The notes below the pieces were generated by a model, which saw only the letters and a list, made by a program, of their open reading frames with translations, searched no databases and was not told where the DNA came from. This document shows positions 1 to 64,000 of a stretch of DNA of 64,000 nt, piece by piece (position 1 is the stretch's first letter; the number at the start of each line of letters is the position of its first letter). The DNA is from Moraxella nasibovis (GTDB lineage: Bacteria > Pseudomonadota > Gammaproteobacteria > Pseudomonadales > Moraxellaceae): the NCBI RefSeq assembly GCF_029581575.1, contig NZ_CP089975.1:62001-126000 (forward strand), in the 5' to 3' direction. The position numbers and the translations under genes were made by a program.

Positions 1-7
1 TGGGCGC

Positions 8-1099
8 ATGAAATCGCACATTTTGGCGCACTATGTCATTCGAGCGGCGTTTTTGGCGATGCTTGGGGCGGTGGCAGGTCTGTGGCTGCTGCAAATGGTC
101 TTTGCGTATCTGGGTGAGCTTGAAAACATCAGCGACACCTACACGCTGACGGATGCGCTTTGGTTCATTGTGTATCGTTCGCCTTATTTTTTGGTGCAGT
201 TTATTCCCACAGGTGCGCTCTTGGGGGCGGTGGTGGGTCTTGGGCTTTTGGCAGGCAGCAGTGAGCTGGTGAGCATGCAGGCATCGGGCGTGAGCAAATA
301 CCGCATCATCAGCTGGGCGATGATTCCTGCCAGTTTGTTTGTGATGATTTCATTGCTTGTCAATCAGTTCATCTTGCCCATCTCCAACCAAAAAGCTGAT
401 GCCATCAGCAGCGATCAGCCCATCAGCCAGCTCATTCATGTCAATGGCTACTGGTCGGTGAGCGAGCATGAAGGTGGTCAGGACATCGTCTATATCAGCT
501 ATGCCGACAGCGAAGGCAAGCTTGGCGAGACCAAACGCTATGCGCTCAACGAACACAGCAACCTAACCGCCGCCATGCGTGCAGGCTCTGGCAGCTACGC
601 CAGTAGTGATGCCGATGCACGCTACACTTGGCAGCTCAGCGATGTCGATGCCATCGATATCGGCAGCCAAGGCATCACACAAAACCATGAGAATGCTCGC
701 ACGCTGACTTTGCCGATCGCCCCAAGCGATGTGCATCTTTTGACGCGTGAGCCTGATGACATGTCTTTGACCGATCTGTATGCACACCGACAGCTGATGC
801 GCCATCAAGGCACGAGCAGTCTACGCCATGAGCTCAGCTTTTGGCAAAAGCTGTGGTCGCCGTTTGCGGTGCTGTCTTTGGTGCTGGTGGCGTCGTCTTT
901 TGTGTTTGGGTCGCTGCGCTCACAGGGTCTGGGGTTGCGTATTGTGATGGCGTTATTGACAGGCTTATTGTTCAGTTATTTGACGGATTTGACAGGATTT
1001 ATTGCCTTGGCAGCCAATTGGTCGCCTTTTGTCATGGCGCTCTTGCCCATCATCATCAGTGCGGCGGCAGGCGTGTATTTGCTGCAAAGACGGCAGTAG
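8..1099 (+). CDS. lptG: LptG, LPS export ABC transporter permease
   Basis: Inner-membrane permease of the LptB2FGC complex, which extracts lipopolysaccharide from the inner membrane and feeds it to the periplasmic Lpt bridge. The 363-residue length is usual for the family. It has one membrane segment near residues 12-35, a second group at about 55-120 (including the conserved small-residue stretch GSSELVSMQASGVS), a periplasmic beta-jellyroll domain, and three C-terminal membrane helices from about residue 280. The only upstream sequence is 7 bases, so lptF, normally directly upstream, would lie outside the window. The ATG fits the family N-terminus (short cytoplasmic lead, then helix 1). A hairpin terminator follows at 1141-1173. 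Confidence 0.95.
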   Translation: MKSHILAHYVIRAAFLAMLGAVAGLWLLQMVFAYLGELENISDTYTLTDALWFIVYRSPYFLVQFIPTGALLGAVVGLGLLAGSSELVSMQASGVSKYRIISWAMIPASLFVMISLLVNQFILPISNQKADAISSDQPISQLIHVNGYWSVSEHEGGQDIVYISYADSEGKLGETKRYALNEHSNLTAAMRAGSGSYASSDADARYTWQLSDVDAIDIGSQGITQNHENARTLTLPIAPSDVHLLTREPDDMSLTDLYAHRQLMRHQGTSSLRHELSFWQKLWSPFAVLSLVLVASSFVFGSLRSQGLGLRIVMALLTGLLFSYLTDLTGFIALAANWSPFVMALLPIIISAAAGVYLLQRRQ

Positions 1100-1140
1100 G
1101 GTGTTTGGCTGTGGCTGGCTGACTAATTTTACCAACAACA

Positions 1141-1173
1141 AACGACCAAAAGCGGTCGTTTTTGTTTTTGTGG
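1141..1173 (+). terminator. Intrinsic terminator after lptG
   Basis: Arms AACGACC and GGTCGTT close a short loop and are followed by a T-rich run (TTTTTGTTTTTG). It lies about 40 bases past the lptG stop. Confidence 0.8.
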
Positions 1174-1237
1174 GCATTTGCCATTCGGTCAGTATGTGCC
1201 AAGCGAATGATAAATCTACCACAAAATTATGTGATGT

Positions 1238-1310
1238 CGTAGGTTGGGTTGAGCCTGCAAAACCCAACAAACTCAATGAGTTATGCCATAAATTTGGGTT
1301 ACGCACAGCT
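1238..1310. repeat. Dispersed intergenic repeat, copy A
   Basis: An inverted arrangement GTTGGGTT...AACCCAAC is followed by ACTCAATGAGTTATGCC and TTTGGGTTACGC. The words AAACCCAACAAA and (A)TTCAA(A/T)GA recur near 35180, and the GTAGGTTG...GAGC start recurs near 4943. It lies in the gap between convergent lptG and ompR. Together with copies B and C it suggests a degenerate repeat family of this genome. Confidence 0.55.
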
Positions 1311-1355
1311 TCCCAAACTACAAATCTTATTTTTCTCTTATTTTTTTCAATAAAA

Positions 1356-1384
1356 AAAAGCAGGCGAAACACCTGCTTTTGGGT
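1356..1384 (-). terminator. Intrinsic terminator after ompR
   Basis: AAAAGCAGG and CCTGCTTTT flank a 7-base loop. Read on the minus strand it ends in a long T run (the AAAAAAAA at 1352-1359). It lies just past the ompR stop codon. Confidence 0.8.
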
Positions 1385-1402
1385 GATAAAGCCATCAAGT
1401 CA

Positions 1403-2137
1403 TCAGCTCTCCGCCCCATCTGGCACGAACACATAGCCCACGCCCCACACGGTCTGAATGTAGCGAGCTTGTGATGGGTTGTCTTCAATCAGACGGCGCA
1501 GGCGGGACACTTGCACATCGATTGAGCGCTCCATCGCACCCCATTCACGCCCACGAGCCAGATTCATGAGCTTATCACGAGTCAGTGGCTCTCGTGGGTG
1601 CTGCACTAGGGCTTTTAGGACGCTAAATTCGCCTGTGGTCAAGGTCACGACATTGCCATCACGCTTTAAGGTGCGGGTGGACAAATCAAGCGTCCAAGGA
1701 CCAAATTCTACCACTTCCATCTGCTGACTTGGGGCGCCGGGCAGTTCTCGGTTTTGGCGGCGCAGTACAGCTTTGATGCGAGCGAGCAGCTCTTTTGGGT
1801 TGAAAGGCTTTGGCAGATAGTCGTCCGCCCCTGCTTCTAAGCCTGCGATGCGGTCGGCATCTGAGCCTTTGGCGGTGAGCATGATGATGGGAATGTCTGA
1901 ATTTTCGGCACGCAAGCGCTTACAGATGCTGATGCCATCTTCATCAGGCAGCATCAAATCCAGCACGATGAGCGAGAAAATTTCACGAGAGATGAATTTA
2001 TCCATCTGCTTGCCGTCGTGCGCCACACGCACCACAAAGCCGTCATCTTCCAAAAAACGCTGCAATAGCGTACGCAAACGCACATCATCATCGACGACCA
2101 AAATGCGATGGGCAATGTTTTCATTAAGTTCTGTCAT
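1403..2137 (-). CDS. ompR: OmpR, two-component response regulator
   Basis: DNA-binding response regulator, 244 residues. The receiver domain (about 10-125) has the acidic pair VVDDD near residue 15, the phospho-acceptor Asp60 in LIVLDLMLP, a conserved Thr in MLTAK and the Lys in YLPKPF. The winged-helix DNA-binding domain (about 145-240) has the OmpR signatures RSIDVQVSRLRR and TVWGVGYVF. It controls porin and envelope genes in relatives. The usual partner kinase gene envZ is absent: the next gene on the 3' side is convergent lptG and on the 5' side divergent tex. The sensor must be encoded elsewhere. A terminator follows at 1356-1384. Confidence 0.95.
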   Translation of the reverse strand: MTELNENIAHRILVVDDDVRLRTLLQRFLEDDGFVVRVAHDGKQMDKFISREIFSLIVLDLMLPDEDGISICKRLRAENSDIPIIMLTAKGSDADRIAGLEAGADDYLPKPFNPKELLARIKAVLRRQNRELPGAPSQQMEVVEFGPWTLDLSTRTLKRDGNVVTLTTGEFSVLKALVQHPREPLTRDKLMNLARGREWGAMERSIDVQVSRLRRLIEDNPSQARYIQTVWGVGYVFVPDGAES

Positions 2138-2464
2138 GGTTTGTCCTTAGGATTTGCCGTTGAGCCATTTTGTTAGTGTACAACATTGCACAAAAAAATG
2201 TAACAATTTTTTGACGCCTTTGCTCATTTTTATGCAAATTTTTTGCAAAATTTCACCAGATTTTGGCAAAAATCACGACGCATGATGAGCAATCTGCCCC
2301 ATCATACCACGCCCATGCCGTGAATAAAGTAAAATTTACCAACGATAACAATTTTTCATTCAAATCTTTTTAGCAAATCGTGCTTTTGCATGAATTTGCG
2401 GTTTTTAAGATGATTTGACTGTGATAAAATGGCAAGCATTTTCAAATTCACTAAAAGAGCAGTT
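2138..2464. other. Divergent ompR/tex promoter region
   Basis: 327 bases between divergent ompR and tex. The sequence is AT-rich with A and T runs and must hold both promoters. No operator, RNA or small gene could be assigned. Confidence 0.5.
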
Positions 2465-4819
2465 ATGAGCGAACAAATCTTATCAGCCATCAACCACGAC
2501 GCCATTTATGACAAACTTGCCAAAGAGCATGGCGTCCGCCCAAGCCAAGTGTCGGCATTCGCCCGATTGTTTGACGAAGGCAGCAGCGTGCCGTTCATCG
2601 CTCGCTATCGCAAAGAGCAGACGGGCGGCTTGGACGATGCTTTATTGCGTGCTTTGGAAAAGGGCTTGGGGTCGGAGCGTGATTTGGCGGCAAGACGCCT
2701 AAAAATCATTGAGCTGATGAATGCCCAAAATGTCTTGACGGACGAGCTGGTGGCACGCATTGAGCAGGCTGGGACGAAACTTGAATTAGAAGAGATTTAT
2801 CAGCCGTACCGCCCACGCCGTCGCTCTGTGTCTGCTCGTGCGAAGCTGGCAGGGCTTGAGCCTGTTGCCAAAGCGATTTTGGCAGGGGCAAATCCAGCCG
2901 ATGCACTGGCAGGGTTTGGCTGTCCTGAGACTTTGACAGATGAGACGGGCGAGACTTTTGAGGCGGATTTTGGTTCGTTTGACAAGCAGTTAGCAGGCGT
3001 GCAGGCGATCATCTTGGACGATTGGGCTCAGGATTTGGATTTGCTTGATGCGGTGCGTACAGGCTTTAATAAGACCGCCAGCATTCGCTCAGAGCTTGTC
3101 GGCGAAGAAAAACGAGAGGCAGGCGAGAAATTTAAAGATTATTTTGAGCATAGCGAACCATTTGCCAAATTGTCCAATCATCGCCTGCTTGCCATGCTTC
3201 GTGGTCGTCAGCAAAATGTACTGGTGCTACATGTTGATGGCGAAGATGAGCCGTTTGTTGAGCAAATCAAGTCGCATTTTGGTGTGGATGCATCGGCGCA
3301 AAATGGGGCATTTTTAGCAGATACGGCGGACAAGCTGTGGCACGCCAAGTGGCGATCTCAGATTGAGCATCGTCTTTTGACCGAACGCCGTGTGGCGGCT
3401 GAGACCGATGCGATTGGCGTGTTTGCCGAGAATTTAAAGCACCTACTGATGACCGCTCCAGCAGGTCGCAAGGTCATCTTGGGTGTGGATCCGGGCATTC
3501 GTCATGGCGTAAAAATGGCGGTGATCGATGCCACAGGCGATGTGCAGGCGACCCAGACCGTTTATCCGTTTGAGCCTTATAATAAGGTGGATGAGGCACG
3601 AGCGGTGATTGCCAATTTAATCAAAACGCATGGCGTGGAGCTGGTTGCCATCGGCAACGGTACAGCCAGCCGAGAGACTGAGACTTTGGTCAAAGCCATC
3701 ATTGATGACGAAAAGCTGTCCGCCAAAGCCTTAGTCATCTCTGAGGCAGGTGCGTCTGTGTATTCAGCGAGTGAGATTGCAAGCAGTGAGCTGCCTGATC
3801 TTGATGTGTCGGTGCGTGGGGCGGTGTCCATTGCCAGACGATTACAAGACCCACTGTCCGAGCTGGTTAAAGTTGAGCCAAAAGCCATCGGTGTGGGGCA
3901 ATATCAGCACGATGTCAATCAGGCGGAGCTTGAATCTAGCCTAGATAAAGTCACCGAAGACTGCGTGAATGCGGTGGGCGTGGATGTCAATACGGCAAGC
4001 CCTGCCATTCTTGCTCATATCGCAGGTCTTAATAAAAATGTCGCCCAGCAAATCGTGGATTATCGCCGTGCCAATGGCGCATTCAAAAACCGTGAAGAGC
4101 TAAAAGCCGTGCCACGCTTGGGCGTGAAAACTTTTGAGCAAGCGGCGGGCTTTTTGCGTATCAAAGACGGCACCGAACCGCTAGATGCCACAGGCGTGCA
4201 TCCTGAGAGTTATGGCTTGGTGTATGAGATTTTGCGTAAGGCGGACAAGTCTTTGGGCGAGGTGCTGGGCAATGAGACGCTTGCCAAATCATTAAACGAC
4301 AGTGCGGATAATTTTAGCCAAACCGCCACCGTGCTTGCCGAGCTTGCCAAACCTGCCCACGACCCACGAGGCGAATTTAAAACTGCCAAATTCCGTGATG
4401 ATGTCAATGCCATCAAAGATTTGGCGGTTGGCATGGTGCTAGAAGGTGTGGTAACGAATGTAACCGCCTTTGGCTGTTTTGTGGATGTCGGCGTGCATCA
4501 AGATGGACTGGTGCATATTTCAGAGCTGTCTGATGACTTTGTGGAGAATCCTGCCAGCGTGGTCAAGCCACAAGACATCGTGCAGGTTCGAGTGATTTCG
4601 GTGGATGAGGCTCGTGGCCGCATTGGTTTTAGTATGAAGTCAGAAAAATCAAGCGATAAAGCCAGCACCGCCAAAGCCGACCGCAAGGCGGACAAGCCAA
4701 AATCATCTGGACAAAGAGCAAATAAAGCCAAAAAAGACACCCGCCCACAAAAGATTGACCAAAAAACAAGCGATAAAATGGGCAGTCTTGGTGCGTTATT
4801 AAAACAAGCAGGTTTGTGA
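2465..4819 (+). CDS. tex: Tex, S1-domain RNA-binding transcription accessory protein
   Basis: Cytoplasmic nucleic-acid-binding protein with a helical N-terminal region, a YqgF/RNase H-like domain (about residues 330-450, starting GVDPGIRHGVKMAV), a helix-hairpin-helix region (ASPAILAHIAGLNKNVAQ and VPRLGVKTFEQAAGFLR) and a C-terminal S1 domain (about 650-720, GMVLEGVVTNVTAFGCFVDV). A Lys/Asp-rich tail follows. The ATG at 2465 (MSEQILSAINHD) is preferred over an upstream in-frame start at 2429 because it matches the family start and has AAGAG upstream. That gives 784 residues, normal for Tex. Monocistronic; terminator at 5040-5071. Confidence 0.95.
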   Translation: MSEQILSAINHDAIYDKLAKEHGVRPSQVSAFARLFDEGSSVPFIARYRKEQTGGLDDALLRALEKGLGSERDLAARRLKIIELMNAQNVLTDELVARIEQAGTKLELEEIYQPYRPRRRSVSARAKLAGLEPVAKAILAGANPADALAGFGCPETLTDETGETFEADFGSFDKQLAGVQAIILDDWAQDLDLLDAVRTGFNKTASIRSELVGEEKREAGEKFKDYFEHSEPFAKLSNHRLLAMLRGRQQNVLVLHVDGEDEPFVEQIKSHFGVDASAQNGAFLADTADKLWHAKWRSQIEHRLLTERRVAAETDAIGVFAENLKHLLMTAPAGRKVILGVDPGIRHGVKMAVIDATGDVQATQTVYPFEPYNKVDEARAVIANLIKTHGVELVAIGNGTASRETETLVKAIIDDEKLSAKALVISEAGASVYSASEIASSELPDLDVSVRGAVSIARRLQDPLSELVKVEPKAIGVGQYQHDVNQAELESSLDKVTEDCVNAVGVDVNTASPAILAHIAGLNKNVAQQIVDYRRANGAFKNREELKAVPRLGVKTFEQAAGFLRIKDGTEPLDATGVHPESYGLVYEILRKADKSLGEVLGNETLAKSLNDSADNFSQTATVLAELAKPAHDPRGEFKTAKFRDDVNAIKDLAVGMVLEGVVTNVTAFGCFVDVGVHQDGLVHISELSDDFVENPASVVKPQDIVQVRVISVDEARGRIGFSMKSEKSSDKASTAKADRKADKPKSSGQRANKAKKDTRPQKIDQKTSDKMGSLGALLKQAGL

Positions 4820-4845
4820 TTTTATGGTTGTTTAATTTAAAAATT

Positions 4846-5000
4846 GTAGGGCGAGCTACCCCACCGTTTGGGATTCACACCCAAAATGGTGGGCTAAGCC
4901 CACCCTACACGACCGATAAAAGAATACAACATCATACGATTTGGTAGGTTGAGCAAAGCTGAAAACCCAGTAAATTCAAATATTTGCACTCTACACGACC
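4846..5000. repeat. Dispersed intergenic repeat, copy B
   Basis: A large hairpin (TAGGGCGAGCTACCCCACC... pairing with ...GGTGGGCTAAGCCCACCCTA, about 4847-4908) is followed by CTACACGACC. A second unit, GGTAGGTTGAGCAAAGCTGAAAACCCAG..TAAATTCAAATATTTGCAC..CTACACGACC, ends near 5000. The words ACACCCAAAATGGTGGG and CCTACACGAC recur in copy C at 35159-35240. Confidence 0.6.
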
Positions 5001-5039
5001 GTACGATTTTATGGTAATTTTGTCATTCGTTTGGTATAA

Positions 5040-5071
5040 AATAAGCCGTCCTTGATGGCTTATTTTTTAAC
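5040..5071 (+). terminator. Terminator serving tex
   Basis: AATAAGCC and GGCTTATT arms with a 9-base loop, followed by TTTTTAA. Confidence 0.7.
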
Positions 5072-5074
5072 CCA

Positions 5075-5107
5075 TAAAAAATCCCCCAAATTTTTGGAGG
5101 ATTTTTT
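5075..5107 (-). terminator. Terminator serving gltA
   Basis: AAAAAATCCCCC...GGAGGATTTTTT forms a stem with A/T runs on both sides, just past the gltA stop. It could act in either direction. Confidence 0.7.
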
Positions 5108-5121
5108 GGTTAAATGGCAGA

Positions 5122-6399
5122 TTATTTACGATCTTCCAATTTAACGAATGGGCGGTGCGTCTCGCCAGTGTAGCGTTGGCGTGGACGACCAATCTTGAAC
5201 GGTTCAGAGTGTATTTCAGTCCAGTGGCTGATCCAGCCCACAGTACGAGCCAGAGCAAAGATTACGGTAAACATTGAAGTTGGGATACCGATGGCTTTTA
5301 GGATGATGCCAGAGTAGAAATCCACATTCGGATATAGCTTACGCTCGATGAAGTATGGGTCAGACAGAGCAATTTTTTCTAGTTCCATCGCCAGTTGTAG
5401 CTTAGGATCGTTGACGCCCAATGCACCCAAGACTTCATCACAAGTCTCTTTCATCACTTTGGCACGAGGGTCAAAGTTCTTATAAACACGGTGACCAAAG
5501 CCCATCAGCTTGGCTTCTTTGGTTTTTACTTTTTCCATGAACGGAGCGACATTTTCAATCGTGCCGATCTCGTCTAGCATTTCAAGTACCGCTTCGTTGG
5601 CACCGCCGTGTGATGGTCCCCACAGTGCTACGATACCTGCTGCGATACACGCATAAGGGTTGGCGCCAGTTGAGCCTGCCAAACGCACGGTAGAGGTCGA
5701 TGCGTTTTGTTCGTGGTCGGCGTGTAGGGTAAAGATCTTGTCCATCGCTTTAACAAGCACAGGATTTGGCTTGTAATTGACATCGCCTGGGGTGGCAAAC
5801 ATCATGTACAGGAAGTTTTCAGCATAGCTGAAGTCTTTGCGTGGATATAAGAATGGCTCGCCGATTGAGTATTTGTAGCTCATCGCCGCAAGTGTCGGTA
5901 CTTTTGCGATCAAATCAACCGCCGTCTCATCACGGTGAGCAGCGTCAGAGATGTCCAGATGGTTGTGGTAGAATGCAGACAACGCACCAACAACGCCAAC
6001 CATGATCGCCATCGGATGCGCATCACGGCGGAAACCTTCAAAGAATTTACGCAGTTGGTCATGTACTGCCATCTTGCTAGAGATACGCTCATAGAACGCT
6101 TCTTTTTGCTCGGCAGTTGGCAAGTTGCCGTAAAGTAGGGCGTAGCAAACTTCCAGGTATTCAGCATTGTCAGCCAGCTCGTCAATGGCATAACCACGGT
6201 GTAGCAGTTCGCCTTTGTCGCCGTCAATGTAAGTCAGTTTTGATTCTACTGGGGCAGTTGCCATGAAGCCTGGGTCATAAGTCCAAAAACCTGCTTTATT
6301 GACTGCTGAAATGTCCAAAACAGGGCGACCCAATGTTGATTCTAGTACTGGCATCTCATATTCTGTGCCGTCCACGACTAATTTAACTTCTTTTGACAT
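5122..6399 (-). CDS. gltA: GltA, type II citrate synthase
   Basis: Condenses oxaloacetate with acetyl-CoA to citrate, the entry step of the TCA cycle. The 425 residues match the hexameric Gram-negative type. It carries the family signature [14 protein letters not shown] with its catalytic His, an upstream active-site His in [11 protein letters not shown], and a C-terminal GRPRQRYTG near the end. The ATG at 6399 (MSKEVKLVV) is used rather than an upstream in-frame start at 6450, because AGAGG sits at correct spacing and the product then begins as family members do. It is divergent from sdhCDAB-sucAB-lpd, so the TCA genes flank one large regulatory region. Confidence 0.97.
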
Positions 6400-7384
6400 A
6401 ATAAACCTCTTTGGTTGTTGGTGTCCTTGTCTGCATGATGCCACTTTCACTCATGGCGAAGGTGCATGATGAGAGCTGACGAGTTGAATCGCATCCATTG
6501 TTAAACCTTTTAAGCACAAGATGCGACATCCTTGTTTGGCGTTTTTAGCGTGCAAATAACACGCACTCCACTTGGTGTGCTGATAATACAAAAACTTTGC
6601 ACAACTTACAAGCTTTAACACGAAAAAATCTCAAAAACACCCTGTTTTGTCAGAAGATTTTGCTGAAAATGTGATAAAACCTGAGAACAACTGTACTTAA
6701 AGTACCCAGTGATTGTAGGGATAATTTTTTGTTTTGACAAGGATTTTTGTTCACAATGACATCATTTGTAACAATTTATTTGGTTTGTCGTTTCATTATG
6801 GGGACAAATTTGGCTAAAAACTTGCGCCGACAATTCAAATCAATTCATCAGTAAAAATTCTAAAATGAATGTTTGGTGTGCTGAACTTCCCATCAAAATT
6901 GCCATCAAAATAGGTCGGATGGTGCGTCTTGACCACCCAAGGCACGAGTCATGCGAAATTCTGCCGTGATTTTTGCACGATTTTGCGATTGTTTTTTATT
7001 GGTTACAAAAAATTGCCACATTTTTAACAAAAATAGCCAAATTCATTTGTAAAATTTCGTTAAGCGTTTTATAATCTCAATATTTACCAACCTGCTTTTA
7101 TAAATGATAATCACTTGCAGTATCGGGCTTTGGCGATGCGATACTCGTGATTTCCCAAGCTGCGATGGATTGTTTTTTGTGAAAGTGATTTTTTTTGATG
7201 GTGTTCGCTGTGTAGAGTGTAAACTCTTGGGCATAATTTGCTTTGTGTTATGTTATTAGATGCAGTATAAGCCATGAGTGCTTTTTGGTGTTAAATAACC
7301 CAAATTAAATGCGTGCCTAGGGATTGTCCCATCAGCCAGCTCTCCTTGCCCTGTGCGGCTTAAAATTAGATAAGGATGCCCGCT
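6400..7384. other. Long divergent gltA/sdhC regulatory region
   Basis: About 980 bases with no convincing gene. The sequence is AT-rich with many TTTTTT/AAAAA tracts. It must hold the promoters of gltA and of the sdh-suc operon. A TAAATGATAATCAC element at 7101-7113 resembles half of a Fur box (weak evidence). A 63-codon minus-strand frame at 7043-7234 lacks a ribosome site and protein-like composition and was not called. Confidence 0.5.
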
Positions 7385-7765
7385 GTGAAAAGCAACCGAC
7401 CGATTAACCTACCTTTGAGTCAGGTGATTGCGGTGAACTCAAAATCACCCATCGCCATGGCTTCTATCTTGCACCGTGTTTCTGGCATTGTGCTGTTCTT
7501 ACTCGTTCCTGTAATGCTGTGTGCCTTACAAACTTCATTGTCATCGCCAGAAGGCTTTGCTTCGGTATTTGACAATATTGCCGTGCGTTTTGTGGCATGG
7601 GTATTTGTGGCAGCGACCGCATATCACTTTGTGATGGGTGTCAAGCATTTGCTTGCTGACTTAGGCTGTAACGAAGAATTCAAATCTGGTAAGACCGCTG
7701 CGATCGTGAGTTTCATCATCGCTGCCATCTTAATCGTGGCTTCGTTTGTATGGGTGATGTTCTAA
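7385..7765 (+). CDS. sdhC: SdhC, succinate dehydrogenase cytochrome b556 subunit
   Basis: Membrane anchor of complex II that helps bind heme b and ubiquinone. It has the N-terminal signature RPINLPLSQV, then SPIAMASILHRVSG, where Ser and Arg line the quinone site. Three membrane helices follow, and the heme-ligand candidate His lies in YHFVMGVKHLLAD. Start choice: an ATG at 7376 overlaps the AAGGA ribosome site itself, whereas GTG at 7385 lies 8 bases after it. GTG is preferred, giving 126 residues. The stop overlaps sdhD as TAATG, implying translational coupling. First gene of sdhCDAB. Confidence 0.93.
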   Translation: MKSNRPINLPLSQVIAVNSKSPIAMASILHRVSGIVLFLLVPVMLCALQTSLSSPEGFASVFDNIAVRFVAWVFVAATAYHFVMGVKHLLADLGCNEEFKSGKTAAIVSFIIAAILIVASFVWVMF

Positions 7766-8121
7766 TGACTAGAAATAATTCAGGTATTAAAAGTGCGACA
7801 GGTCTGACAGGCTCAGGCTCTCGTGATTGGATCTTGCAGCGTATCAGCGCCGTCGTGCTTGCGGTGTATGCACTGGTGGTTGTGGGATTTTTCTTATTTA
7901 ATGATGTCAATTATGACACTTGGCGCAGCTTTATGATGAGCTTGCCAATGAAATTGTTCAGCCTTGTGGTCATCTTATCACTCGTGTTTCACGCATGGGT
8001 GGGTATGTGGACGGTATTTACCGACTATGTCAAATCATCAGGTCTGCGTTTGGTACTACAAGCAGCGGTTATCATTGCTGTTTTGGTGTATCTGTTCTGG
8101 GGCGTGATGATTTTTTGGTAA
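7765..8121 (+). CDS. sdhD: SdhD, succinate dehydrogenase membrane anchor subunit
   Basis: Second hydrophobic anchor of complex II, 118 residues with three predicted helices. The motif GSGSRDWILQRISAV near the N-terminus is the SdhD signature (Trp and Arg near the quinone site). A His in SLVFHAWVGMWTVFTDY fits the axial heme ligand helix. The ATG at 7765 overlaps the sdhC stop by one base. An earlier in-frame codon at 7750 lies inside sdhC and is not needed. Confidence 0.93.
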   Translation: MTRNNSGIKSATGLTGSGSRDWILQRISAVVLAVYALVVVGFFLFNDVNYDTWRSFMMSLPMKLFSLVVILSLVFHAWVGMWTVFTDYVKSSGLRLVLQAAVIIAVLVYLFWGVMIFW

Positions 8122-8167
8122 TTTGCCAATCATCATCTGATACATTGATAAAATTTTAGGAATTAAC

Positions 8168-10018
8168 ATGGCATCAGCACAAGATAATACAATTAATAAT
8201 ATCCCAACGCTCAACTTTGACGCTGTCATCGTGGGCGGTGGCGGCTCTGGTATGCGTGCGTCATTGCAGCTGGTTGAAGGCGGCATGAAAGTAGCAGTTC
8301 TTACCAAAGTTTTCCCAACTCGTAGCCACACAGTTGCTGCTCAAGGCGGTATCGGTGCGTCTTTGGGCAACATGAGCAATGACAACTGGCATTTCCACTT
8401 TTATGACACCGTCAAAGGCTCTGACTGGCTAGGCGACCAAGACGCGATTGAATATATGTGCCGTGAAGCACCAAAAGTCGTGTATGAGCTTGAACATATG
8501 GGCATGCCTTTTGACCGTAACGCAGACGGCACGATTTATCAGCGTCCGTTTGGTGGTCACTCAGCCAACTATGGCGAAAAAGCCGTACCTCGTGCCTGTG
8601 CCGCTGCTGACCGTACTGGACACGCATTGTTGCACACGCTTTATCAAAAGAACCTTGAAAAAGGCACGCAATTTTTCGTTGAGTGGATTGCGCTTGATTT
8701 GATCAAAGACGCAGAAGGCAACATCAACGGTGTGATTGCTCTTGACCAAGAAACGGGCAACATCTCTGTATTCCAAGCACAAACCACGGTATTAGCAACT
8801 GGCGGTGCAGGTCGTATTTTCCGTGCATCAACCAACGCCTACATCAACACAGGCGATGGTCTTGGTATGGCGGTGCGTGCTGGTATTCCTTTGCAGGACA
8901 TGGAATTCTGGCAATTCCACCCAACAGGTGTGGCAGGTGCAGGCGTGCTATTGACCGAAGGCTGTCGTGGTGAAGGTGCGATCCTTCGTAACAAGCATGG
9001 CGAAGCGTTCATGGAGCGTTATGCCCCAACGCTAAAAGACCTTGCCCCTCGTGATTTCGTCTCTCGTTCTATGGACCAAGAGATTAAAGAAGGTCGTGGC
9101 TGTGGTCCAAATGGCGACTACATTTTGATGGACATGACGCATTTGGGTCTGGACACCTTGATGAAGCGTTTGCCATCGGTATTTGAAATCAGCCACAACT
9201 TTGCCAATGTGGACATCGCCAAAGAAGCCGTGCCTGTTGTACCAACCATTCACTACATGATGGGCGGTATCCCAACCAACATTCACGGTCAAGTCACCGT
9301 GCCTGTGCTAGACGGCAATGTGGACGAGCAAGGTCTATACACCGAAGGTCGTGTCATCAAAGGTCTATATGCCATCGGCGAATGTGCGTGCGTATCAGTA
9401 CACGGTGCAAACCGCCTAGGCACCAACTCTTTGCTTGACCTTGTGGTATTTGGTCGTGCGGCAGGTCAGCACATCTTGGATGAATTTGCCAAGTCTGACC
9501 GCAGCTACAAGCCACTTGATCCACGCGTGCTTGACTTTACCCAAGCTCGTCTTGACAAGCTACAAAATTCAACCGAAGGCTACAACGCTCAAGAAGTGGC
9601 TGATGAGATTCGTAACATCATGCAGTCTCACGCTGGCGTATTCCGTACCCAAGCCTTGATGGATGAGGGTGTTGAGAAAATCTTGGCATTGGCACCAAAG
9701 ATTGAGCGAATCCACCTAAAAGACAAATCAGCCGTGTTTAACACCGCTCGTATTGAAGCGCTGGAAGTTGCCAACCTGTATGAAGTTGCCAAAGCGACCA
9801 TGTTGTCAGCAGCTCTTCGCCACGAATGCCGTGGTGCGCACAGCGTACTAGACTACGAGCGTCCTGCCGATGACGAATACGCACCGCTGGGTCGTAACGA
9901 TCACGAGTGGATGAAGCACACGCTATGGTACTCAGAAGGCAACCGTGTCGTTTACAAGCCAGTGCGCAAAAAGCCATTGACTGTGGATTATTGTGAGCCA
10001 CGCGTGCGTACTTTCTAA
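8168..10018 (+). CDS. sdhA: SdhA, succinate dehydrogenase flavoprotein subunit
   Basis: Oxidises succinate to fumarate with covalent FAD. 616 residues. The N-terminal Rossmann motif is AVIVGGGGSGMRAS; the His that links FAD is in TRSHTVAAQGGI. The substrate-site residues are in WQFHPTGVAGAGVLLTEGCRGEGA, and HGANRLGTNSLLDLVVFG near 410 is a family signature. It ends with the usual RRKPLTVDY-like tail (RKKPLTVDYCEPRVRTF). A good AGGA site lies 8 bases before the ATG. Confidence 0.98.
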   Translation: MASAQDNTINNIPTLNFDAVIVGGGGSGMRASLQLVEGGMKVAVLTKVFPTRSHTVAAQGGIGASLGNMSNDNWHFHFYDTVKGSDWLGDQDAIEYMCREAPKVVYELEHMGMPFDRNADGTIYQRPFGGHSANYGEKAVPRACAAADRTGHALLHTLYQKNLEKGTQFFVEWIALDLIKDAEGNINGVIALDQETGNISVFQAQTTVLATGGAGRIFRASTNAYINTGDGLGMAVRAGIPLQDMEFWQFHPTGVAGAGVLLTEGCRGEGAILRNKHGEAFMERYAPTLKDLAPRDFVSRSMDQEIKEGRGCGPNGDYILMDMTHLGLDTLMKRLPSVFEISHNFANVDIAKEAVPVVPTIHYMMGGIPTNIHGQVTVPVLDGNVDEQGLYTEGRVIKGLYAIGECACVSVHGANRLGTNSLLDLVVFGRAAGQHILDEFAKSDRSYKPLDPRVLDFTQARLDKLQNSTEGYNAQEVADEIRNIMQSHAGVFRTQALMDEGVEKILALAPKIERIHLKDKSAVFNTARIEALEVANLYEVAKATMLSAALRHECRGAHSVLDYERPADDEYAPLGRNDHEWMKHTLWYSEGNRVVYKPVRKKPLTVDYCEPRVRTF

Positions 10019-10089
10019 TTTGATTATATAACTAAATTGAGCAAAGCCAGCATTGCGGTGCTGGCAGGTCAAAAGATTGGAGAAAACCA

Positions 10090-10800
10090 ATGAGTCGAGG
10101 CACCCGTATCGTAGAAATCTACCGCTACGACCCAGACAAAGACAATGCCCCATACATGCAAACTTACGAGATTGAGCTGTTAGACTCTGATCGTATGTTG
10201 CTTGATGTGCTACTTCGTCTAAAAAAAATGGACGAAACCCTAACTTTCCGCCGCTCTTGCCGTGAAGGTATCTGTGGCTCAGATGGCGTGAACATCAACG
10301 GTAAAAACGGTTTGGCATGTTTGATCAACATGAACACTTTGCCAAATAAAATCGTCGTGCGTCCATTGCCGGGCTTACCTGTGATTAAAGATTTGGTCGT
10401 GGATATGAACCAATTCTACGCACAATACGAAAAAGTGCATCCATACCTAATCAATAATCAGCCAGCGCCACCAAAAGAGCGCCTACAATCACCAGAAGAT
10501 CGTGAAAAGCTAAACGGTCTGTATGAATGTATCCTATGTGCGTGCTGTTCAACTTCATGCCCATCATTCTGGTGGAACCCTGATAAGTTCCTAGGTCCAT
10601 CAGCACTACTGAACGGTTATCGTTTCATCATTGACAGCCGTGATGGCGATACCCAAGCTCGTCTGGCTCGCCTTGACGACCCATTCAGCTTGTTCCGTTG
10701 CCGTGGTATCATGAACTGCGTGTCGGTATGTCCAAAGGGTCTAAACCCAACCAAAGCCATCGGTCATATCCGTAATATGCTACTTGATGCGGCGGGTTAA
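10090..10800 (+). CDS. sdhB: SdhB, succinate dehydrogenase iron-sulfur subunit
   Basis: Electron-transfer subunit of complex II, 236 residues. The N-terminal ferredoxin domain binds [2Fe-2S] through CREGICGSDG and a downstream Cys (around 56-76). The C-terminal domain carries CILCACCSTSCPSFWWN and CRGIMNCVSVCPKGLNP for the [4Fe-4S] and [3Fe-4S] clusters. It lies 71 bases after sdhA with GGAGA before the ATG. A strong terminator follows at 10820-10852, so sucA is probably at least partly separate. Confidence 0.97.
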   Translation: MSRGTRIVEIYRYDPDKDNAPYMQTYEIELLDSDRMLLDVLLRLKKMDETLTFRRSCREGICGSDGVNINGKNGLACLINMNTLPNKIVVRPLPGLPVIKDLVVDMNQFYAQYEKVHPYLINNQPAPPKERLQSPEDREKLNGLYECILCACCSTSCPSFWWNPDKFLGPSALLNGYRFIIDSRDGDTQARLARLDDPFSLFRCRGIMNCVSVCPKGLNPTKAIGHIRNMLLDAAG

Positions 10801-11122
10801 TACATCACCTGATATGATTAAAGGTCTTATCCTATGATAAGACCTTTTGCTTTGGGTGGGTTTTTTTGTTGGCTATTTGTGACGGATTTTGTCCGTGCAT
10901 TTGGCAAATTTTTGTCAGAACGATGAGTAAATGTGAATTTTTTACAAAATTTTGTCACTATGCACACTTTTAAAGGCAATGCAACTTGTTATCTGCTGTG
11001 AAATGGCGTACACTATGCAGTTGATATGCGTCTAAAATACTCAGGCGTGTAGGTAGATATTGGTCGGTGTCGAACATGAGGTTCGGCACGGATGAGCATT
11101 TAACCTAAAATTCACCAAAGAA
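10801..11122. other. sdhB-sucA intergenic region
   Basis: 322 bases. A terminator lies at its start (10820-10852); the rest is AT-rich and likely holds a sucA promoter. No small gene was seen. Confidence 0.5.
10820..10852 (+). terminator. Terminator after sdhB
   Basis: AAAGGTCTTAT and ATAAGACCTTT form an 11-bp stem, followed by T-rich sequence. Confidence 0.85.
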
Positions 11123-13981
11123 ATGGCGAAAATTATGACAAACAGTAAAAATACGGTGGCATATCAAAACACCGAATTGGCAGCAGACGGCGCAGCGTAC
11201 ATCGAGGCGCTTTATGAGCAGTATTTGGCAGACAGTAGCAGCGTGAGTGATGAGTGGCAGCAGTATTTTGCTGACTATCGTGCCGACACGGACGCACCGC
11301 ACAACGCAATCAAAGAACAATATTTGCTACTGGCTCGCAACCAAACCAAAGGTCGCTCTGCATCACAAGGCGGTAGTAGTGACTGCGACCCAAAACAAAT
11401 GGGTGTGCAACAGCTGATCTCTGCCTATCGCCGCCGTGGTCACCGTGTGGCAAATCTGGATCCATTGGGACTACAAAAGCGCCCTGAGATTGAAGATTTG
11501 ACTTTGGCGTATCATGGTTTGTCTGAGGCGGATTTGGACACCGTGTTCCCAACCACTTTGATGAGCATTGGCAAGTCTGAGGCGACATTGCGTGAGATCA
11601 TCGAGATCTGTGAACGCATCTACTGCGGCAGCATTGGCTATGAATACATGCATGTCTTTACCGCCAAAGAGAAAAAATGGTTTGAAAATTATATCGAATC
11701 AAACCAAGGCTACATCCGCTTTGATAAAGACAAAAAGCTAGAAATCTTTGACCGTCTGACCGCCGCCGAAGGGCTTGAAAAATATCTTGCTCGTAAATAC
11801 ACAGGTGTCAAGCGCTTTGGTCTAGAAGGTGGTGAAAGCTTTATTCCTGCCGTGCATGAGATGATTCAGCGCGTGGGTAATTATGGCGCTAAAGAAGTTG
11901 TCATCGGCATGGCGCACCGTGGTCGTTTGAACTTGCTTGTCAATATCATGGGTAAGAACCCAAGCGTCCTATTTGACGAATTTGACGGCAAAATCCAGCC
12001 AACCATCGGCTCGGGCGATGTCAAATACCACAACGGTTTTAGCTCAAATGTCATCACCAAAGGCGGTGAATTGCACCTAGCGCTTGCTTACAACCCATCG
12101 CACCTAGAAATCGTCTCGCCTGTGATGTTAGGCTCGGTGCGTGCTCGTCAAGCTCGCCGCTCTGAAAAATACGGCTACGAAATCGACAGCAAAACCGTAC
12201 TGCCAATCGTGGTGCATGGTGACGCTGCCTTTGCAGGTCAGGGCGTAAACCAAGAAACTTTCCAAATGTCGCAAACTCGTGCTTATAAGACGGGTGGTAC
12301 TTTGCACATCGTCATCAACAACCAAGTAGGTTTTACCACTTCTCGTCCAGAAGACGCTCGCTCGACCGAGTACTGTACGGATGTGGCGAAGATGGTGCAT
12401 GCGCCTGTGTTGCATGTCAATGGCGATGATCCAGAGGCGGTGGTGTTTGCGTCTCAGCTTTTGGTGGATTATCGTAATGAATTTGGTCGTGACATCGTGC
12501 TTGACATCGTCTGCTACCGCCGTAACGGTCATAACGAATCGGACGAGCCATCAGCCACTCAGCCATTGATGTACCAAATCATCAAAAAACTGCCAACCAC
12601 TCGCACGCAGTATGCCGATCAACTGATCTCTGAGGGCGTGATTAGCAAAGAAGAAAGCGGACAGATTGAGGATAGCTATCGTGTGGCGCTTGACAACGGT
12701 GACGATGTCGCCCAGGGTCTAGCCAAAGAGCCAGACACCAGCTTGTTCGTGGATTGGTCGCCTTATGTCGGTCATCAGCTAGAAGATGACTGGGAAACTG
12801 GCGTGGACATTGAAAAGCTCAAATCCTACGGTCAAGCGATGGCAAAAGTGCCAGAAGGCTTTGAATTGCAGCGCCAAGTCGCCAAGGTGTTAGAACAACG
12901 CCTTGCCATGCAAACTGGCGAAGAGCCGCTGAACTGGGGTGCGGCAGAGACTTTGGCGTATGCGTCATTGGTTGATGAAGGTCTGTTGGTGCGTATCACA
13001 GGCGAAGATGTGGGTCGTGGTACTTTCTCGCACCGTCATTCAGAGCTGTACAACCAAAAAGACGGCAGCATGTACATTCCTTTGCAGCACATTCGTGAAG
13101 GTCAAGCACGCTTTGCCACTTACAATTCGCTATTGTCAGAAGAGGCGGTGCTTGCCTTTGAATATGGCTATGCGACCACCATGCCAAACGCTTTGGTTGT
13201 TTGGGAAGCTCAGTTTGGCGACTTTGCCAACGGTGCTCAAGTCGTGATTGACCAGTTCATCTGCTCTGGCGAAACCAAATGGCAACGCTTGGCAGGCTTG
13301 ACCATGCTATTGCCACACGGCTTTGAAGGTCAAGGTCCTGAGCATTCATCGGCTCGCCTAGAACGCTATTTACAGCTTTGTGCCGAAGACAATATGCAGG
13401 TCATCACACCGACCACGCCAGCCCAGATTTTCCACGCACTTCGCCGTCAAGTGGTTCGTCCAGCTCGCAAGCCTTTGATTGTGATGTCGCCAAAATCCCT
13501 ACTTCGCCACCCGCTTGCCACTTCTACCCTAGAAGAGCTTGCGTCTGGCAAGTTTGAAACCGTTCTGCCAGAGATTGACGCATTGGACAACAGTAAGGTG
13601 ACTCGCTTGGTGCTGTGTGGCGGGAAGGTGTATTATGAGCTGCTGGATCAGCGCCGTAAGCTGGGTCTGGATCATGTGGCGATTGTGCGTATTGAGCAGC
13701 TTTACCCACTGCCAGAGGCTCGCATTTTGGCGGAATTTGCCAAATATCCGAATTTGTCAGAAGTGGTATGGGCGCAAGAAGAGCCGCTCAACCAAGGTGC
13801 GTGGTACTACCTATTGCCAGAGATGTATCGTATCATGGCAACTCAGTCGGCGACTTTGGCAACTCCTGCGGCTCGTCCTGCGGCGGCTGCCCCTGCGACA
13901 GGCTCACCAAAAATCCACAACGCCCAGCAAAAAGCACTCATCGCTGATGCACTTGGTGTAGCTGTGGACGCATTGCAGTAA
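11123..13981 (+). CDS. sucA: SucA, 2-oxoglutarate dehydrogenase E1 component
   Basis: Thiamine-diphosphate-dependent decarboxylase of the 2-oxoglutarate dehydrogenase complex. 952 residues, a usual length. The N-terminal helix (YIEALYEQYLADSSSVSDEWQ) is the E2-docking segment. AHRGRLNLLVNIMGK and GDAAFAGQGVNQETFQMS are E1 signatures, the latter in the ThDP fold. RRNGHNESDEP and the C-terminal transketolase-like part (EDVGRGTFSHRHSEL, HGFEGQGPEHSSAR) complete the enzyme. An Ala/Pro-rich linker lies just before the last 30 residues. A second ATG at 11135 is an equally possible start. Followed by a terminator and sucB. Confidence 0.97.
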   Translation: MAKIMTNSKNTVAYQNTELAADGAAYIEALYEQYLADSSSVSDEWQQYFADYRADTDAPHNAIKEQYLLLARNQTKGRSASQGGSSDCDPKQMGVQQLISAYRRRGHRVANLDPLGLQKRPEIEDLTLAYHGLSEADLDTVFPTTLMSIGKSEATLREIIEICERIYCGSIGYEYMHVFTAKEKKWFENYIESNQGYIRFDKDKKLEIFDRLTAAEGLEKYLARKYTGVKRFGLEGGESFIPAVHEMIQRVGNYGAKEVVIGMAHRGRLNLLVNIMGKNPSVLFDEFDGKIQPTIGSGDVKYHNGFSSNVITKGGELHLALAYNPSHLEIVSPVMLGSVRARQARRSEKYGYEIDSKTVLPIVVHGDAAFAGQGVNQETFQMSQTRAYKTGGTLHIVINNQVGFTTSRPEDARSTEYCTDVAKMVHAPVLHVNGDDPEAVVFASQLLVDYRNEFGRDIVLDIVCYRRNGHNESDEPSATQPLMYQIIKKLPTTRTQYADQLISEGVISKEESGQIEDSYRVALDNGDDVAQGLAKEPDTSLFVDWSPYVGHQLEDDWETGVDIEKLKSYGQAMAKVPEGFELQRQVAKVLEQRLAMQTGEEPLNWGAAETLAYASLVDEGLLVRITGEDVGRGTFSHRHSELYNQKDGSMYIPLQHIREGQARFATYNSLLSEEAVLAFEYGYATTMPNALVVWEAQFGDFANGAQVVIDQFICSGETKWQRLAGLTMLLPHGFEGQGPEHSSARLERYLQLCAEDNMQVITPTTPAQIFHALRRQVVRPARKPLIVMSPKSLLRHPLATSTLEELASGKFETVLPEIDALDNSKVTRLVLCGGKVYYELLDQRRKLGLDHVAIVRIEQLYPLPEARILAEFAKYPNLSEVVWAQEEPLNQGAWYYLLPEMYRIMATQSATLATPAARPAAAAPATGSPKIHNAQQKALIADALGVAVDALQ

Positions 13982-13989
13982 TATTTTTT

Positions 13990-14026
13990 GCCAAGCTGAT
14001 GGGTATCGGCTTGGCTTTTGGTTTTT
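13990..14026 (+). terminator. Terminator-like hairpin between sucA and sucB
   Basis: GCCAAGC and GCTTGGC stem followed by TTTTGGTTTTTT, in the 85-base gap of an operon. It probably attenuates sucB relative to sucA unless sucB has its own promoter. Confidence 0.75.
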
Positions 14027-14066
14027 TAATGAATTTGTATTAAGTTTATAAACTTAGGAGTTTATC

Positions 14067-15308
14067 ATGGCTGAAATTAAAGCCCCAGTATTCCCAGAGT
14101 CAGTGCAAGACGGTACCATCGTAGAGTGGCATGTTGCCGAGGGCGAGCAAGTTTCTCGTGACCAACTGCTTGCTGAAATTGAGACCGATAAAGTCGTTCT
14201 AGAAGTGGTTGCCCCTGATGATGGCGTGGTGACCAGCATTGTTAAAGGCGTGGATGACACCGTATTGTCGGCAGAAGTGATTGCGCAATTTGAAGCAGGC
14301 GCAACCGCCGATGCCAGCAAAGATGCCGATGCGCCATCAGCTGAGGCACTGTCTGAGTCAGAAGCCGCCAAAGGCACGACCATCGACCCTGCGTCTGTGG
14401 CAGCCCCTGTGCAGCCTAAAAATGGCGCTGAGAGCGAGCAAGATTTTAAAGACCAAAGCCCAGCGGTGCGTAAAGCTGCCAAAGAAACTGGCGTCAATCC
14501 TGCCGATGTTCAAGGCTCGGGTCGTGGCGGTCGTGTGACCAAGTCTGACATGGTAAACCCAACCCTAAAAACCACTTCTGGCAGCGTGATTGCCACTGCG
14601 GTGGGCGAGCGTGCCGAGACTCGTGTGCCGATGACTCGTCTGCGTAAGCGTATCGCAGAGCGTCTGCTTTCTGCTACTCAAGAAACCGCCATGCTGACCA
14701 CTTTCAACGAAGTGAATATGAAGCCTTTGATGGACTTGCGTGCTAAATACAAAGACCAATTTGAAAAACGCCACGGCGTAAAACTTGGCTTTATGTCGCT
14801 GTTTGTTAAGGCAGCTACCGAAGCCTTGAAGCGTTTCCCTGCGGTGAATGCGTCTATTGATGGCGATGACATCGTGTATCACGGCTACTATGATGTGGGC
14901 GTGGCGGTATCAAGCGATCGTGGCTTGGTTGTGCCCGTACTTCGTGATACAGACGGCATGGGTCTTGCTGACATTGAAGGCGGTATCCGTGATTATGCCA
15001 TCAAAGCTCGTGAAGGCAAATTGGGCATTGAAGACATGACTGGCGGTACATTCACCATCACCAACGGCGGTGTGTTTGGTTCGCTACTTTCTACCCCAAT
15101 CATCAACCCACCACAAACCGCCATCCTAGGCATGCACGCCATCAATGAGCGCCCAATGGCAGTTAATGGCGAAGTGGTGATTCTACCAATGATGTATCTG
15201 GCGCTGTCTTATGACCACCGTTTGATTGACGGTAAAGATGCGGTACAATTCTTGGTAACCATCAAAGAGCTGATTGAAGATCCAGCTCGTTTGTTGCTAG
15301 ACATTTGA
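14067..15308 (+). CDS. sucB: SucB, dihydrolipoyllysine succinyltransferase (E2)
   Basis: Core E2 of the 2-oxoglutarate dehydrogenase complex, 413 residues. It has one lipoyl domain (1-75) with the lipoylated Lys in [10 protein letters not shown]. An acidic Ala-rich linker follows, then the peripheral-subunit-binding domain ([31 protein letters not shown]). The catalytic domain (about 185-413) contains [20 protein letters not shown] and the active-site [17 protein letters not shown] is placed 8 bases before the ATG. Terminator-like hairpins precede and follow it. Confidence 0.97.
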
Positions 15309-15317
15309 TTGATTGGC

Positions 15318-15353
15318 AATGCCCATCTTGGGTGGGCATTGTTTTATTTTTTT
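15318..15353 (+). terminator. Terminator-like hairpin between sucB and lpd
   Basis: CAATGCCCA and TGGGCATTG stem followed by TTTTATTTTTTT. Confidence 0.8.
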
Positions 15354-15378
15354 AGTCAATAATTCCAATAATAAATAA

Positions 15379-16833
<1,455 letters not shown>

Positions 16834-17131
16834 TCATTAGCCCAATTGCAAAAACGCTCATCAAACTGGTGGGCGTTTTTGTTTTTTATGCTGTCGCTTA
16901 ACTTTAAAAAAAAATTGCTTGCCAAGCTTGCCTATGGCGGAGCGGTTTTCATTAGGTTTTTGGATTTAAAGCTGAATTTGGTCATTTGTCAATTTTTCTG
17001 ATGAATGTAAGAAGCGATTGTAAGTGATTGTATCGATTTTATTATTTATTTGCATGGTTCGTTGTATTATGTTGGCGATTTTGATAAGATAACAAGATAA
17101 AATCCCCCTTTGTGACTTTTTGAAGTTATTC
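16834..17131. other. lpd-ctrA intergenic region
   Basis: About 300 bases marking the border of the capsule locus. A terminator sits at 16850-16887; the remainder is very AT-rich and likely carries the capsule promoter. No ops/JUMPstart-like element was recognised. Confidence 0.5.
16850..16887 (+). terminator. Terminator after lpd
   Basis: AAAAACGC...GCGTTTTT stem (with CC/GG extension in the loop region) followed by GTTTTTT. Confidence 0.75.
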
Positions 17132-18355
17132 ATGAATACTTTTCCCTCAAAAAAGCATCTTGTTGCTGCCTGTGCCGCCGCTCTTTCTTTGGTCGTGACG
17201 GGCTGCCAGAGTGTCAATGCTTGGCAAGCAGGCGCTGGACCTTCCAAAAAAATCATTGAAAACCAAGGCAGAACCATCACCACAGTCAATGAAGATGGCT
17301 CAGTCGAAGAGCAGGTGTCGGGCTTGACAGTGGTTGAGATCGACAGTCGCATTGCGGCATTGTCGTCAAGATTGTCGCCAGTCAGCCGCTTTTCTGATCA
17401 TTATCAATCTGTGCAGAATTTCAACAATCGCATCAGCGCAGGCGATGTGGTCGATGTGTCTATCTGGGAGGCGCCACCTGCTTTATTATTTGGAACGGCA
17501 AATGACATCTCAGGTCTGACAGGCTCTAAGGAAGTCAAATTGCCCGAGCAGATGGTCGATGCCCGTGGTCAGATCAGCATTCCTTTTGTCGGCAAGCTGG
17601 TCGTGATGGGTAAGACGCCCCAAGAAGTGCAGGACATGATCGTGCGTGGGCTACACAGAAAAGCAAACAGCCCAAGTGCGGTGGTGCGCATCGCCAAAAA
17701 CAACTCAGCCGATGTTACCGTGCTGGGCGAGGTCAATAACAGCACTCGAATGCCGCTGACGGGCAAGGCGGAGCGTGTACTTGATGCGGTGGCGGCAGCA
17801 GGCGGCGCAAAGCATCCATCAAGCCGTGTGACCATTCAGCTCAACCGACAAGGTCAAAGCGTGGAAATGCCGTTTGACATGGTGGTCAATGACCCAAGGC
17901 AAAACATCATCTTGCAGACAGGCGATGTGGTGTCGGTGAATTATCAGTCTAAGAGCTTTACGGTGATGGGTGCGACCGCCAGAAATGACGAGATTAACTT
18001 TGAGGCAAGTGGCATTTCACTCATGCAGGCACTGGCTCGGGCAGGCGGTCTTAATGACAACCGTGCCGATGCTCGTGGCGTGTTCATTTTCCGATATGAT
18101 AACATCAACATGCTAAGTCCTGAGCAATATCAGGCACTGCCAGATGAACTCAAATCTAGCCGCATTGTCCCCATCGTGTATCGCATGAATCTGCGTGACC
18201 CTGTCAGCTATATGACGGCGCAGAATTTTCCCATCAAAGACAAAGATGTGATTTATGTATCAAATGCGCCGGGCGCGGATTTTGCCAAGTTTATGGCTTT
18301 GATCGGGCAAGGCGTAGGTCTTGTGAATGCGGTTAATGATTTGTCAAATAATTAA
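17132..18355 (+). CDS. ctrA: CtrA/BexD/KpsD-like outer-membrane capsule export lipoprotein
   Basis: Outer-membrane polysaccharide export channel of an ABC-dependent (group 2-like) capsule system. A lipoprotein signal ends in LVVTGC with the lipidated Cys at residue 25. A polysaccharide export (PES) domain begins around residue 90 (NRISAGDVVDVSIWEAPP), followed by two SLBB-type repeats (TVLGEVNNSTRMPLTG and SFTVMGATARNDEINF). The ATG at 17132 is used; an in-frame TTG lies 12 bases upstream at 17120. 407 residues. First gene of the capsule locus and likely co-transcribed with the three exporter genes that follow within a few bases of each other. Confidence 0.92.
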   Translation: MNTFPSKKHLVAACAAALSLVVTGCQSVNAWQAGAGPSKKIIENQGRTITTVNEDGSVEEQVSGLTVVEIDSRIAALSSRLSPVSRFSDHYQSVQNFNNRISAGDVVDVSIWEAPPALLFGTANDISGLTGSKEVKLPEQMVDARGQISIPFVGKLVVMGKTPQEVQDMIVRGLHRKANSPSAVVRIAKNNSADVTVLGEVNNSTRMPLTGKAERVLDAVAAAGGAKHPSSRVTIQLNRQGQSVEMPFDMVVNDPRQNIILQTGDVVSVNYQSKSFTVMGATARNDEINFEASGISLMQALARAGGLNDNRADARGVFIFRYDNINMLSPEQYQALPDELKSSRIVPIVYRMNLRDPVSYMTAQNFPIKDKDVIYVSNAPGADFAKFMALIGQGVGLVNAVNDLSNN

Positions 18356-18378
18356 CTAGAATCATAAAGGTATTGGTT

Positions 18379-19485
18379 GTGCGAAAATTAAGAGGCAGTT
18401 CGGTTTATTTAGACCCCTTGTTTTGGTTGTGTGTGGTCATTCCGACCCTATGCTTGGTGATTTATTATGGCTTTATCGCCTCAGATGTGTATACTTCTGA
18501 GTCGAGATTTGTCATCAGAAGCCCTAACCAGCAGTCGGTATCGGGCATTGGTCTTGCCCTTAGAAATATCGGGTTTAATGCCTCATCAGATGACAGCTAT
18601 CTGGTGCGGGACTATCTCACCTCTCGTGATGCAGTTCAAAACTTAAAAGATGATCTGAACGTCCAAGAGAAATACTCAGCCGACACCGTGGATGTGGTGA
18701 GTCGTTTTGGGGTGGTTGGCAGTCCGACTTTTGAGAATTTTTATGAGTATTTTAATAAGAAAATCAAAGTCGTCTATGATCCAGCCTCGTCAATTTCTTC
18801 GTTGCAAGTTGAGGCTTATACCGCCGAAGATGCTCAGAAAATTAACGAAGAGCTGTTAAAAATGAGCGAAGTTGTTATTAATAGAATTAATAACAATGCC
18901 AAAAGTGATATTTTAGTCGCCGCTGAAAACGAAGTTAAAGAGGCGCAAGAGGCATCAAGACAGGCTGCAAACAGCTTGGCAGAGTATCGAGTCAGCAATG
19001 AGGTGTTTAATCCAGAAGGGCAGTCTACCTTGCTTTTGCAAGAGATTTCTAAGCTACAAGATGCCTTGATTCAGACAGAGACTCAGCTAACACAAGCGCG
19101 ACTATTGACTCCTGATAACCCACAAATCAAAGCGATGGAATCTCGCATTCAGACGCTTAACAAAAGCATTAAAGAAAAGTCTGCACAAGTGACGGGTCCA
19201 AGAGATGGCTCGCTTTCCAACCGTTCTGTCGAATTTCAGCGTTTGCAACTTGAAAAAGAGTTGGCGGACAAGCAGTTGGTTTCGGCGATGGCGAACTATG
19301 AGCAGTCAAAGAATGAGTTTAATAAGAAACAGCTTTATTTAGAGCGTCTGGCTCAGCCGTCCTTGCCTGATGAAGCCACCAAGCCAACACGCTTTAAGAA
19401 TATCCTATCAGGCTTTGCCTTTGGGCTTTTGGCTTGGGGTGTGCTACGGTTGTTTGTGGCTGGGGTGAGAGAGCATCGTGACTAG
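18379..19485 (+). CDS. ctrB: CtrB/BexC/KpsE-like inner-membrane capsule export protein
   Basis: Polysaccharide co-polymerase-type protein linking the inner-membrane ABC transporter to the outer-membrane channel. It has a membrane helix near residues 14-35, then a Wzz-like segment (TSESRFVIRSPNQQS) and a long periplasmic helical region with heptad character (about 190-330). A second C-terminal helix (GFAFGLLAWGVLRLFVAG) follows. Start: AAAGG at 18366-18370 is 8 bases from GTG at 18379, whereas a TTG at 18373 is too close; GTG is preferred (368 residues). It overlaps the next gene by 8 bases. Confidence 0.9.
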   Translation: MRKLRGSSVYLDPLFWLCVVIPTLCLVIYYGFIASDVYTSESRFVIRSPNQQSVSGIGLALRNIGFNASSDDSYLVRDYLTSRDAVQNLKDDLNVQEKYSADTVDVVSRFGVVGSPTFENFYEYFNKKIKVVYDPASSISSLQVEAYTAEDAQKINEELLKMSEVVINRINNNAKSDILVAAENEVKEAQEASRQAANSLAEYRVSNEVFNPEGQSTLLLQEISKLQDALIQTETQLTQARLLTPDNPQIKAMESRIQTLNKSIKEKSAQVTGPRDGSLSNRSVEFQRLQLEKELADKQLVSAMANYEQSKNEFNKKQLYLERLAQPSLPDEATKPTRFKNILSGFAFGLLAWGVLRLFVAGVREHRD

Positions 19486-20305
19486 CGATATGAATGAAAA
19501 AACATCCCATACTAAAGAAATGGCTGAATTTTATAAATCATTAAAAATTCAGCTCAGAGTGATTTATGCTCTTTTAATGCGTGAAATCATTACCCGTTAT
19601 GGCAGGCATAACATTGGCTTTGCATGGCTATTTGTTGAGCCGATGATTTTTACGCTGGGCGTGGCTGCTTTATGGAATGCGACCAAATCAGCGCATGGTG
19701 GTGACATCGCTATCATTCCTTTTGCGGTAATTGGCTATTCAACGGTACTCTGTTGGCGTAATGGAGCCAGTAGAGCGGCTAAGGCGGTTGATGCTAATAT
19801 GGGTCTTTTATATCATCGGAATGTCAAAGTCATGGATGTCTTTTTGGCGAGGGCTATTTTGGAAATTGTTGGTGCGACGGCTTCTTTTTTGCTATTGTCC
19901 ATCATTTTTCATTTGGCGGGAGCGATGGAGGCGCCCAATAATTTTTTATACATGGCGTATGGATGGTTTTTATTGATTTGGTTTACGATCGCACTGGCTT
20001 TTATTGTGGGCGCTTTGTTTGAGATGTCTGAGGTTGTAGATAGACTTTGGCACGCCTTAACCTATCTATTATTCCCATTGTCAGGTGCTGCTTTCTTTGT
20101 ATATTGGATTCCTGAAGGACTGCGCCATTATTTGCTTTATTTACCCATGGTGCACGCAACTGAAATGATTCGTCATGGCTATTATGGTGATATTATCCCG
20201 ACTTTTGAGAGTGTGGGTTATATCATTTGGTGTAATATGGTGCTGTCATTTTTGGGATTGGTGTTGGTGCGTTATATCACCAGAAAGCTGGAGTCATCAA
20301 GTTGA
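19478..20305 (+). CDS. ctrC: CtrC/BexB/KpsM-like capsule ABC transporter permease
   Basis: ABC-2 type permease that moves the finished capsule polymer across the inner membrane. 275 residues, about six membrane helices. The family signature MREIITRYGRHNIGFAWLFVEP lies near residue 30, and the C-terminal half shows the helix-rich DRLWHALTYLLFPLSGAAFF block. The GTG at 19478 overlaps ctrB; an ATG at 19490 is an alternative start. It overlaps ctrD by 4 bases, as expected for a coupled permease-ATPase pair. Confidence 0.93.
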   Translation: MTSDMNEKTSHTKEMAEFYKSLKIQLRVIYALLMREIITRYGRHNIGFAWLFVEPMIFTLGVAALWNATKSAHGGDIAIIPFAVIGYSTVLCWRNGASRAAKAVDANMGLLYHRNVKVMDVFLARAILEIVGATASFLLLSIIFHLAGAMEAPNNFLYMAYGWFLLIWFTIALAFIVGALFEMSEVVDRLWHALTYLLFPLSGAAFFVYWIPEGLRHYLLYLPMVHATEMIRHGYYGDIIPTFESVGYIIWCNMVLSFLGLVLVRYITRKLESSS

Positions 20306-20949
20306 TTGAGTTGATTGATGTAGTTAAGTCCTATCCTTTTGGTAAGGGTAGGAGGAATGTCCTAGAAGGGGTGAATTTAACCGTTCGACCCGGTGAGAAA
20401 ATTGGCATCATGGGCAGAAATGGTGCGGGTAAATCTACACTCATCCGTATTTTGGGTGGAGTTGAGCAGCCTACCTCTGGAATCATTCGCAGAGACATGA
20501 ATATTTCTTGGCCGCTTGCCTTTACGGGTGCATTTCAAGGAAGTCTGACTGGGGCTGACAATGTTCGCTTTGTTTGTCGTGTGTATGATGTGGATTATAA
20601 ACAGGCGATGGAAGTGGTGGACTCTTTTGCTGAGCTCGGCAAATATCTGTATGAGCCTGTTAAGGTGTACTCTTCTGGTATGCGAGCGAGATTAGCTTTT
20701 GCGATTTCCCTTGCGGTGGATTTTGATTGCTATTTAATTGATGAAGTGATTTCGGTGGGCGATGCCAGCTTTCATCGAAAGTGTGAGATTGAGCTGTTTG
20801 AAAAAAGAGCGCACAAATCCATGATTATCGTTTCACATGAACTTCATAACATCAAAGATTACTGTAATAAGACAGCAATCCTAAATGACGGTAGATTGAC
20901 GGTTTATGAGAATATCGATGAATCCATTCATATTTATCAGAATTTGTAG
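20302..20949 (+). CDS. ctrD: CtrD/BexA/KpsT-like capsule ABC transporter ATPase
   Basis: ATPase of the capsule exporter, 215 residues. Walker A GRNGAGKST at about 39-46, ABC signature variant YSSGMRARLAF near 123-133, Walker B CYLIDE near 143-148 followed by SVGDASFHRKC, which is typical of polysaccharide-exporting ABC proteins, and a switch His in IIVSHEL. The start is a TTG overlapping the ctrC stop; no better ATG exists nearby, and the MIELIDVVKSYP start fits the family. Confidence 0.93.
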   Translation: MIELIDVVKSYPFGKGRRNVLEGVNLTVRPGEKIGIMGRNGAGKSTLIRILGGVEQPTSGIIRRDMNISWPLAFTGAFQGSLTGADNVRFVCRVYDVDYKQAMEVVDSFAELGKYLYEPVKVYSSGMRARLAFAISLAVDFDCYLIDEVISVGDASFHRKCEIELFEKRAHKSMIIVSHELHNIKDYCNKTAILNDGRLTVYENIDESIHIYQNL

Positions 20950-20982
20950 ATTTTGATGCCCTAATTAATATTGTGGTGTTTT

Positions 20983-21930
20983 ATGATTTATGTTTCTTTA
21001 CCAGTTCATGAAAAATTTGATGTCATTGCCAATCAGCTGCAAAATTTCAAAAAATACCTGCCAGAGGCGATGATTGTCCTGCACTTGTCTGCTGGTGCAC
21101 ATTTTTCTACAAAGGAGCTGGATGGTTTTTTAAAACTAAATAGGGTTGATAATTACATCATTAACCCAGTGCAGCTAAATGCTGCGTGGGGCAGTATTAT
21201 TGAGGCGCATTTAAGCAATGTCGAATTTGTTTTGCAGCAGGGGGATGCGCAGAAAGTTATTTTTCATTCGTCTAATGACATGCTAATCAGAGAGGGCTTA
21301 TCTTCTTATCTCAAAGACAAGACTTTTTTGTTTCATCACCGCGAGGTATTTCCTAAATCTCATTGGTGGCCAGCTAATGTGGCGATTGATGACATTGCGT
21401 TTACGGACTGGTTGAGTGTTTATGGTGGTGCTATCGTTGCCTCTCAGATAGAAGGTTCAATGTATGGTGTTGATTTTCTAAGAGAGTTTAATGATCAGTA
21501 TCAGTGGCGCTATAAAAAGTCTTTTTCATCGCTGAGTTACCCAAGGGAGGAGTTTTTTTTCTCATCATTAGCTCGTGCCTTTGGGATTGTTGCTGATGGC
21601 TTGCCTTATGTCTTTTCTGAGGTGCATCGCTTTGATAAGAAATTATGGGCATATTATGAAAATATGCCACTATTATTAAATAATAACCCGCTATCAAAAA
21701 AAATAAAAAAGCAGTTGATTGATAAACTGTTTGATTATGGTGATTATAAAATTTCTATCAAAGATATTGAAGCGATTAGAAATCAAGATGATAGGCATTT
21801 TGCATCCATCGAATATTTGAGTGATGGAAATAATAGATGGCGTATACATACGATTGATAATCTTTTTGCTGTTAAGCGAGTTCCAAGAATGATGACTGAT
21901 AAAATCAGACAATACATTAGTAGCGAGTAA
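20983..21930 (+). CDS. Putative capsule glycosyltransferase, GT14-like
   Basis: 315 residues, no membrane segment or signal. The N-terminal part (IYVSLPVHEKFDVIANQLQN) and the segment FHSSNDMLIREG, with a later YPREEFFFSSLAR, resemble core-2/I-branching beta-1,6-GlcNAc transferase-like (GT14) proteins: a beta-strand opening, an S-x-N/Q-D motif and an acidic E-E-x-F-F near the acceptor site. The match is from memory and only moderate. The ATG at 20983 is preferred to a TTG at 20971. The sequence is clearly AT-richer than the metabolic genes around the locus. It overlaps the next gene by one base (TAATG). Confidence 0.55.
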   Translation: MIYVSLPVHEKFDVIANQLQNFKKYLPEAMIVLHLSAGAHFSTKELDGFLKLNRVDNYIINPVQLNAAWGSIIEAHLSNVEFVLQQGDAQKVIFHSSNDMLIREGLSSYLKDKTFLFHHREVFPKSHWWPANVAIDDIAFTDWLSVYGGAIVASQIEGSMYGVDFLREFNDQYQWRYKKSFSSLSYPREEFFFSSLARAFGIVADGLPYVFSEVHRFDKKLWAYYENMPLLLNNNPLSKKIKKQLIDKLFDYGDYKISIKDIEAIRNQDDRHFASIEYLSDGNNRWRIHTIDNLFAVKRVPRMMTDKIRQYISSE

Positions 21931-23501
21931 TGAGAATGAATCTGTTACAGCACATTATTTTGCCGAAAAATTCTATTTATGCCAAAGATGTGAGGTCTTA
22001 TCTGAAGGCATCTGAAAAAGTTCGTCTTACTCACGATGTCTTGAATATGCCTGCTTATCAAACAGTAGACTTTGATACTTATTTTAACTATTTTGATAGT
22101 AAAAAATGGTTGGATTTTGGACAGATAGACAGTCTTTTTGTTAAAGGTGGTATTTGTGGCGTGGCACTGCTTGAAATCGTTGGAGTCAAGCGATTTGGCA
22201 ATCGCCATCATCAGTCGTTGGTGTATAGTACAGAAGTTGGCTGTTCTGGTAAGTGGATTGATTTTGTTGAGGATATTCGAGATTTTCAAGATTACGAGGC
22301 TCTATTTGTGCGCATCTGCACCCTTGAAGAGCATTGCCAAGTACAATCACTTGCTTTTGGTACTTACACACCTGCAAAGCGGCAAGTAAAACTGGGCATT
22401 TGTTTTATTGATGGATGGTCTCAAAAAGTTTATGATGAAATTGCTCAATTGAGTAATTCAAATGCCTTAGAAGTGCAAATCTTTGGTCGGACGGAACAGC
22501 TTCAGCCTCTTTCACAAATCCATTCTTTGATTGAGCAAATCAAATCAATCAAAGAAAGCGATAGAACCCACATTCTTTCGATATCCACTCAGGACTTCGT
22601 TTCGGCAGAATGCGTATTTAGAGCATTTAGATTCTTTGAGATGGTTTTTGCTGAGAGGCAGGATGTGGTGGTTTCTGGTGAGGGTATTTCAGCATTTGAC
22701 GAGAGCGATTGGGCATTGCTGAACCAATTGTCATCCGTGCTTAAGGGTGGTTCAAAAAATTATAGCTTTGATTGGCGATTTTGTGCTTTTAATAAATTAG
22801 TTTTCCAGGCTTATGGATTGCCGCTGCCATTGTCCTTGCCTCAGGCTGCCAGCGAGTATCAAAGCAGAATCTATAAAGAAATCGTGCCAATTAATGGTGT
22901 TGCATTCTATCGGGACATGCAGACGAAGCCTTCCTTGATTCAAATGGAGTATTACCATATTCGAGATGAGCTTATTGAAGAATTATTAAAGTCAAATCCG
23001 AGTTTGGAGACTTTAAAAAGCTTGGTGTGGGATAGATTCTGGCACAATATTCACACCTATCACTATGTGGCAGCGCGCCTTAATTTGTATGCGCTTGATC
23101 ATATTACTAAGGGTGTTTATAAGGCGGATGCGCAAGATATTGAGCGATATGTTAACAATCTTTATGCTAAAGAAAATAAATTTACCAGACATCGACAAGT
23201 GACCCAATCTGACTTGACGAAAACTGTGATGGATAAGACATTGTTAAATGTTATCAGACCTTATGTTGGTCTGGGTAGACCAGCGGTGCTATCTGATAGA
23301 GCAGATTCAAAGCAGTTTGTAGGCAGAAATCATGTATTGATTGCTGATGGTCATGGAGGTGCGGAGGTTGCTAGAATTCGTCGAAAAAAATTAGGATTGC
23401 TTGTTCGGCATGCTACGAAATCTTATGCTAATTTTATCAAAAATTATCACAAGATTCGCAATGATCTTCTTGAATATCGCAATGACAATAAGCAATATTA
23501 A
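21930..23501 (+). CDS. GlfT2-like pseudo-galactofuranosyltransferase, predicted non-catalytic
   Basis: 523 residues. Overall layout matches mycobacterial galactofuranosyltransferase GlfT2: an N-terminal beta domain (about 5-150, with FDTYFNYFDSKKW against FxTYFNAFPxSYW), a GT-A domain (150-345) and a helical C-terminal region. A recalled alignment anchored on GLPLPLSL (296-303) and YYHIRDEL (341-348) puts the metal-binding DDD at STQ 219-221, the base Asp-Asp at Ala306-Ala307 and the metal His at Arg328. The NxGGxGG loop is also absent. The frame is intact, so this looks like a retained pseudo-enzyme rather than decay. Possible roles are acceptor binding, scaffolding or partnering the intact GlfT at 29274-30182. 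It might also be a divergent active enzyme with another chemistry. Confidence 0.6.
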   Translation: MRMNLLQHIILPKNSIYAKDVRSYLKASEKVRLTHDVLNMPAYQTVDFDTYFNYFDSKKWLDFGQIDSLFVKGGICGVALLEIVGVKRFGNRHHQSLVYSTEVGCSGKWIDFVEDIRDFQDYEALFVRICTLEEHCQVQSLAFGTYTPAKRQVKLGICFIDGWSQKVYDEIAQLSNSNALEVQIFGRTEQLQPLSQIHSLIEQIKSIKESDRTHILSISTQDFVSAECVFRAFRFFEMVFAERQDVVVSGEGISAFDESDWALLNQLSSVLKGGSKNYSFDWRFCAFNKLVFQAYGLPLPLSLPQAASEYQSRIYKEIVPINGVAFYRDMQTKPSLIQMEYYHIRDELIEELLKSNPSLETLKSLVWDRFWHNIHTYHYVAARLNLYALDHITKGVYKADAQDIERYVNNLYAKENKFTRHRQVTQSDLTKTVMDKTLLNVIRPYVGLGRPAVLSDRADSKQFVGRNHVLIADGHGGAEVARIRRKKLGLLVRHATKSYANFIKNYHKIRNDLLEYRNDNKQY

Positions 23502-23527
23502 TTCATCTTCAAAAGAGGAAATTCATC

Positions 23528-23911
23528 ATGAAACGCTTAATCTTTGATTTGGATGACACATTGTCAAAAACCACCGGTGGTGATTATGCTAATGCTGAAC
23601 CCATCATGCCAGTCGTTGAAAAGCTAAAAGAGTATCACGCACAAGGATTTGTCATTGTAATTAGCACTAGCCGAAACATGCGTACTTATGAAGGCAATGT
23701 CGGTGCCATCAATAAAAATACTCTGCCCATCATTATTGACTGGCTAAACAAGCATGACATTCCTTTTGATGAGATTTATACAGGCAAGCCGTGGTGTGGA
23801 TTTGAGGGTTTTTATATTGACGATAAGGCGGTGCGCCCAGATGAGTTTGCAAATCTGTCTTATGAAGAGCTAAGAGAATTGGTCAAGGTAGGTAAAAATG
23901 TTACTAATTAA
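23528..23911 (+). CDS. HAD-family capsule biosynthesis phosphatase (BcbF/EcbF-like)
   Basis: Small HAD phosphatase of 127 residues. Motif I DLDDTL at 7-12, motif II Ser/Thr in ISTSRN near 45-50, motif III Lys87, and motif IV acidic pair IDD at 97-99. Size and motif spacing fit the capsule phosphatase family of Pasteurella and Campylobacter capsule loci (HAD IIIC type). It probably removes phosphate from a sugar- or polyol-phosphate intermediate. GAGGAA lies ahead of the ATG. It overlaps the next gene by 14 bases, so the two are translationally coupled and likely act in one pathway. Confidence 0.75.
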   Translation: MKRLIFDLDDTLSKTTGGDYANAEPIMPVVEKLKEYHAQGFVIVISTSRNMRTYEGNVGAINKNTLPIIIDWLNKHDIPFDEIYTGKPWCGFEGFYIDDKAVRPDEFANLSYEELRELVKVGKNVTN

Positions 23912-25460
23912 TTCTGCTGCTTATGTCGGCCCAGAATTTCAGGCAGAAGTTGGGGTCATTCCACCTTGCATGCTACCGATTGGCAATAAAAAAATCATTG
24001 AGTTGCAAGTCGCTAAGCTGCGAGAAGTTTTTGGCGATGAAAAGATCGTACTTTCTTTGCCAAAAAGCTATAAGCTTGCCATCAATGAAGCCAATGTATT
24101 GGCGGAACTGAACATCAAGACGCGCTATGTGCCAGATGAGTTTACGCTCGCTGAGGCGATATTGTATGTTTTGAACACAGAGACTGACAGCTTTGATGAG
24201 CAAATCCGTCTGCTGCATGGCGATACTTTAATTAGCGACATTCCTAAGGTTTGCGATGTGCTGACCATTTCAAAATTTCCTCGTGCCTATAATTGGCAAA
24301 AAGAAAAACTGCCAACAGGTGAAGAGGTGATTTGGAATGGCTATTTTTGCTTTTCCGATAGGCTGAATTTTATCAAATCATTGGCAATTGCTCGAGGTGA
24401 TTTCGTTAAGGCGGTTAACCATTATCGTGAGACGCATGCAGTAGAGTTATATGAAACCAAAGATTGGCATGATTGTGGTCATATCAACCCTTATTTCAAT
24501 GCCAGAGCCACAATTACCACACAACGCTCGTTCAATTCGCTACTGATAGATGATGGTGCGGTTACAAAAAGCAGTACTAATCATAAAAAAATGCAGGCGG
24601 AAATCAACTGGTTTAAATCATTGCCTGCCAGCCTTAGAAAATTTACCCCTCAATTTATTGAGGAAGGGATTGGCAATGATGGCGTAACACCTTATTATTG
24701 TTTGGAGTTTATGCCAATTCTGCCACTAAATGAGCTGTATGTACATGGCAGGAATCCTGCGATTTTTTGGAGAAAGATTTTTAGTCTGGTAAAAGACTAC
24801 TTTGAAAAAGCCAGAAATGCTGATGCTGCGCTGGATAAAAACATGGAAGCCATCATTAGCTCGTCCGATCGGCTTTATAAGGATAAAACTTTATCTAGAA
24901 TTGCTAAATACGCCGAAGAGGTCGGACTAAATCTAAATAAGCAAATTGTTTATCAAAACAAGGCTCTGGGTTCGATTAATGACATTGTTAATGATAGCAT
25001 CCAAAAGACTTTGAATCTGCCATGTGTAGCGACCATCATGCACGGCGACTTATGTTTTAGTAATATGTTGTTTGATGCACGAGGACAGCGCATTAAACTG
25101 ATTGATCCACGAGGCATTGATGAAGATGACAATCTGACCATCTTGGGCAATCAAACCTATGATTTGGCGAAATTAACGCACTCTGTCATTGGTATGTATG
25201 ACTTTATCATCGCAGGGCGCTATCGTCTAGTGGAGAATGTTGAAAATAGCGAAATAGAGTTTGATGTTGATGAGAGGCTGTCGCTGATTCAGCAGGAATA
25301 TCTAGATACGATATTTTTTGAAGACATCACAGTCAAACAAGTCATGCCTGCGGTAGTGCTATTGTTCTTGTCCATGCTTCCTTTGCATGATGACAGACCT
25401 GATCGCCAAAAAGCCATGCTAACTAACGCATTTAGACTGTATCATGACTTTGTACTTTAA
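23898..25460 (+). CDS. Nucleotidyltransferase-kinase fusion protein (capsule precursor synthesis)
   Basis: 520 residues, apparently two enzymes joined. Residues 1-200 resemble a sugar nucleotidyltransferase: beta-strand INSAAYV, a degenerate loop followed by PPCMLPIGNKKIIELQ, and LLHGDTLISD as the metal-Asp region. The usual GxGxR-xP loop is not seen. Residues 215-520 resemble an aminoglycoside/choline-kinase-like domain: N-lobe Lys224 and Glu235, the catalytic loop HGDLCFSN (382-389) and the metal loop IDPRG (402-406). With the upstream phosphatase it suggests dephosphorylation, rephosphorylation and NDP activation of a small precursor. The substrate is unknown. Choline- or polyol-type precursors are possible. 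Confidence 0.65.
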   Translation: MLLINSAAYVGPEFQAEVGVIPPCMLPIGNKKIIELQVAKLREVFGDEKIVLSLPKSYKLAINEANVLAELNIKTRYVPDEFTLAEAILYVLNTETDSFDEQIRLLHGDTLISDIPKVCDVLTISKFPRAYNWQKEKLPTGEEVIWNGYFCFSDRLNFIKSLAIARGDFVKAVNHYRETHAVELYETKDWHDCGHINPYFNARATITTQRSFNSLLIDDGAVTKSSTNHKKMQAEINWFKSLPASLRKFTPQFIEEGIGNDGVTPYYCLEFMPILPLNELYVHGRNPAIFWRKIFSLVKDYFEKARNADAALDKNMEAIISSSDRLYKDKTLSRIAKYAEEVGLNLNKQIVYQNKALGSINDIVNDSIQKTLNLPCVATIMHGDLCFSNMLFDARGQRIKLIDPRGIDEDDNLTILGNQTYDLAKLTHSVIGMYDFIIAGRYRLVENVENSEIEFDVDERLSLIQQEYLDTIFFEDITVKQVMPAVVLLFLSMLPLHDDRPDRQKAMLTNAFRLYHDFVL

Positions 25461-25493
25461 TCGGCTTTGAATAATTTGAATAAGGATAAGAAT

Positions 25494-26213
25494 ATGTTCG
25501 TAATTCCAATGGCGGGGTTGTCTAGTCGATTTTTTAAGGCTGGCTACGAAGTACCAAAATATCAGTTAGACATGGGTGGCAAAACCGTTTTTGCTCGTTC
25601 GCTAGAATCTTTCAAGACTTATTTTGAGACAGACTTGTTTGTCATTATTTTGCGTGATGTGTATGACACAAAAGCTTTTGTTGAGCGTGAAATGCAAAAT
25701 CTTGGCATCAAAAACTATCAGCTTTGCGTTCTAGATGGTGAGACCGAAGGACAGGCAGAAACGGTGTATTTGGGTACCCAAGATGCCTCAAATGATGAAG
25801 AGCTGTATATTTTTAACATTGATACATTTAGACATGGCTTTAAAAAGCCTGAGTTTGCCACAGAATGTGACGGATATCTGGAGGTCTTTAAGGGTGAGGG
25901 TGACCATTGGTCTTTTGTGGGTATTGATGAAAACGATAGGGTTGTTCGCACTACTGAAAAAGAGCGCATTTCAGATTTATGCAGCAATGGGCTTTATTAT
26001 TTTAGAAAAGCAGGCGAGTTTAAGGCGCTTTTTGAAAGAACCAAGTCAGAGAAGTTGTATGTGAAAGGCGAGCTTTATATCGCACCCATGTACAATTTGA
26101 TGTTAGAGCAGGGTGCGGATATTCGTTATGATTTGATTGAACTATCACAGATTGATTTTTGTGGTACGCCAGATGAATATGTGGCTCTAAAAGAAAAATA
26201 TCAAACAGCATAA
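25494..26213 (+). CDS. Sugar/polyol-phosphate nucleotidyltransferase-like protein
   Basis: 239 residues. The N-terminus VIPMAGLSSRFFKAGYEVPKY is a variant of the nucleotidyltransferase loop (A/G-G-x-S-x-R-F), and the later FNIDTF matches the metal-binding acidic position. GELYIAPMYNLML resembles the sugar-binding end seen in similar enzymes. An ATG at 25494, with AAGGA about 8 bases before it, is better than an in-frame TTG at 25467. It lies 33 bases after the kinase fusion and probably supplies or modifies the same precursor pool. The exact substrate cannot be read from the sequence. Confidence 0.65.
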   Translation: MFVIPMAGLSSRFFKAGYEVPKYQLDMGGKTVFARSLESFKTYFETDLFVIILRDVYDTKAFVEREMQNLGIKNYQLCVLDGETEGQAETVYLGTQDASNDEELYIFNIDTFRHGFKKPEFATECDGYLEVFKGEGDHWSFVGIDENDRVVRTTEKERISDLCSNGLYYFRKAGEFKALFERTKSEKLYVKGELYIAPMYNLMLEQGADIRYDLIELSQIDFCGTPDEYVALKEKYQTA

Positions 26214-26228
26214 TTCAACAGAGGCATC

Positions 26229-27314
26229 ATGATTAACGATAAAGACATCACCGTCATCTATCAAGGGGCGGTCAATGTGTCAAATTTGGGTACAGGCAAC
26301 AGCGACAGCAGTGATTTTTTGTATAATGTCCAAAAAACACGCACTGCTTTGCCGAATGCAACCATCATTTTATCCACTTGGTCAAATACGGTGCTTCCTA
26401 GCGATTATGATACTCCTGAGAAATTGGGTGTGGATAAAATCGTGTATAGCGATGATCCTGGCGCTCTGCCCAATATTAAGTTTGATAATCTTCCTGCTAA
26501 CAATGCTAATCGTCAACTACTGTCAACCCTGACAGGCTTAAAGGCTACCACCACACGCTTTGCCATGAAGTTAAGGACGGACAGTTTTTTGACGGGGACA
26601 GGCTTTAAGAAAGCATACTCGCAGTTTGAGCAACAAGTATCTGCCACAAAAAAAGGTAGGGATTTTCAGTATAGTCCCATTGTGCTGTGCTGCTACTTTA
26701 CCATTGACCCGAATGTCTATGAGCATATGGCGTTTCATATGAGCGACTGGGTACATTTTGGAGAAACAAAGACTCTTTTAAAGTATTGGGATGTGCCATT
26801 TTTCAATTTTGAAGATGCAACCTTTTATGAGCGACATCCCCATGACAAATCATCGAATTTTTTTGACAGGCAGTTTCGTACTCGCATCGCTGTCGAGCAA
26901 TATTTGACTACGGAATTTGCCAAAAAGTTCGGCTATGCTGTCCCAGTTTTTCATAATCAAATTGATAAGAAAATTTTATTTGATTTTGATAAATTTTTGG
27001 CGGAAAGAATGATTGTTTTGGATCTTGATCAGTTTGGGGTGGATTTGCCAAAATACAAGTGGGTGAGAAATTCTGATTTTATTTCCATGGACATTCTGAT
27101 GCACGCTGATTGGTATGGGCGCTTTGTGGCGCATTGGCAACCAAAGGCTGTGGATAAGCAGGTCTATGCCCTATTCAAAAAGCGCCAACATCAAAAAGTT
27201 GCCAGCAAATGGGTGGCAAAAGTTACAGGGTCGTTTGCAGGCTACTGGTGGCATTCGCCAGAAAATAAAAAGCGCAAGCGTTTTGTGGAAAAGGCGATTA
27301 AATTTATTCCGTAA
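26229..27314 (+). CDS. WavE-family polysaccharide biosynthesis protein
   Basis: 361 residues without a signal or membrane helices. The opening [10 protein letters not shown], then [15 protein letters not shown] and KLRTDSFL, matches the WavE lipopolysaccharide-synthesis family, thought to be glycosyltransferases. The R-x-D in KLRTDSF is the likely nucleotide/metal site. The C-terminal half has aromatic-rich conserved blocks ([15 protein letters not shown]). AGAGG precedes the ATG. The sugar transferred is unknown. Confidence 0.65.
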
Positions 27315-27331
27315 TTGATAGGGGTTTAGGC

Positions 27332-29270
<1,939 letters not shown>

Positions 29271-29273
29271 TCT

Positions 29274-30182
29274 ATGAAAAAAATTGCTGTTGTTATTACT
29301 ACTTTTAATTCGTCAAAATATATTGGGCGATTGATTGAGAAATTACTTTGCCAATCTTATCCGATAGATAAAATTATCATTGCTGATAATAACAGTTCGG
29401 ATAATACTTGCGATATTATTCAAGAATTTCAAAATAATAAAATCCACTTGCACCAATTAAATGCCAATTTAGGCGGTGCAGGTGGATTTGCCAAATGTTT
29501 TGAGATTGCCAAAAATAGCGATTGCGATTATATTGTCAGTTTTGATGACGATGCTTATCCACCAAGCGATGACTTTATTCGTGATATGGTGGCGATTAAA
29601 GAGCAATATAATTATGATGTGATTTCGGCATTGGTGGTGGATAGTGATAACCACGCATTGTCCGCTTATGAATATAAAGTGGGTGGCAATAAAAGCACTA
29701 AGATTGACGATATTCAACAAGTGCTGTTAATTGATAATGACATTAAATTATTTAATGGCGTGCTATTTGATAAAAAAGTCGTTGAAAAAATAGGTATTCC
29801 AAGGGCGGAGTTTTTTATTCGTGGCGATGAACAAGAGTATAAAACTCGAATATTAAATGCTGGCTTTAAAACAGCGGTATTTACAAAGGCGATAGTTTAT
29901 CATCCCACTTCGGTGAATGAGTATATTTATATTAAAGGTAAACGCTATCATCATTTGGATTCACCTTTTAAGTTATTCTATTCCACTCGAAATCAAGCCT
30001 ATATGCTAAGACTGCGGACGGATATTAGCACAGTTAAAAAATCAAAAATTGCCGTGAAGCATTTTTGGCGATACAGTTGGTTTTATTTGGTTTATAAAAA
30101 AGACATTAAAAATTATTATTTGTGGCTTAAAGCCTTTATCTTCGGGCTGATGGGCCATATGAATAATGATTTTAGAGGCTAA
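29274..30182 (+). CDS. GlfT-type galactofuranosyltransferase (GT2)
   Basis: 302 residues, GT-A fold. Nucleotide-binding start VVITTFNSSKYIGRLIEKL, the GlfT-specific loop NLGGAGGF at 65-72, metal-binding DDD at 91-93, base candidate GDEQEY at 184-189 and metal His210 in YHP. This set is what galactofuranosyltransferases of the GlfT1/GlfT2/WbbI kind show. Immediately after glf, it most likely transfers Galf from UDP-Galf onto the growing capsule chain. It is one of the most AT-rich genes in the window. Confidence 0.85.
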   Translation: MKKIAVVITTFNSSKYIGRLIEKLLCQSYPIDKIIIADNNSSDNTCDIIQEFQNNKIHLHQLNANLGGAGGFAKCFEIAKNSDCDYIVSFDDDAYPPSDDFIRDMVAIKEQYNYDVISALVVDSDNHALSAYEYKVGGNKSTKIDDIQQVLLIDNDIKLFNGVLFDKKVVEKIGIPRAEFFIRGDEQEYKTRILNAGFKTAVFTKAIVYHPTSVNEYIYIKGKRYHHLDSPFKLFYSTRNQAYMLRLRTDISTVKKSKIAVKHFWRYSWFYLVYKKDIKNYYLWLKAFIFGLMGHMNNDFRG

Positions 30183-30195
30183 TTAAGGTTAAATT

Positions 30196-31059
30196 ATGCA
30201 AAAAATCACCCACGCCATCATTCCAACAGCAGGTTTTGGCACTCGTATGTTGCCACTTTCAAAAGCTGTGCCAAAAGAGCTATTACCACTGGGCAATCGT
30301 CCGTCTATTGCCTATGTGGTGGATGAGGCCATCAAAGCAGGGATTAAAACCATTATCCTTGTCAATCATGCCCAAAAAAGTGCGATTGAAAACTATTTTG
30401 ACATCAACAGCGAACTAGATACCCAACTTCGCTCTAAGGGCAAGGATAACTTGGCGAATAGTTTGAACTTTTTGCCCGATGATGTCAAGGTGATTAGTGT
30501 GCGTCAAGGCAAACCGTTGGGGCTGGGGCACGCTGTGCTACAAGGGCGTGCGGTGGTGGGCGACAATCCTTTTGCCGTCCTACTCCCTGATGTGGTGCTA
30601 AACCCTTATGAGACCGATTACGCCACACACAATTTGGCGTATATGTTAAACCAATTTGCCGAAACTGGACGCAGTCAGATTCTGGTCGAGCCTGTAGCGG
30701 TATCAGACATTGATAAATATGGCATTGCTAAATTAGAAAATATTCAAACCCTTGAAAAATCAAATGAAAACAAGAGTTTTGCCGTCACAGGTTTTGTGGA
30801 AAAGCCCAAACCTGAAAACGCTCCGTCAAACCTAGCGGTGGTGGGTCGTTATGTTTTTGACAATGCGATTTTTGATTATCTTGCCAAAACCGCTCCGAGC
30901 GTCGGCGGAGAGATTCAGCTCACCGATGCCATTGATGCGCTCATCGGCACAAAAGGCGTGGATGTAACGACAATGGTGGGCGACAGCTTTGATGCGGGCG
31001 ATATGGTAAGCTATATGCGTGCATTTATGTATTTTGCCGAGCGACAGTTGAGTGAGTAA
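30196..31059 (+). CDS. galU: GalU, UTP-glucose-1-phosphate uridylyltransferase
   Basis: Makes UDP-glucose from glucose-1-phosphate and UTP. 287 residues. Nucleotide loop PTAGFGTRMLPLSKAVPKELLP at the N-terminus; sugar-binding FVEKP and GEIQLTDAI motifs in the second half, all as in bacterial GalU. Composition returns toward that of the core genes. It supplies UDP-Glc for galE and so UDP-Gal for glf. AAGG lies before the ATG; terminator at 31070-31100. Confidence 0.96.
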   Translation: MQKITHAIIPTAGFGTRMLPLSKAVPKELLPLGNRPSIAYVVDEAIKAGIKTIILVNHAQKSAIENYFDINSELDTQLRSKGKDNLANSLNFLPDDVKVISVRQGKPLGLGHAVLQGRAVVGDNPFAVLLPDVVLNPYETDYATHNLAYMLNQFAETGRSQILVEPVAVSDIDKYGIAKLENIQTLEKSNENKSFAVTGFVEKPKPENAPSNLAVVGRYVFDNAIFDYLAKTAPSVGGEIQLTDAIDALIGTKGVDVTTMVGDSFDAGDMVSYMRAFMYFAERQLSE

Positions 31060-31069
31060 GAAAAAAAGT

Positions 31070-31100
31070 AAAAGCCAACGTCGTTTCCAATGTTGGCTTT
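31070..31100 (+). terminator. Terminator after galU
   Basis: AAAGCCAAC and GTTGGCTTT stem followed by TGGTCTTTG; moderate T run. Confidence 0.65.
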
Positions 31101-31189
31101 TGGTCTTTGTCTAAGGCGGGCTGTATCAAATAAATTTGATGCACAGGATAACCGACCCCTAGCTCACAATGATATTATAGGATGAAATA

Positions 31190-32821
31190 ATGTTGAACGC
31201 AACAGGCTCACAAACTTGGCAAACCCTACAATCCCACGCCACCACGCCCCCAGATTTAAACACCCTGTTCAAATCCAACCCCACTCGTGGGCAAACTTTC
31301 ACAGCTGCCGCTTGCGACATTTATATGGATTTTAGCAAGCAGGCGATGAACGATGAGATTTTAAGAGATTTATTAAAATTAGCCAATGAATTTGATTTAT
31401 CCAATAAAATCAATGACTTATTAACAGGTCAAAAGGTAAACGACACCGAAAACCGCCCAGCCCTACACACCGCCCTGCGTCTACCCAAAGGCGAAACGCT
31501 GATGGTGGACGGCGTGGATGTCAATGCCCAAGTCCACGACAGCCTTGCCAAGTGTGAGATGATTGTAAACCGACTGCGTTCAAAAATCTGGCGTGGCTAC
31601 TCAGGCAAGGCGATTACCGATGTCGTGAACATTGGCGTGGGTGGTTCGGATTTAGGGCCTTTGATGGCGACCACCGCCCTTGATGAGTGGGCGGACAGCG
31701 AAATTAGTGTACACTTCGTCTCTAATATGGACGGCACTCAGCTCCACAGTCTGCTGGGTGTCTTAAACCCCCAAACCACTGTTTTTATCATTTCTTCAAA
31801 ATCCTTTGGCACGACCGACACCCTTGCCAATGCCGAGACTGCGCTGGCGTGGCTGTTGTCCGCCCACGACCATAAGCCGACCATTTTGCACCGCCATTTT
31901 ATTGGCGTGTCCACGCGTCCCGATAAAATGACCGTTTGGGGCATTCACCCTGACAATCAGCTCCTGCTTTGGGAGTGGGTTGGCGGGCGATTTAGTATGT
32001 GGTCGGCGATTGGGCTTGCGATTGCGGTCAAGATTGGAATGGGTCATTTTTATGACCTGCTCGCTGGGGCGAACGCAATGGATAGGCATTTTGCCAGTGC
32101 CGATTTTGGCGAGAATTTGCCTGTTTTGCTTGGCTTGATTGGTGTGTGGAATGCGACTTTTTTGGGCATTAACGCCCATTCGGTGTTGCCCTATGACGGA
32201 CGGCTCAAATTTTTCCCCAATTATCTGACCCAGCTTGAAATGGAGTCCAACGGCAAATCAGTGGCGAGAAACGGTGCAACTGTAAACTATAAAACCTGTC
32301 CGATTTTGTGGGGCGACATCGGCTCAAACGCCCAGCACGCCTTTTATCAGCTCCTGCATCAAGGCACGCAGGCGGTGTCGTGCGATTTTATCACGCCAAT
32401 CAACCGCTATGACGGCACGCAAATTCACGATAAGTCATTGGAAAATCAGCATAAATTGTCCCTTGCCAACTGTTTGGCTCAGTCGCAGGTGCTGGCGTTT
32501 GGCAATAATGCCTTGCCCGACAATCTTAAAAATTCTAATGATAAGTTTAGCCAATTTAAACAATATCGGGGTAATCAGCCGTCCACCACGCTCCTTTTGA
32601 CCGCTTTAACGCCCAAAACTTTGGGGTCGCTCATCGCTCTTTATGAACACAAAGTCTTTGTCATGTCGGTGATTTGGCAAATCAATCCCTTTGACCAATG
32701 GGGTGTGGAAGTCGGCAAAGTAATGGCAAACAGCGTGTTTGAAGTGCTAAATGGTGGCGTGGGCGAATTTGATGGTTCAACGAATGAGCTTTTAAAGGTA
32801 ATTGGTGGTAAAAATGTCTAA
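31190..32821 (+). CDS. pgi: Pgi, glucose-6-phosphate isomerase
   Basis: Interconverts glucose-6-phosphate and fructose-6-phosphate. 543 residues. Signatures VNIGVGGSDLGP near 150, the phosphate-binding SKSFGTTDT, the active-site block GGRFSMWSAIGL, QLEMESNGKSV and a C-terminal DQWGVEVGK. It lies in the sugar-supply end of the capsule locus, between galU and the ugd-like gene, as in Acinetobacter-type K loci. It overlaps the next gene by 8 bases. Confidence 0.96.
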   Translation: MLNATGSQTWQTLQSHATTPPDLNTLFKSNPTRGQTFTAAACDIYMDFSKQAMNDEILRDLLKLANEFDLSNKINDLLTGQKVNDTENRPALHTALRLPKGETLMVDGVDVNAQVHDSLAKCEMIVNRLRSKIWRGYSGKAITDVVNIGVGGSDLGPLMATTALDEWADSEISVHFVSNMDGTQLHSLLGVLNPQTTVFIISSKSFGTTDTLANAETALAWLLSAHDHKPTILHRHFIGVSTRPDKMTVWGIHPDNQLLLWEWVGGRFSMWSAIGLAIAVKIGMGHFYDLLAGANAMDRHFASADFGENLPVLLGLIGVWNATFLGINAHSVLPYDGRLKFFPNYLTQLEMESNGKSVARNGATVNYKTCPILWGDIGSNAQHAFYQLLHQGTQAVSCDFITPINRYDGTQIHDKSLENQHKLSLANCLAQSQVLAFGNNALPDNLKNSNDKFSQFKQYRGNQPSTTLLLTALTPKTLGSLIALYEHKVFVMSVIWQINPFDQWGVEVGKVMANSVFEVLNGGVGEFDGSTNELLKVIGGKNV

Positions 32822-34043
32822 ACAAATCAACATCTTAGGCGTAAATTTTGAAAGTATCAACACCGCCTTATTTCTAGCGAACAGCGATTGGCAAGTACAT
32901 CTGATCAGCGATACAGATACCGTGAATGCGGTGCTAAAAAAGTATCAATTTGACCGCCAATTATCGCTACTTTGGCAGTTTTATACCAACGATCAAAAAA
33001 TCATCATCAAAGATTGCATTGAAAATAACGAGCATTTTTGGTTGTTTTTTGATGAAAACAGCGACATTGATGTTGGGTCTTTTGAGCTAAAACCTAACAG
33101 CCAAGTATTGTTAAGCGGTGCTAAAGAAATTGGCTTTTTTGATGCGTTGGCTCAAAATCTGCAGACCAACTGGGTGTATTATGTGCCGTTTAACTTTTTA
33201 AAAGATGGCAATAATTTTAATGCCTTTTTTAACATTGAACTGTTGATGCTTGGCGAAAAGATGGCAGGCAGTGCCAATCGCCACGAGATTTTGGGAACGC
33301 TTATCAAAAACAGCAAAAACCACGCCATCAACACCATCAAAACAGTGGAATTTACTCGTGCCAGTATCATTGCGATGCTCGCCACTCGCCTGTCGTTCAT
33401 CAACGAGATGGCACGCCTTGCCGACAGCGAGACGGTCAATATTGACGAAGTGCAGGGCATTATGGGCAAGGACAGCCGTATCAGTGGGCATTATCTAAAA
33501 GCAGGCTGGGGCTTTGGCGGTAAGTCTTTGCCGAGCGAGCTTGATTTTTTGATGAAAAAATTTGAACAAAATCAAGTAGATATGCACCTTTTGCAAGCGG
33601 TCAAAGACATCAATGACGACCAAAAAGAGCTGATTTTCCGCAAATTTTGGCAACATTTTAATGGCGACATTGAAAACAAAACGGTGGTCATCTGGGGGGC
33701 GGGCTATCGCACGGGGACTTCTCGCACCACAGGCAGCGCCATTCATTCGCTGTTAAAGCTGTTTTGGAATTACGGCATCAAGACTTTTGTTTATACCGTG
33801 CATACTTCTTATGAGCTGAATGAACAATACGGCGACGAGCCGTTGTTTGAGCTGATTGATAATCCTTATAATAAACTTGCCATCGCCAATGCCTTGTTCG
33901 TCATCAACTGGGCGAATCACGAAAAAATTGAGATGGGGCGACTGAACGAAGTGGCGTTGCCGATTTTTGATGCGAAAAATCTACTTGGCGATCCAGAGAT
34001 TTTGGCGTATCAAGGGTTTTATTGTGGGATTGGCAAGTCTTGA
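32814..34043 (+). CDS. UDP-glucose dehydrogenase homologue lacking catalytic residues
   Basis: 409 residues with the three-domain layout of UDP-sugar dehydrogenases. The central helix is recognisable (ATRLSFINEMARLAD, about 190-204), as is the active-site loop GWGFGGKSLPSE at 231-242. But the catalytic Cys is Ser238, the Lys is Arg182 and the Asn is Ile186. The P-K-D triplet is P-S-E, the N-terminal GxGYVG motif reads GVNFES, and the UDP-binding DLRES segment reads RTTGS. So NAD binding and oxidation appear lost, though the frame is full length. The position between pgi and galE is where ugd sits in related loci. It could be a structural or regulatory relic. The start ATG at 32814 overlaps pgi. 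Confidence 0.75.
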   Translation: MSKQINILGVNFESINTALFLANSDWQVHLISDTDTVNAVLKKYQFDRQLSLLWQFYTNDQKIIIKDCIENNEHFWLFFDENSDIDVGSFELKPNSQVLLSGAKEIGFFDALAQNLQTNWVYYVPFNFLKDGNNFNAFFNIELLMLGEKMAGSANRHEILGTLIKNSKNHAINTIKTVEFTRASIIAMLATRLSFINEMARLADSETVNIDEVQGIMGKDSRISGHYLKAGWGFGGKSLPSELDFLMKKFEQNQVDMHLLQAVKDINDDQKELIFRKFWQHFNGDIENKTVVIWGAGYRTGTSRTTGSAIHSLLKLFWNYGIKTFVYTVHTSYELNEQYGDEPLFELIDNPYNKLAIANALFVINWANHEKIEMGRLNEVALPIFDAKNLLGDPEILAYQGFYCGIGKS

Positions 34044-34118
34044 TTTTAAGCGTAAGATGTGTACCACGCACCATGCGATCATTGATAAATTCAAAAAATA
34101 TCAGAAAGTGAGAAATCT

Positions 34119-35144
34119 ATGAAAAAAATCCTAGTTACGGGCGGAGCTGGCTACATCGGCTCGCATACTTTGATTGAGCTTATCAAGGCAGGTTTTGAGC
34201 CTGTGGTTTATGATAATTTGTCCAATTCTAGCCCGATTGCCATTGAGCGAGTGGAAAAGATTGTCGGTCAACAAATCAGCTTTATCAAAGGCGATATTTT
34301 GGATGTTGAACTACTTAAACAAACCTTTAAAGAGCATAACTTTTTTGCCGTGATTCATTTTGCAGGCTTAAAAGCGGTGGGCGAAAGCGTTTCTAAGCCT
34401 TTAAAATATTATGAAAATAATGTAACAGGCACGATTAATTTATTAAATGTGATGCAAGAATTTGCTTGCCAAAACATCATTTTCTCCTCATCGGCGACCG
34501 TCTATGGCAACCCAGAAACTTTGCCAATTACCGAAACAGCAAAAAGAAGCTGTACCAATCCTTATGGGCAAACCAAGCTGACGGTAGAATATATTTTGGA
34601 AGATTTGTGCAAATCTAGCCAATTTAATGCCATTAGCCTACGCTATTTTAATCCGATTGGGGCGTATGAAACTGGCACGATTGGCGAAGATCCGAACGAC
34701 ATTCCTAATAATTTAATGCCTTATATTAGTCAAGTGGCGGTGGGCAAATTGGAAAAATTGTCTGTTTTTGGCGATGATTATGACACCGTTGATGGCACAG
34801 GCGTACGAGATTATATTCATGTGGTGGATTTGTCCAAAGGTCATGTCAAGGCGTTAGAATATTTGGTGACAAAAGACGGCGAGAAAGTCGGCTTTGATCC
34901 TGTTAATCTGGGCACAGGCAATGGCACGAGCGTGCTGGAGCTGGTCAATGCCTTTATCGGTGCGACAGGGCAGGCTGTGCCTTATGTGATGACAGGCAGA
35001 CGAGCAGGCGATGTTGCCAGCTGTTATGCGTCGTGCGATAAGGCGAAAACAGTGCTGAACTGGACGGCGGAGTTTGACATCAAGCGTGCGTGCGTGGACA
35101 CTTGGCGGTGGCAATCTCATAATCCGAATGGCTATAAGAGCTAA
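34119..35144 (+). CDS. galE: GalE, UDP-glucose 4-epimerase
   Basis: Interconverts UDP-glucose and UDP-galactose. 341 residues. NAD motif VTGGAGYIGSHT at the N-terminus, FSSSATVYGNP with the catalytic Ser, and YGQTK with the catalytic Tyr-x-x-x-Lys near 145-155; YFNPIGAY and GTGVRDYIHVVDL are GalE signatures. It provides UDP-Gal, the substrate of glf, so it closes the Galf supply route galU-galE-glf. Last gene of the capsule block; repeat copy C and a terminator follow. Confidence 0.96.
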   Translation: MKKILVTGGAGYIGSHTLIELIKAGFEPVVYDNLSNSSPIAIERVEKIVGQQISFIKGDILDVELLKQTFKEHNFFAVIHFAGLKAVGESVSKPLKYYENNVTGTINLLNVMQEFACQNIIFSSSATVYGNPETLPITETAKRSCTNPYGQTKLTVEYILEDLCKSSQFNAISLRYFNPIGAYETGTIGEDPNDIPNNLMPYISQVAVGKLEKLSVFGDDYDTVDGTGVRDYIHVVDLSKGHVKALEYLVTKDGEKVGFDPVNLGTGNGTSVLELVNAFIGATGQAVPYVMTGRRAGDVASCYASCDKAKTVLNWTAEFDIKRACVDTWRWQSHNPNGYKS

Positions 35145-35158
35145 GTTGTCTTGAGCTA

Positions 35159-35240
35159 TGGGTTGGATTGATTAAAGAAAAACCCAACAAATTCAAAGAT
35201 TTACACCCAAAATGGTGGGAAAAACGCACCTACACGACTT
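35159..35240. repeat. Dispersed intergenic repeat, copy C
   Basis: GGGTTGGATT...AAAAACCCAACAAATTCAAAGATTT followed by ACACCCAAAATGGTGGG and CCTACACGAC. It shares the first part with copy A (1238-1310) and the second with copy B (4846-5000). Confidence 0.6.
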
Positions 35241-35268
35241 TATCAATGTGGTGGGCGTAAAAAAAATC

Positions 35269-35300
35269 AAAAAAGCCATTCATTGACGAGTGGCTTTTTT
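35269..35300. terminator. Bidirectional terminator between galE and the M48 peptidase gene
   Basis: AAAAAAGCCATT and AGTGGCTTTTTT stem (one mismatch) between convergent genes. A near-identical hairpin is found after fadA at 45467-45501. Confidence 0.8.
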
Positions 35301-35310
35301 CATGGGGTTA

Positions 35311-36324
35311 TTATTGTTGTTCGACTTGCTTGATACGCTCATCCGTCTTGGGGTGGGTGGATAGCATTGACCAATGTCCTTGACCTTCGCCATGTTCTTT
35401 TTTCATTTTTTCAAAAAAACTTGCCAAATGTGCAGGCGAGATGCCAAGGCGTTTTAGCTCATCGATGGCAAACTGGTCTGCTTCAAGTTCGGCATCTTGG
35501 GAGTATTGAGCGGTGGCAAGTAGTGTCGGCAGAGCAAGCAGTAAATCTGAAGTATCGCCTGTGATGACGACAATCAGCACGCCCACGCCGATACTACTGA
35601 TCGCCTGTTCTAGGCTATGGCGATGCACCAGATGTCCTTGTTCGTGAGCCAGCACGGCAAGGATTTCGTTGTCATCATCGCTAAGTTTGATAAGCTCGTC
35701 CGTGATGATGATGGTGTTGTTGGGTATGGCAAGGGCGTTGGCACCGATGTCGCCACCGCCACGCACGATGACGGTGGCTTTTGGGTCGCCGTCCAGTTTC
35801 TCGTATAGGGCGATGATTTCGTCTTGGCGAGCTTGGGGTAATTGACTAGGCTGTGTCAGCTCCATCACATAGCTTTCTGCCTGATCGCCAAGTTTGACAA
35901 GTGTGTCGGCAGGCAGCTGCTGGGCGATGTGATGAGATGCCATCGGTATGCCAAGTTTTAGCACGCCAAAGACGAACACGCACATGATGATGACACTTGC
36001 ACCGATCCACGCCCAGCGTCGCTCCATGATGGCGATCCGACCAAAGAGTCGCTGATTGGCAAGCGTCAGCCAAGCTGGTACTTCGCCGATAAATTCCACC
36101 CTTGCCCCATCGCCAAGCATGATGGCGTGCGGCGCATTTGCCACGGCAGGCAGATAGTCGCAGTCTTTGACAAAGTAGCGTTTTTCATGCTCGGTGCCTG
36201 CTTTGTCTTGCCAAGTGACGATAAAGCCATCAGGCAGTCCTTGACCGTCAATCGGGCGAATGCTTGCCTTGTGTGCGGTGCTGATTTTGCCATCAAAATA
36301 GCGAATGTCGGTGCGTGCGTTCAT
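35311..36324 (-). CDS. M48-family membrane-anchored metallopeptidase
   Basis: 337 residues. One membrane helix near 106-125 separates an N-terminal cytosolic-type domain (about 1-100) from a peptidase domain with the zinc motif HEQGH at 227-231 and a downstream Glu in DAELEADQFAID that fits the third ligand. Ends in STHPKTDERIKQ, typical of M48 peptidases. ATG at 36324 has AGGA upstream; an in-frame TTG at 36357 is less likely. It follows the DUF898 gene by 26 bases, an association seen in many Gammaproteobacteria, suggesting a joint envelope protein quality-control or maturation role. Confidence 0.88.
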   Translation of the reverse strand: MNARTDIRYFDGKISTAHKASIRPIDGQGLPDGFIVTWQDKAGTEHEKRYFVKDCDYLPAVANAPHAIMLGDGARVEFIGEVPAWLTLANQRLFGRIAIMERRWAWIGASVIIMCVFVFGVLKLGIPMASHHIAQQLPADTLVKLGDQAESYVMELTQPSQLPQARQDEIIALYEKLDGDPKATVIVRGGGDIGANALAIPNNTIIITDELIKLSDDDNEILAVLAHEQGHLVHRHSLEQAISSIGVGVLIVVITGDTSDLLLALPTLLATAQYSQDAELEADQFAIDELKRLGISPAHLASFFEKMKKEHGEGQGHWSMLSTHPKTDERIKQVEQQ

Positions 36325-36350
36325 GGCGTTCCTATCAATGTTGGTGGGGA

Positions 36351-37478
36351 TTACCAAGACACATCAATGTCAAATACATCGCTGATCTCTTCGGCGACTG
36401 GCGAGATGTTGTCCGTGCTTGGCGTGGTCAGTGTCTCAAAGTCATCAACCGCCACCAGTGATAGCGTTTCGGTCTTGTAGCGATGTAGTCGCACCGCCGC
36501 CCACGGATACAGTAGTCCCAGACTTAAAATGATGGCGATGTAGTTGGTCAGATTGATGAGTGCAAATTTTAACACGCTAAAATTCACAAGTTTAAAGCGG
36601 TTGTTACCTAGGCTCATTTTGCTCCAAATGGCTTTGTGCAGCAAGCCTTTTGCCAGTGGTATGATGAGCAGCATACCCAAATAAAACACACCGATCATCA
36701 CCAAAAATACTGTGTCTATCGCAGGATTGTCCATGTCGGCAGTGGTGTCCATATAGCCACTAAATCCGATGCCAAAAAGCGCAGCCACCATAAAGATGAA
36801 TAGCATCATCGGCAGCAGTGTCGCCTTATAAAAATCGCCAACACTTGCCCCAAAGTTGAATTTTAATTGTCCAAAATAAGTATTGTCAAACTGATAACGC
36901 TTAAACGCTCGCCAAAACAGTGGCATGAGCAAGCCAAAACTGAGCGTACCTAAAATTGCCATGGCGATGAACAGCAGATATAAAGTGCCAAGTTTGCCGT
37001 TAAAGCCAAAGCGGACATTGTTGTATTGGCTGTTTCTTGCCATAAAACGCATGGACGAGCGAATCAGCCAAGGCACCGCCAAAAATAACAATGCCGAGCC
37101 AATCAGGGCAATCTCTACCGATAAATTGCTGGTAACGCTGATGATAAGATACAAAGTGATGGCGATGAGCCGTCCGATCAAAATGCGTTTTGGATTGGCG
37201 GTGAAATCAAAACTTCGCTGGTTGATTTGGGTGTTGCCATAAAAATAACGCAAACGGCGTACCTTTGCCCACGGCGAATAAAAACCGATGGTAATGATGG
37301 TCAAAACCAAATTAACAATCCAAATTTTAAAATAATCCATGCCATTACCCAAAAAAGCAAAGCGGTGCGTGCTGGGTGGTAAAGGCGGTGGGGTGGGTGG
37401 GGTGTGGCTGGATTCGTTAGCAAATGGGCTTGTGGTCGGTGGGTGGGGTGGGTGTTGATCAAAAACAGTATCCGTCAT
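36351..37478 (-). CDS. DUF898 (YjgN-family) multi-pass membrane protein
   Basis: 375 residues from the ATG at 37478 (an in-frame alternative exists at 37496). The N-terminus has a Pro/Thr-rich cytosolic tail, then about nine membrane segments beginning at FKIWIVNLVLTIITIGFYSPWAKV. The repeated tryptophan-containing PWAKVRRLRYFYGNT and YPWAAVRLHRYKTE blocks are the YjgN hallmark. Function not established in the family. It is followed by the M48 peptidase and is probably its partner. Confidence 0.85.
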   Translation of the reverse strand: MTDTVFDQHPPHPPTTSPFANESSHTPPTPPPLPPSTHRFAFLGNGMDYFKIWIVNLVLTIITIGFYSPWAKVRRLRYFYGNTQINQRSFDFTANPKRILIGRLIAITLYLIISVTSNLSVEIALIGSALLFLAVPWLIRSSMRFMARNSQYNNVRFGFNGKLGTLYLLFIAMAILGTLSFGLLMPLFWRAFKRYQFDNTYFGQLKFNFGASVGDFYKATLLPMMLFIFMVAALFGIGFSGYMDTTADMDNPAIDTVFLVMIGVFYLGMLLIIPLAKGLLHKAIWSKMSLGNNRFKLVNFSVLKFALINLTNYIAIILSLGLLYPWAAVRLHRYKTETLSLVAVDDFETLTTPSTDNISPVAEEISDVFDIDVSW

Positions 37479-37635
37479 GATAATTCCTAATTGCAAATGA
37501 TTATTAAATGATATTTTACCAATAAATTTTTAAAAAAGAAACCTTGAATTTGGCTTGCATCTGGATTTATATTTTGTGCTACAATGGGATTTTTTGATGA
37601 AGTTTTGATAAATATTTTGATAAAAAAGGTGTGCG

Positions 37636-38244
37636 ATGAGCTGGCAAAAGATTGTTTTGGCAAGTAATAACAAAGGCAAATTGGCAGAATTTCAAGCATT
37701 ATTTGATGGGGCGAATCTGGGCATTGACATCATTCCCCAAGGCGAGCTTGGCATAGATGATGCGGTGGAAGATGGCTTGTCATTCATTGAAAATGCCATC
37801 ATCAAAGCCCGTCACGCCAGCAAAATGAGCGGACTGCCTGCCATCAGTGATGACAGCGGTCTGTGCGTGCCTGTGCTTGGCAATCTGCCAGGGATTTATT
37901 CGGCACGCTTTGCAGGCGAGCATGGCAATGATGCCGCCAACAACGCCAAATTGCTGTCCAAGCTTGAATCATACCGCACGGATGAGCCTGTGGTGGGCAA
38001 ATTTATCTGCGTATTGGCGATGGTTCGCCACGCTGATGACCCATTGCCCATCGTGGTGCAAGGTGAATGGCTGGGCGAGATTTTGAACAGTCCTGTGGGC
38101 GAGCAGGGCTTTGGTTATGATCCGCTGTTTTGGTTGCCAGAGCTTGGCAAATCGTCTGCCGAGCTTGACAAGAGCGAAAAAAACGCCATCAGCCATCGTG
38201 GGCAAGCATTGGCACGGCTCATTGACGCACTAAAAACGGCATAA
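37636..38244 (+). CDS. rdgB: RdgB, XTP/dITP pyrophosphohydrolase (HAM1 family)
   Basis: House-cleaning enzyme that hydrolyses non-canonical purine nucleoside triphosphates. 202 residues. SNNKGKLAEF near the N-terminus is the T/SxNxxK phosphate site, SDDSGLCVPVLGNLPGIYSARFAG is the catalytic Asp region, and GFGYDPLFW and ISHRGQALA are C-terminal signatures. Divergent from the DUF898 gene. Confidence 0.96.
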   Translation: MSWQKIVLASNNKGKLAEFQALFDGANLGIDIIPQGELGIDDAVEDGLSFIENAIIKARHASKMSGLPAISDDSGLCVPVLGNLPGIYSARFAGEHGNDAANNAKLLSKLESYRTDEPVVGKFICVLAMVRHADDPLPIVVQGEWLGEILNSPVGEQGFGYDPLFWLPELGKSSAELDKSEKNAISHRGQALARLIDALKTA

Positions 38245-38450
38245 ATCCGCAGGTCTTACGCTGTTTTTTGATGAGATTTTAATCAAAAATGCGTCAATTT
38301 GGTGGTTTTTGTTGTAATTTTCATCGCTTGGCGTTATACTGTGGTGTTTTTAGGTGTTTATTTGCCTAAATCGTGTTATGATACACCCAAATTTTATGCT
38401 TGATGGACATCGGGCTGGTTTATAATTGATATTTTTAAAAGGTAATCATC

Positions 38451-39785
38451 ATGAGCAATCTAGACATCGCAGTCAATGTACTGTCTGACAAAGAAACCCA
38501 ACTGACCGTAAAAGTGCCAGTAGGTACAATCCAAAGCAAAGTGGAAGGTCGCATTCGTAGCCTAGCTAAGACCGCTAAAATTGACGGTTTTCGCAAAGGC
38601 AAAGTGCCAGTAAGCCACATTCGTGCTCAGTACGGTGCAGGCATTCAACAAGAAGTCATCAACGATGTGATTCGTGATACCGTCTTTGAAGCGATGAATG
38701 AGAAAAAAGTGCGTGCCGTGGGCGTGCCAAACATTGACGATGTCAAGCTTGAAAACGACTTTTTGGTATATCAAGCGACTGTTGAAACTTTCCCAGAAGT
38801 GGAAGTCAAAGGCTTGTCTGACATTGAAGTTGAGCGTCAAACCGCCACTGTGTCTGACGAAGATGTCGATGTGATGATTGAAAATCTACAAAAACAACGC
38901 CAAACTTTTGAAACCAAAGACGGCGAGCTTGCTGATGGCGACGAAGCGACTTTTGACTTTGAAGGCTCAATCGACGGCGAGAAGTTTGAAGGCGGCACAG
39001 CTGAAAACTATCGTCTGATCATCGGTTCAGGTCGCATGATTCCAGGCTTTGAAGACGGCATGAAAGGCATGAAAGCTGGCGAAGAAAAAACCATCAAGGT
39101 AACTTTCCCAGCAGATTATCAAGCAGAAAACCTACAAGGCAAAGAAGCTGACTTTAAAATCAATGTCAAAGAAGTTAAAGAGGCCAAATTGCCAGAATTG
39201 AACGAAGAATTCTTTGAATTGTTTGGCGTAAAAGAAGGCGGTCTTGACAAGCTAAAAGCCGATGTTCGTAAGAACATGGAGCGTGAAATCAAAAACGCTG
39301 GTCGCAATCAAGTAAAACAAGCGGCGTTTGATGCTCTGCTTGAAAAGAACGAATTTGATGTGCCAAAAGCCATGCTAGAGCAAGAAATCAACCGTCAGCG
39401 TGAGCAAATGCTACAACGCTTTGCACAGCAGTTTGGTGCAAATCCAAACACCTTTGGTGCAGACATGCTGCCAAATGAGCTGTTTGAAGACCAAGCACTT
39501 CGTGCGGTGCGTTTGGGCGTATTGGTTAGCCAAATCATCGAAAAACAAAACATTGAAGTGGATCAAGAGCGTGTGACAGCGTTCATTAGCGATGCCGCTG
39601 AAAACTACGAAGATCCAGCTGAGGTCATCGAGTACTACACCAACGACAAGCAGCAGCGTGCTGGCATTGAGGCGGTTGTGCTGGAAGATCAAGTGGTGGA
39701 TTATCTGCTATCACAAGGTAAAGTTACTGACAAAGAAGTAAAATACCAAGACCTATTGGCAGCAGCACAACAAGCACAGCTGTAA
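38451..39785 (+). CDS. tig: Trigger factor (Tig), ribosome-bound chaperone and PPIase
   Basis: 444 residues with the three trigger-factor domains. The N-terminal ribosome-binding part carries the GFRKGKVP signature (around 46-53). The FKBP-type PPIase core lies at about 155-240 ([20 protein letters not shown], and the [17 protein letters not shown] segment). A helical C-terminal chaperone cradle follows. AAGG lies before the ATG. First of the tig-clpP-clpX protein quality-control cluster; a terminator separates it from clpP. Confidence 0.97.
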
Positions 39786-39812
39786 TTTGGCTTGCTTACA
39801 ATAAAGCCATAA

Positions 39813-39846
39813 AAATACCCCGAACAGTGTTTGGGGTATTGTTTAT
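39813..39846 (+). terminator. Terminator after tig
   Basis: AATACCCC and GGGGTATT stem followed by GTTTATTT. Confidence 0.8.
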
Positions 39847-39891
39847 TTGATGGTAGAATAGGCAGAGTTTTTAACATTTTTGGAAAATTCC

Positions 39892-40545
39892 ATGAACATG
39901 AAATACAATCCTTTTTATGATCAACTGATGGACAGTTATCATGCGCCCCAAAACGCCCTTGTGCCGATGGTTATTGAGCAGTCGGGTCGTGGCGAGCGTT
40001 CGTTTGATATTTTTTCTCGCCTTTTGCGTGAGCGAGTGATTTTCTTGACAGGTCAGGTTGAGGACAACATGGCGAATCTGATCGTCGCTCAGCTGTTATT
40101 CTTAGAAGCGGACAATCCTGAAAAAGACATTCATCTGTACATCAACTCGCCCGGTGGCGTGGTAACGGCTGGCATGGCGATTTATGATACGATGAACTTC
40201 ATCAAGCCTGATGTGTCTACCATCTGCATGGGTCAGGCGGCGAGCATGGGTTCGTTTTTATTGTCAGCAGGCGAGAAGGGCAAACGCTACGCCCTTGCCA
40301 ATAGCCGTGTCATGATCCATCAGCCATTGGGCGGGTTTCGTGGTCAGGCATCGGACATTGAAATCCATGCCAAAGAAATCTTGCAACTAAAAGCCAAGCT
40401 CAATCAGCTGCTGGCTGATCACACAGGACAGCCTGTCGAGCGTTTGGAGAAAGACACTGATCGTGATAATTTCATGAGCGCCGAGCAAGCCAAAGAATAC
40501 GGTCTGGTCGATGTGGTGCTGGACAAACGCCCATCGAATCTGTAA
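39892..40545 (+). CDS. clpP: ClpP, ATP-dependent Clp protease proteolytic subunit
   Basis: Serine protease forming the barrel of ClpXP. 217 residues from ATG 39892 (GGAA upstream; an in-frame TTG at 39880 is less likely). Catalytic Ser in GQAASMGSF, catalytic His in MIHQPLGG, and the conserved [18 protein letters not shown] near the C-terminus for the Asp region. It precedes clpX by 9 bases. Confidence 0.97.
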
Positions 40546-40554
40546 GGAGTGCGC

Positions 40555-41802
40555 ATGACTGACCTAAATACCTGCTCGTTTTGTGGCAAGAAAAAAGCCG
40601 AAGTAAAAAAACTCATCGCAGGCGACGAAGCCAGTATTTGCAATGAGTGTATCGTTGCTTGTGGTGACATGCTGTCTGGCGCAGGCATTGATGATGCCAA
40701 GGCAGAAGCGGCGGACGCCAAAACTGAGGCATGGAAAGATGCCAAATTACCAACGCCAAAAGAGCTCAGAGCCCATCTGGATGAATATGTCATCGGTCAA
40801 GATGCCGCCAAAAAAGCCTTGTCGGTGGCGGTCTATAACCACTACAAACGCCTAAAATCTGAGCCAAAAGATGCGCAAGCGAGCGATCAAGTCGAGCTTG
40901 CCAAGAGTAACATCATGCTGATCGGTCCGACTGGCTCTGGTAAGACTTTGCTGGCGCAGACTTTGGCACGCCTACTGGATGTGCCGTTTGCGATGGCGGA
41001 TGCGACCACTTTGACCGAGGCAGGCTATGTGGGTGAAGATGTGGAAAATATCGTCCAAAAGCTCTTGCAAGCCGCCGACTATGACATTGAACGCACCCAA
41101 AAAGGCATCATTTTTATCGATGAGATTGACAAAATCACCCGCAAATCTGAAAATCCGTCCATCACCCGTGATGTCTCTGGCGAGGGCGTACAGCAGGCAC
41201 TACTCAAAATCATCGAAGGCACGGTGGCGAATATTCCACCACAAGGCGGACGCAAGCACCCACGCCAAGAGATGATTCAGGTGGACACCAGTAATATCCT
41301 AATCATCGTCGGTGGTGCGTTTGCAGGGCTGGATCGCATCATTCAGCAGCGTACCGAGACCACAGGCATGGGCTTTAACGCCACGGTCAAGGCGCAATCA
41401 GAGGCAAAAATCAGCGAGCTGTTCCGTGAAGTTGAGCCTGAGGATTTGGTAAAATTTGGTATCATTCCAGAGTTCATCGGTCGTCTGCCAGTCATCGCTA
41501 CGCTTGATGAGCTGGACGAGGCAGCGTTGGTGCAGATCTTGACTGAGCCGAAAAATGCCCTGACTAAGCAGTATCAATACCTGTTTGAGATGGAAGGGGC
41601 GAAACTGACTTTTGAACAAGATGCCTTGACTGCCATCGCCAAGCAAGCCATGAAGCGCAAGACGGGCGCAAGGGGGCTTCGCTCAATCATCGAAAACGCT
41701 CTGCTTGACACCATGTACGAGCTGCCAAGTAGGGAGGATGTCAAAGAGGTGACGGTGACTCGTGAAGTGATCGAAGAGGGCGAATCACCCAAGATGGCTT
41801 AA
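40555..41802 (+). CDS. clpX: ClpX, ATPase subunit of ClpXP
   Basis: AAA+ unfoldase, 415 residues. The N-terminal zinc-binding domain has [14 protein letters not shown] and CNECIVAC (four Cys). Walker A is GPTGSGKT, Walker B FIDEIDKI, followed by pore loop GYVGEDVEN and the sensor-2 block [14 protein letters not shown] lies 7 bases before the ATG at 40555; the GTG at 40549 is an upstream in-frame alternative. Co-transcribed with clpP. Confidence 0.97.
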
Positions 41803-42068
41803 TGCGCTGCGTTTTGCTACCATGATATCTTGTGATAAGCATCGACATTGCCGCCAGTATGTAGGGAGAAATTAGCCTCACCCCTTCGACAGCGACATTG
41901 ACTTGATGGCTGTGACTACCTACCCCAAAGTCCATAGTGGCTTTGGGGGTTTTTTGTATGACCCATCAGTCAATTTTCAAAAAATCTTAACCCAAGCCAT
42001 GAAAATTTTGTTATATTAAATTGGCTAAGTGATGACTGTTAGCATTAAATTTTTTATCACAAAAGGAA
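41803..42068. other. clpX-fadB intergenic region with terminator and possible small RNA
   Basis: About 270 bases. 41835-41925 contains pairable words (GTAGGG with CCTACC, repeated CGACATTG) and is less AT-rich than other intergenic stretches. It ends at the strong terminator 41923-41956. This could be just the clpX 3' end or a small RNA; no family was recognised. Confidence 0.3.
41923..41956 (+). terminator. Strong terminator downstream of clpX
   Basis: CCCCAAAG and CTTTGGGG stem with a 10-base loop and GGTTTTTT tail. Confidence 0.88.
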
Positions 42069-42074
42069 ATGGCA

Positions 42075-44228
42075 ATGACTGAGCTTTATAATGGCAATAG
42101 CCTATCTGTTAGTTTGGCGGACGGTATCGCCAATTTGCGTTTTGACAATCAATCTGAGAGCGTGAATAAATTTGACACGGCGACCAATGCCGAATTTGCC
42201 GAAGTAGTGTCTGTGCTAGAAGGGCGAGACGACATTGAGGGTCTGATTGTTACTTCTGGCAAAAAAGTATTCATCGCAGGGGCGGACATCACCGAGTTTG
42301 TCGGTCATTTTGAGCGCTCAGAAGATGAGCTAAGATCATGGCTGCTTGCCATTAATGACACCTTCAACCGCTTTGAAGATTTGCCATTTCCAAAAGTCGC
42401 CGCCATCAATGGTGCGGCTTTGGGCGGCGGTTTTGAGATGAGCTTGGTTTGTGAATATCGTGTGATCGGCACATCAGGACAAGTGGGTTTTCCTGAGACC
42501 AAGCTTGGCATTTTCCCAGGCTTTGGTGGCTCGGTGCGTGCCCCCCGTGTGGTGGGTGTGGACAATGCCCTAGAAATCATCGCTACGGGCAATAACATTC
42601 GCCCTGACGCTGCCTTGAAAATGGGCTTGGTGGATGCGGTGGTCGCTGATGAGGCGGTGGAGCAGTCGGCGATCGATTTGGTCAAAAAGTGCATCGCAGG
42701 CGAGCTGGATTGGCAAGCTAAGCGTCAAGAAAAGCTTGTACCTGTGCGCCTAAGCCAGCTTGAGCAAGCGATGGCGTTTAACTCTGCCAAGGGCGTCATC
42801 TTTGCCAAGGCAAATCCAAAGCAGTATCCTGCGATCGCTCTGGCGGTGCAAAGCATTGAAAAACACGCCAATCTAAACCGTGATGATGCCATCAAGGTTG
42901 AGGCAGAGGGCTTTGTCAAGGCGGCAAAAACGCCACAAGCTCAAGCCTTGGTCGGTGTATTCTTGAACGACCAAGCGGTCAAAAAAGCCGCCAAAGACCA
43001 CAGTAAAAACGCCCACGACATCAATGAAATGGCGGTATTGGGCGCAGGCATCATGGGTGGCGGCATCGCTTATCAGGCAGCGAAAAAGGGCCTGCCGATC
43101 ATCATGAAAGACATCAAGTCAGAGCAGCTTGATCTTGGCATGAGCGAGGCGAGCAAACTTTTGTCCAAAGAAGTAGAGCGTGGCAAATCAACGCCTGCTA
43201 AGATGGGCGAGACGCTTTCCAAGATTCGCCCAACGCTAAACTATGGCGACTTTGGCACGCCTGACATCGTCATCGAGGCGGTCGTTGAAAACGAAAAAAT
43301 CAAAAAATCGGTGCTGGCCGAGACCGAAAGCCTAATCAAAGAGACGGCGATTTTGGCGTCAAACACATCAACCATCAGCATCACAGAGCTTGCCACTGCC
43401 CTAAAACGCCCAGAGAACTTCGTGGGTATGCACTTTTTCAACCCTGTGCATCGTATGCCATTGGTTGAGGTCATTCGTGGCGAAAAAACTTCCGATGAGG
43501 CAGTGGCGACCACCGTTGCGTTGGCTCAAAAAATGGGCAAAACGCCAATCGTGGTCAATGACTGCCCGGGCTTCTTGGTGAATCGTGTGCTGTTCCCGTA
43601 TTTTGGGGCGTTTGATTTGTTGGTCAAGCACGGTGCTGATTTCGTCCAAATTGACAAGGTGATGGAGAGATTTGGCTGGCCGATGGGTCCTGCGTATCTG
43701 CTGGATGTGGTCGGCATTGATACAGGCGTTCATGCCAGCGCTGTGATGGCGGCAGGTTTCCCTGATCGCATGAAGCCTGATTATAAGACCGCCACCGATG
43801 TGATGTTTGAGAACAATCGCTTGGGTCAAAAAAATGGCGTGGGCTTTTATAAGTACGAAATTGACAAAAAAGGCAAGCCAAAAAAATCGCAAGATGCAAC
43901 CACTTATGAGCTATTAAAAGGTGTGCAAGACACGCAAAAAGAGTTTGATGATCAAGAAATCATTGACCGTTTGATGGTGGCGTTTTGTAATGAAACGGTG
44001 CGCTGCCTTGAAGATGGCATCGTGGCGTCGCCTGCCGAGGCAGACATGGCAATGCTGATGGGGCTAGGTTTCCCACCGTTCCGTGGCGGTCCTTGCCGTT
44101 ATATTGACCAAGTGGGCGTGGCGAACTTTGTGGCACTGTGCGACAAATACGCACATCTGGGCAAAGCGTACGAAGCTCCACAGCTGCTGCGTGACATGGC
44201 AGAGCGTGGCGAGAAGTTTTATGCCTAA
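42075..44228 (+). CDS. fadB: FadB, fatty-acid oxidation complex alpha subunit
   Basis: Multifunctional beta-oxidation enzyme with enoyl-CoA hydratase and 3-hydroxyacyl-CoA dehydrogenase activities. 717 residues. The crotonase domain (about 1-190) has [10 protein letters not shown] and an oxyanion segment [14 protein letters not shown]; catalytic Glu lies around [14 protein letters not shown]. The dehydrogenase domain starts at about 315 with [14 protein letters not shown] and has catalytic His in [20 protein letters not shown] is 8 bases before ATG 42075, preferred to ATG 42069. It precedes fadA by 35 bases. Confidence 0.96.
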
Positions 44229-44254
44229 CTGAATAAAAAAGATGCAATATTTAA

Positions 44255-45436
<1,182 letters not shown>

Positions 45437-45466
45437 TGAATGATGAGTGATTGATCGCTAAATCGC

Positions 45467-45501
45467 TAAAAAGCCATTCTTGATGAGTGGCTTTTTATTT
45501 T
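45467..45501 (+). terminator. Terminator after fadA
   Basis: AAAAAGCCATTC...GAGTGGCTTTTT stem followed by ATTTTT; nearly the same hairpin as at 35269-35300. Confidence 0.82.
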
Positions 45502-45647
45502 TATGGCGATTTGTTTGAGTGCTTTAAGTCATTTGACCTCTGTCATTTGCGGTCATTTTAATGCTTAATCATCGGTCAATAAATGCTCGATTTGCACTTG
45601 GTGGAACGCCTTAATACAAGTGATGGATGATAAAATCATACACAGGC

Positions 45648-45663
45648 GTGTCATTTATGACAC
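45648..45663. promoter_or_regulatory. Palindromic operator-like site
   Basis: GTGTCAT-TT-ATGACAC, a perfect 7-base inverted repeat with a 2-base spacer, about 300 bases upstream of the exported-protein gene at 45963 and 210 bases past fadA. It has no T run and too small a loop to be a terminator, so a dimeric regulator site is plausible. Confidence 0.4.
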
Positions 45664-45962
45664 AATTTGTGGTAATTTTTTGGTACTTTTGATGGTTTTT
45701 CATGGTATGATAAAGCAAAGTCAAACTCAAACAATGCAGGCAAAATGTACAAGCGGATGTGCGGGCAAGTGGTGATTTTCTGAATGATTGTCACTGAAAT
45801 TTGTGATTAACATGGATGGGCTGTTGTTGGGGTTTGGTAAGTTTTGCAGTTTTATTTGTCTTTTATTTGTCGTCTCACTGAGTCAAACCTGTCTTTTGGC
45901 AAACTCTGTCTTTTGACAAAATTGTTTGATTGGTGAAAATTTTTGAAATTTAAGGAACGATT

Positions 45963-46469
45963 ATGAAATTTCGTCAGCTTTTTTTGACCGCCGCTTTGGC
46001 AACAAGTGCCATCTCTGCTTATGCCATGCTACCAACAGCAGAGGCTGAGCAGGCGCAAGCGACCACCCAAGCCGCCCCCAAAGTCGATGAAAAAATCAAC
46101 GCTTTTTTGGTGGTGCGTGATGCATCGGGCAATGAAACCTTGCGTCCACTGACCATCACCGATGGCGTCAGCCGTGGCGATGTGGTTGAGTATCAAGGGC
46201 TTTATACCAATTATGACACCAACCGTGTGCGCAAAATGACCGTCACGCTTGGCATTCCTGAGGGTACGGAGTTGGTCGGCTCGGTTGAGCCTACGATCGT
46301 TAGGGCCAGCATCGATGGCAGCCGCTTTGTGAATATGCCGATTCGCACCAGTGTCAATGGACAAGCGCAAGAGCTGCCACTAAGCTACTACAAGGCGCTG
46401 CGTTGGACGGTGGAAGATGTGGGCATCGGCGCTACCGCTGTCGTCAAATATCGTGTGCGCATCAACTAA
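45963..46469 (+). CDS. Exported DUF11-like protein of unknown function
   Basis: 168 residues. A Sec signal peptide (FLTAALATSAISAYA, cleavage near residue 21) is followed by an Ala/Gln-rich linker and a beta-rich domain. That domain has TDGVSRGDVVEYQGLYTN and a closing ATAVVKYRVRIN, resembling the repeat (DUF11-type) Ig-like folds of surface proteins. It is probably periplasmic or surface-associated. AAGGAA precedes the ATG; it stands alone between two terminators. Not recognised further. Confidence 0.7.
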   Translation: MKFRQLFLTAALATSAISAYAMLPTAEAEQAQATTQAAPKVDEKINAFLVVRDASGNETLRPLTITDGVSRGDVVEYQGLYTNYDTNRVRKMTVTLGIPEGTELVGSVEPTIVRASIDGSRFVNMPIRTSVNGQAQELPLSYYKALRWTVEDVGIGATAVVKYRVRIN

Positions 46470-46482
46470 CGATCGCCAAGAC

Positions 46483-46516
46483 AAAAAAGCCAAGCCTTTT
46501 GGGTTTGGCTTTTTTG
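46483..46516 (+). terminator. Terminator after the exported protein gene
   Basis: AAAAAAGCCAAGCC and GGTTTGGCTTTTTT form a stem with one G-T pair and a T run. Confidence 0.82.
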
Positions 46517-46590
46517 TTGTTTTAATGGGCGTGTTTGCTAAGTATCGCCAGTAAAAGACGGCAAGAAAATAAGTGCTTGTAACAAAAAAC

Positions 46591-46610
46591 ATTCTCATTA
46601 TCATTGATAT
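46591..46610. promoter_or_regulatory. Candidate Fur box
   Basis: ATTCTCATTATCATTGATAT (reverse complement ATATCAATGATAATGAGAAT) is a good match to the Fur box GATAATGATAATCATTATC. It lies about 100 bases upstream of the siderophore-binding lipoprotein gene, suggesting iron repression of the import genes. Confidence 0.65.
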
Positions 46611-46704
46611 TTTTTGATAAATTATATATCATAAGCAAAGTATTTAATGCCATGTCGTGACGATGGTTTGGCATGATTTTAAAGATTTTAAAGATTTGGA
46701 GTGA

Positions 46705-47715
46705 ATGATGAATGTTTCTACCTTGATTCGCCCTGCGACTTTGGGCGTGATGATGGCGTGTGGTCTGACACTCGTTGCTTGTGGTAATGACAAGCCTGCC
46801 GCCAACCCAGCCACCACCGACACCACAGCGCAAGCTGACAGCAATGCCGCCACTGGCGAGGTCAGCATCAAGACTGCTACTGGCGAGCAGACCATCAGCA
46901 CCAATCCAAATCCTGTGGCGGTGTACGACATGACCGCTTTACAGAATTTGACGGCGCTTGGCGTGCCAGTGCAGGGTTTTCCTGACATCAAAGATGACCG
47001 TGCTTTGATGCTGAATTTAAAGCCTGAAAACGCCCCAGCGACCACGCAGATTGGCACACTGTTTGAGCCAAATTTGGAGGCTTTGCATGGTCTAAAACCA
47101 CAAGCGGTCTTTGTTGGTTCTCGCATGGCAAAGCATGCCGAAGAGCTTGGCAAAATCGCTCCGACTTATAATCTTACCATCGACACCAGTGATGTCTATG
47201 CCGCCACCAAGCAGCAGCTGACCGACTTTGGCAATGTCTTTAATAAACAAGACGATGCTCAAAAGCTCATCGCCGACATCGATAAAGCGATCGCTGACAC
47301 TAAGGCTTCTGTGCAAGGCAAGGGCAATGGCTTGGCAATCTTGATCAATGGCAATAAAATGAGCGCCTATGGTAAAAACTCTCGCTACGGCTATCTGCAC
47401 ACGGCTTTTGGTGTGCCATTGGCAGATGAGCACATTGAGGTGGCGGATCATGGTCAGCCGATCAGCTTTGAATACATCCAAAAAGTCGATCCTGACTGGC
47501 TGTTTGTGCTAGACCGTACAGCGGCGATCGGCGAAGAAGGTGTGGCCGCTCAGCAAATCCTTGACAATCCTTTGATGCACAACACCAAAGCTTGGAAAAA
47601 TCAGCAGATTGTCTATGTTAGCCCAGACTCTTATCTTGCCTTTGGTGGCTATTATCAATGGCTAAAAGACGCTAAGATCGTCAAAGACGCATTTGACGCC
47701 AAAGCAGCGCAATAA
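46705..47715 (+). CDS. Ferric-siderophore substrate-binding lipoprotein (FetB/CeuE/FatB-like)
   Basis: 336 residues. The lipoprotein signal ends in LVAC (Cys near residue 26), followed by a Thr/Ala-rich linker and a periplasmic-binding fold of the cluster-A siderophore type. Conserved elements are IGTLFEPNLEAL, the ligand loop GKNSRYGYLHTAFGVP with an Arg that may contact ferric catecholates, DWLFVLDRTAAIGE and the C-terminal YLAFGGYYQW. It feeds the two permeases and ATPase downstream (48386-51856), though 670 bases separate it from them. A Fur box lies upstream. The siderophore cannot be named; catecholates are common ligands of this family. Confidence 0.88.
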   Translation: MMNVSTLIRPATLGVMMACGLTLVACGNDKPAANPATTDTTAQADSNAATGEVSIKTATGEQTISTNPNPVAVYDMTALQNLTALGVPVQGFPDIKDDRALMLNLKPENAPATTQIGTLFEPNLEALHGLKPQAVFVGSRMAKHAEELGKIAPTYNLTIDTSDVYAATKQQLTDFGNVFNKQDDAQKLIADIDKAIADTKASVQGKGNGLAILINGNKMSAYGKNSRYGYLHTAFGVPLADEHIEVADHGQPISFEYIQKVDPDWLFVLDRTAAIGEEGVAAQQILDNPLMHNTKAWKNQQIVYVSPDSYLAFGGYYQWLKDAKIVKDAFDAKAAQ

Positions 47716-47995
47716 GTTTGACAAAGCGGATGGGGCGCATCAGGCTGTCCAAAGTGCGCTCTTTTGAGCATTTAAATCAAAAAGCAGGGCGAACATGATT
47801 CGCCCATGCGACTTTTTGGCGCTTTTTAAATCTTGACGAACTGAGTTTTTGGTGAATTGAGTTTGTGGAATTGTCAATAAATGATAAGTAATTATAATTA
47901 GCTGAATGCAAAAAATTTAAATATCCTGCCTTGTCTCTTTGGTCTTTGGCGCTGCCAGTTGGCGTGGTTGTTTTATTTTGTAGATATTAAAAGCA

Positions 47996-48127
47996 GTGCG
48001 TGGTTATAGCTGCTTGCTGGCGGTTTTTTTGATTGGCAGTGTTTGTCGGCGGTACACCAATATGCTGTATGGCGTGGTGCTTTTGGTGAACTTGGCGGCG
48101 TATATCTTTGCGATCATCGTGCCTTAG
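47996..48127 (+). CDS. Tiny putative membrane protein, tentative
   Basis: 43 codons from a GTG start: MRGYSCLLAVFLIGSVCR is a hydrophobic helix, and NMLYGVVLLVNLAAYIFAIIVP is a second, separated by a basic turn CRRYTN. This looks like a real two-helix hairpin protein, but the ribosome site is weak and there is no homologue I recognise. Its stop codon lies in the first unit of the tandem repeat. It might equally be a remnant of a longer membrane protein gene interrupted by the repeat. Confidence 0.3.
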   Translation: MRGYSCLLAVFLIGSVCRRYTNMLYGVVLLVNLAAYIFAIIVP

Positions 48128-48190
48128 ATCGTGCCTTAGATCGTGCCTTAGATCGTGCCTTAGATCGTGCCTTAGATTGTGGCTTAGCCA
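48119..48190. repeat. 12-bp tandem repeat (GTGCCTTAGATC)n
   Basis: Four perfect units (48119-48166), one with a single change (48167-48178) and a degraded sixth (48179-48190). Each unit contains a GATC site and, in the frame of the small ORF, a TAG stop. Copy number changes would not shift any frame because the unit is 12 bases. Confidence 0.9.
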
Positions 48191-48385
48191 GCCCAAGCCA
48201 AGATGAGCTTGCTTGGCGGCTAAATTTTAAGACATTGGCATAAAAAAGTATCATTTTTTATGCCTACCAAATTTAAAAACTGGTAGAAAGCTTGCACCGC
48301 CTGATGGGTAAGTCTGGCAGCGTGTGCAAATTTGTGCCATGTTTTAAAGTTTTTTGACAGTTATTTTACCCAATCATTCAAAATT

Positions 48386-49372
48386 ATGAGCACTTCTACC
48401 GCACAGACTGTTTTTTGGCGTTTGCCCATGGTGGTCAATATTGGCGCCATGCTGATTTTGCTTGTGCTGATTGCTGTCAGCATTTCGGTGGGCGTGGCGA
48501 ATTTTTCGTGGGCGAGACTGCTTGATGATGCAGATGGCAGTTTGCAGCTGCTTTTGACCAGCCGCTTGCCCCGCACGCTGGCGCTGATGCTCACAGGGGC
48601 GAGTATGGCAATCGCTGGCATGATGATGCAGGTGGTGCTAAAAAACCGTTTTGTCGAGCCATCGATGGTGGGGGCGACACAGTCGGCGGTTTTGGGGATT
48701 TTGCTCACCAGCTTGTACCTACCGACGCTACCTTTGCTTGGCAAAATGGGCGTGGCGACTGTCATGGCATTTTTGGGCATGGCAGTTTTTATGCAGCTCA
48801 TCAAGCGTCTGCCTGCCACCGATTTTCTCATCATTCCTTTGGTGGGGATTGTCTTTGGGGGTATCATCGACTCGGCGACTTTGTTCATCGCTTATCAGAC
48901 AGAGATGGTGCAGATGCTGTCGGTGTGGCGGTTTGGCGATTTTTCAAGTGTCTTGGCAGGTCGTTATGAGACGCTGTGGCTGGTCGGTGGGCTGTCGGCG
49001 CTTGCGTACATCATGGCGGACCGTTTGACCATCATCGGTCTTGGAGACGGCATTGCCAAAAACTTGGGCGTAAACAAAGAAGCGGTGATGTGGCTTGCCA
49101 TCGGCATGGTGGCGATGATAAGCTCGGTGGTGGTGGTGACGGTGGGGGCGATCAGCTTTGTGGGCTTGGTCGTGCCAAATATCGTGAGCCGTCTGGTGGG
49201 CGACCGCCTAAGAGTGTCGCTCCCTGCGGTGGCAATCTTAGGCTCGTCGTGCGTGCTGTTTTGTGACATCATCGGGCGAGTGATTCGCTATCCTTTTGAG
49301 ATTCCTGTCTATGTGGTGTTCGGGGTGCTGGGGTCGGCACTGTTTTTGTGGTTATTATCAAGGGCGAAGTAG
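48386..49372 (+). CDS. Iron-siderophore ABC permease 1 (FecCD family)
   Basis: 328 residues from ATG 48386, with no strong ribosome site; an in-frame TTG lies at 48332. About eight to ten helices. FecCD signatures SRLPRTLALMLTGASMAIAGMMMQ near the N-terminus and VGAISFVGLVVPNIVSRLVG in the second half, the latter forming the loop that docks the ATPase. Pairs with the permease that starts 9 bases downstream of its stop. Confidence 0.92.
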   Translation: MSTSTAQTVFWRLPMVVNIGAMLILLVLIAVSISVGVANFSWARLLDDADGSLQLLLTSRLPRTLALMLTGASMAIAGMMMQVVLKNRFVEPSMVGATQSAVLGILLTSLYLPTLPLLGKMGVATVMAFLGMAVFMQLIKRLPATDFLIIPLVGIVFGGIIDSATLFIAYQTEMVQMLSVWRFGDFSSVLAGRYETLWLVGGLSALAYIMADRLTIIGLGDGIAKNLGVNKEAVMWLAIGMVAMISSVVVVTVGAISFVGLVVPNIVSRLVGDRLRVSLPAVAILGSSCVLFCDIIGRVIRYPFEIPVYVVFGVLGSALFLWLLSRAK

Positions 49373-49381
49373 GGGAGTGTC

Positions 49382-50347
49382 ATGGCTTTTTTAAAAAACA
49401 ACCCAATACTCATCGCCTTTATCATCCTTGTCATCGGCTGTGGGCTGTATCTGACTTTGAATGTGGTGAGCTGGGATTTTGCCCTGCCGCTACGCACCCG
49501 TAAGCTCGTTGCTTTTTTGGTGGTGGGCTATGCGGTGGGGGTGTCCACGCTACTGTTCCAAACGCTCACGCATAACCCCATTTTAACGCCAAGTCTCTTG
49601 GGTTTTGATGCCTTATATGTCTTGATACAGAGCCTTATGCTGTTCTTTTTGGGAATGGTGAGCTACACCACGATGCCTGCGGTGGGCAAATTTGCTTTTG
49701 AAGTGATGGTGATGATGGCGATGAGTGTTGCCATGTTTCGCTTTTTGCTTACAAAGCATAATCAGGATTTGACACGGCTCATCTTGGTGGGTGTGATTTT
49801 TGGGATATTGTTTAGAAGCCTGTCCTACATGGTCGCACGCATGATAAGCCCTGATGATTTTGTGACGGTGCAGGCGCACAGCTATGCCAGCTTTACCGCC
49901 GTCAATGTCAATCTACTCATCACAAGCATGGTGCTGTCGGCTTTAAGTTTTGTATACATTTGGCGGCACAGATTTGCCCTAGATGTGCTGATGCTTGGCA
50001 GAAACTGCGCCATCAGCTTGGGCGTGCCATATCGCACATTGTCGCTAGGCATTTTGATGACCATTGCTCTTTTGGTGTCGATGGCGACGGCGCTTGTGGG
50101 TCCGATTACGTTTTTTGGGCTGCTTGTGTGCGCTTTGACCAACCGCTTTTGTACCAAAATGGCGCATGGCGAGAGGCTGATTTTGGTCAGCTTGGTGGCA
50201 AGCAGTACGCTCATCGTGGGGCAGGCGGTGTTTGAGCATGTCTTTAAGGTGGCAGGCGTGCTCGAAGTCATCATTGAGCTGTTTGGCGGCGTGGCGTTTT
50301 TGCTACTGATTTTTACACAATATGGCAAACAACGCACAATGCAATAA
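49382..50347 (+). CDS. Iron-siderophore ABC permease 2 (FecCD family)
   Basis: 321 residues, hydrophobic throughout. RTRKLVAFLVVGYAVGVSTLLFQTLTHNPILTPSLLGFDALY is the FecCD N-terminal signature, and ALVGPITFFGLLVCALTN the ATPase-docking loop. It sits directly after the first permease (9 bases) and forms the heterodimeric channel. Confidence 0.92.
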   Translation: MAFLKNNPILIAFIILVIGCGLYLTLNVVSWDFALPLRTRKLVAFLVVGYAVGVSTLLFQTLTHNPILTPSLLGFDALYVLIQSLMLFFLGMVSYTTMPAVGKFAFEVMVMMAMSVAMFRFLLTKHNQDLTRLILVGVIFGILFRSLSYMVARMISPDDFVTVQAHSYASFTAVNVNLLITSMVLSALSFVYIWRHRFALDVLMLGRNCAISLGVPYRTLSLGILMTIALLVSMATALVGPITFFGLLVCALTNRFCTKMAHGERLILVSLVASSTLIVGQAVFEHVFKVAGVLEVIIELFGGVAFLLLIFTQYGKQRTMQ

Positions 50348-50389
50348 TTCTTAATACATAAAATTTAATCTATAAATTTAGGTTGTTGA

Positions 50390-51088
50390 ATGCAAAATAA
50401 ACTAAAATCATTGCATTTGTTTGATGTGGTTATTTTGGCGATTATCTTTTTTGGCTTTGCCATTTATAGTTCCAACATGCAGTTTTTTGAATTGATAAGT
50501 CGTGAGCAGGTTGCCCCCAAGACTTTGGAATTCAACAGTTCAAGTAATTGGTCGGGGATTTTGAGTGAAATTGCGGCATTATTGGCGGCGTTTGGTTATT
50601 TGACCTATCGTAAATTTGATTTTAAACAATTAAATTTTAGTGTCAATCGCTGGACATTGCCAAAAGTGGTGCTGTACATTCTCATTGCAGGAACGGTGGC
50701 ATCGCTTTATGAGTATTTGCAGTACTGGGCTTTTCCCGAGCTTTATCCAACCACAGAGGCACATTATGGGGCAAGCGAGCATTTTAGTATGTGGTCTGTT
50801 TCCTTTATTTTATTTGCTCTGCTAAATGGCTTTTATGAGGAAGTATTTTTTATTGGATTGGTGGCATTGACCACAAAAAAACATTTGCCCCTTGCCATTG
50901 TGTTTACTTTGTTTGTGCGATTTGCCTTTCATACCTATCAAGGGTTGGCAGGGGCATTAACCATTACCACTTTGGGGATTGTGTTTTTGTTATTACGCTA
51001 TAAAAGTGATGAATTGTTGCCATTTACTTTGGCACATTCATTTTTTGATTTATTTGGTTTGGGATTGCCTTTATATTTATTAGAATGA
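50390..51088 (+). CDS. CPBP-family intramembrane metalloprotease
   Basis: 232 residues with about seven membrane helices. The CPBP (Abi) motifs are EE in NGFYEEVFFIGL near 158-162, FxxxH in RFAFHTYQG and HSFFD in TLAHSFFDLFG near the C-terminus. Usual EExxxR shows Gly in the Arg position. Substrate unknown; relatives process prenylated or membrane peptides or protect against bacteriocins. The gene is much more AT-rich than the transporter genes around it and lies between permease 2 and the ATPase with small gaps (43 and 6 bases). It looks inserted into a standard siderophore operon. Confidence 0.8.
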   Translation: MQNKLKSLHLFDVVILAIIFFGFAIYSSNMQFFELISREQVAPKTLEFNSSSNWSGILSEIAALLAAFGYLTYRKFDFKQLNFSVNRWTLPKVVLYILIAGTVASLYEYLQYWAFPELYPTTEAHYGASEHFSMWSVSFILFALLNGFYEEVFFIGLVALTTKKHLPLAIVFTLFVRFAFHTYQGLAGALTITTLGIVFLLLRYKSDELLPFTLAHSFFDLFGLGLPLYLLE

Positions 51089-51094
51089 CTGGAA

Positions 51095-51856
51095 TTGATG
51101 ATGATAAAAGTTCAAAATGTCAGCCACAACATCGGCAATTTGGCGATTTTAAAAAATGTCGGTTTTGAGCTACCCGCAGGGCAAATCGTCGCTTTGATTG
51201 GGGCAAATGGGGCGGGCAAATCCACGCTGTTTAGTCTGATGGCTCGCATGAATCCTTTGCAGGGTGGGCAAATCAGCTTTGATGGCAACGACATCAACAC
51301 CACGAGCGACACCGACATGGCAAAGGTGGTCGCCATGCTTGCCCAAGAAAACCACATTCAGGGGCGACTGCGTGTGCGTGAACTGCTCATGTTTGGGCGG
51401 TACCCTTATCATCAAGGGCGACCCACGCAGACGGATAAGGATAAGGTCGAAGAGATGATAGCGACTTTTGAGCTTGAGCCACTTGCCGAGCGGTTTTTGT
51501 CCGACTTGTCGGGCGGTCAGCGTCAAAGGGTGCTGATTGCCATGGTGGTGTGCCAAGACACCCCGTATATCTTGCTTGATGAACCGCTCAACAACCTAGA
51601 TATGTACCACGCAGGGCGACTCATGCGTCAGATGAAAGTACTGGCAAATGGCGGCAAAACGGTGGTCATCGTGCTACATGACATCAACCAAGCGTCGCAG
51701 TTTGCCGATACGGTGGTGATGATGAAAGGGGGCGAAGTGGTGTCGGTGGGTCGTCCTGTCGATGTGCTGACTGCCGAGAACATGAAAACGCTGTATGGGG
51801 TTGATGTTACGGTGCTGATGCATAAGGGCAAGCCGATCATTGTTGATGTGGTGTGA
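51095..51856 (+). CDS. Iron-siderophore ABC transporter ATPase
   Basis: 253 residues, FecE/FatE type. Walker A GANGAGKST near 36-44, Q-loop AQENHIQG, signature LSGGQRQRV near 145, Walker B YILLDEPLNNLD near 163-174 and switch His in VLHDINQ. It starts 6 bases after the CPBP gene. ATG 51095 or the following ATG codons (51098, 51101) could be used. Confidence 0.94.
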   Translation: MMMIKVQNVSHNIGNLAILKNVGFELPAGQIVALIGANGAGKSTLFSLMARMNPLQGGQISFDGNDINTTSDTDMAKVVAMLAQENHIQGRLRVRELLMFGRYPYHQGRPTQTDKDKVEEMIATFELEPLAERFLSDLSGGQRQRVLIAMVVCQDTPYILLDEPLNNLDMYHAGRLMRQMKVLANGGKTVVIVLHDINQASQFADTVVMMKGGEVVSVGRPVDVLTAENMKTLYGVDVTVLMHKGKPIIVDVV

Positions 51857-51861
51857 TGAAT

Positions 51862-51894
51862 AAAAAAGGACGAAATCTCGTCCTTTTATTTTTA
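51862..51894. terminator. Bidirectional terminator between the ATPase gene and panF
   Basis: AAAAAGGACGA and TCGTCCTTTT stem with a 3-4 base loop and T-rich tails on both strands. Confidence 0.85.
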
Positions 51895-51904
51895 AGTTTT
51901 TGAG

Positions 51905-53341
51905 TTAAATTGTCCGACGCTCGCCGATTTTATTCCCCACCAAAAACGCCACCAAGCCAATCACCAACGCAGGCACCACAGCGTGCAAATCCCAAAGAGT
52001 GATTTTAAAATAAGCGATGATGACATAGCTCGTCAGACCTGCCACCATAGACCATATCGCCCCTGTGGCATTGGCTTTTTTGTAATATAAACCAAACAAC
52101 AGCACCCATAAAAATGTCGCTTCTAGTCCGCCAAAGGACAGTAAGTTTAGCCAAATCAGCATATCAGGCGGATTGAGCATGGCAACGATTGCCAAAATCA
52201 TGGTAAAAATGAGCGTAAAGCCAGTGGAGTAGCGTTTGATTTTGGTCTCATTTTTGATGGCATCTGGCTTGGCGGATAAATACAAATCTTTAATCAGCGT
52301 GCTTGATGACTGTATCAGCATCGAGTCAATGGACGACATAATCGCCGCCATCGGTGCTGCCAAAAATATCCCTGCCACAAAAGGCGGTAGCACCGTCATC
52401 ATGAGCGTGGGAATGACTTTGTCAGGCACATCAAGCTCAGGCACGACCGCACGAGCCAGTACCCCTGCCAAGTGCATACCCAGCACCAGTACCGTCATCA
52501 CGGCTGTCCCCACCAAAATCCCACGATGCAGCGAGCGACTGTCCTTATATGCCATTGCACGGATTGCCGTATGGGGCAAGCCAATCAAACCAAAGCATAC
52601 CAAAACCCAAAACGAAAGCATAAAGGTTGCCGACAATTTGTCATCAACGCCTGTGGGTGTAAGCAGGCGTGGGTCAATGGCTTGCAGGGTTGTCATGGCG
52701 TTGTCAATGCCGCCTGTCGCCACCACCGTACCACCCAAAAGTAGCACCGTACCGATGAGCATGACCAGCCCTTGCACCGTGTCGGTCAAAACCACCGCAC
52801 GAAAGCCGCCAATAAAAGTATAAAGCCCAATCACCACCGCAAATAGGGCAATCGACCATTCGTAGGGCAAGCCAAGCGTGGTTTCAAGCAGGCGACCTGC
52901 CCCAATAAACTGCACCACCATCATGCCAAAAAACGCAAGAAGTAGGGAGATGCACGCCAAATACACCACGATTTTGTTTTGATAACGAGCAAAAAGTAGG
53001 TCGTTGATGGTGATGCTGCCTGTTTGGCGAGCGTAGATGGCAAACTTTTTGCCAAGCGTGCCAAGCGTGAGCCAAATGGCTGGCACTTGAATCATGGACA
53101 ACAGCACCCAGCCCAAGCCATACTTATAAGCTGCCCCCGGTCCACCGATGAACGAGCTTGCCGACACATAAGTCGCCACTGTGGTCATCGCCAGCACAAA
53201 ACCGCCCATAGAGCGACCACCGACATAGTATTCATTTAAAAATCCGCCCTGACTTCGCTGTTGGTAGGCATGCCACGCCACGCCAAACACGAACGCCAAA
53301 TACAGCACCAATGGGATTAAAATTTGCACATTAAGCGTCAT
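51905..53341 (-). CDS. panF: PanF, sodium/pantothenate symporter
   Basis: Na+-coupled uptake of pantothenate, the coenzyme A precursor. 478 residues, about 13 helices of the SSS family. Features are an early YYVGGRSMGGFVLAMTTVATYVSASSFIGGPGAAYKYGLGWV block (positions about 40-80) and PPFVAGIFLAAPMAAIMSSIDSML near 315, which contains the sodium-site Ser. ATG 53341 has TGGAGA at good spacing; 53368 is an upstream alternative. It overlaps yhdT by 11 bases, as in the conserved yhdT-panF pair. Confidence 0.93.
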   Translation of the reverse strand: MTLNVQILIPLVLYLAFVFGVAWHAYQQRSQGGFLNEYYVGGRSMGGFVLAMTTVATYVSASSFIGGPGAAYKYGLGWVLLSMIQVPAIWLTLGTLGKKFAIYARQTGSITINDLLFARYQNKIVVYLACISLLLAFFGMMVVQFIGAGRLLETTLGLPYEWSIALFAVVIGLYTFIGGFRAVVLTDTVQGLVMLIGTVLLLGGTVVATGGIDNAMTTLQAIDPRLLTPTGVDDKLSATFMLSFWVLVCFGLIGLPHTAIRAMAYKDSRSLHRGILVGTAVMTVLVLGMHLAGVLARAVVPELDVPDKVIPTLMMTVLPPFVAGIFLAAPMAAIMSSIDSMLIQSSSTLIKDLYLSAKPDAIKNETKIKRYSTGFTLIFTMILAIVAMLNPPDMLIWLNLLSFGGLEATFLWVLLFGLYYKKANATGAIWSMVAGLTSYVIIAYFKITLWDLHAVVPALVIGLVAFLVGNKIGERRTI

Positions 53342-53606
53342 GATTGTCTCCAGTGGCGTCCAAATCAAGGTCTTGATACACAGCCTTTAATACCGCCAAG
53401 GTGATGACGATAAATAAAATCGGCAAAAACACACAGCTTAATTCAAACCACAGCGGAAAGCCAAATACGCCTGTACCATTTGGCATAAAATAGGCAAAAA
53501 TAACCCAGCCTGCCAGATAGAAAAAGGTCAGATACAAAGACCATTTGGCTTCACGGCTGAGCTGGGTGTTAAGGGAAGTGGGTCTGTTGGGTGGGGTGTT
53601 TGACAT
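53331..53606 (-). CDS. yhdT: YhdT, DUF997 small membrane protein
   Basis: 91 residues with two predicted helices (TFFYLAGWVIFAYFM and FELSCVFLPILFIVITLAVL) and a conserved PLWFELSC turn. Always adjacent to panF in Gammaproteobacteria; it probably assists the transporter. An AAGGA site lies ahead of the ATG at 53606. Overlaps panF by 11 bases. Confidence 0.88.
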   Translation of the reverse strand: MSNTPPNRPTSLNTQLSREAKWSLYLTFFYLAGWVIFAYFMPNGTGVFGFPLWFELSCVFLPILFIVITLAVLKAVYQDLDLDATGDNHDA

Positions 53607-53795
53607 GGCAAGTCCTTAGCAAATGACAAATCGCACGGCAAGTGCGAGCATAGTTTATCATAAAATATGATTGTAAGACTTGGCAAATTGAGATAAAATG
53701 AAAAATTTATCCCGCTCAGCGCAGATGCCTCCGCCATGGTTTTTAAATGGCGATGGGACTTGGTGGGCGAGCATCATCTGGATTTGGAGAAAGCC

Positions 53796-54515
53796 ATGAG
53801 TCTTTATGACATTTTAAGCCATCGCCGTTCGGTGCGAGATTATCTGCCGACACCGATTGATGAGACGCTGGTCAAGCACAGCTTGGAGCTTGCCACTTTG
53901 GCACCGACCAGCTCAAACATGCAGCTTTACGAATTTTATCATGTGACCGACAAAAAGGTGCTTGCCAAGCTTGCCAAAGCCTGTCTGTCGCAAGGTGCGG
54001 CGACGACAGCAGCGCAGATGGTGGTGTTTGTGATTCGTCCTGATTTGCACCGAGCGCGCGCCAAGGCGGTGTTTGACTTTGAAAAGCACAACATCAAAAC
54101 TTACAGCCCTGCCCACAAAGTCGCCAGTCGTACCAAGCGATTTGACAGCTATTACAACCGCTTAATGCCACTTTTGTACAGCCAGACTGCCTTAGTGCCG
54201 ATGGCTCGCTCGGCGCTGGCACGGACGATTGGGCAATTTCGTCCCATTCAGCGTGATGTGTCGTTTGATGATGTGCGTGTGGTCATGCACAAAAGCTGTG
54301 GACTGGTGGCGCAGACTTTCATGCTGGCGATGAGTGAAAAAGGGCTGGATACCTGTCCGATGGAGGGCTTTGATGCCAAGATGGTCAAAGAGGCGTTGGA
54401 TTTGCCTGAGACTGCCGAGATTAACATGGTGGTCTCGTGCGGCATTCGCAGCGACAAGGGCGTGTGGGGCGAGCGTTTTCGTGTGCCATTTTCTGATGTC
54501 TATCGTAAACTATAA
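53796..54515 (+). CDS. Nitroreductase-family flavoprotein
   Basis: FMN-dependent NAD(P)H oxidoreductase, 239 residues. FMN-binding start HRRSVRDYLPTPIDE and LATLAPTSSNMQLYEFYHV, dimer and cofactor segment in the middle, and a C-terminal MVVSCGIRSDKG stretch. ATG 53796 with GGAG 7 bases upstream is preferred over an ORF start at 53736. Physiological substrate is unknown. Confidence 0.85.
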   Translation: MSLYDILSHRRSVRDYLPTPIDETLVKHSLELATLAPTSSNMQLYEFYHVTDKKVLAKLAKACLSQGAATTAAQMVVFVIRPDLHRARAKAVFDFEKHNIKTYSPAHKVASRTKRFDSYYNRLMPLLYSQTALVPMARSALARTIGQFRPIQRDVSFDDVRVVMHKSCGLVAQTFMLAMSEKGLDTCPMEGFDAKMVKEALDLPETAEINMVVSCGIRSDKGVWGERFRVPFSDVYRKL

Positions 54516-54696
54516 GCGTTCGCATTGGCTACATAATGCCACATAATTGTGCATTCATGCTTTGCTGACTTTGTTATAATGACTGGACCGACATCGGTGC
54601 GGCTTTGATTTGGCTGCTTTGAGCCTTCATGCGTGATGCGCTGATGGGTTCGGTCATTGGATTTATTTACCACGACTGCAAAAGAGTAAGGACATC

Positions 54697-55173
54697 ATGA
54701 CGAATATTAACACCAACGAAGACATTTTCACCGCGCTTACTGCCAAGCACGACATTCAGCGCAAGATGTGCAAGGATTTTCAAAAGTACATCGATGCCAA
54801 GGATCGCACCAAGGCTCGTGCGGCTTTTGATGAGCTAGAAGCTGAGCTTAAAGCTCATGCCGCCGCCGAAGAGCGTCATCTGTATGTGCCTGTGATGGCA
54901 TTTGATGAGGGCTTGGAGCTGTCTCGTCATGCCATCGCTGAGCATCATGAGATGGACGAGATGATGGCGACGCTTGGCGATGGACGCACAGGCGATGAGC
55001 GATTTTTTGAGACGGCGCAGGCACTCATTGATGAGACGCTGCACCATCTAGAAGAAGAGGAAAATGAATTTTTCAAAGAGGCAAGAAAGCTGCTCGATGT
55101 CGACACGCAAAAACGACTAGGTACGCTGTACCAAGCCGAGCATGAGGCTTATGAAGAGCGCCACGAAGACTGA
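54697..55173 (+). CDS. Hemerythrin-like HHE domain protein
   Basis: 158 residues, all helical. Conserved His/Glu set of a diiron hemerythrin: KHDIQRKMC, HAAAEERHLY, HAIAEHHEMDEM and HHLEEEENEFF. Probably binds O2, NO or stores/senses iron; relatives have roles in NO and oxidative stress defence. AAGGA lies before the ATG. Terminator at 55187-55214. Confidence 0.88.
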   Translation: MTNINTNEDIFTALTAKHDIQRKMCKDFQKYIDAKDRTKARAAFDELEAELKAHAAAEERHLYVPVMAFDEGLELSRHAIAEHHEMDEMMATLGDGRTGDERFFETAQALIDETLHHLEEEENEFFKEARKLLDVDTQKRLGTLYQAEHEAYEERHED

Positions 55174-55186
55174 CAAGACCGCTACG

Positions 55187-55214
55187 AAAATCCCGCCTGA
55201 GTGCGGGATTTTTT
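55187..55214. terminator. Terminator between hemerythrin gene and rpmJ2
   Basis: AAAATCCCGC and GCGGGATTTT perfect stem with 6-base loop between convergent genes, ending in TTTTTT; it can serve both. Confidence 0.88.
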
Positions 55215-55221
55215 GTGGGCG

Positions 55222-55362
55222 TTATTTTTTCTTTTTGCCACCTTGTACGGCTTTAAAGCGTGGATTGGATTTGCAAATCACAAAAGTGCGACCACGACGA
55301 CGGACGATTTGACAATCTTCGTGGCGGTTTTTGGCAGATTTTAGAGAAGATAAGACTTGCAT
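55222..55362 (-). CDS. rpmJ2: Ribosomal protein L36, zinc-free (C-minus) paralogue
   Basis: 46 residues: begins [18 protein letters not shown] and ends in a Lys-rich tail after [11 protein letters not shown]. It resembles the YkgO type. Only two Cys remain (residues 17 and 30), so it lacks the four-ligand zinc ribbon of the standard L36. Such copies usually replace the zinc form under zinc limitation. AAGGAG sits 6 bases before the ATG. It is too short for standard ORF cut-offs. Confidence 0.95.
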
Positions 55363-55483
55363 GAGCGTCTCCTTGTGGGAAATTGTTGGGGAAGTTTAAT
55401 GTTATAATATTACTTTTGCTAATTATACGCCCAATTTTCCCATCATGCAAGTGAAAATTATTCTTGATAAAAATTTTGTCTCA

Positions 55484-56464
55484 TCAATGCCTAAGAGATG
55501 GGCAAGACTGCATTAGCGCATGAATGATGTCGCCTTTGGTTTTGAGTCTTTTAATGTCCTGCCAAAGCTCGTCCGCTTCTATATAGCCTTTGGTCAGCAT
55601 GCCAAGCCATTGTTTGTACCGCCCAACGAGTCCGCCTTGATTGTCCGTGTCGTCATTTAAAAAGTCTAATTGATACGGCACAAGTCCTTGCCAATCAAGC
55701 GTTGCTCCATGATGAATATTGGCAATCAAATCAGGACGAGTTACCGCCCCACGCCCAAGCATCAAATGCGGTGTGGCGGATTGCTCTGTACAGCGTTTGG
55801 CGTGGTCGGCATTCCAAATCTCGCCATTGGCAATGATGGGCAAGCCAAGATGGGTAAATGGCTCTATTTTTTCCCAATAGGCGGGCGGTTTGTAGCCATC
55901 TATTTTGGTGCGGGCGTGAATGGTCAGCCAGCTTGCGTTTGCCTGTTTGACCGCTTGCCCGATTTCGCTCATTTTGGAGGTGTCGGTATAGCCTAGGCGG
56001 ATTTTTGCCGACACAGGAATGTGGGCAGGGACAGCCTTTCGCACCGCACTTATGATGGCGTACAAAATCTCTGGCTCGTCAAGTAGCACCGAACCGCCTT
56101 TATGATTATTGACCGTTTTGGCAGGGCAACCAAAGTTTAAATCAATCGCTTTTGCCCCAAGCTCTACCGCCACGAGTGCAGATTCTGCCATCGTCTGTGG
56201 GTTATTGCCAAGTAGCTGAATGTGAACAGGCGTACCACTTGTGGTCTTACCGTCCGTTAATAGCTCTGGCACGGACTTTAAAAAGGCGTGGGCAGGCAAG
56301 GGATAATGGGTAACTCGGATAAACTCGCTCACCGCCCAGTCGTAGGGTCGCCCCAAATCAAAGGCGATTTGCGTTAAAATCTTTCGCATTAACGGGTCGG
56401 TCAAACCTTCCATTGGGGCGAGCAGGCGGACGGGGTGGGGGAAAAAGTGGCTAAAATCTGTCAT
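55484..56464 (-). CDS. dusC: DusC, tRNA-dihydrouridine(16) synthase
   Basis: FMN enzyme reducing a uridine in the tRNA D-loop. 326 residues. LLAPMEGLTDPLMRKIL near the N-terminus, catalytic Cys113 in DLNFGCPAKTVN, FMN-site IIANGEIW and GRGAVTRPDL. The wording of these blocks and the C-terminal helical domain match DusC rather than DusA or DusB. It is 4 bases downstream of the helicase gene end, so likely co-transcribed. Confidence 0.9.
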   Translation of the reverse strand: MTDFSHFFPHPVRLLAPMEGLTDPLMRKILTQIAFDLGRPYDWAVSEFIRVTHYPLPAHAFLKSVPELLTDGKTTSGTPVHIQLLGNNPQTMAESALVAVELGAKAIDLNFGCPAKTVNNHKGGSVLLDEPEILYAIISAVRKAVPAHIPVSAKIRLGYTDTSKMSEIGQAVKQANASWLTIHARTKIDGYKPPAYWEKIEPFTHLGLPIIANGEIWNADHAKRCTEQSATPHLMLGRGAVTRPDLIANIHHGATLDWQGLVPYQLDFLNDDTDNQGGLVGRYKQWLGMLTKGYIEADELWQDIKRLKTKGDIIHALMQSCPSLRH

Positions 56465-56468
56465 AAAT

Positions 56469-57953
56469 CTATTTATAAATCAATTTTTTATCACCAAGTT
56501 TTAAGGCGCTGAGTAAATCAACAATATGATGCACATCAAGAATTGTTTTGGCTCGTGTGCAGGCGACATAGAGCAGTCGCAACTCTTCGGGGCTGATTTT
56601 GACGCTTTGGCGGTTAATGTCGTACAAAAAATCATCGCTGATTTGCACTCGTCCCCATTCTAGCCCTTTGGCTTTGTGGGCGGTGGAGACAACATAGTCG
56701 GCGTGACTTTGGGTGCTTAGGCTTTTGATGGCGTGCGAGATGGTCTGCGTGCCGTGTTCTTCAATGAGTTTGACCCATGTTTTTAGGTCGGAGCCTTCGC
56801 CAGTTTCGCTAAATTCCTGCACTTCGCCCCAGTGTTTAAAAAACGCAAGCTCTGGCACGCCATAGGCTGATTTGCCTGTTTTTAGGCTCTCGGCGGCGTG
56901 ACAAAATCGTAAAATACGGTCGCTGTCGGCTTGTAAGGCGACTTTATGCCCTCTTTTTAAGCCAGATAATAAATGGCTCATGGCGGTGGCGTTGGTGCGA
57001 CACAAGATGGCGTCCTTGTCGCCATTGGCAAGCAGTTTGGCAAGGCGACTTGGCGTGGCAGGATTGCCTTTTAGGGGGATTTGTTCTTGTAGGGCGGTCA
57101 AAAAAACATTGGCGACTTTGGCAATCTCTTCGCCAAAACGAAACGATTGCGTCAGCAGAGTCTGCGGATAAGGCAGGCGTTTCATGGCGTTCAATGCCCC
57201 ACGCCATTCATAAATCTGCTGATGAGCATCGCCCACATAGATGGTCTGTTTGTCTTGGCGGATCAACGCTCCCATCATCAAAGGGTCTGCGTCCTGAGCT
57301 TCATCAAACAAGATAAAATCGGCAGGAATGACGGGATTGGACAGTGTCCAAAGTTTTAAATAAATGTCATGCCCAATGCCCGACTGATGGCGTGGGTCAA
57401 TGGACTGTAGCCAGCGTTGTTCTAAGGCAGGGTAGAGCATTTCTTGTAAGCGTTCGCCATCTGACTCGCCAAGCCAAGACGGTGGCGTGATGTGGCGTGG
57501 GGCGGGGTAGGCGCTGGAAGTTTTACAAAAATTGCTCAAGCCTTCAGAGATGATGTTGGCAAGTTTTGCAGGGGTTAGGACGACTGATTTTTTGATGCCG
57601 TCAATCTTGCGTTCTACTTCAATGGCAGACAGCCCCAGCTCGTTTGCCAATTTGGTGGGTGTCAGGCGTGGCAGACTGACTTTGGCGGTCACATCACGAT
57701 TGACATGACGAAAGGCGAGTGAATGAAAAGTTTGGCAGCGTACATTGGGTGGAAATTTACCCTGCGCCTCTAAGGCGATGGCTTTATTGAATGCCAAATA
57801 CAGCCCACGCCCACGCATATTTTCACTGATGAGTTTTAGGGTGCTGGTCTTGCCCGCCCCAGCATAGGCGACAATTTTAAATGACTGACCTGTGGTCGCC
57901 ATTTGTAGGGCGGCAAGCTGTTCATCGGTGGGCGTGTGCTTGGTCTGATTCAT
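56469..57953 (-). CDS. UvrD/Rep-type superfamily 1 helicase (Fbh1-like)
   Basis: 494 residues. Q-motif region ahead of Walker A AGAGKTST at 31-38, motif Ia LYLAFNKAIALEAQ, motif II LFDEAQDAD at 215-223, QQIYEWRGA, and C-terminal VSTAHKAKGLEW with LLYVACTRAK. Shorter than UvrD or Rep (no long accessory subdomains). Its sequence pattern resembles the helicase part of eukaryotic Fbh1-like proteins and their bacterial relatives. Likely a DNA repair or replication-associated 3'-5' helicase; not tested in this genus as far as I know. Upstream of dusC. Confidence 0.88.
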   Translation of the reverse strand: MNQTKHTPTDEQLAALQMATTGQSFKIVAYAGAGKTSTLKLISENMRGRGLYLAFNKAIALEAQGKFPPNVRCQTFHSLAFRHVNRDVTAKVSLPRLTPTKLANELGLSAIEVERKIDGIKKSVVLTPAKLANIISEGLSNFCKTSSAYPAPRHITPPSWLGESDGERLQEMLYPALEQRWLQSIDPRHQSGIGHDIYLKLWTLSNPVIPADFILFDEAQDADPLMMGALIRQDKQTIYVGDAHQQIYEWRGALNAMKRLPYPQTLLTQSFRFGEEIAKVANVFLTALQEQIPLKGNPATPSRLAKLLANGDKDAILCRTNATAMSHLLSGLKRGHKVALQADSDRILRFCHAAESLKTGKSAYGVPELAFFKHWGEVQEFSETGEGSDLKTWVKLIEEHGTQTISHAIKSLSTQSHADYVVSTAHKAKGLEWGRVQISDDFLYDINRQSVKISPEELRLLYVACTRAKTILDVHHIVDLLSALKLGDKKLIYK

Positions 57954-58009
57954 GGATAATGTGGGCGATAAAAACGGCTAATTATAGCAGTCAAATGGAA
58001 TTTTTACTA

Positions 58010-58055
58010 TGGATGATGGGGCGAAAAATGTTTCGCCCCTACGCATCATGGCATT
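58010..58055. repeat. Inverted repeat in the helicase-tatC gap
   Basis: GGGGCGAAAAATGTTTCGCCCC is a strong hairpin, flanked by ATGATGG/GCATCATGG words giving an extended dyad. It lies between tatC (minus) and the helicase (minus). Has no T run, so it is probably a dispersed repeat rather than a terminator. Confidence 0.5.
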
Positions 58056-58101
58056 TGTAATGTACTTAAATTTCGTCGGCGGCTGCAAGACTTACAAGCC
58101 G

Positions 58102-58845
58102 TCAGCTTTCGGCGGCGGTGTCTTTGACGAGTAATTTTGCCATCATTAAGCCAAACTCAAACAAAAGACACATGGGTATGGCAAGCATCAGCATACTTGC
58201 CCCATCAGGCGGTGTTACGATGGCAGCGATGAAAAAACAGCCTACGATGATGTAGCGGCGTTTGTCCGCCAAAGATTGTGGGGTAACGATTCGCATCAGC
58301 ACCAAAAGCAAGGTTGCCACAGGAATCTCAAACATCACGCCAAACACAGCAAACAGCTCAATCACAAAATCCAGATAGCTTTGAATGTCGGTCATCGGCA
58401 GGACATTGTCAGGAGCAAACATGACGAAAAATTTCAAAGCAGGCACCAAAACCACAAAATAAGCAAACGCCACCCCCACATAAAACAGCACGATGGCGGA
58501 CAGTAGAAGTGGTAGGGCGGCTCGTTTTTCGTGTTTGTATAGTGCAGGCGAGACAAAGCCCCAAATCTGAGCGATGATAAAAGGTACGGTCAAAAACAGC
58601 GACACAAAAAAGGTCAGCTTAATCGGCGCTAAAAATCCAGATGCAACATCTGTGGCGATGAGACTGGCTTCTTTGGGCAGTAGAGCAACCAAAGGATTGG
58701 AAATAAAATCGTACAATTCACGACTAAAGCCCACCAGTGCCAAAAACACCACCAGCACAGCCACCAGCACACGAATCAGCCGAGTGCGTAGCTCAGCAAA
58801 ATGTGCCATCAAAGGCATGTCGGCATCATAATCGGCAGATTTCAT
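58102..58845 (-). CDS. tatC: TatC, twin-arginine translocase receptor subunit
   Basis: 247 residues, six helices. N-terminal PLMAHFAELRTRLIRVL contains the signal-peptide-binding HL.ELR-like motif (HFAELR). FVSPALYKHEKRAAL is the second family signature, and the third-loop FEIPVATLLL is near 180. Binds twin-arginine signal peptides with TatB. It overlaps tatB by 4 bases (ATGA), in the tatABC operon. Confidence 0.97.
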   Translation of the reverse strand: MKSADYDADMPLMAHFAELRTRLIRVLVAVLVVFLALVGFSRELYDFISNPLVALLPKEASLIATDVASGFLAPIKLTFFVSLFLTVPFIIAQIWGFVSPALYKHEKRAALPLLLSAIVLFYVGVAFAYFVVLVPALKFFVMFAPDNVLPMTDIQSYLDFVIELFAVFGVMFEIPVATLLLVLMRIVTPQSLADKRRYIIVGCFFIAAIVTPPDGASMLMLAIPMCLLFEFGLMMAKLLVKDTAAES

Positions 58846-59405
58846 GAGTGGTCTTGTGGGTTTGTGTGATGAATGTATAGCAAAGGGTCGGCTTGATGAT
58901 TTGGCAAAAATGGTGCGCTTGGCAGGCGGCGTTTTTTATCATAATCGCCAAGCAAAAACCAGCGATTGACCATGGGCATATGATGCGCAGTCAAGTTATG
59001 TGCAGTCAAGGCGACATCGCTTGGGTTGTTGCTTTGAGTGGGCTTGGCTGAGCCGTCCGTGTCAGGCGTGGTCGTGTCAGCTGTATTGACCCAGTCTGCG
59101 ATGCGTCGGCGATTGGCATGGGCGGTGCGCTCTGTTTTATCTAGCGCACGCTGTAACTCGCTCATTTGCGCTTTCATTTTGGCTTCTGATTCACGCATTT
59201 TGGCAAGCTCGCTTTTAAGCTCGTCTGTCACTTCTGCCAGCTGTAACTCGCTGACGAACTCGCTTTGTAGGCGTGCAGACATACGGCGAATGTTGCCGTA
59301 CCACTTGCCTAGGGTGCGAGCAGCGACGGGTAATTTGTCAGGACCTAGCACGATGAGTGCGATGATCCCAAACAATGTCAATTCAAAAAAACCAAGATTA
59401 AGCAT
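58842..59405 (-). CDS. tatB: TatB, twin-arginine translocase subunit
   Basis: 187 residues. N-terminal helix LGFFELTLFGIIALIVLGPDKLP with Glu8 and the Gly-Pro hinge, followed by an amphipathic helix KWYGNIRRMSARLQSEF, a charged coiled helix (about 60-105) and an unstructured His/Asn-rich tail. It works with TatC as the receptor. Confidence 0.94.
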   Translation of the reverse strand: MLNLGFFELTLFGIIALIVLGPDKLPVAARTLGKWYGNIRRMSARLQSEFVSELQLAEVTDELKSELAKMRESEAKMKAQMSELQRALDKTERTAHANRRRIADWVNTADTTTPDTDGSAKPTQSNNPSDVALTAHNLTAHHMPMVNRWFLLGDYDKKRRLPSAPFLPNHQADPLLYIHHTNPQDHS

Positions 59406-59464
59406 GGCGTTGTGTTATGACTTTGCCAGACATGGCGACATTAAGATGATTCAATATCGTCAAA

Positions 59465-59695
59465 TCAAGCGTCGGCTTTGTCGTTTTTGATTTCTTTGAC
59501 TTCGGCGACGACGGTTTTGCCTTCTGCGTTTTCGCCGATGACTTTGACAGGCTTGTCGTCTTCTTTGACGGCATCTTTAAAGCCTTTGACCGCAGAGCCT
59601 AAGTCTTTGCCTGCATTTTTGAGCTTAGAAGTGCCAAAAATGACGACCACCACCACCAATAAAATCAACCAATGCGTGATTGAAAAACTGCCCAT
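59465..59695 (-). CDS. tatA: TatA, twin-arginine translocase pore-forming subunit
   Basis: 76 residues: helix [19 protein letters not shown], the FG hinge, amphipathic segment [16 protein letters not shown] and an acidic tail. First gene of tatABC, directly following hisIE as in Acinetobacter relatives. Confidence 0.95.
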
Positions 59696-59769
59696 ATTTC
59701 ACCCCTAATACTTAACTGCTTGATACATTCGTCTATTTTAACACAACTTTGCTCGTCTTGCCCCAGCTT

Positions 59770-60576
59770 TTAGTGTGGGCGAGCGTTTTTCTCATCAATG
59801 CCCGACAAGCCAAACCGTCGTGCCAGCTCGCCAAGCACCTCTTCGCTAGATAGCCCCAAATGCGACAACGCCACAAGGCTGTGAAACCACACATCTGCCA
59901 CTTCATACACAAGGTCGGCTTTGGCGTCGCTGTCGTCTTGGTTAAGACTTCGCACCAGCTGTAATTCTTTGGCGGCGATGATGGCTTCGGTCGTCTCTTC
60001 GCCTACTTTTTCTAGGATTTTGTTCAGACCTTTGTGATAAAGACTTGCCACATAAGAGTTGTCTTTGTCGGCATTTTTGCGTTCGTTTAAGATGGCATCA
60101 AGCTCAGTCAGCACTTGGTTTGGCGTGGCTTTTGCTGTGCTTGATGGCGAGTGTGCGGCGTGGCTTTTGTCTTTATGGTTTTGACTACCGTAAATGTCTT
60201 CGGGATTTTTGATGACATCTTCGGACGGCTCCCAAGTCAGATTTGCCATATTAAGCTTTTGATAAAAACAGCTTTTGCGTCCTGTGTGGCAAGCGATACC
60301 GCCGATTTGAGTGATGATGAGCGTGATGACATCGGCATCGCAGTCGGTGTAGATGTCATGGACGATTTGGGTGTGTCCGCTGGTTTCGCCTTTGTGCCAT
60401 AATTTGCCACGAGAGCGACTAAAATATACGCCTGTGCCAGTTTTTACGGTCAGTTCAAGAGCTTCTTTATTTTGCCATGCCATCATCAAAATTTGCCCTG
60501 TGTCTCGGTCTTGGGCGATGGCAGGAATCAGTCCGTCGTCGTTGAATTTTAGGGTGTCAAGAAATCGCATCATCAT
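59770..60576 (-). CDS. hisIE: HisIE, phosphoribosyl-AMP cyclohydrolase / phosphoribosyl-ATP pyrophosphatase
   Basis: Bifunctional second and third steps of histidine biosynthesis. 268 residues. The N-terminal HisI part (1-130) has [16 protein letters not shown] and the zinc/Cys set in TDCDADV and [10 protein letters not shown] linker (130-160) leads to the HisE part with [14 protein letters not shown] and [12 protein letters not shown] starts with three Met; ATG 60573 or 60570 would also be possible. Upstream of tatABC. Confidence 0.95.
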
Positions 60577-60678
60577 CTCCTTTTTCCTTTTTGGGTCATT
60601 TTATCACACAATTCATCAAAAGTATTAAGACGCTGGGCAGAACGTTTTATGGACACAAGTGATGCGTAGTCTCATGCC

Positions 60679-61827
60679 CTATTTAATCTTGCGTTTTTTG
60701 GCGGTTGCCATGCAGGTTTGGTAGCGTTTATCGACACGAGTGGCAAACCAGTTGGTGTCATAATCACGGCTCAGCTTAGGTCCTGAGATGACCACTTGTG
60801 GCATGATGGCATAAGCGGGGTCTTTTTTGTATTTTTTCTTAAACAGCTCGCTGACGGCACGATAAGTCTGCGTGGCTTCAAAGTCTCGGCTTTTTTCTTT
60901 TTTTAGGTCGGCTCGAATTTGTCGCTCGCTCACAGGCGTAGGGGCGGTGGCAAGCAGCTTAATCAAGGCAGATTCGCTTCGGCTTTTTTTGGTCAATGGG
61001 CTGCCGTCATTGTACAAAAGTAGGTCGCCGTCGATGGCAAGTTTTTCGCCAGTCAGGCTGCTCACTCGCTGCTGGAAGGCGGCATTTCGGCTTGAATACA
61101 TGCCCGAATTATAATCAGCAAAGCGATACAAAGGCTTGTCGTAGTCTGCCTTGTACATCATGAGCCTGTGAATGCCATAATAAAGCCCGCCGTACTGGCT
61201 GTACAGATCGGCACGCAGCGCACGATCGCTCATGTTGGTTCGGCGGTGCGCCCGTGCGTAGTCGATGTGTACCTGCATCGAGCCTAGGGTGGTGATGGGA
61301 TTGACCCGCTCATCAATGCCTGCGCCTGTCAGCTTGGTGATGTGTGCAAGCCCTGAAACCTTGTAGGTGCTGGTAAAATAATCAAATATCTCTTGGTACA
61401 GCTCGTCAAGCTCTCGCTCGGTCTTGACTTTTTTGATTTGCTTGATAAAGCTGTTGTCCTTGGTGGGCTTGGTTTCAAGCATGTTTCGGAAAGTCTTGGC
61501 GAGTGTTTTGCCAAATTTTTCTTCAAGCTTTTCATCGATGGCTTTTAAAGATGCTGTCCCCAGATTTGGCACGGCAGGGTCGGCATGAAAATTGGACTCT
61601 TGGTCGATGACGGCGACAGCGGTGCAGATGTTTTGGGTGGTTTTTGGCAGTTTAAGCTGATCAAAGATTTGCGCCATGTCGGCTGCCCACGAGTCTTTAT
61701 TGGCGACATGGCTTGGCAATAGCTTGGCGATTTGCTTATTGCTTAGAGCGGCGTCTTGCTCATCTTTGGTGATGTCGCAGGCGGCAAGCAGGGCAGTCAG
61801 CAGGATGAAAACGGTGCGCTTTAACAT
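60679..61827 (-). CDS. DUF1615 lipoprotein, lysozyme-like
   Basis: 382 residues. Lipoprotein signal ends LLAAC (Cys16). VAVIDQESNFHADPAVPNLG near 65-85 resembles lysozyme-like/transglycosylase active-site segments (Glu in IDQESNF), and TTLGSMQVHIDYARAH is a second conserved block. Presumably an envelope protein acting on murein, but its activity is inferred. Clear ends on both sides (gltX-like neighbours not seen). Confidence 0.85.
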   Translation of the reverse strand: MLKRTVFILLTALLAACDITKDEQDAALSNKQIAKLLPSHVANKDSWAADMAQIFDQLKLPKTTQNICTAVAVIDQESNFHADPAVPNLGTASLKAIDEKLEEKFGKTLAKTFRNMLETKPTKDNSFIKQIKKVKTERELDELYQEIFDYFTSTYKVSGLAHITKLTGAGIDERVNPITTLGSMQVHIDYARAHRRTNMSDRALRADLYSQYGGLYYGIHRLMMYKADYDKPLYRFADYNSGMYSSRNAAFQQRVSSLTGEKLAIDGDLLLYNDGSPLTKKSRSESALIKLLATAPTPVSERQIRADLKKEKSRDFEATQTYRAVSELFKKKYKKDPAYAIMPQVVISGPKLSRDYDTNWFATRVDKRYQTCMATAKKRKIK

Positions 61828-61849
61828 AATAATCAGCCAATGGTGAGCA

Positions 61850-62770
61850 TTAGGCTTTGGCGGACAGGCGCATCAAGCCTTCTTGTTGGGTGGTGGCGAC
61901 AAGCTTGCCATCTTGCCAAAACTGTCCATGATTTAAGCCTTTGGCGTGGCTGGTGGTGTCGCTCCACATGTCATACAGCAGCCACTCGCCGATGTCAAAG
62001 GGGCGATGAAAGTGCATGGAATGGTCGATGCTGGCGACTTGTAGCCCACGACTTAGGTAGCTTAGCCCGTGACTCATGAGTCCTGTACCCACCAAATAAA
62101 AATCAGACGCAAACGCCAAGAGCGCTTGATGAATGGCGACAGGCTGCTCGCCAAGCGTCTCGATGCGCAGCCAGTTGGCTTGGCGTGGCGACATGGGCTT
62201 GGGCGTGATGGGGTCTCGTGGTGCGATGGGCTTGATTTCTACATGACGCTTGCGCATGAAACGGGCTTTAAGTGCGTCTGGCACTTGCATGACTTGCTCG
62301 GTTTTGAGTTCTTGCTCATTTTTGAGCGTCTCTGGCGCTGGATAATCAGGCATCGTCTCTTGATAATCAAGACCGCCTTCCATCGGCGAAAATGACGCAA
62401 TCATCGAAAAAATCACCTGCTCGCTCGTCTTGCCTGTCTCATCTGGCACATACTGCACCGCAGTCACTTCTCGTGCCGACAGGCTGCGACCATCACGCAG
62501 GCGGCGCACTTGATAGTACACAGGGTAGCGAATGTCGCCGCCACGCAAAAAATAGCCATGCAAAGAATGACACGGTTTGTCATGCTCCAAAGTCTTTGCC
62601 CCTGCCATCAGCGCCTGCGCCAACACTTGCCCGCCAAAGATGCGGGGTCCGACATAATCAAAGCTGGGACCACAAAACACATCAGGGGCGGTCTGCTCTA
62701 AGGTTAGTGTGTGCAGTAGGTCGGCGGTTAGGTCTCTTGGGTCGTCGCTTTTGGCAAAAATATGAGTCAT
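61850..62770 (-). CDS. tesB: TesB, acyl-CoA thioesterase II
   Basis: Hydrolyses medium to long acyl-CoA. 306 residues from ATG 62770 (MTHIFAKSDDPRDL); a longer in-frame start at 62887 adds a poor N-terminus. Double hot-dog fold: the first hot-dog has VFGGQVLAQALMAG-type (IFGGQVLAQALMAG) with HSLHGYFLRGG, and the second has ASIDHSMHFHRPFDIGEW with the catalytic Asp plus TTQQEGLMR with the Gln. About 200 bases divergent from plsB. Confidence 0.93.
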   Translation of the reverse strand: MTHIFAKSDDPRDLTADLLHTLTLEQTAPDVFCGPSFDYVGPRIFGGQVLAQALMAGAKTLEHDKPCHSLHGYFLRGGDIRYPVYYQVRRLRDGRSLSAREVTAVQYVPDETGKTSEQVIFSMIASFSPMEGGLDYQETMPDYPAPETLKNEQELKTEQVMQVPDALKARFMRKRHVEIKPIAPRDPITPKPMSPRQANWLRIETLGEQPVAIHQALLAFASDFYLVGTGLMSHGLSYLSRGLQVASIDHSMHFHRPFDIGEWLLYDMWSDTTSHAKGLNHGQFWQDGKLVATTQQEGLMRLSAKA

Positions 62771-62970
62771 GATTGTGCTGATTGGTTGGTGTGAATGCTG
62801 GTTATTATCTAACCGTATTTTTAGATTGTCAATATTTGATGGGCGAATTGGGGATAAAGTGTACGATTTGCTTTGCCTTGGTGGCAAAATTAGCCCAAAA
62901 AGACATTAAATGGCACAAATCATTCAGCTTAACTGTATTTTTGGTGGCTAAAACCTAAAAAGATGATAAA

Positions 62971-64000
62971 ATGAGACAATTTTTGGACTATTTAAAGCGC
63001 GCCATGATCAAACTTCCCACTTCAAAACTGACCGGCTTTCTGGGCTTAAATAAAAAACCCGCTCGCTCGGAGGCTGTATTATCAAGCAATGACACCCAAA
63101 GCCCTGCTGACAAGGCGGCAGATAAAGTGGGGAATTTGCAGCAGACGGCGGAGCTTAGCACATATCGCCGCATGTCTGCTAAGGGCTTGTCACTGGCGGT
63201 CAAGCCGACCATCATTGGCGATGCGCCATCGATCGACAACGAACATCCGACTTTCTATGTGATTCGTGATTATTCTCGCTCAAACAGCTTGCTTGTGGGT
63301 ATGATGACCGATGAGCTGGACTTGCCGTCCGCCCTAGCCAAGATTGAGACGCATGGGCTTGATGAGTCATCGGCGATGATTTTTTTAAAAGGACGCAACA
63401 AAGAGCGAGAGGTGAGCGTCTCTCCACGCCTAGAACGCCTCGTACAGGCGTGCTTGGACAATCCAGACATGGATGTCAATCTCATCCCTGTAACGATTCT
63501 TTGGGGGCGTGCCCCTGACAAAGAAGAATCGATGCTGCGTCTTTTGATGGCGGACGAGTGGCGCTCGCCAAGCATTCCCAAGCAGCTGTTTAATATCGGT
63601 GTGATGGGGCGAGATACCTTTTTGAGATTTTCTGAGGTGAAGTCTTTGCAGGCGCTCATCAAAGATGCCAAAGTCGGTGTTGATGAGCGTCTGTCACGCA
63701 CCATTCATCTGCGTCTCAAAGGCTTCTTGGATAAGCAGCGCACCAGCATCGTCGGTCCTGATTTGTCCGATCGCCGCAATGAGGCAGGCAAGATTTTATC
63801 ATCGCCTGTGGTACAAGCCGCCATCGAAAAAGAGTCCAGAGAGACTGGCAAGCCAATCAATGTTGTCAAAAAAGAGGCGGCAGGCTATGTGGGTGAGATT
63901 GTGAGTGATTATTCGCATTCGGTGTTAAGATTTTTTGATCATTTCTTGACTTGGCTGTGGACTCGTCTGTATGACGGTGTTGAGGTGCGCAACTTTGAGC
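62971..64000 (+). CDS. plsB: PlsB, glycerol-3-phosphate acyltransferase (5' part)
   Basis: First 343 codons, cut by the window end. Opens MRQFLDYLKRAMIKLPTSK. It then has IPVTILWGRAPDKEESMLRLLMADEW near 165-190, IVGPDLSDRRNEAG near 255-270 and AAGYVGEIVSDYSHSVLRFFDHFLTW near 305-330, all typical of PlsB. The HxxxxD catalytic motif lies beyond the window. Starts phospholipid synthesis by acylating sn-glycerol-3-phosphate. ATG 62971 chosen; the ribosome site is weak (GATGATAAA). Confidence 0.93.
   Translation, partial: MRQFLDYLKRAMIKLPTSKLTGFLGLNKKPARSEAVLSSNDTQSPADKAADKVGNLQQTAELSTYRRMSAKGLSLAVKPTIIGDAPSIDNEHPTFYVIRDYSRSNSLLVGMMTDELDLPSALAKIETHGLDESSAMIFLKGRNKEREVSVSPRLERLVQACLDNPDMDVNLIPVTILWGRAPDKEESMLRLLMADEWRSPSIPKQLFNIGVMGRDTFLRFSEVKSLQALIKDAKVGVDERLSRTIHLRLKGFLDKQRTSIVGPDLSDRRNEAGKILSSPVVQAAIEKESRETGKPINVVKKEAAGYVGEIVSDYSHSVLRFFDHFLTWLWTRLYDGVEVRNFE

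What the first reader, a model, noticed from the sequence alone, without database searches (positions are those of the whole stretch)
21930..23501. Full-length GlfT2-like protein with every catalytic residue replaced
A 523-codon uninterrupted gene in the capsule locus aligns, from memory, along its length with GlfT2: the N-terminal beta domain, the GT-A domain and the C-terminal helices. Yet the metal DDD is STQ (219-221), the base Asp-Asp is AA (306-307), the metal His is Arg328 and the NxGGxGG loop is missing. An intact GlfT with all of these motifs is encoded 6 kb downstream, next to glf. This suggests an undescribed non-catalytic partner in galactofuran capsule synthesis, for instance setting chain length or binding acceptor.
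Basis: partly seen in the sequence, partly recalled or inferred. Interest (0 to 1): 0.8.

Follow-up and report, generated by a model that had tools for sequence, protein, structure and literature searches.

The report
Capsule sugar-transferase relative without active site
A bacterial capsule gene cluster carries a full-length relative of a sugar-joining enzyme that has lost its active site, while a related bacterium keeps an intact version at the same spot; the dead version seems to have been kept for a non-catalytic job.

Summary
Window 21930-23501 (+) is a 523-codon open frame homologous over its length to GlfT2-type galactofuranosyltransferases (Pfam Glft2_N E=1.8e-7; hhalign against 8 relatives, its closest left out, probability 99.3 over 494 columns). 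The catalytic motifs are gone: TFxR deleted, NxNxGGxGG replaced, DDD is STQ, DD is AA. In the 17 relatives aligned, DDD, WW, DD and the glycines of GGxGG are present in 17 of 17.

Key new fact: Moraxella boevrei has a collinear locus with an intact 580-aa homologue at this position (34% identical). The window gene is most simply an orthologue that lost catalysis. Its GT-A branch is 3.6 to 4.8 times the orthologue's; its C-terminal branch is not detectably longer. Unconstrained drift would have put stops in it (0 of 200 simulations stop-free at 0.1 substitutions/site).

Best reading: a retained pseudo-glycosyltransferase, probably a scaffold or stimulator of the capsule-synthesis complex.

The parts
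21930..23501 (+). P0001, 523-aa catalytically eroded GlfT2-type protein (a second in-frame ATG at 21936 aligns with the M. boevrei start)
21945..22346 (+). Glft2_N domain (residues 6-139), 31.6 bits; the intact M. boevrei protein scores 27.4
22509..22538 (+). residues 194-203 (L-S-Q-I-H-S-L-I-E-Q) at the place of the NxNxGGxGGFxRG loop; the donor-site segments TFxR and N/DN are deleted in frame
22584..22592 (+). STQ (219-221) in place of the metal-binding DDD (DDD in 17 of 17 relatives)
22773..22778 (+). WR (282-283) in place of WW (17 of 17 relatives)
22845..22850 (+). AA (306-307) in place of the base DD (17 of 17 relatives)
22911..22913 (+). Arg328 at the GlfT2 His site; His in only 6 of 17 relatives
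22923..23498 (+). C-terminal domain (332-523): branch not detectably longer than the intact homologue's; basic end (15 K/R against 7 D/E in the last 70 residues)
20983..21930 (+). 315-aa protein of unknown family (the ORF list starts it at 20971), 52% identical to its M. boevrei counterpart; its stop overlaps the P0001 start
17120..20949 (+). four genes taken as capsule export genes (ctrA-D-like; names recalled, no family search run), collinear with M. boevrei
23528..26213 (+). EcbF/BcbF-type capsule phosphatase (TIGR01689), 520-aa and 248-aa proteins; 82-86% identical to M. boevrei
26229..28111 (+). WavE-family protein (PF07507) and hexapeptide acetyltransferase, at the place of one 430-aa gene in M. 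boevrei
28104..30182 (+). glf (name recalled, no family search run; 82% identical to M. boevrei) and GlfT1-like transferase (57%)

Best explanation
P0001 is a pseudo-glycosyltransferase: the orthologue of a capsule GlfT2-type enzyme (motifs intact in M. boevrei) that in this Moraxella lineage lost donor binding, metal binding and the base but stayed under selection as a protein. Shown here: homology, collinear locus, motif loss, an open frame, and accelerated evolution that is strongest in the GT-A domain and not detectable in the C-terminal domain. Inferred: it still docks through its C-terminal (and probably N-terminal) domain to the membrane and to partner proteins (GlfT1-like, WavE, the 315-aa neighbour, the exporter) and acts without catalysis, as a scaffold or a stimulator of chain extension, while the transfer step it once did was dropped or taken over when the neighbouring genes WavE and acetyltransferase came in.
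For: Collinear locus with an intact homologue. Conserved columns are lost in GT-A and mostly kept outside it: 11 of 14 kept outside against 8 of 37 inside, Fisher p=0.0003. Branch ratio P0001/M. boevrei for GT-A 4.76, 4.67 and 3.64 in three alignments, 5% bounds 2.32, 2.67, 2.00; C-terminal 0.88, 1.68, 0.93 with intervals that include 1. A simple neutral model without indels leaves 15% of 200 frames stop-free at 0.02 substitutions/site, 1.5% at 0.05, none at 0.1. Codon positions 1/2/3 are 49.5/57.9/38.7% identical to M. boevrei, the pattern of a protein under constraint for much of its history. The 12 other genes compared with M. boevrei are of matching length, and the genome has three PF05159 (KpsC/S-type) matches in two open frames, so the pathway looks whole. 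The two acidic motifs are essential in the GlfT2-like Kingella PamC (PMC12269835, section 7 read). Precedent: in the A. pleuropneumoniae serovar 7 system catalytically inactive Cps7A mutants still stimulate long chains (PMC11666461, section 11 read); KfiB of E. coli K5 is described as a non-catalytic accessory (PMC12834895, passages).
Against: No second motif-less homologue was found: among 348 family genomes 12 matched at E 0.1, of which only the window and M. boevrei strongly (4e-38); the other 10 (E 6.7e-4 to 0.096, 36-136 residues, half with stops inside) were not followed up. The three other genomes with a match among 369 of the class all have the motifs, one copy split over two frames. 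No population data. The C-terminal domain evolves fast even in motif-bearing relatives, so an equal rate there is weak evidence of constraint, and in one alignment P0001 is 1.7 times longer. The N-terminal domain is accelerated too (about 2.3-fold, 5% bounds 1.10-1.39). Partner, polymer and activity are untested; no structure.
Confidence: 0.55

Rival explanations
1. Vestige: the gene lost its function when the capsule structure changed and persists only because stops would be polar on downstream genes of the operon, or because decay is recent; the protein does nothing.
For: GT-A and N-terminal domains are accelerated; the gene is the most diverged of the 13 compared with M. boevrei (34% against 52-86%); it overlaps the preceding gene by one base; no other genome searched has a motif-less form.
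Against: Recent decay fits badly: drift of 0.05 substitutions/site leaves 1.5% stop-free frames, whereas the GT-A branch exceeds the homologue's by about 1.6 to 2.1 amino-acid substitutions per site. Conserved columns outside GT-A are kept 11 of 14. Protection from polarity alone would not be expected to conserve amino acids in the C-terminal domain (34-35% identity, rate like the intact protein).
Confidence: 0.27
2. Acceptor- or chain-binding module: the N-terminal beta domain and the remodelled pocket hold the growing polymer and set its length, without a scaffolding role.
For: The N-terminal domain gives a better Glft2_N score than the intact homologue (31.6 against 27.4 bits); W282, K333 and R345, conserved in 17, 16 and 17 of 17 relatives, are kept.
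Against: A segment of about 28 residues in the GT-A domain is missing and the second W of WW is lost; the N-terminal domain is accelerated; no direct evidence of sugar binding; no structure.
Confidence: 0.1
3. An active enzyme with a rebuilt active site, using other acidic residues (for example Asp222, Glu227, Glu309 or Asp329).
For: Acidic residues lie one to a few positions from the lost motifs.
Against: The nucleotide-binding segments TFxR, N/DN and NxNxGGxGG are deleted or replaced as well as the acids; nothing suggests another donor site. With a single motif-less sequence, conservation of substitutes cannot be tested.
Confidence: 0.08

Closest known systems
GlfT2-type protein of Moraxella boevrei DSM 14165 (NZ_KB903810.1, L022 10001-11743, 580 aa)
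   Same: Same place between the 315/319-aa gene and the EcbF-type gene, same domain order, 34% identity over the length
   Different: Has TFNR, NNG, NxNLGGAGG, MDDD, GWW, RGDD and WHD; P0001 has none of these whole and lacks about 28 residues of the GT-A domain and the C-terminal FW tail
GlfT2 (PDB 4fix; related chains 9dtp, 9oa3) and Kingella PamC
   Same: N-terminal Glft2_N domain, GT-A core, C-terminal helices (domain names partly recalled)
   Different: Active polymerases whose DXD and DD are essential (PMC12269835 section 7; PMC7168186 passages); both are lost here. PamC itself was not aligned here
Cps7A of the A. pleuropneumoniae serovar 7 capsule system
   Same: Works like it, as a hypothesis: its presence but not its activity is needed for long chains (PMC11666461 section 11)
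   Different: A PF04464 glycerophosphotransferase (PMC11666461 passages), naturally active; no homology claimed
KfiB of E. coli K5
   Same: Described as a non-catalytic accessory of a capsule synthase complex or of export (PMC12834895, passages)
   Different: Homology not tested here

Membership tests
GlfT2-type GT2 galactofuranosyltransferases (homology) | N-terminal Glft2_N domain | tested here: met
   PF17994 31.6 bits, cut-off 26.1
GlfT2-type GT2 galactofuranosyltransferases (homology) | Full-length alignment through GT-A and C-terminal domain | tested here: met
   hhalign residues 4-513, probability 99.3; P0001 and the M. boevrei protein are separated from the other 16 relatives by a branch with support 100
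GlfT2-type GT2 galactofuranosyltransferases (active enzyme) | Metal-binding DDD | tested here: not met
   STQ; DDD in 17 of 17 relatives
GlfT2-type GT2 galactofuranosyltransferases (active enzyme) | Catalytic DD | tested here: not met
   AA; DD in 17 of 17
GlfT2-type GT2 galactofuranosyltransferases (active enzyme) | UDP-Galf site TFxR, N/DNG, NxNxGGxGG | tested here: not met
   deleted or replaced except one glycine, G186
GlfT2-type GT2 galactofuranosyltransferases (active enzyme) | Transfer of Galf from UDP-Galf | not testable with these tools
   needs an assay
Retained pseudoenzyme | Catalysis lost while the protein stays under selection | tested here: inconclusive
   Open frame, codon pattern and domain-wise rates support it; no population data
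Retained pseudoenzyme | Fold kept | not testable with these tools
   structure prediction switched off

The most novel reading that the evidence does not exclude
A GlfT2-type polymerase turned by loss of its active site into a dedicated non-catalytic subunit of a bacterial capsule synthase, controlling assembly or chain length of a Galf-containing capsule: a natural counterpart of the 'presence but not activity' effect seen with inactive Cps7A mutants.
Probability: 0.4. Interest if true: 0.7.

Novelty: new variant of a known kind. Interest (0 to 1): 0.52.

Why it matters
If the protein is needed for capsule assembly, it is a natural separation-of-function case: an enzyme stripped of its chemistry by evolution whose remaining role can be read directly, with an intact homologue in the same operon context as control. 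It bears on how capsule enzymes assemble and control chain length. It also warns that naming the gene a galactofuranosyltransferase would be wrong here. Seven text searches of the held library (two of them returned no paper) listed no title on a natural catalytically dead GlfT2 relative; most subscription papers are not held.

Tried and rejected
Rejected: a different family or chance resemblance (and the intact homologue in the collinear locus). Rejected: frameshifted or interrupted gene (one open frame). Rejected: 'the intact GlfT downstream is a second GlfT2'; it is GlfT1-like and the genome has no other match at E 0.01. Weakened: Arg328 for the metal His as a sign of inactivity (His in 6 of 17). 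Led nowhere: tblastn of P0001 on plasmids (no match); viral-contig scan (none of 264 candidate stretches confirmed); PF17994 in 22 genomes of the genus (only the window over the cut-off, one other at E 0.094 over 37 positions); TIGR01689 as a way to capsule relatives (own genome only, 1 of 303); profile search of the order of G351 (2 of 62 genomes, one of them G351 itself); PDB searches for the 315-aa neighbour (best E 0.16) and WavE (none at E 1). Limits: 12 of the 29 plasmid and phage-record hits were fetched for the panel; L004 was left out of the panel because it is split over two frames; one panel member (L042) runs off its record. Bootstraps were few (40, 100 per domain) and some ratios ran to extreme values.

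Full report
What was checked. The open frame at 21930-23501 (+) is real and uninterrupted. Pfam Glft2_N matches residues 6-139 above its cut-off, while no other Pfam model matches at E 1; the intact M. boevrei protein matches both Glft2_N and Glycos_transf_2 above their cut-offs. phmmer links P0001 to galactofuranosyltransferase chains 9dtp and 9oa3 (E 4e-5) through residues 4-149 and, weakly, 281-351; for GlfT2 4fix the E-value is only 0.052. A profile comparison with eight relatives that excludes the closest one aligns residues 4-513 with probability 99.3. The motif statements in the finding are correct: STQ for DDD, AA for DD, Arg328 at the His site, no NxGGxGG.

The decisive comparison. 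A search of 348 genomes of the same family found 12 with a match at E 0.1; apart from the window itself only one is strong (G607, E 4e-38), the other ten being weak stretches of 36-136 residues that were not followed up. Its capsule locus is collinear with the window: export genes, a 319-aa gene of unknown family, the GlfT2-type gene, the EcbF/BcbF phosphatase, 520- and 248-aa proteins, glf, GlfT1-like, galU and pgi (several names recalled), with one gene of 430 aa at the place of WavE plus the acetyltransferase. At the position of P0001 it has a 580-aa protein with the motifs intact. The 12 other genes compared are 52-86% identical; this one is 34%. None of the 21 other genomes of the window's genus has a P0001 match at E 0.001, and with the Glft2_N model only the window passes the cut-off among 22. 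That the window gene lost its motifs, rather than never having had them, follows from their presence in all relatives examined.

How much is lost. A panel of 17 relatives was built: M. boevrei, a Clostridiales MAG, three unnamed gammaproteobacterial genomes, and 12 of the 29 hits in plasmid and phage records. Of 51 columns identical in at least 15 of 17, P0001 keeps 19: 5 of 5 in the N-terminal domain, 8 of 37 in GT-A, 6 of 9 in the C-terminal domain. As a control, each relative was scored against columns conserved in the others: they keep from 38 of 55 (L040) and 43 of 58 (M. boevrei) up to 51 of 52. DDD, WW, DD and the glycines of GGxGG are in 17 of 17. The site called metal His varies (His in 6 of 17), so that part of the finding carries little weight. 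Because the conserved columns of GT-A are mostly catalytic, this count shows what was lost but cannot by itself separate selection on the fold from drift. In Kingella PamC, mutating the equivalent DXD or DD abolished galactan synthesis in vivo and in vitro (PMC12269835, section 7), so galactofuranosyl transfer by P0001 is very unlikely.

Is it decaying or kept? Three lines. First, in a maximum-likelihood tree P0001 pairs with M. boevrei (support 100), and the branch lengths differ by domain: GT-A 2.60 against 0.55, N-terminal 1.36 against 0.56, C-terminal 0.82 against 0.92. Column bootstraps and two other alignments give GT-A ratios of 3.64-4.76 with 5% bounds of at least 2.0, N-terminal 2.25-2.40 with bounds of 1.10-1.39, and C-terminal 0.88-1.68 with intervals that include 1. 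Without the columns where at least 12 relatives agree, the GT-A ratio is 1.86 with a 5% bound of 1.02, so much of the excess is motif loss. Second, random mutation of this sequence under a simple model without indels leaves no stop in 15% of 200 runs at 0.02 substitutions per site, 1.5% at 0.05 and none at 0.1; the observed change is far larger. Third, identity at codon positions 1, 2 and 3 is 49.5, 57.9 and 38.7%, and the order 2 > 1 > 3 holds within each domain. Together these argue that most of the catalytic erosion happened while the frame, and probably the C-terminal domain, was still under selection. The argument is limited: the C-terminal domain is loosely conserved in the other members too, part of the divergence lies on the M. 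boevrei branch and before the loss, the gene may have been exchanged between capsule loci, and no other strain of the species was available.

Is the pathway alive? The other capsule genes have the same lengths as in M. boevrei within a few residues, ctrA- and ctrD-like differing by 8 and 24, and the genome carries KpsC/S-type genes elsewhere (three PF05159 matches in two open frames). Apart from the GlfT1-like protein there is no other match to the GlfT2-type profile in the genome, so no intact copy stands elsewhere.

Mechanism. Active GlfT2 forms a homotetramer whose face with hydrophobic and positively charged residues is proposed to attach it to the membrane (PMC7168186, passages). P0001 has a basic C-terminus (15 K/R to 7 D/E in the last 70 residues; 14 to 9 in M. 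boevrei). In another ABC-transporter-dependent capsule system, catalytically inactive Cps7A still stimulates long-chain synthesis (PMC11666461, section 11). The most economical explanation is therefore that the protein's contacts within the capsule complex outlived its chemistry when the repeat unit changed. That it contacts any particular partner, or affects chain length, is inference.

Verdict. Observation confirmed; the non-catalytic reading is supported; the specific role is open. It is a new variant of a known kind: a pseudoenzyme derived from a GlfT2-type transferase. Text searches of the held literature listed no description of one, within the limits of that library.

Noticed in passing
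window 20983-21930; L022 9045-10004: The gene directly before P0001 encodes a 315/319-aa protein without a Pfam or NCBIfam match at E 1 (window copy) and with no better PDB match than E 0.16, 52% identical between the two loci and overlapping the GlfT2-type gene in both; a candidate new glycosyltransferase or partner.
   Followed up: partly
window 23528-26213: EcbF/BcbF phosphatase with a 520-aa protein (only weak kinase- and nucleotidyltransferase-like matches) and a 248-aa nucleotidyltransferase-like protein, 82-86% identical to M. boevrei; possibly a cassette that makes an activated donor.
   Followed up: no
window 26229-28111; L021 (reverse strand, ORF 12203-13495 of its reverse complement): WavE plus acetyltransferase in the window stand where M. 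boevrei has a 430-aa gene with no blastp match in the window at E 1e-5: a serotype-type swap close to the eroded gene.
   Followed up: partly
   Followed up: no
L042, L043 (MT837049.1, MT839750.1): Unverified 'Bacteriophage sp.' records from human faeces carry motif-bearing GlfT2-type genes; they may be bacterial contigs labelled as phage.
   Followed up: no
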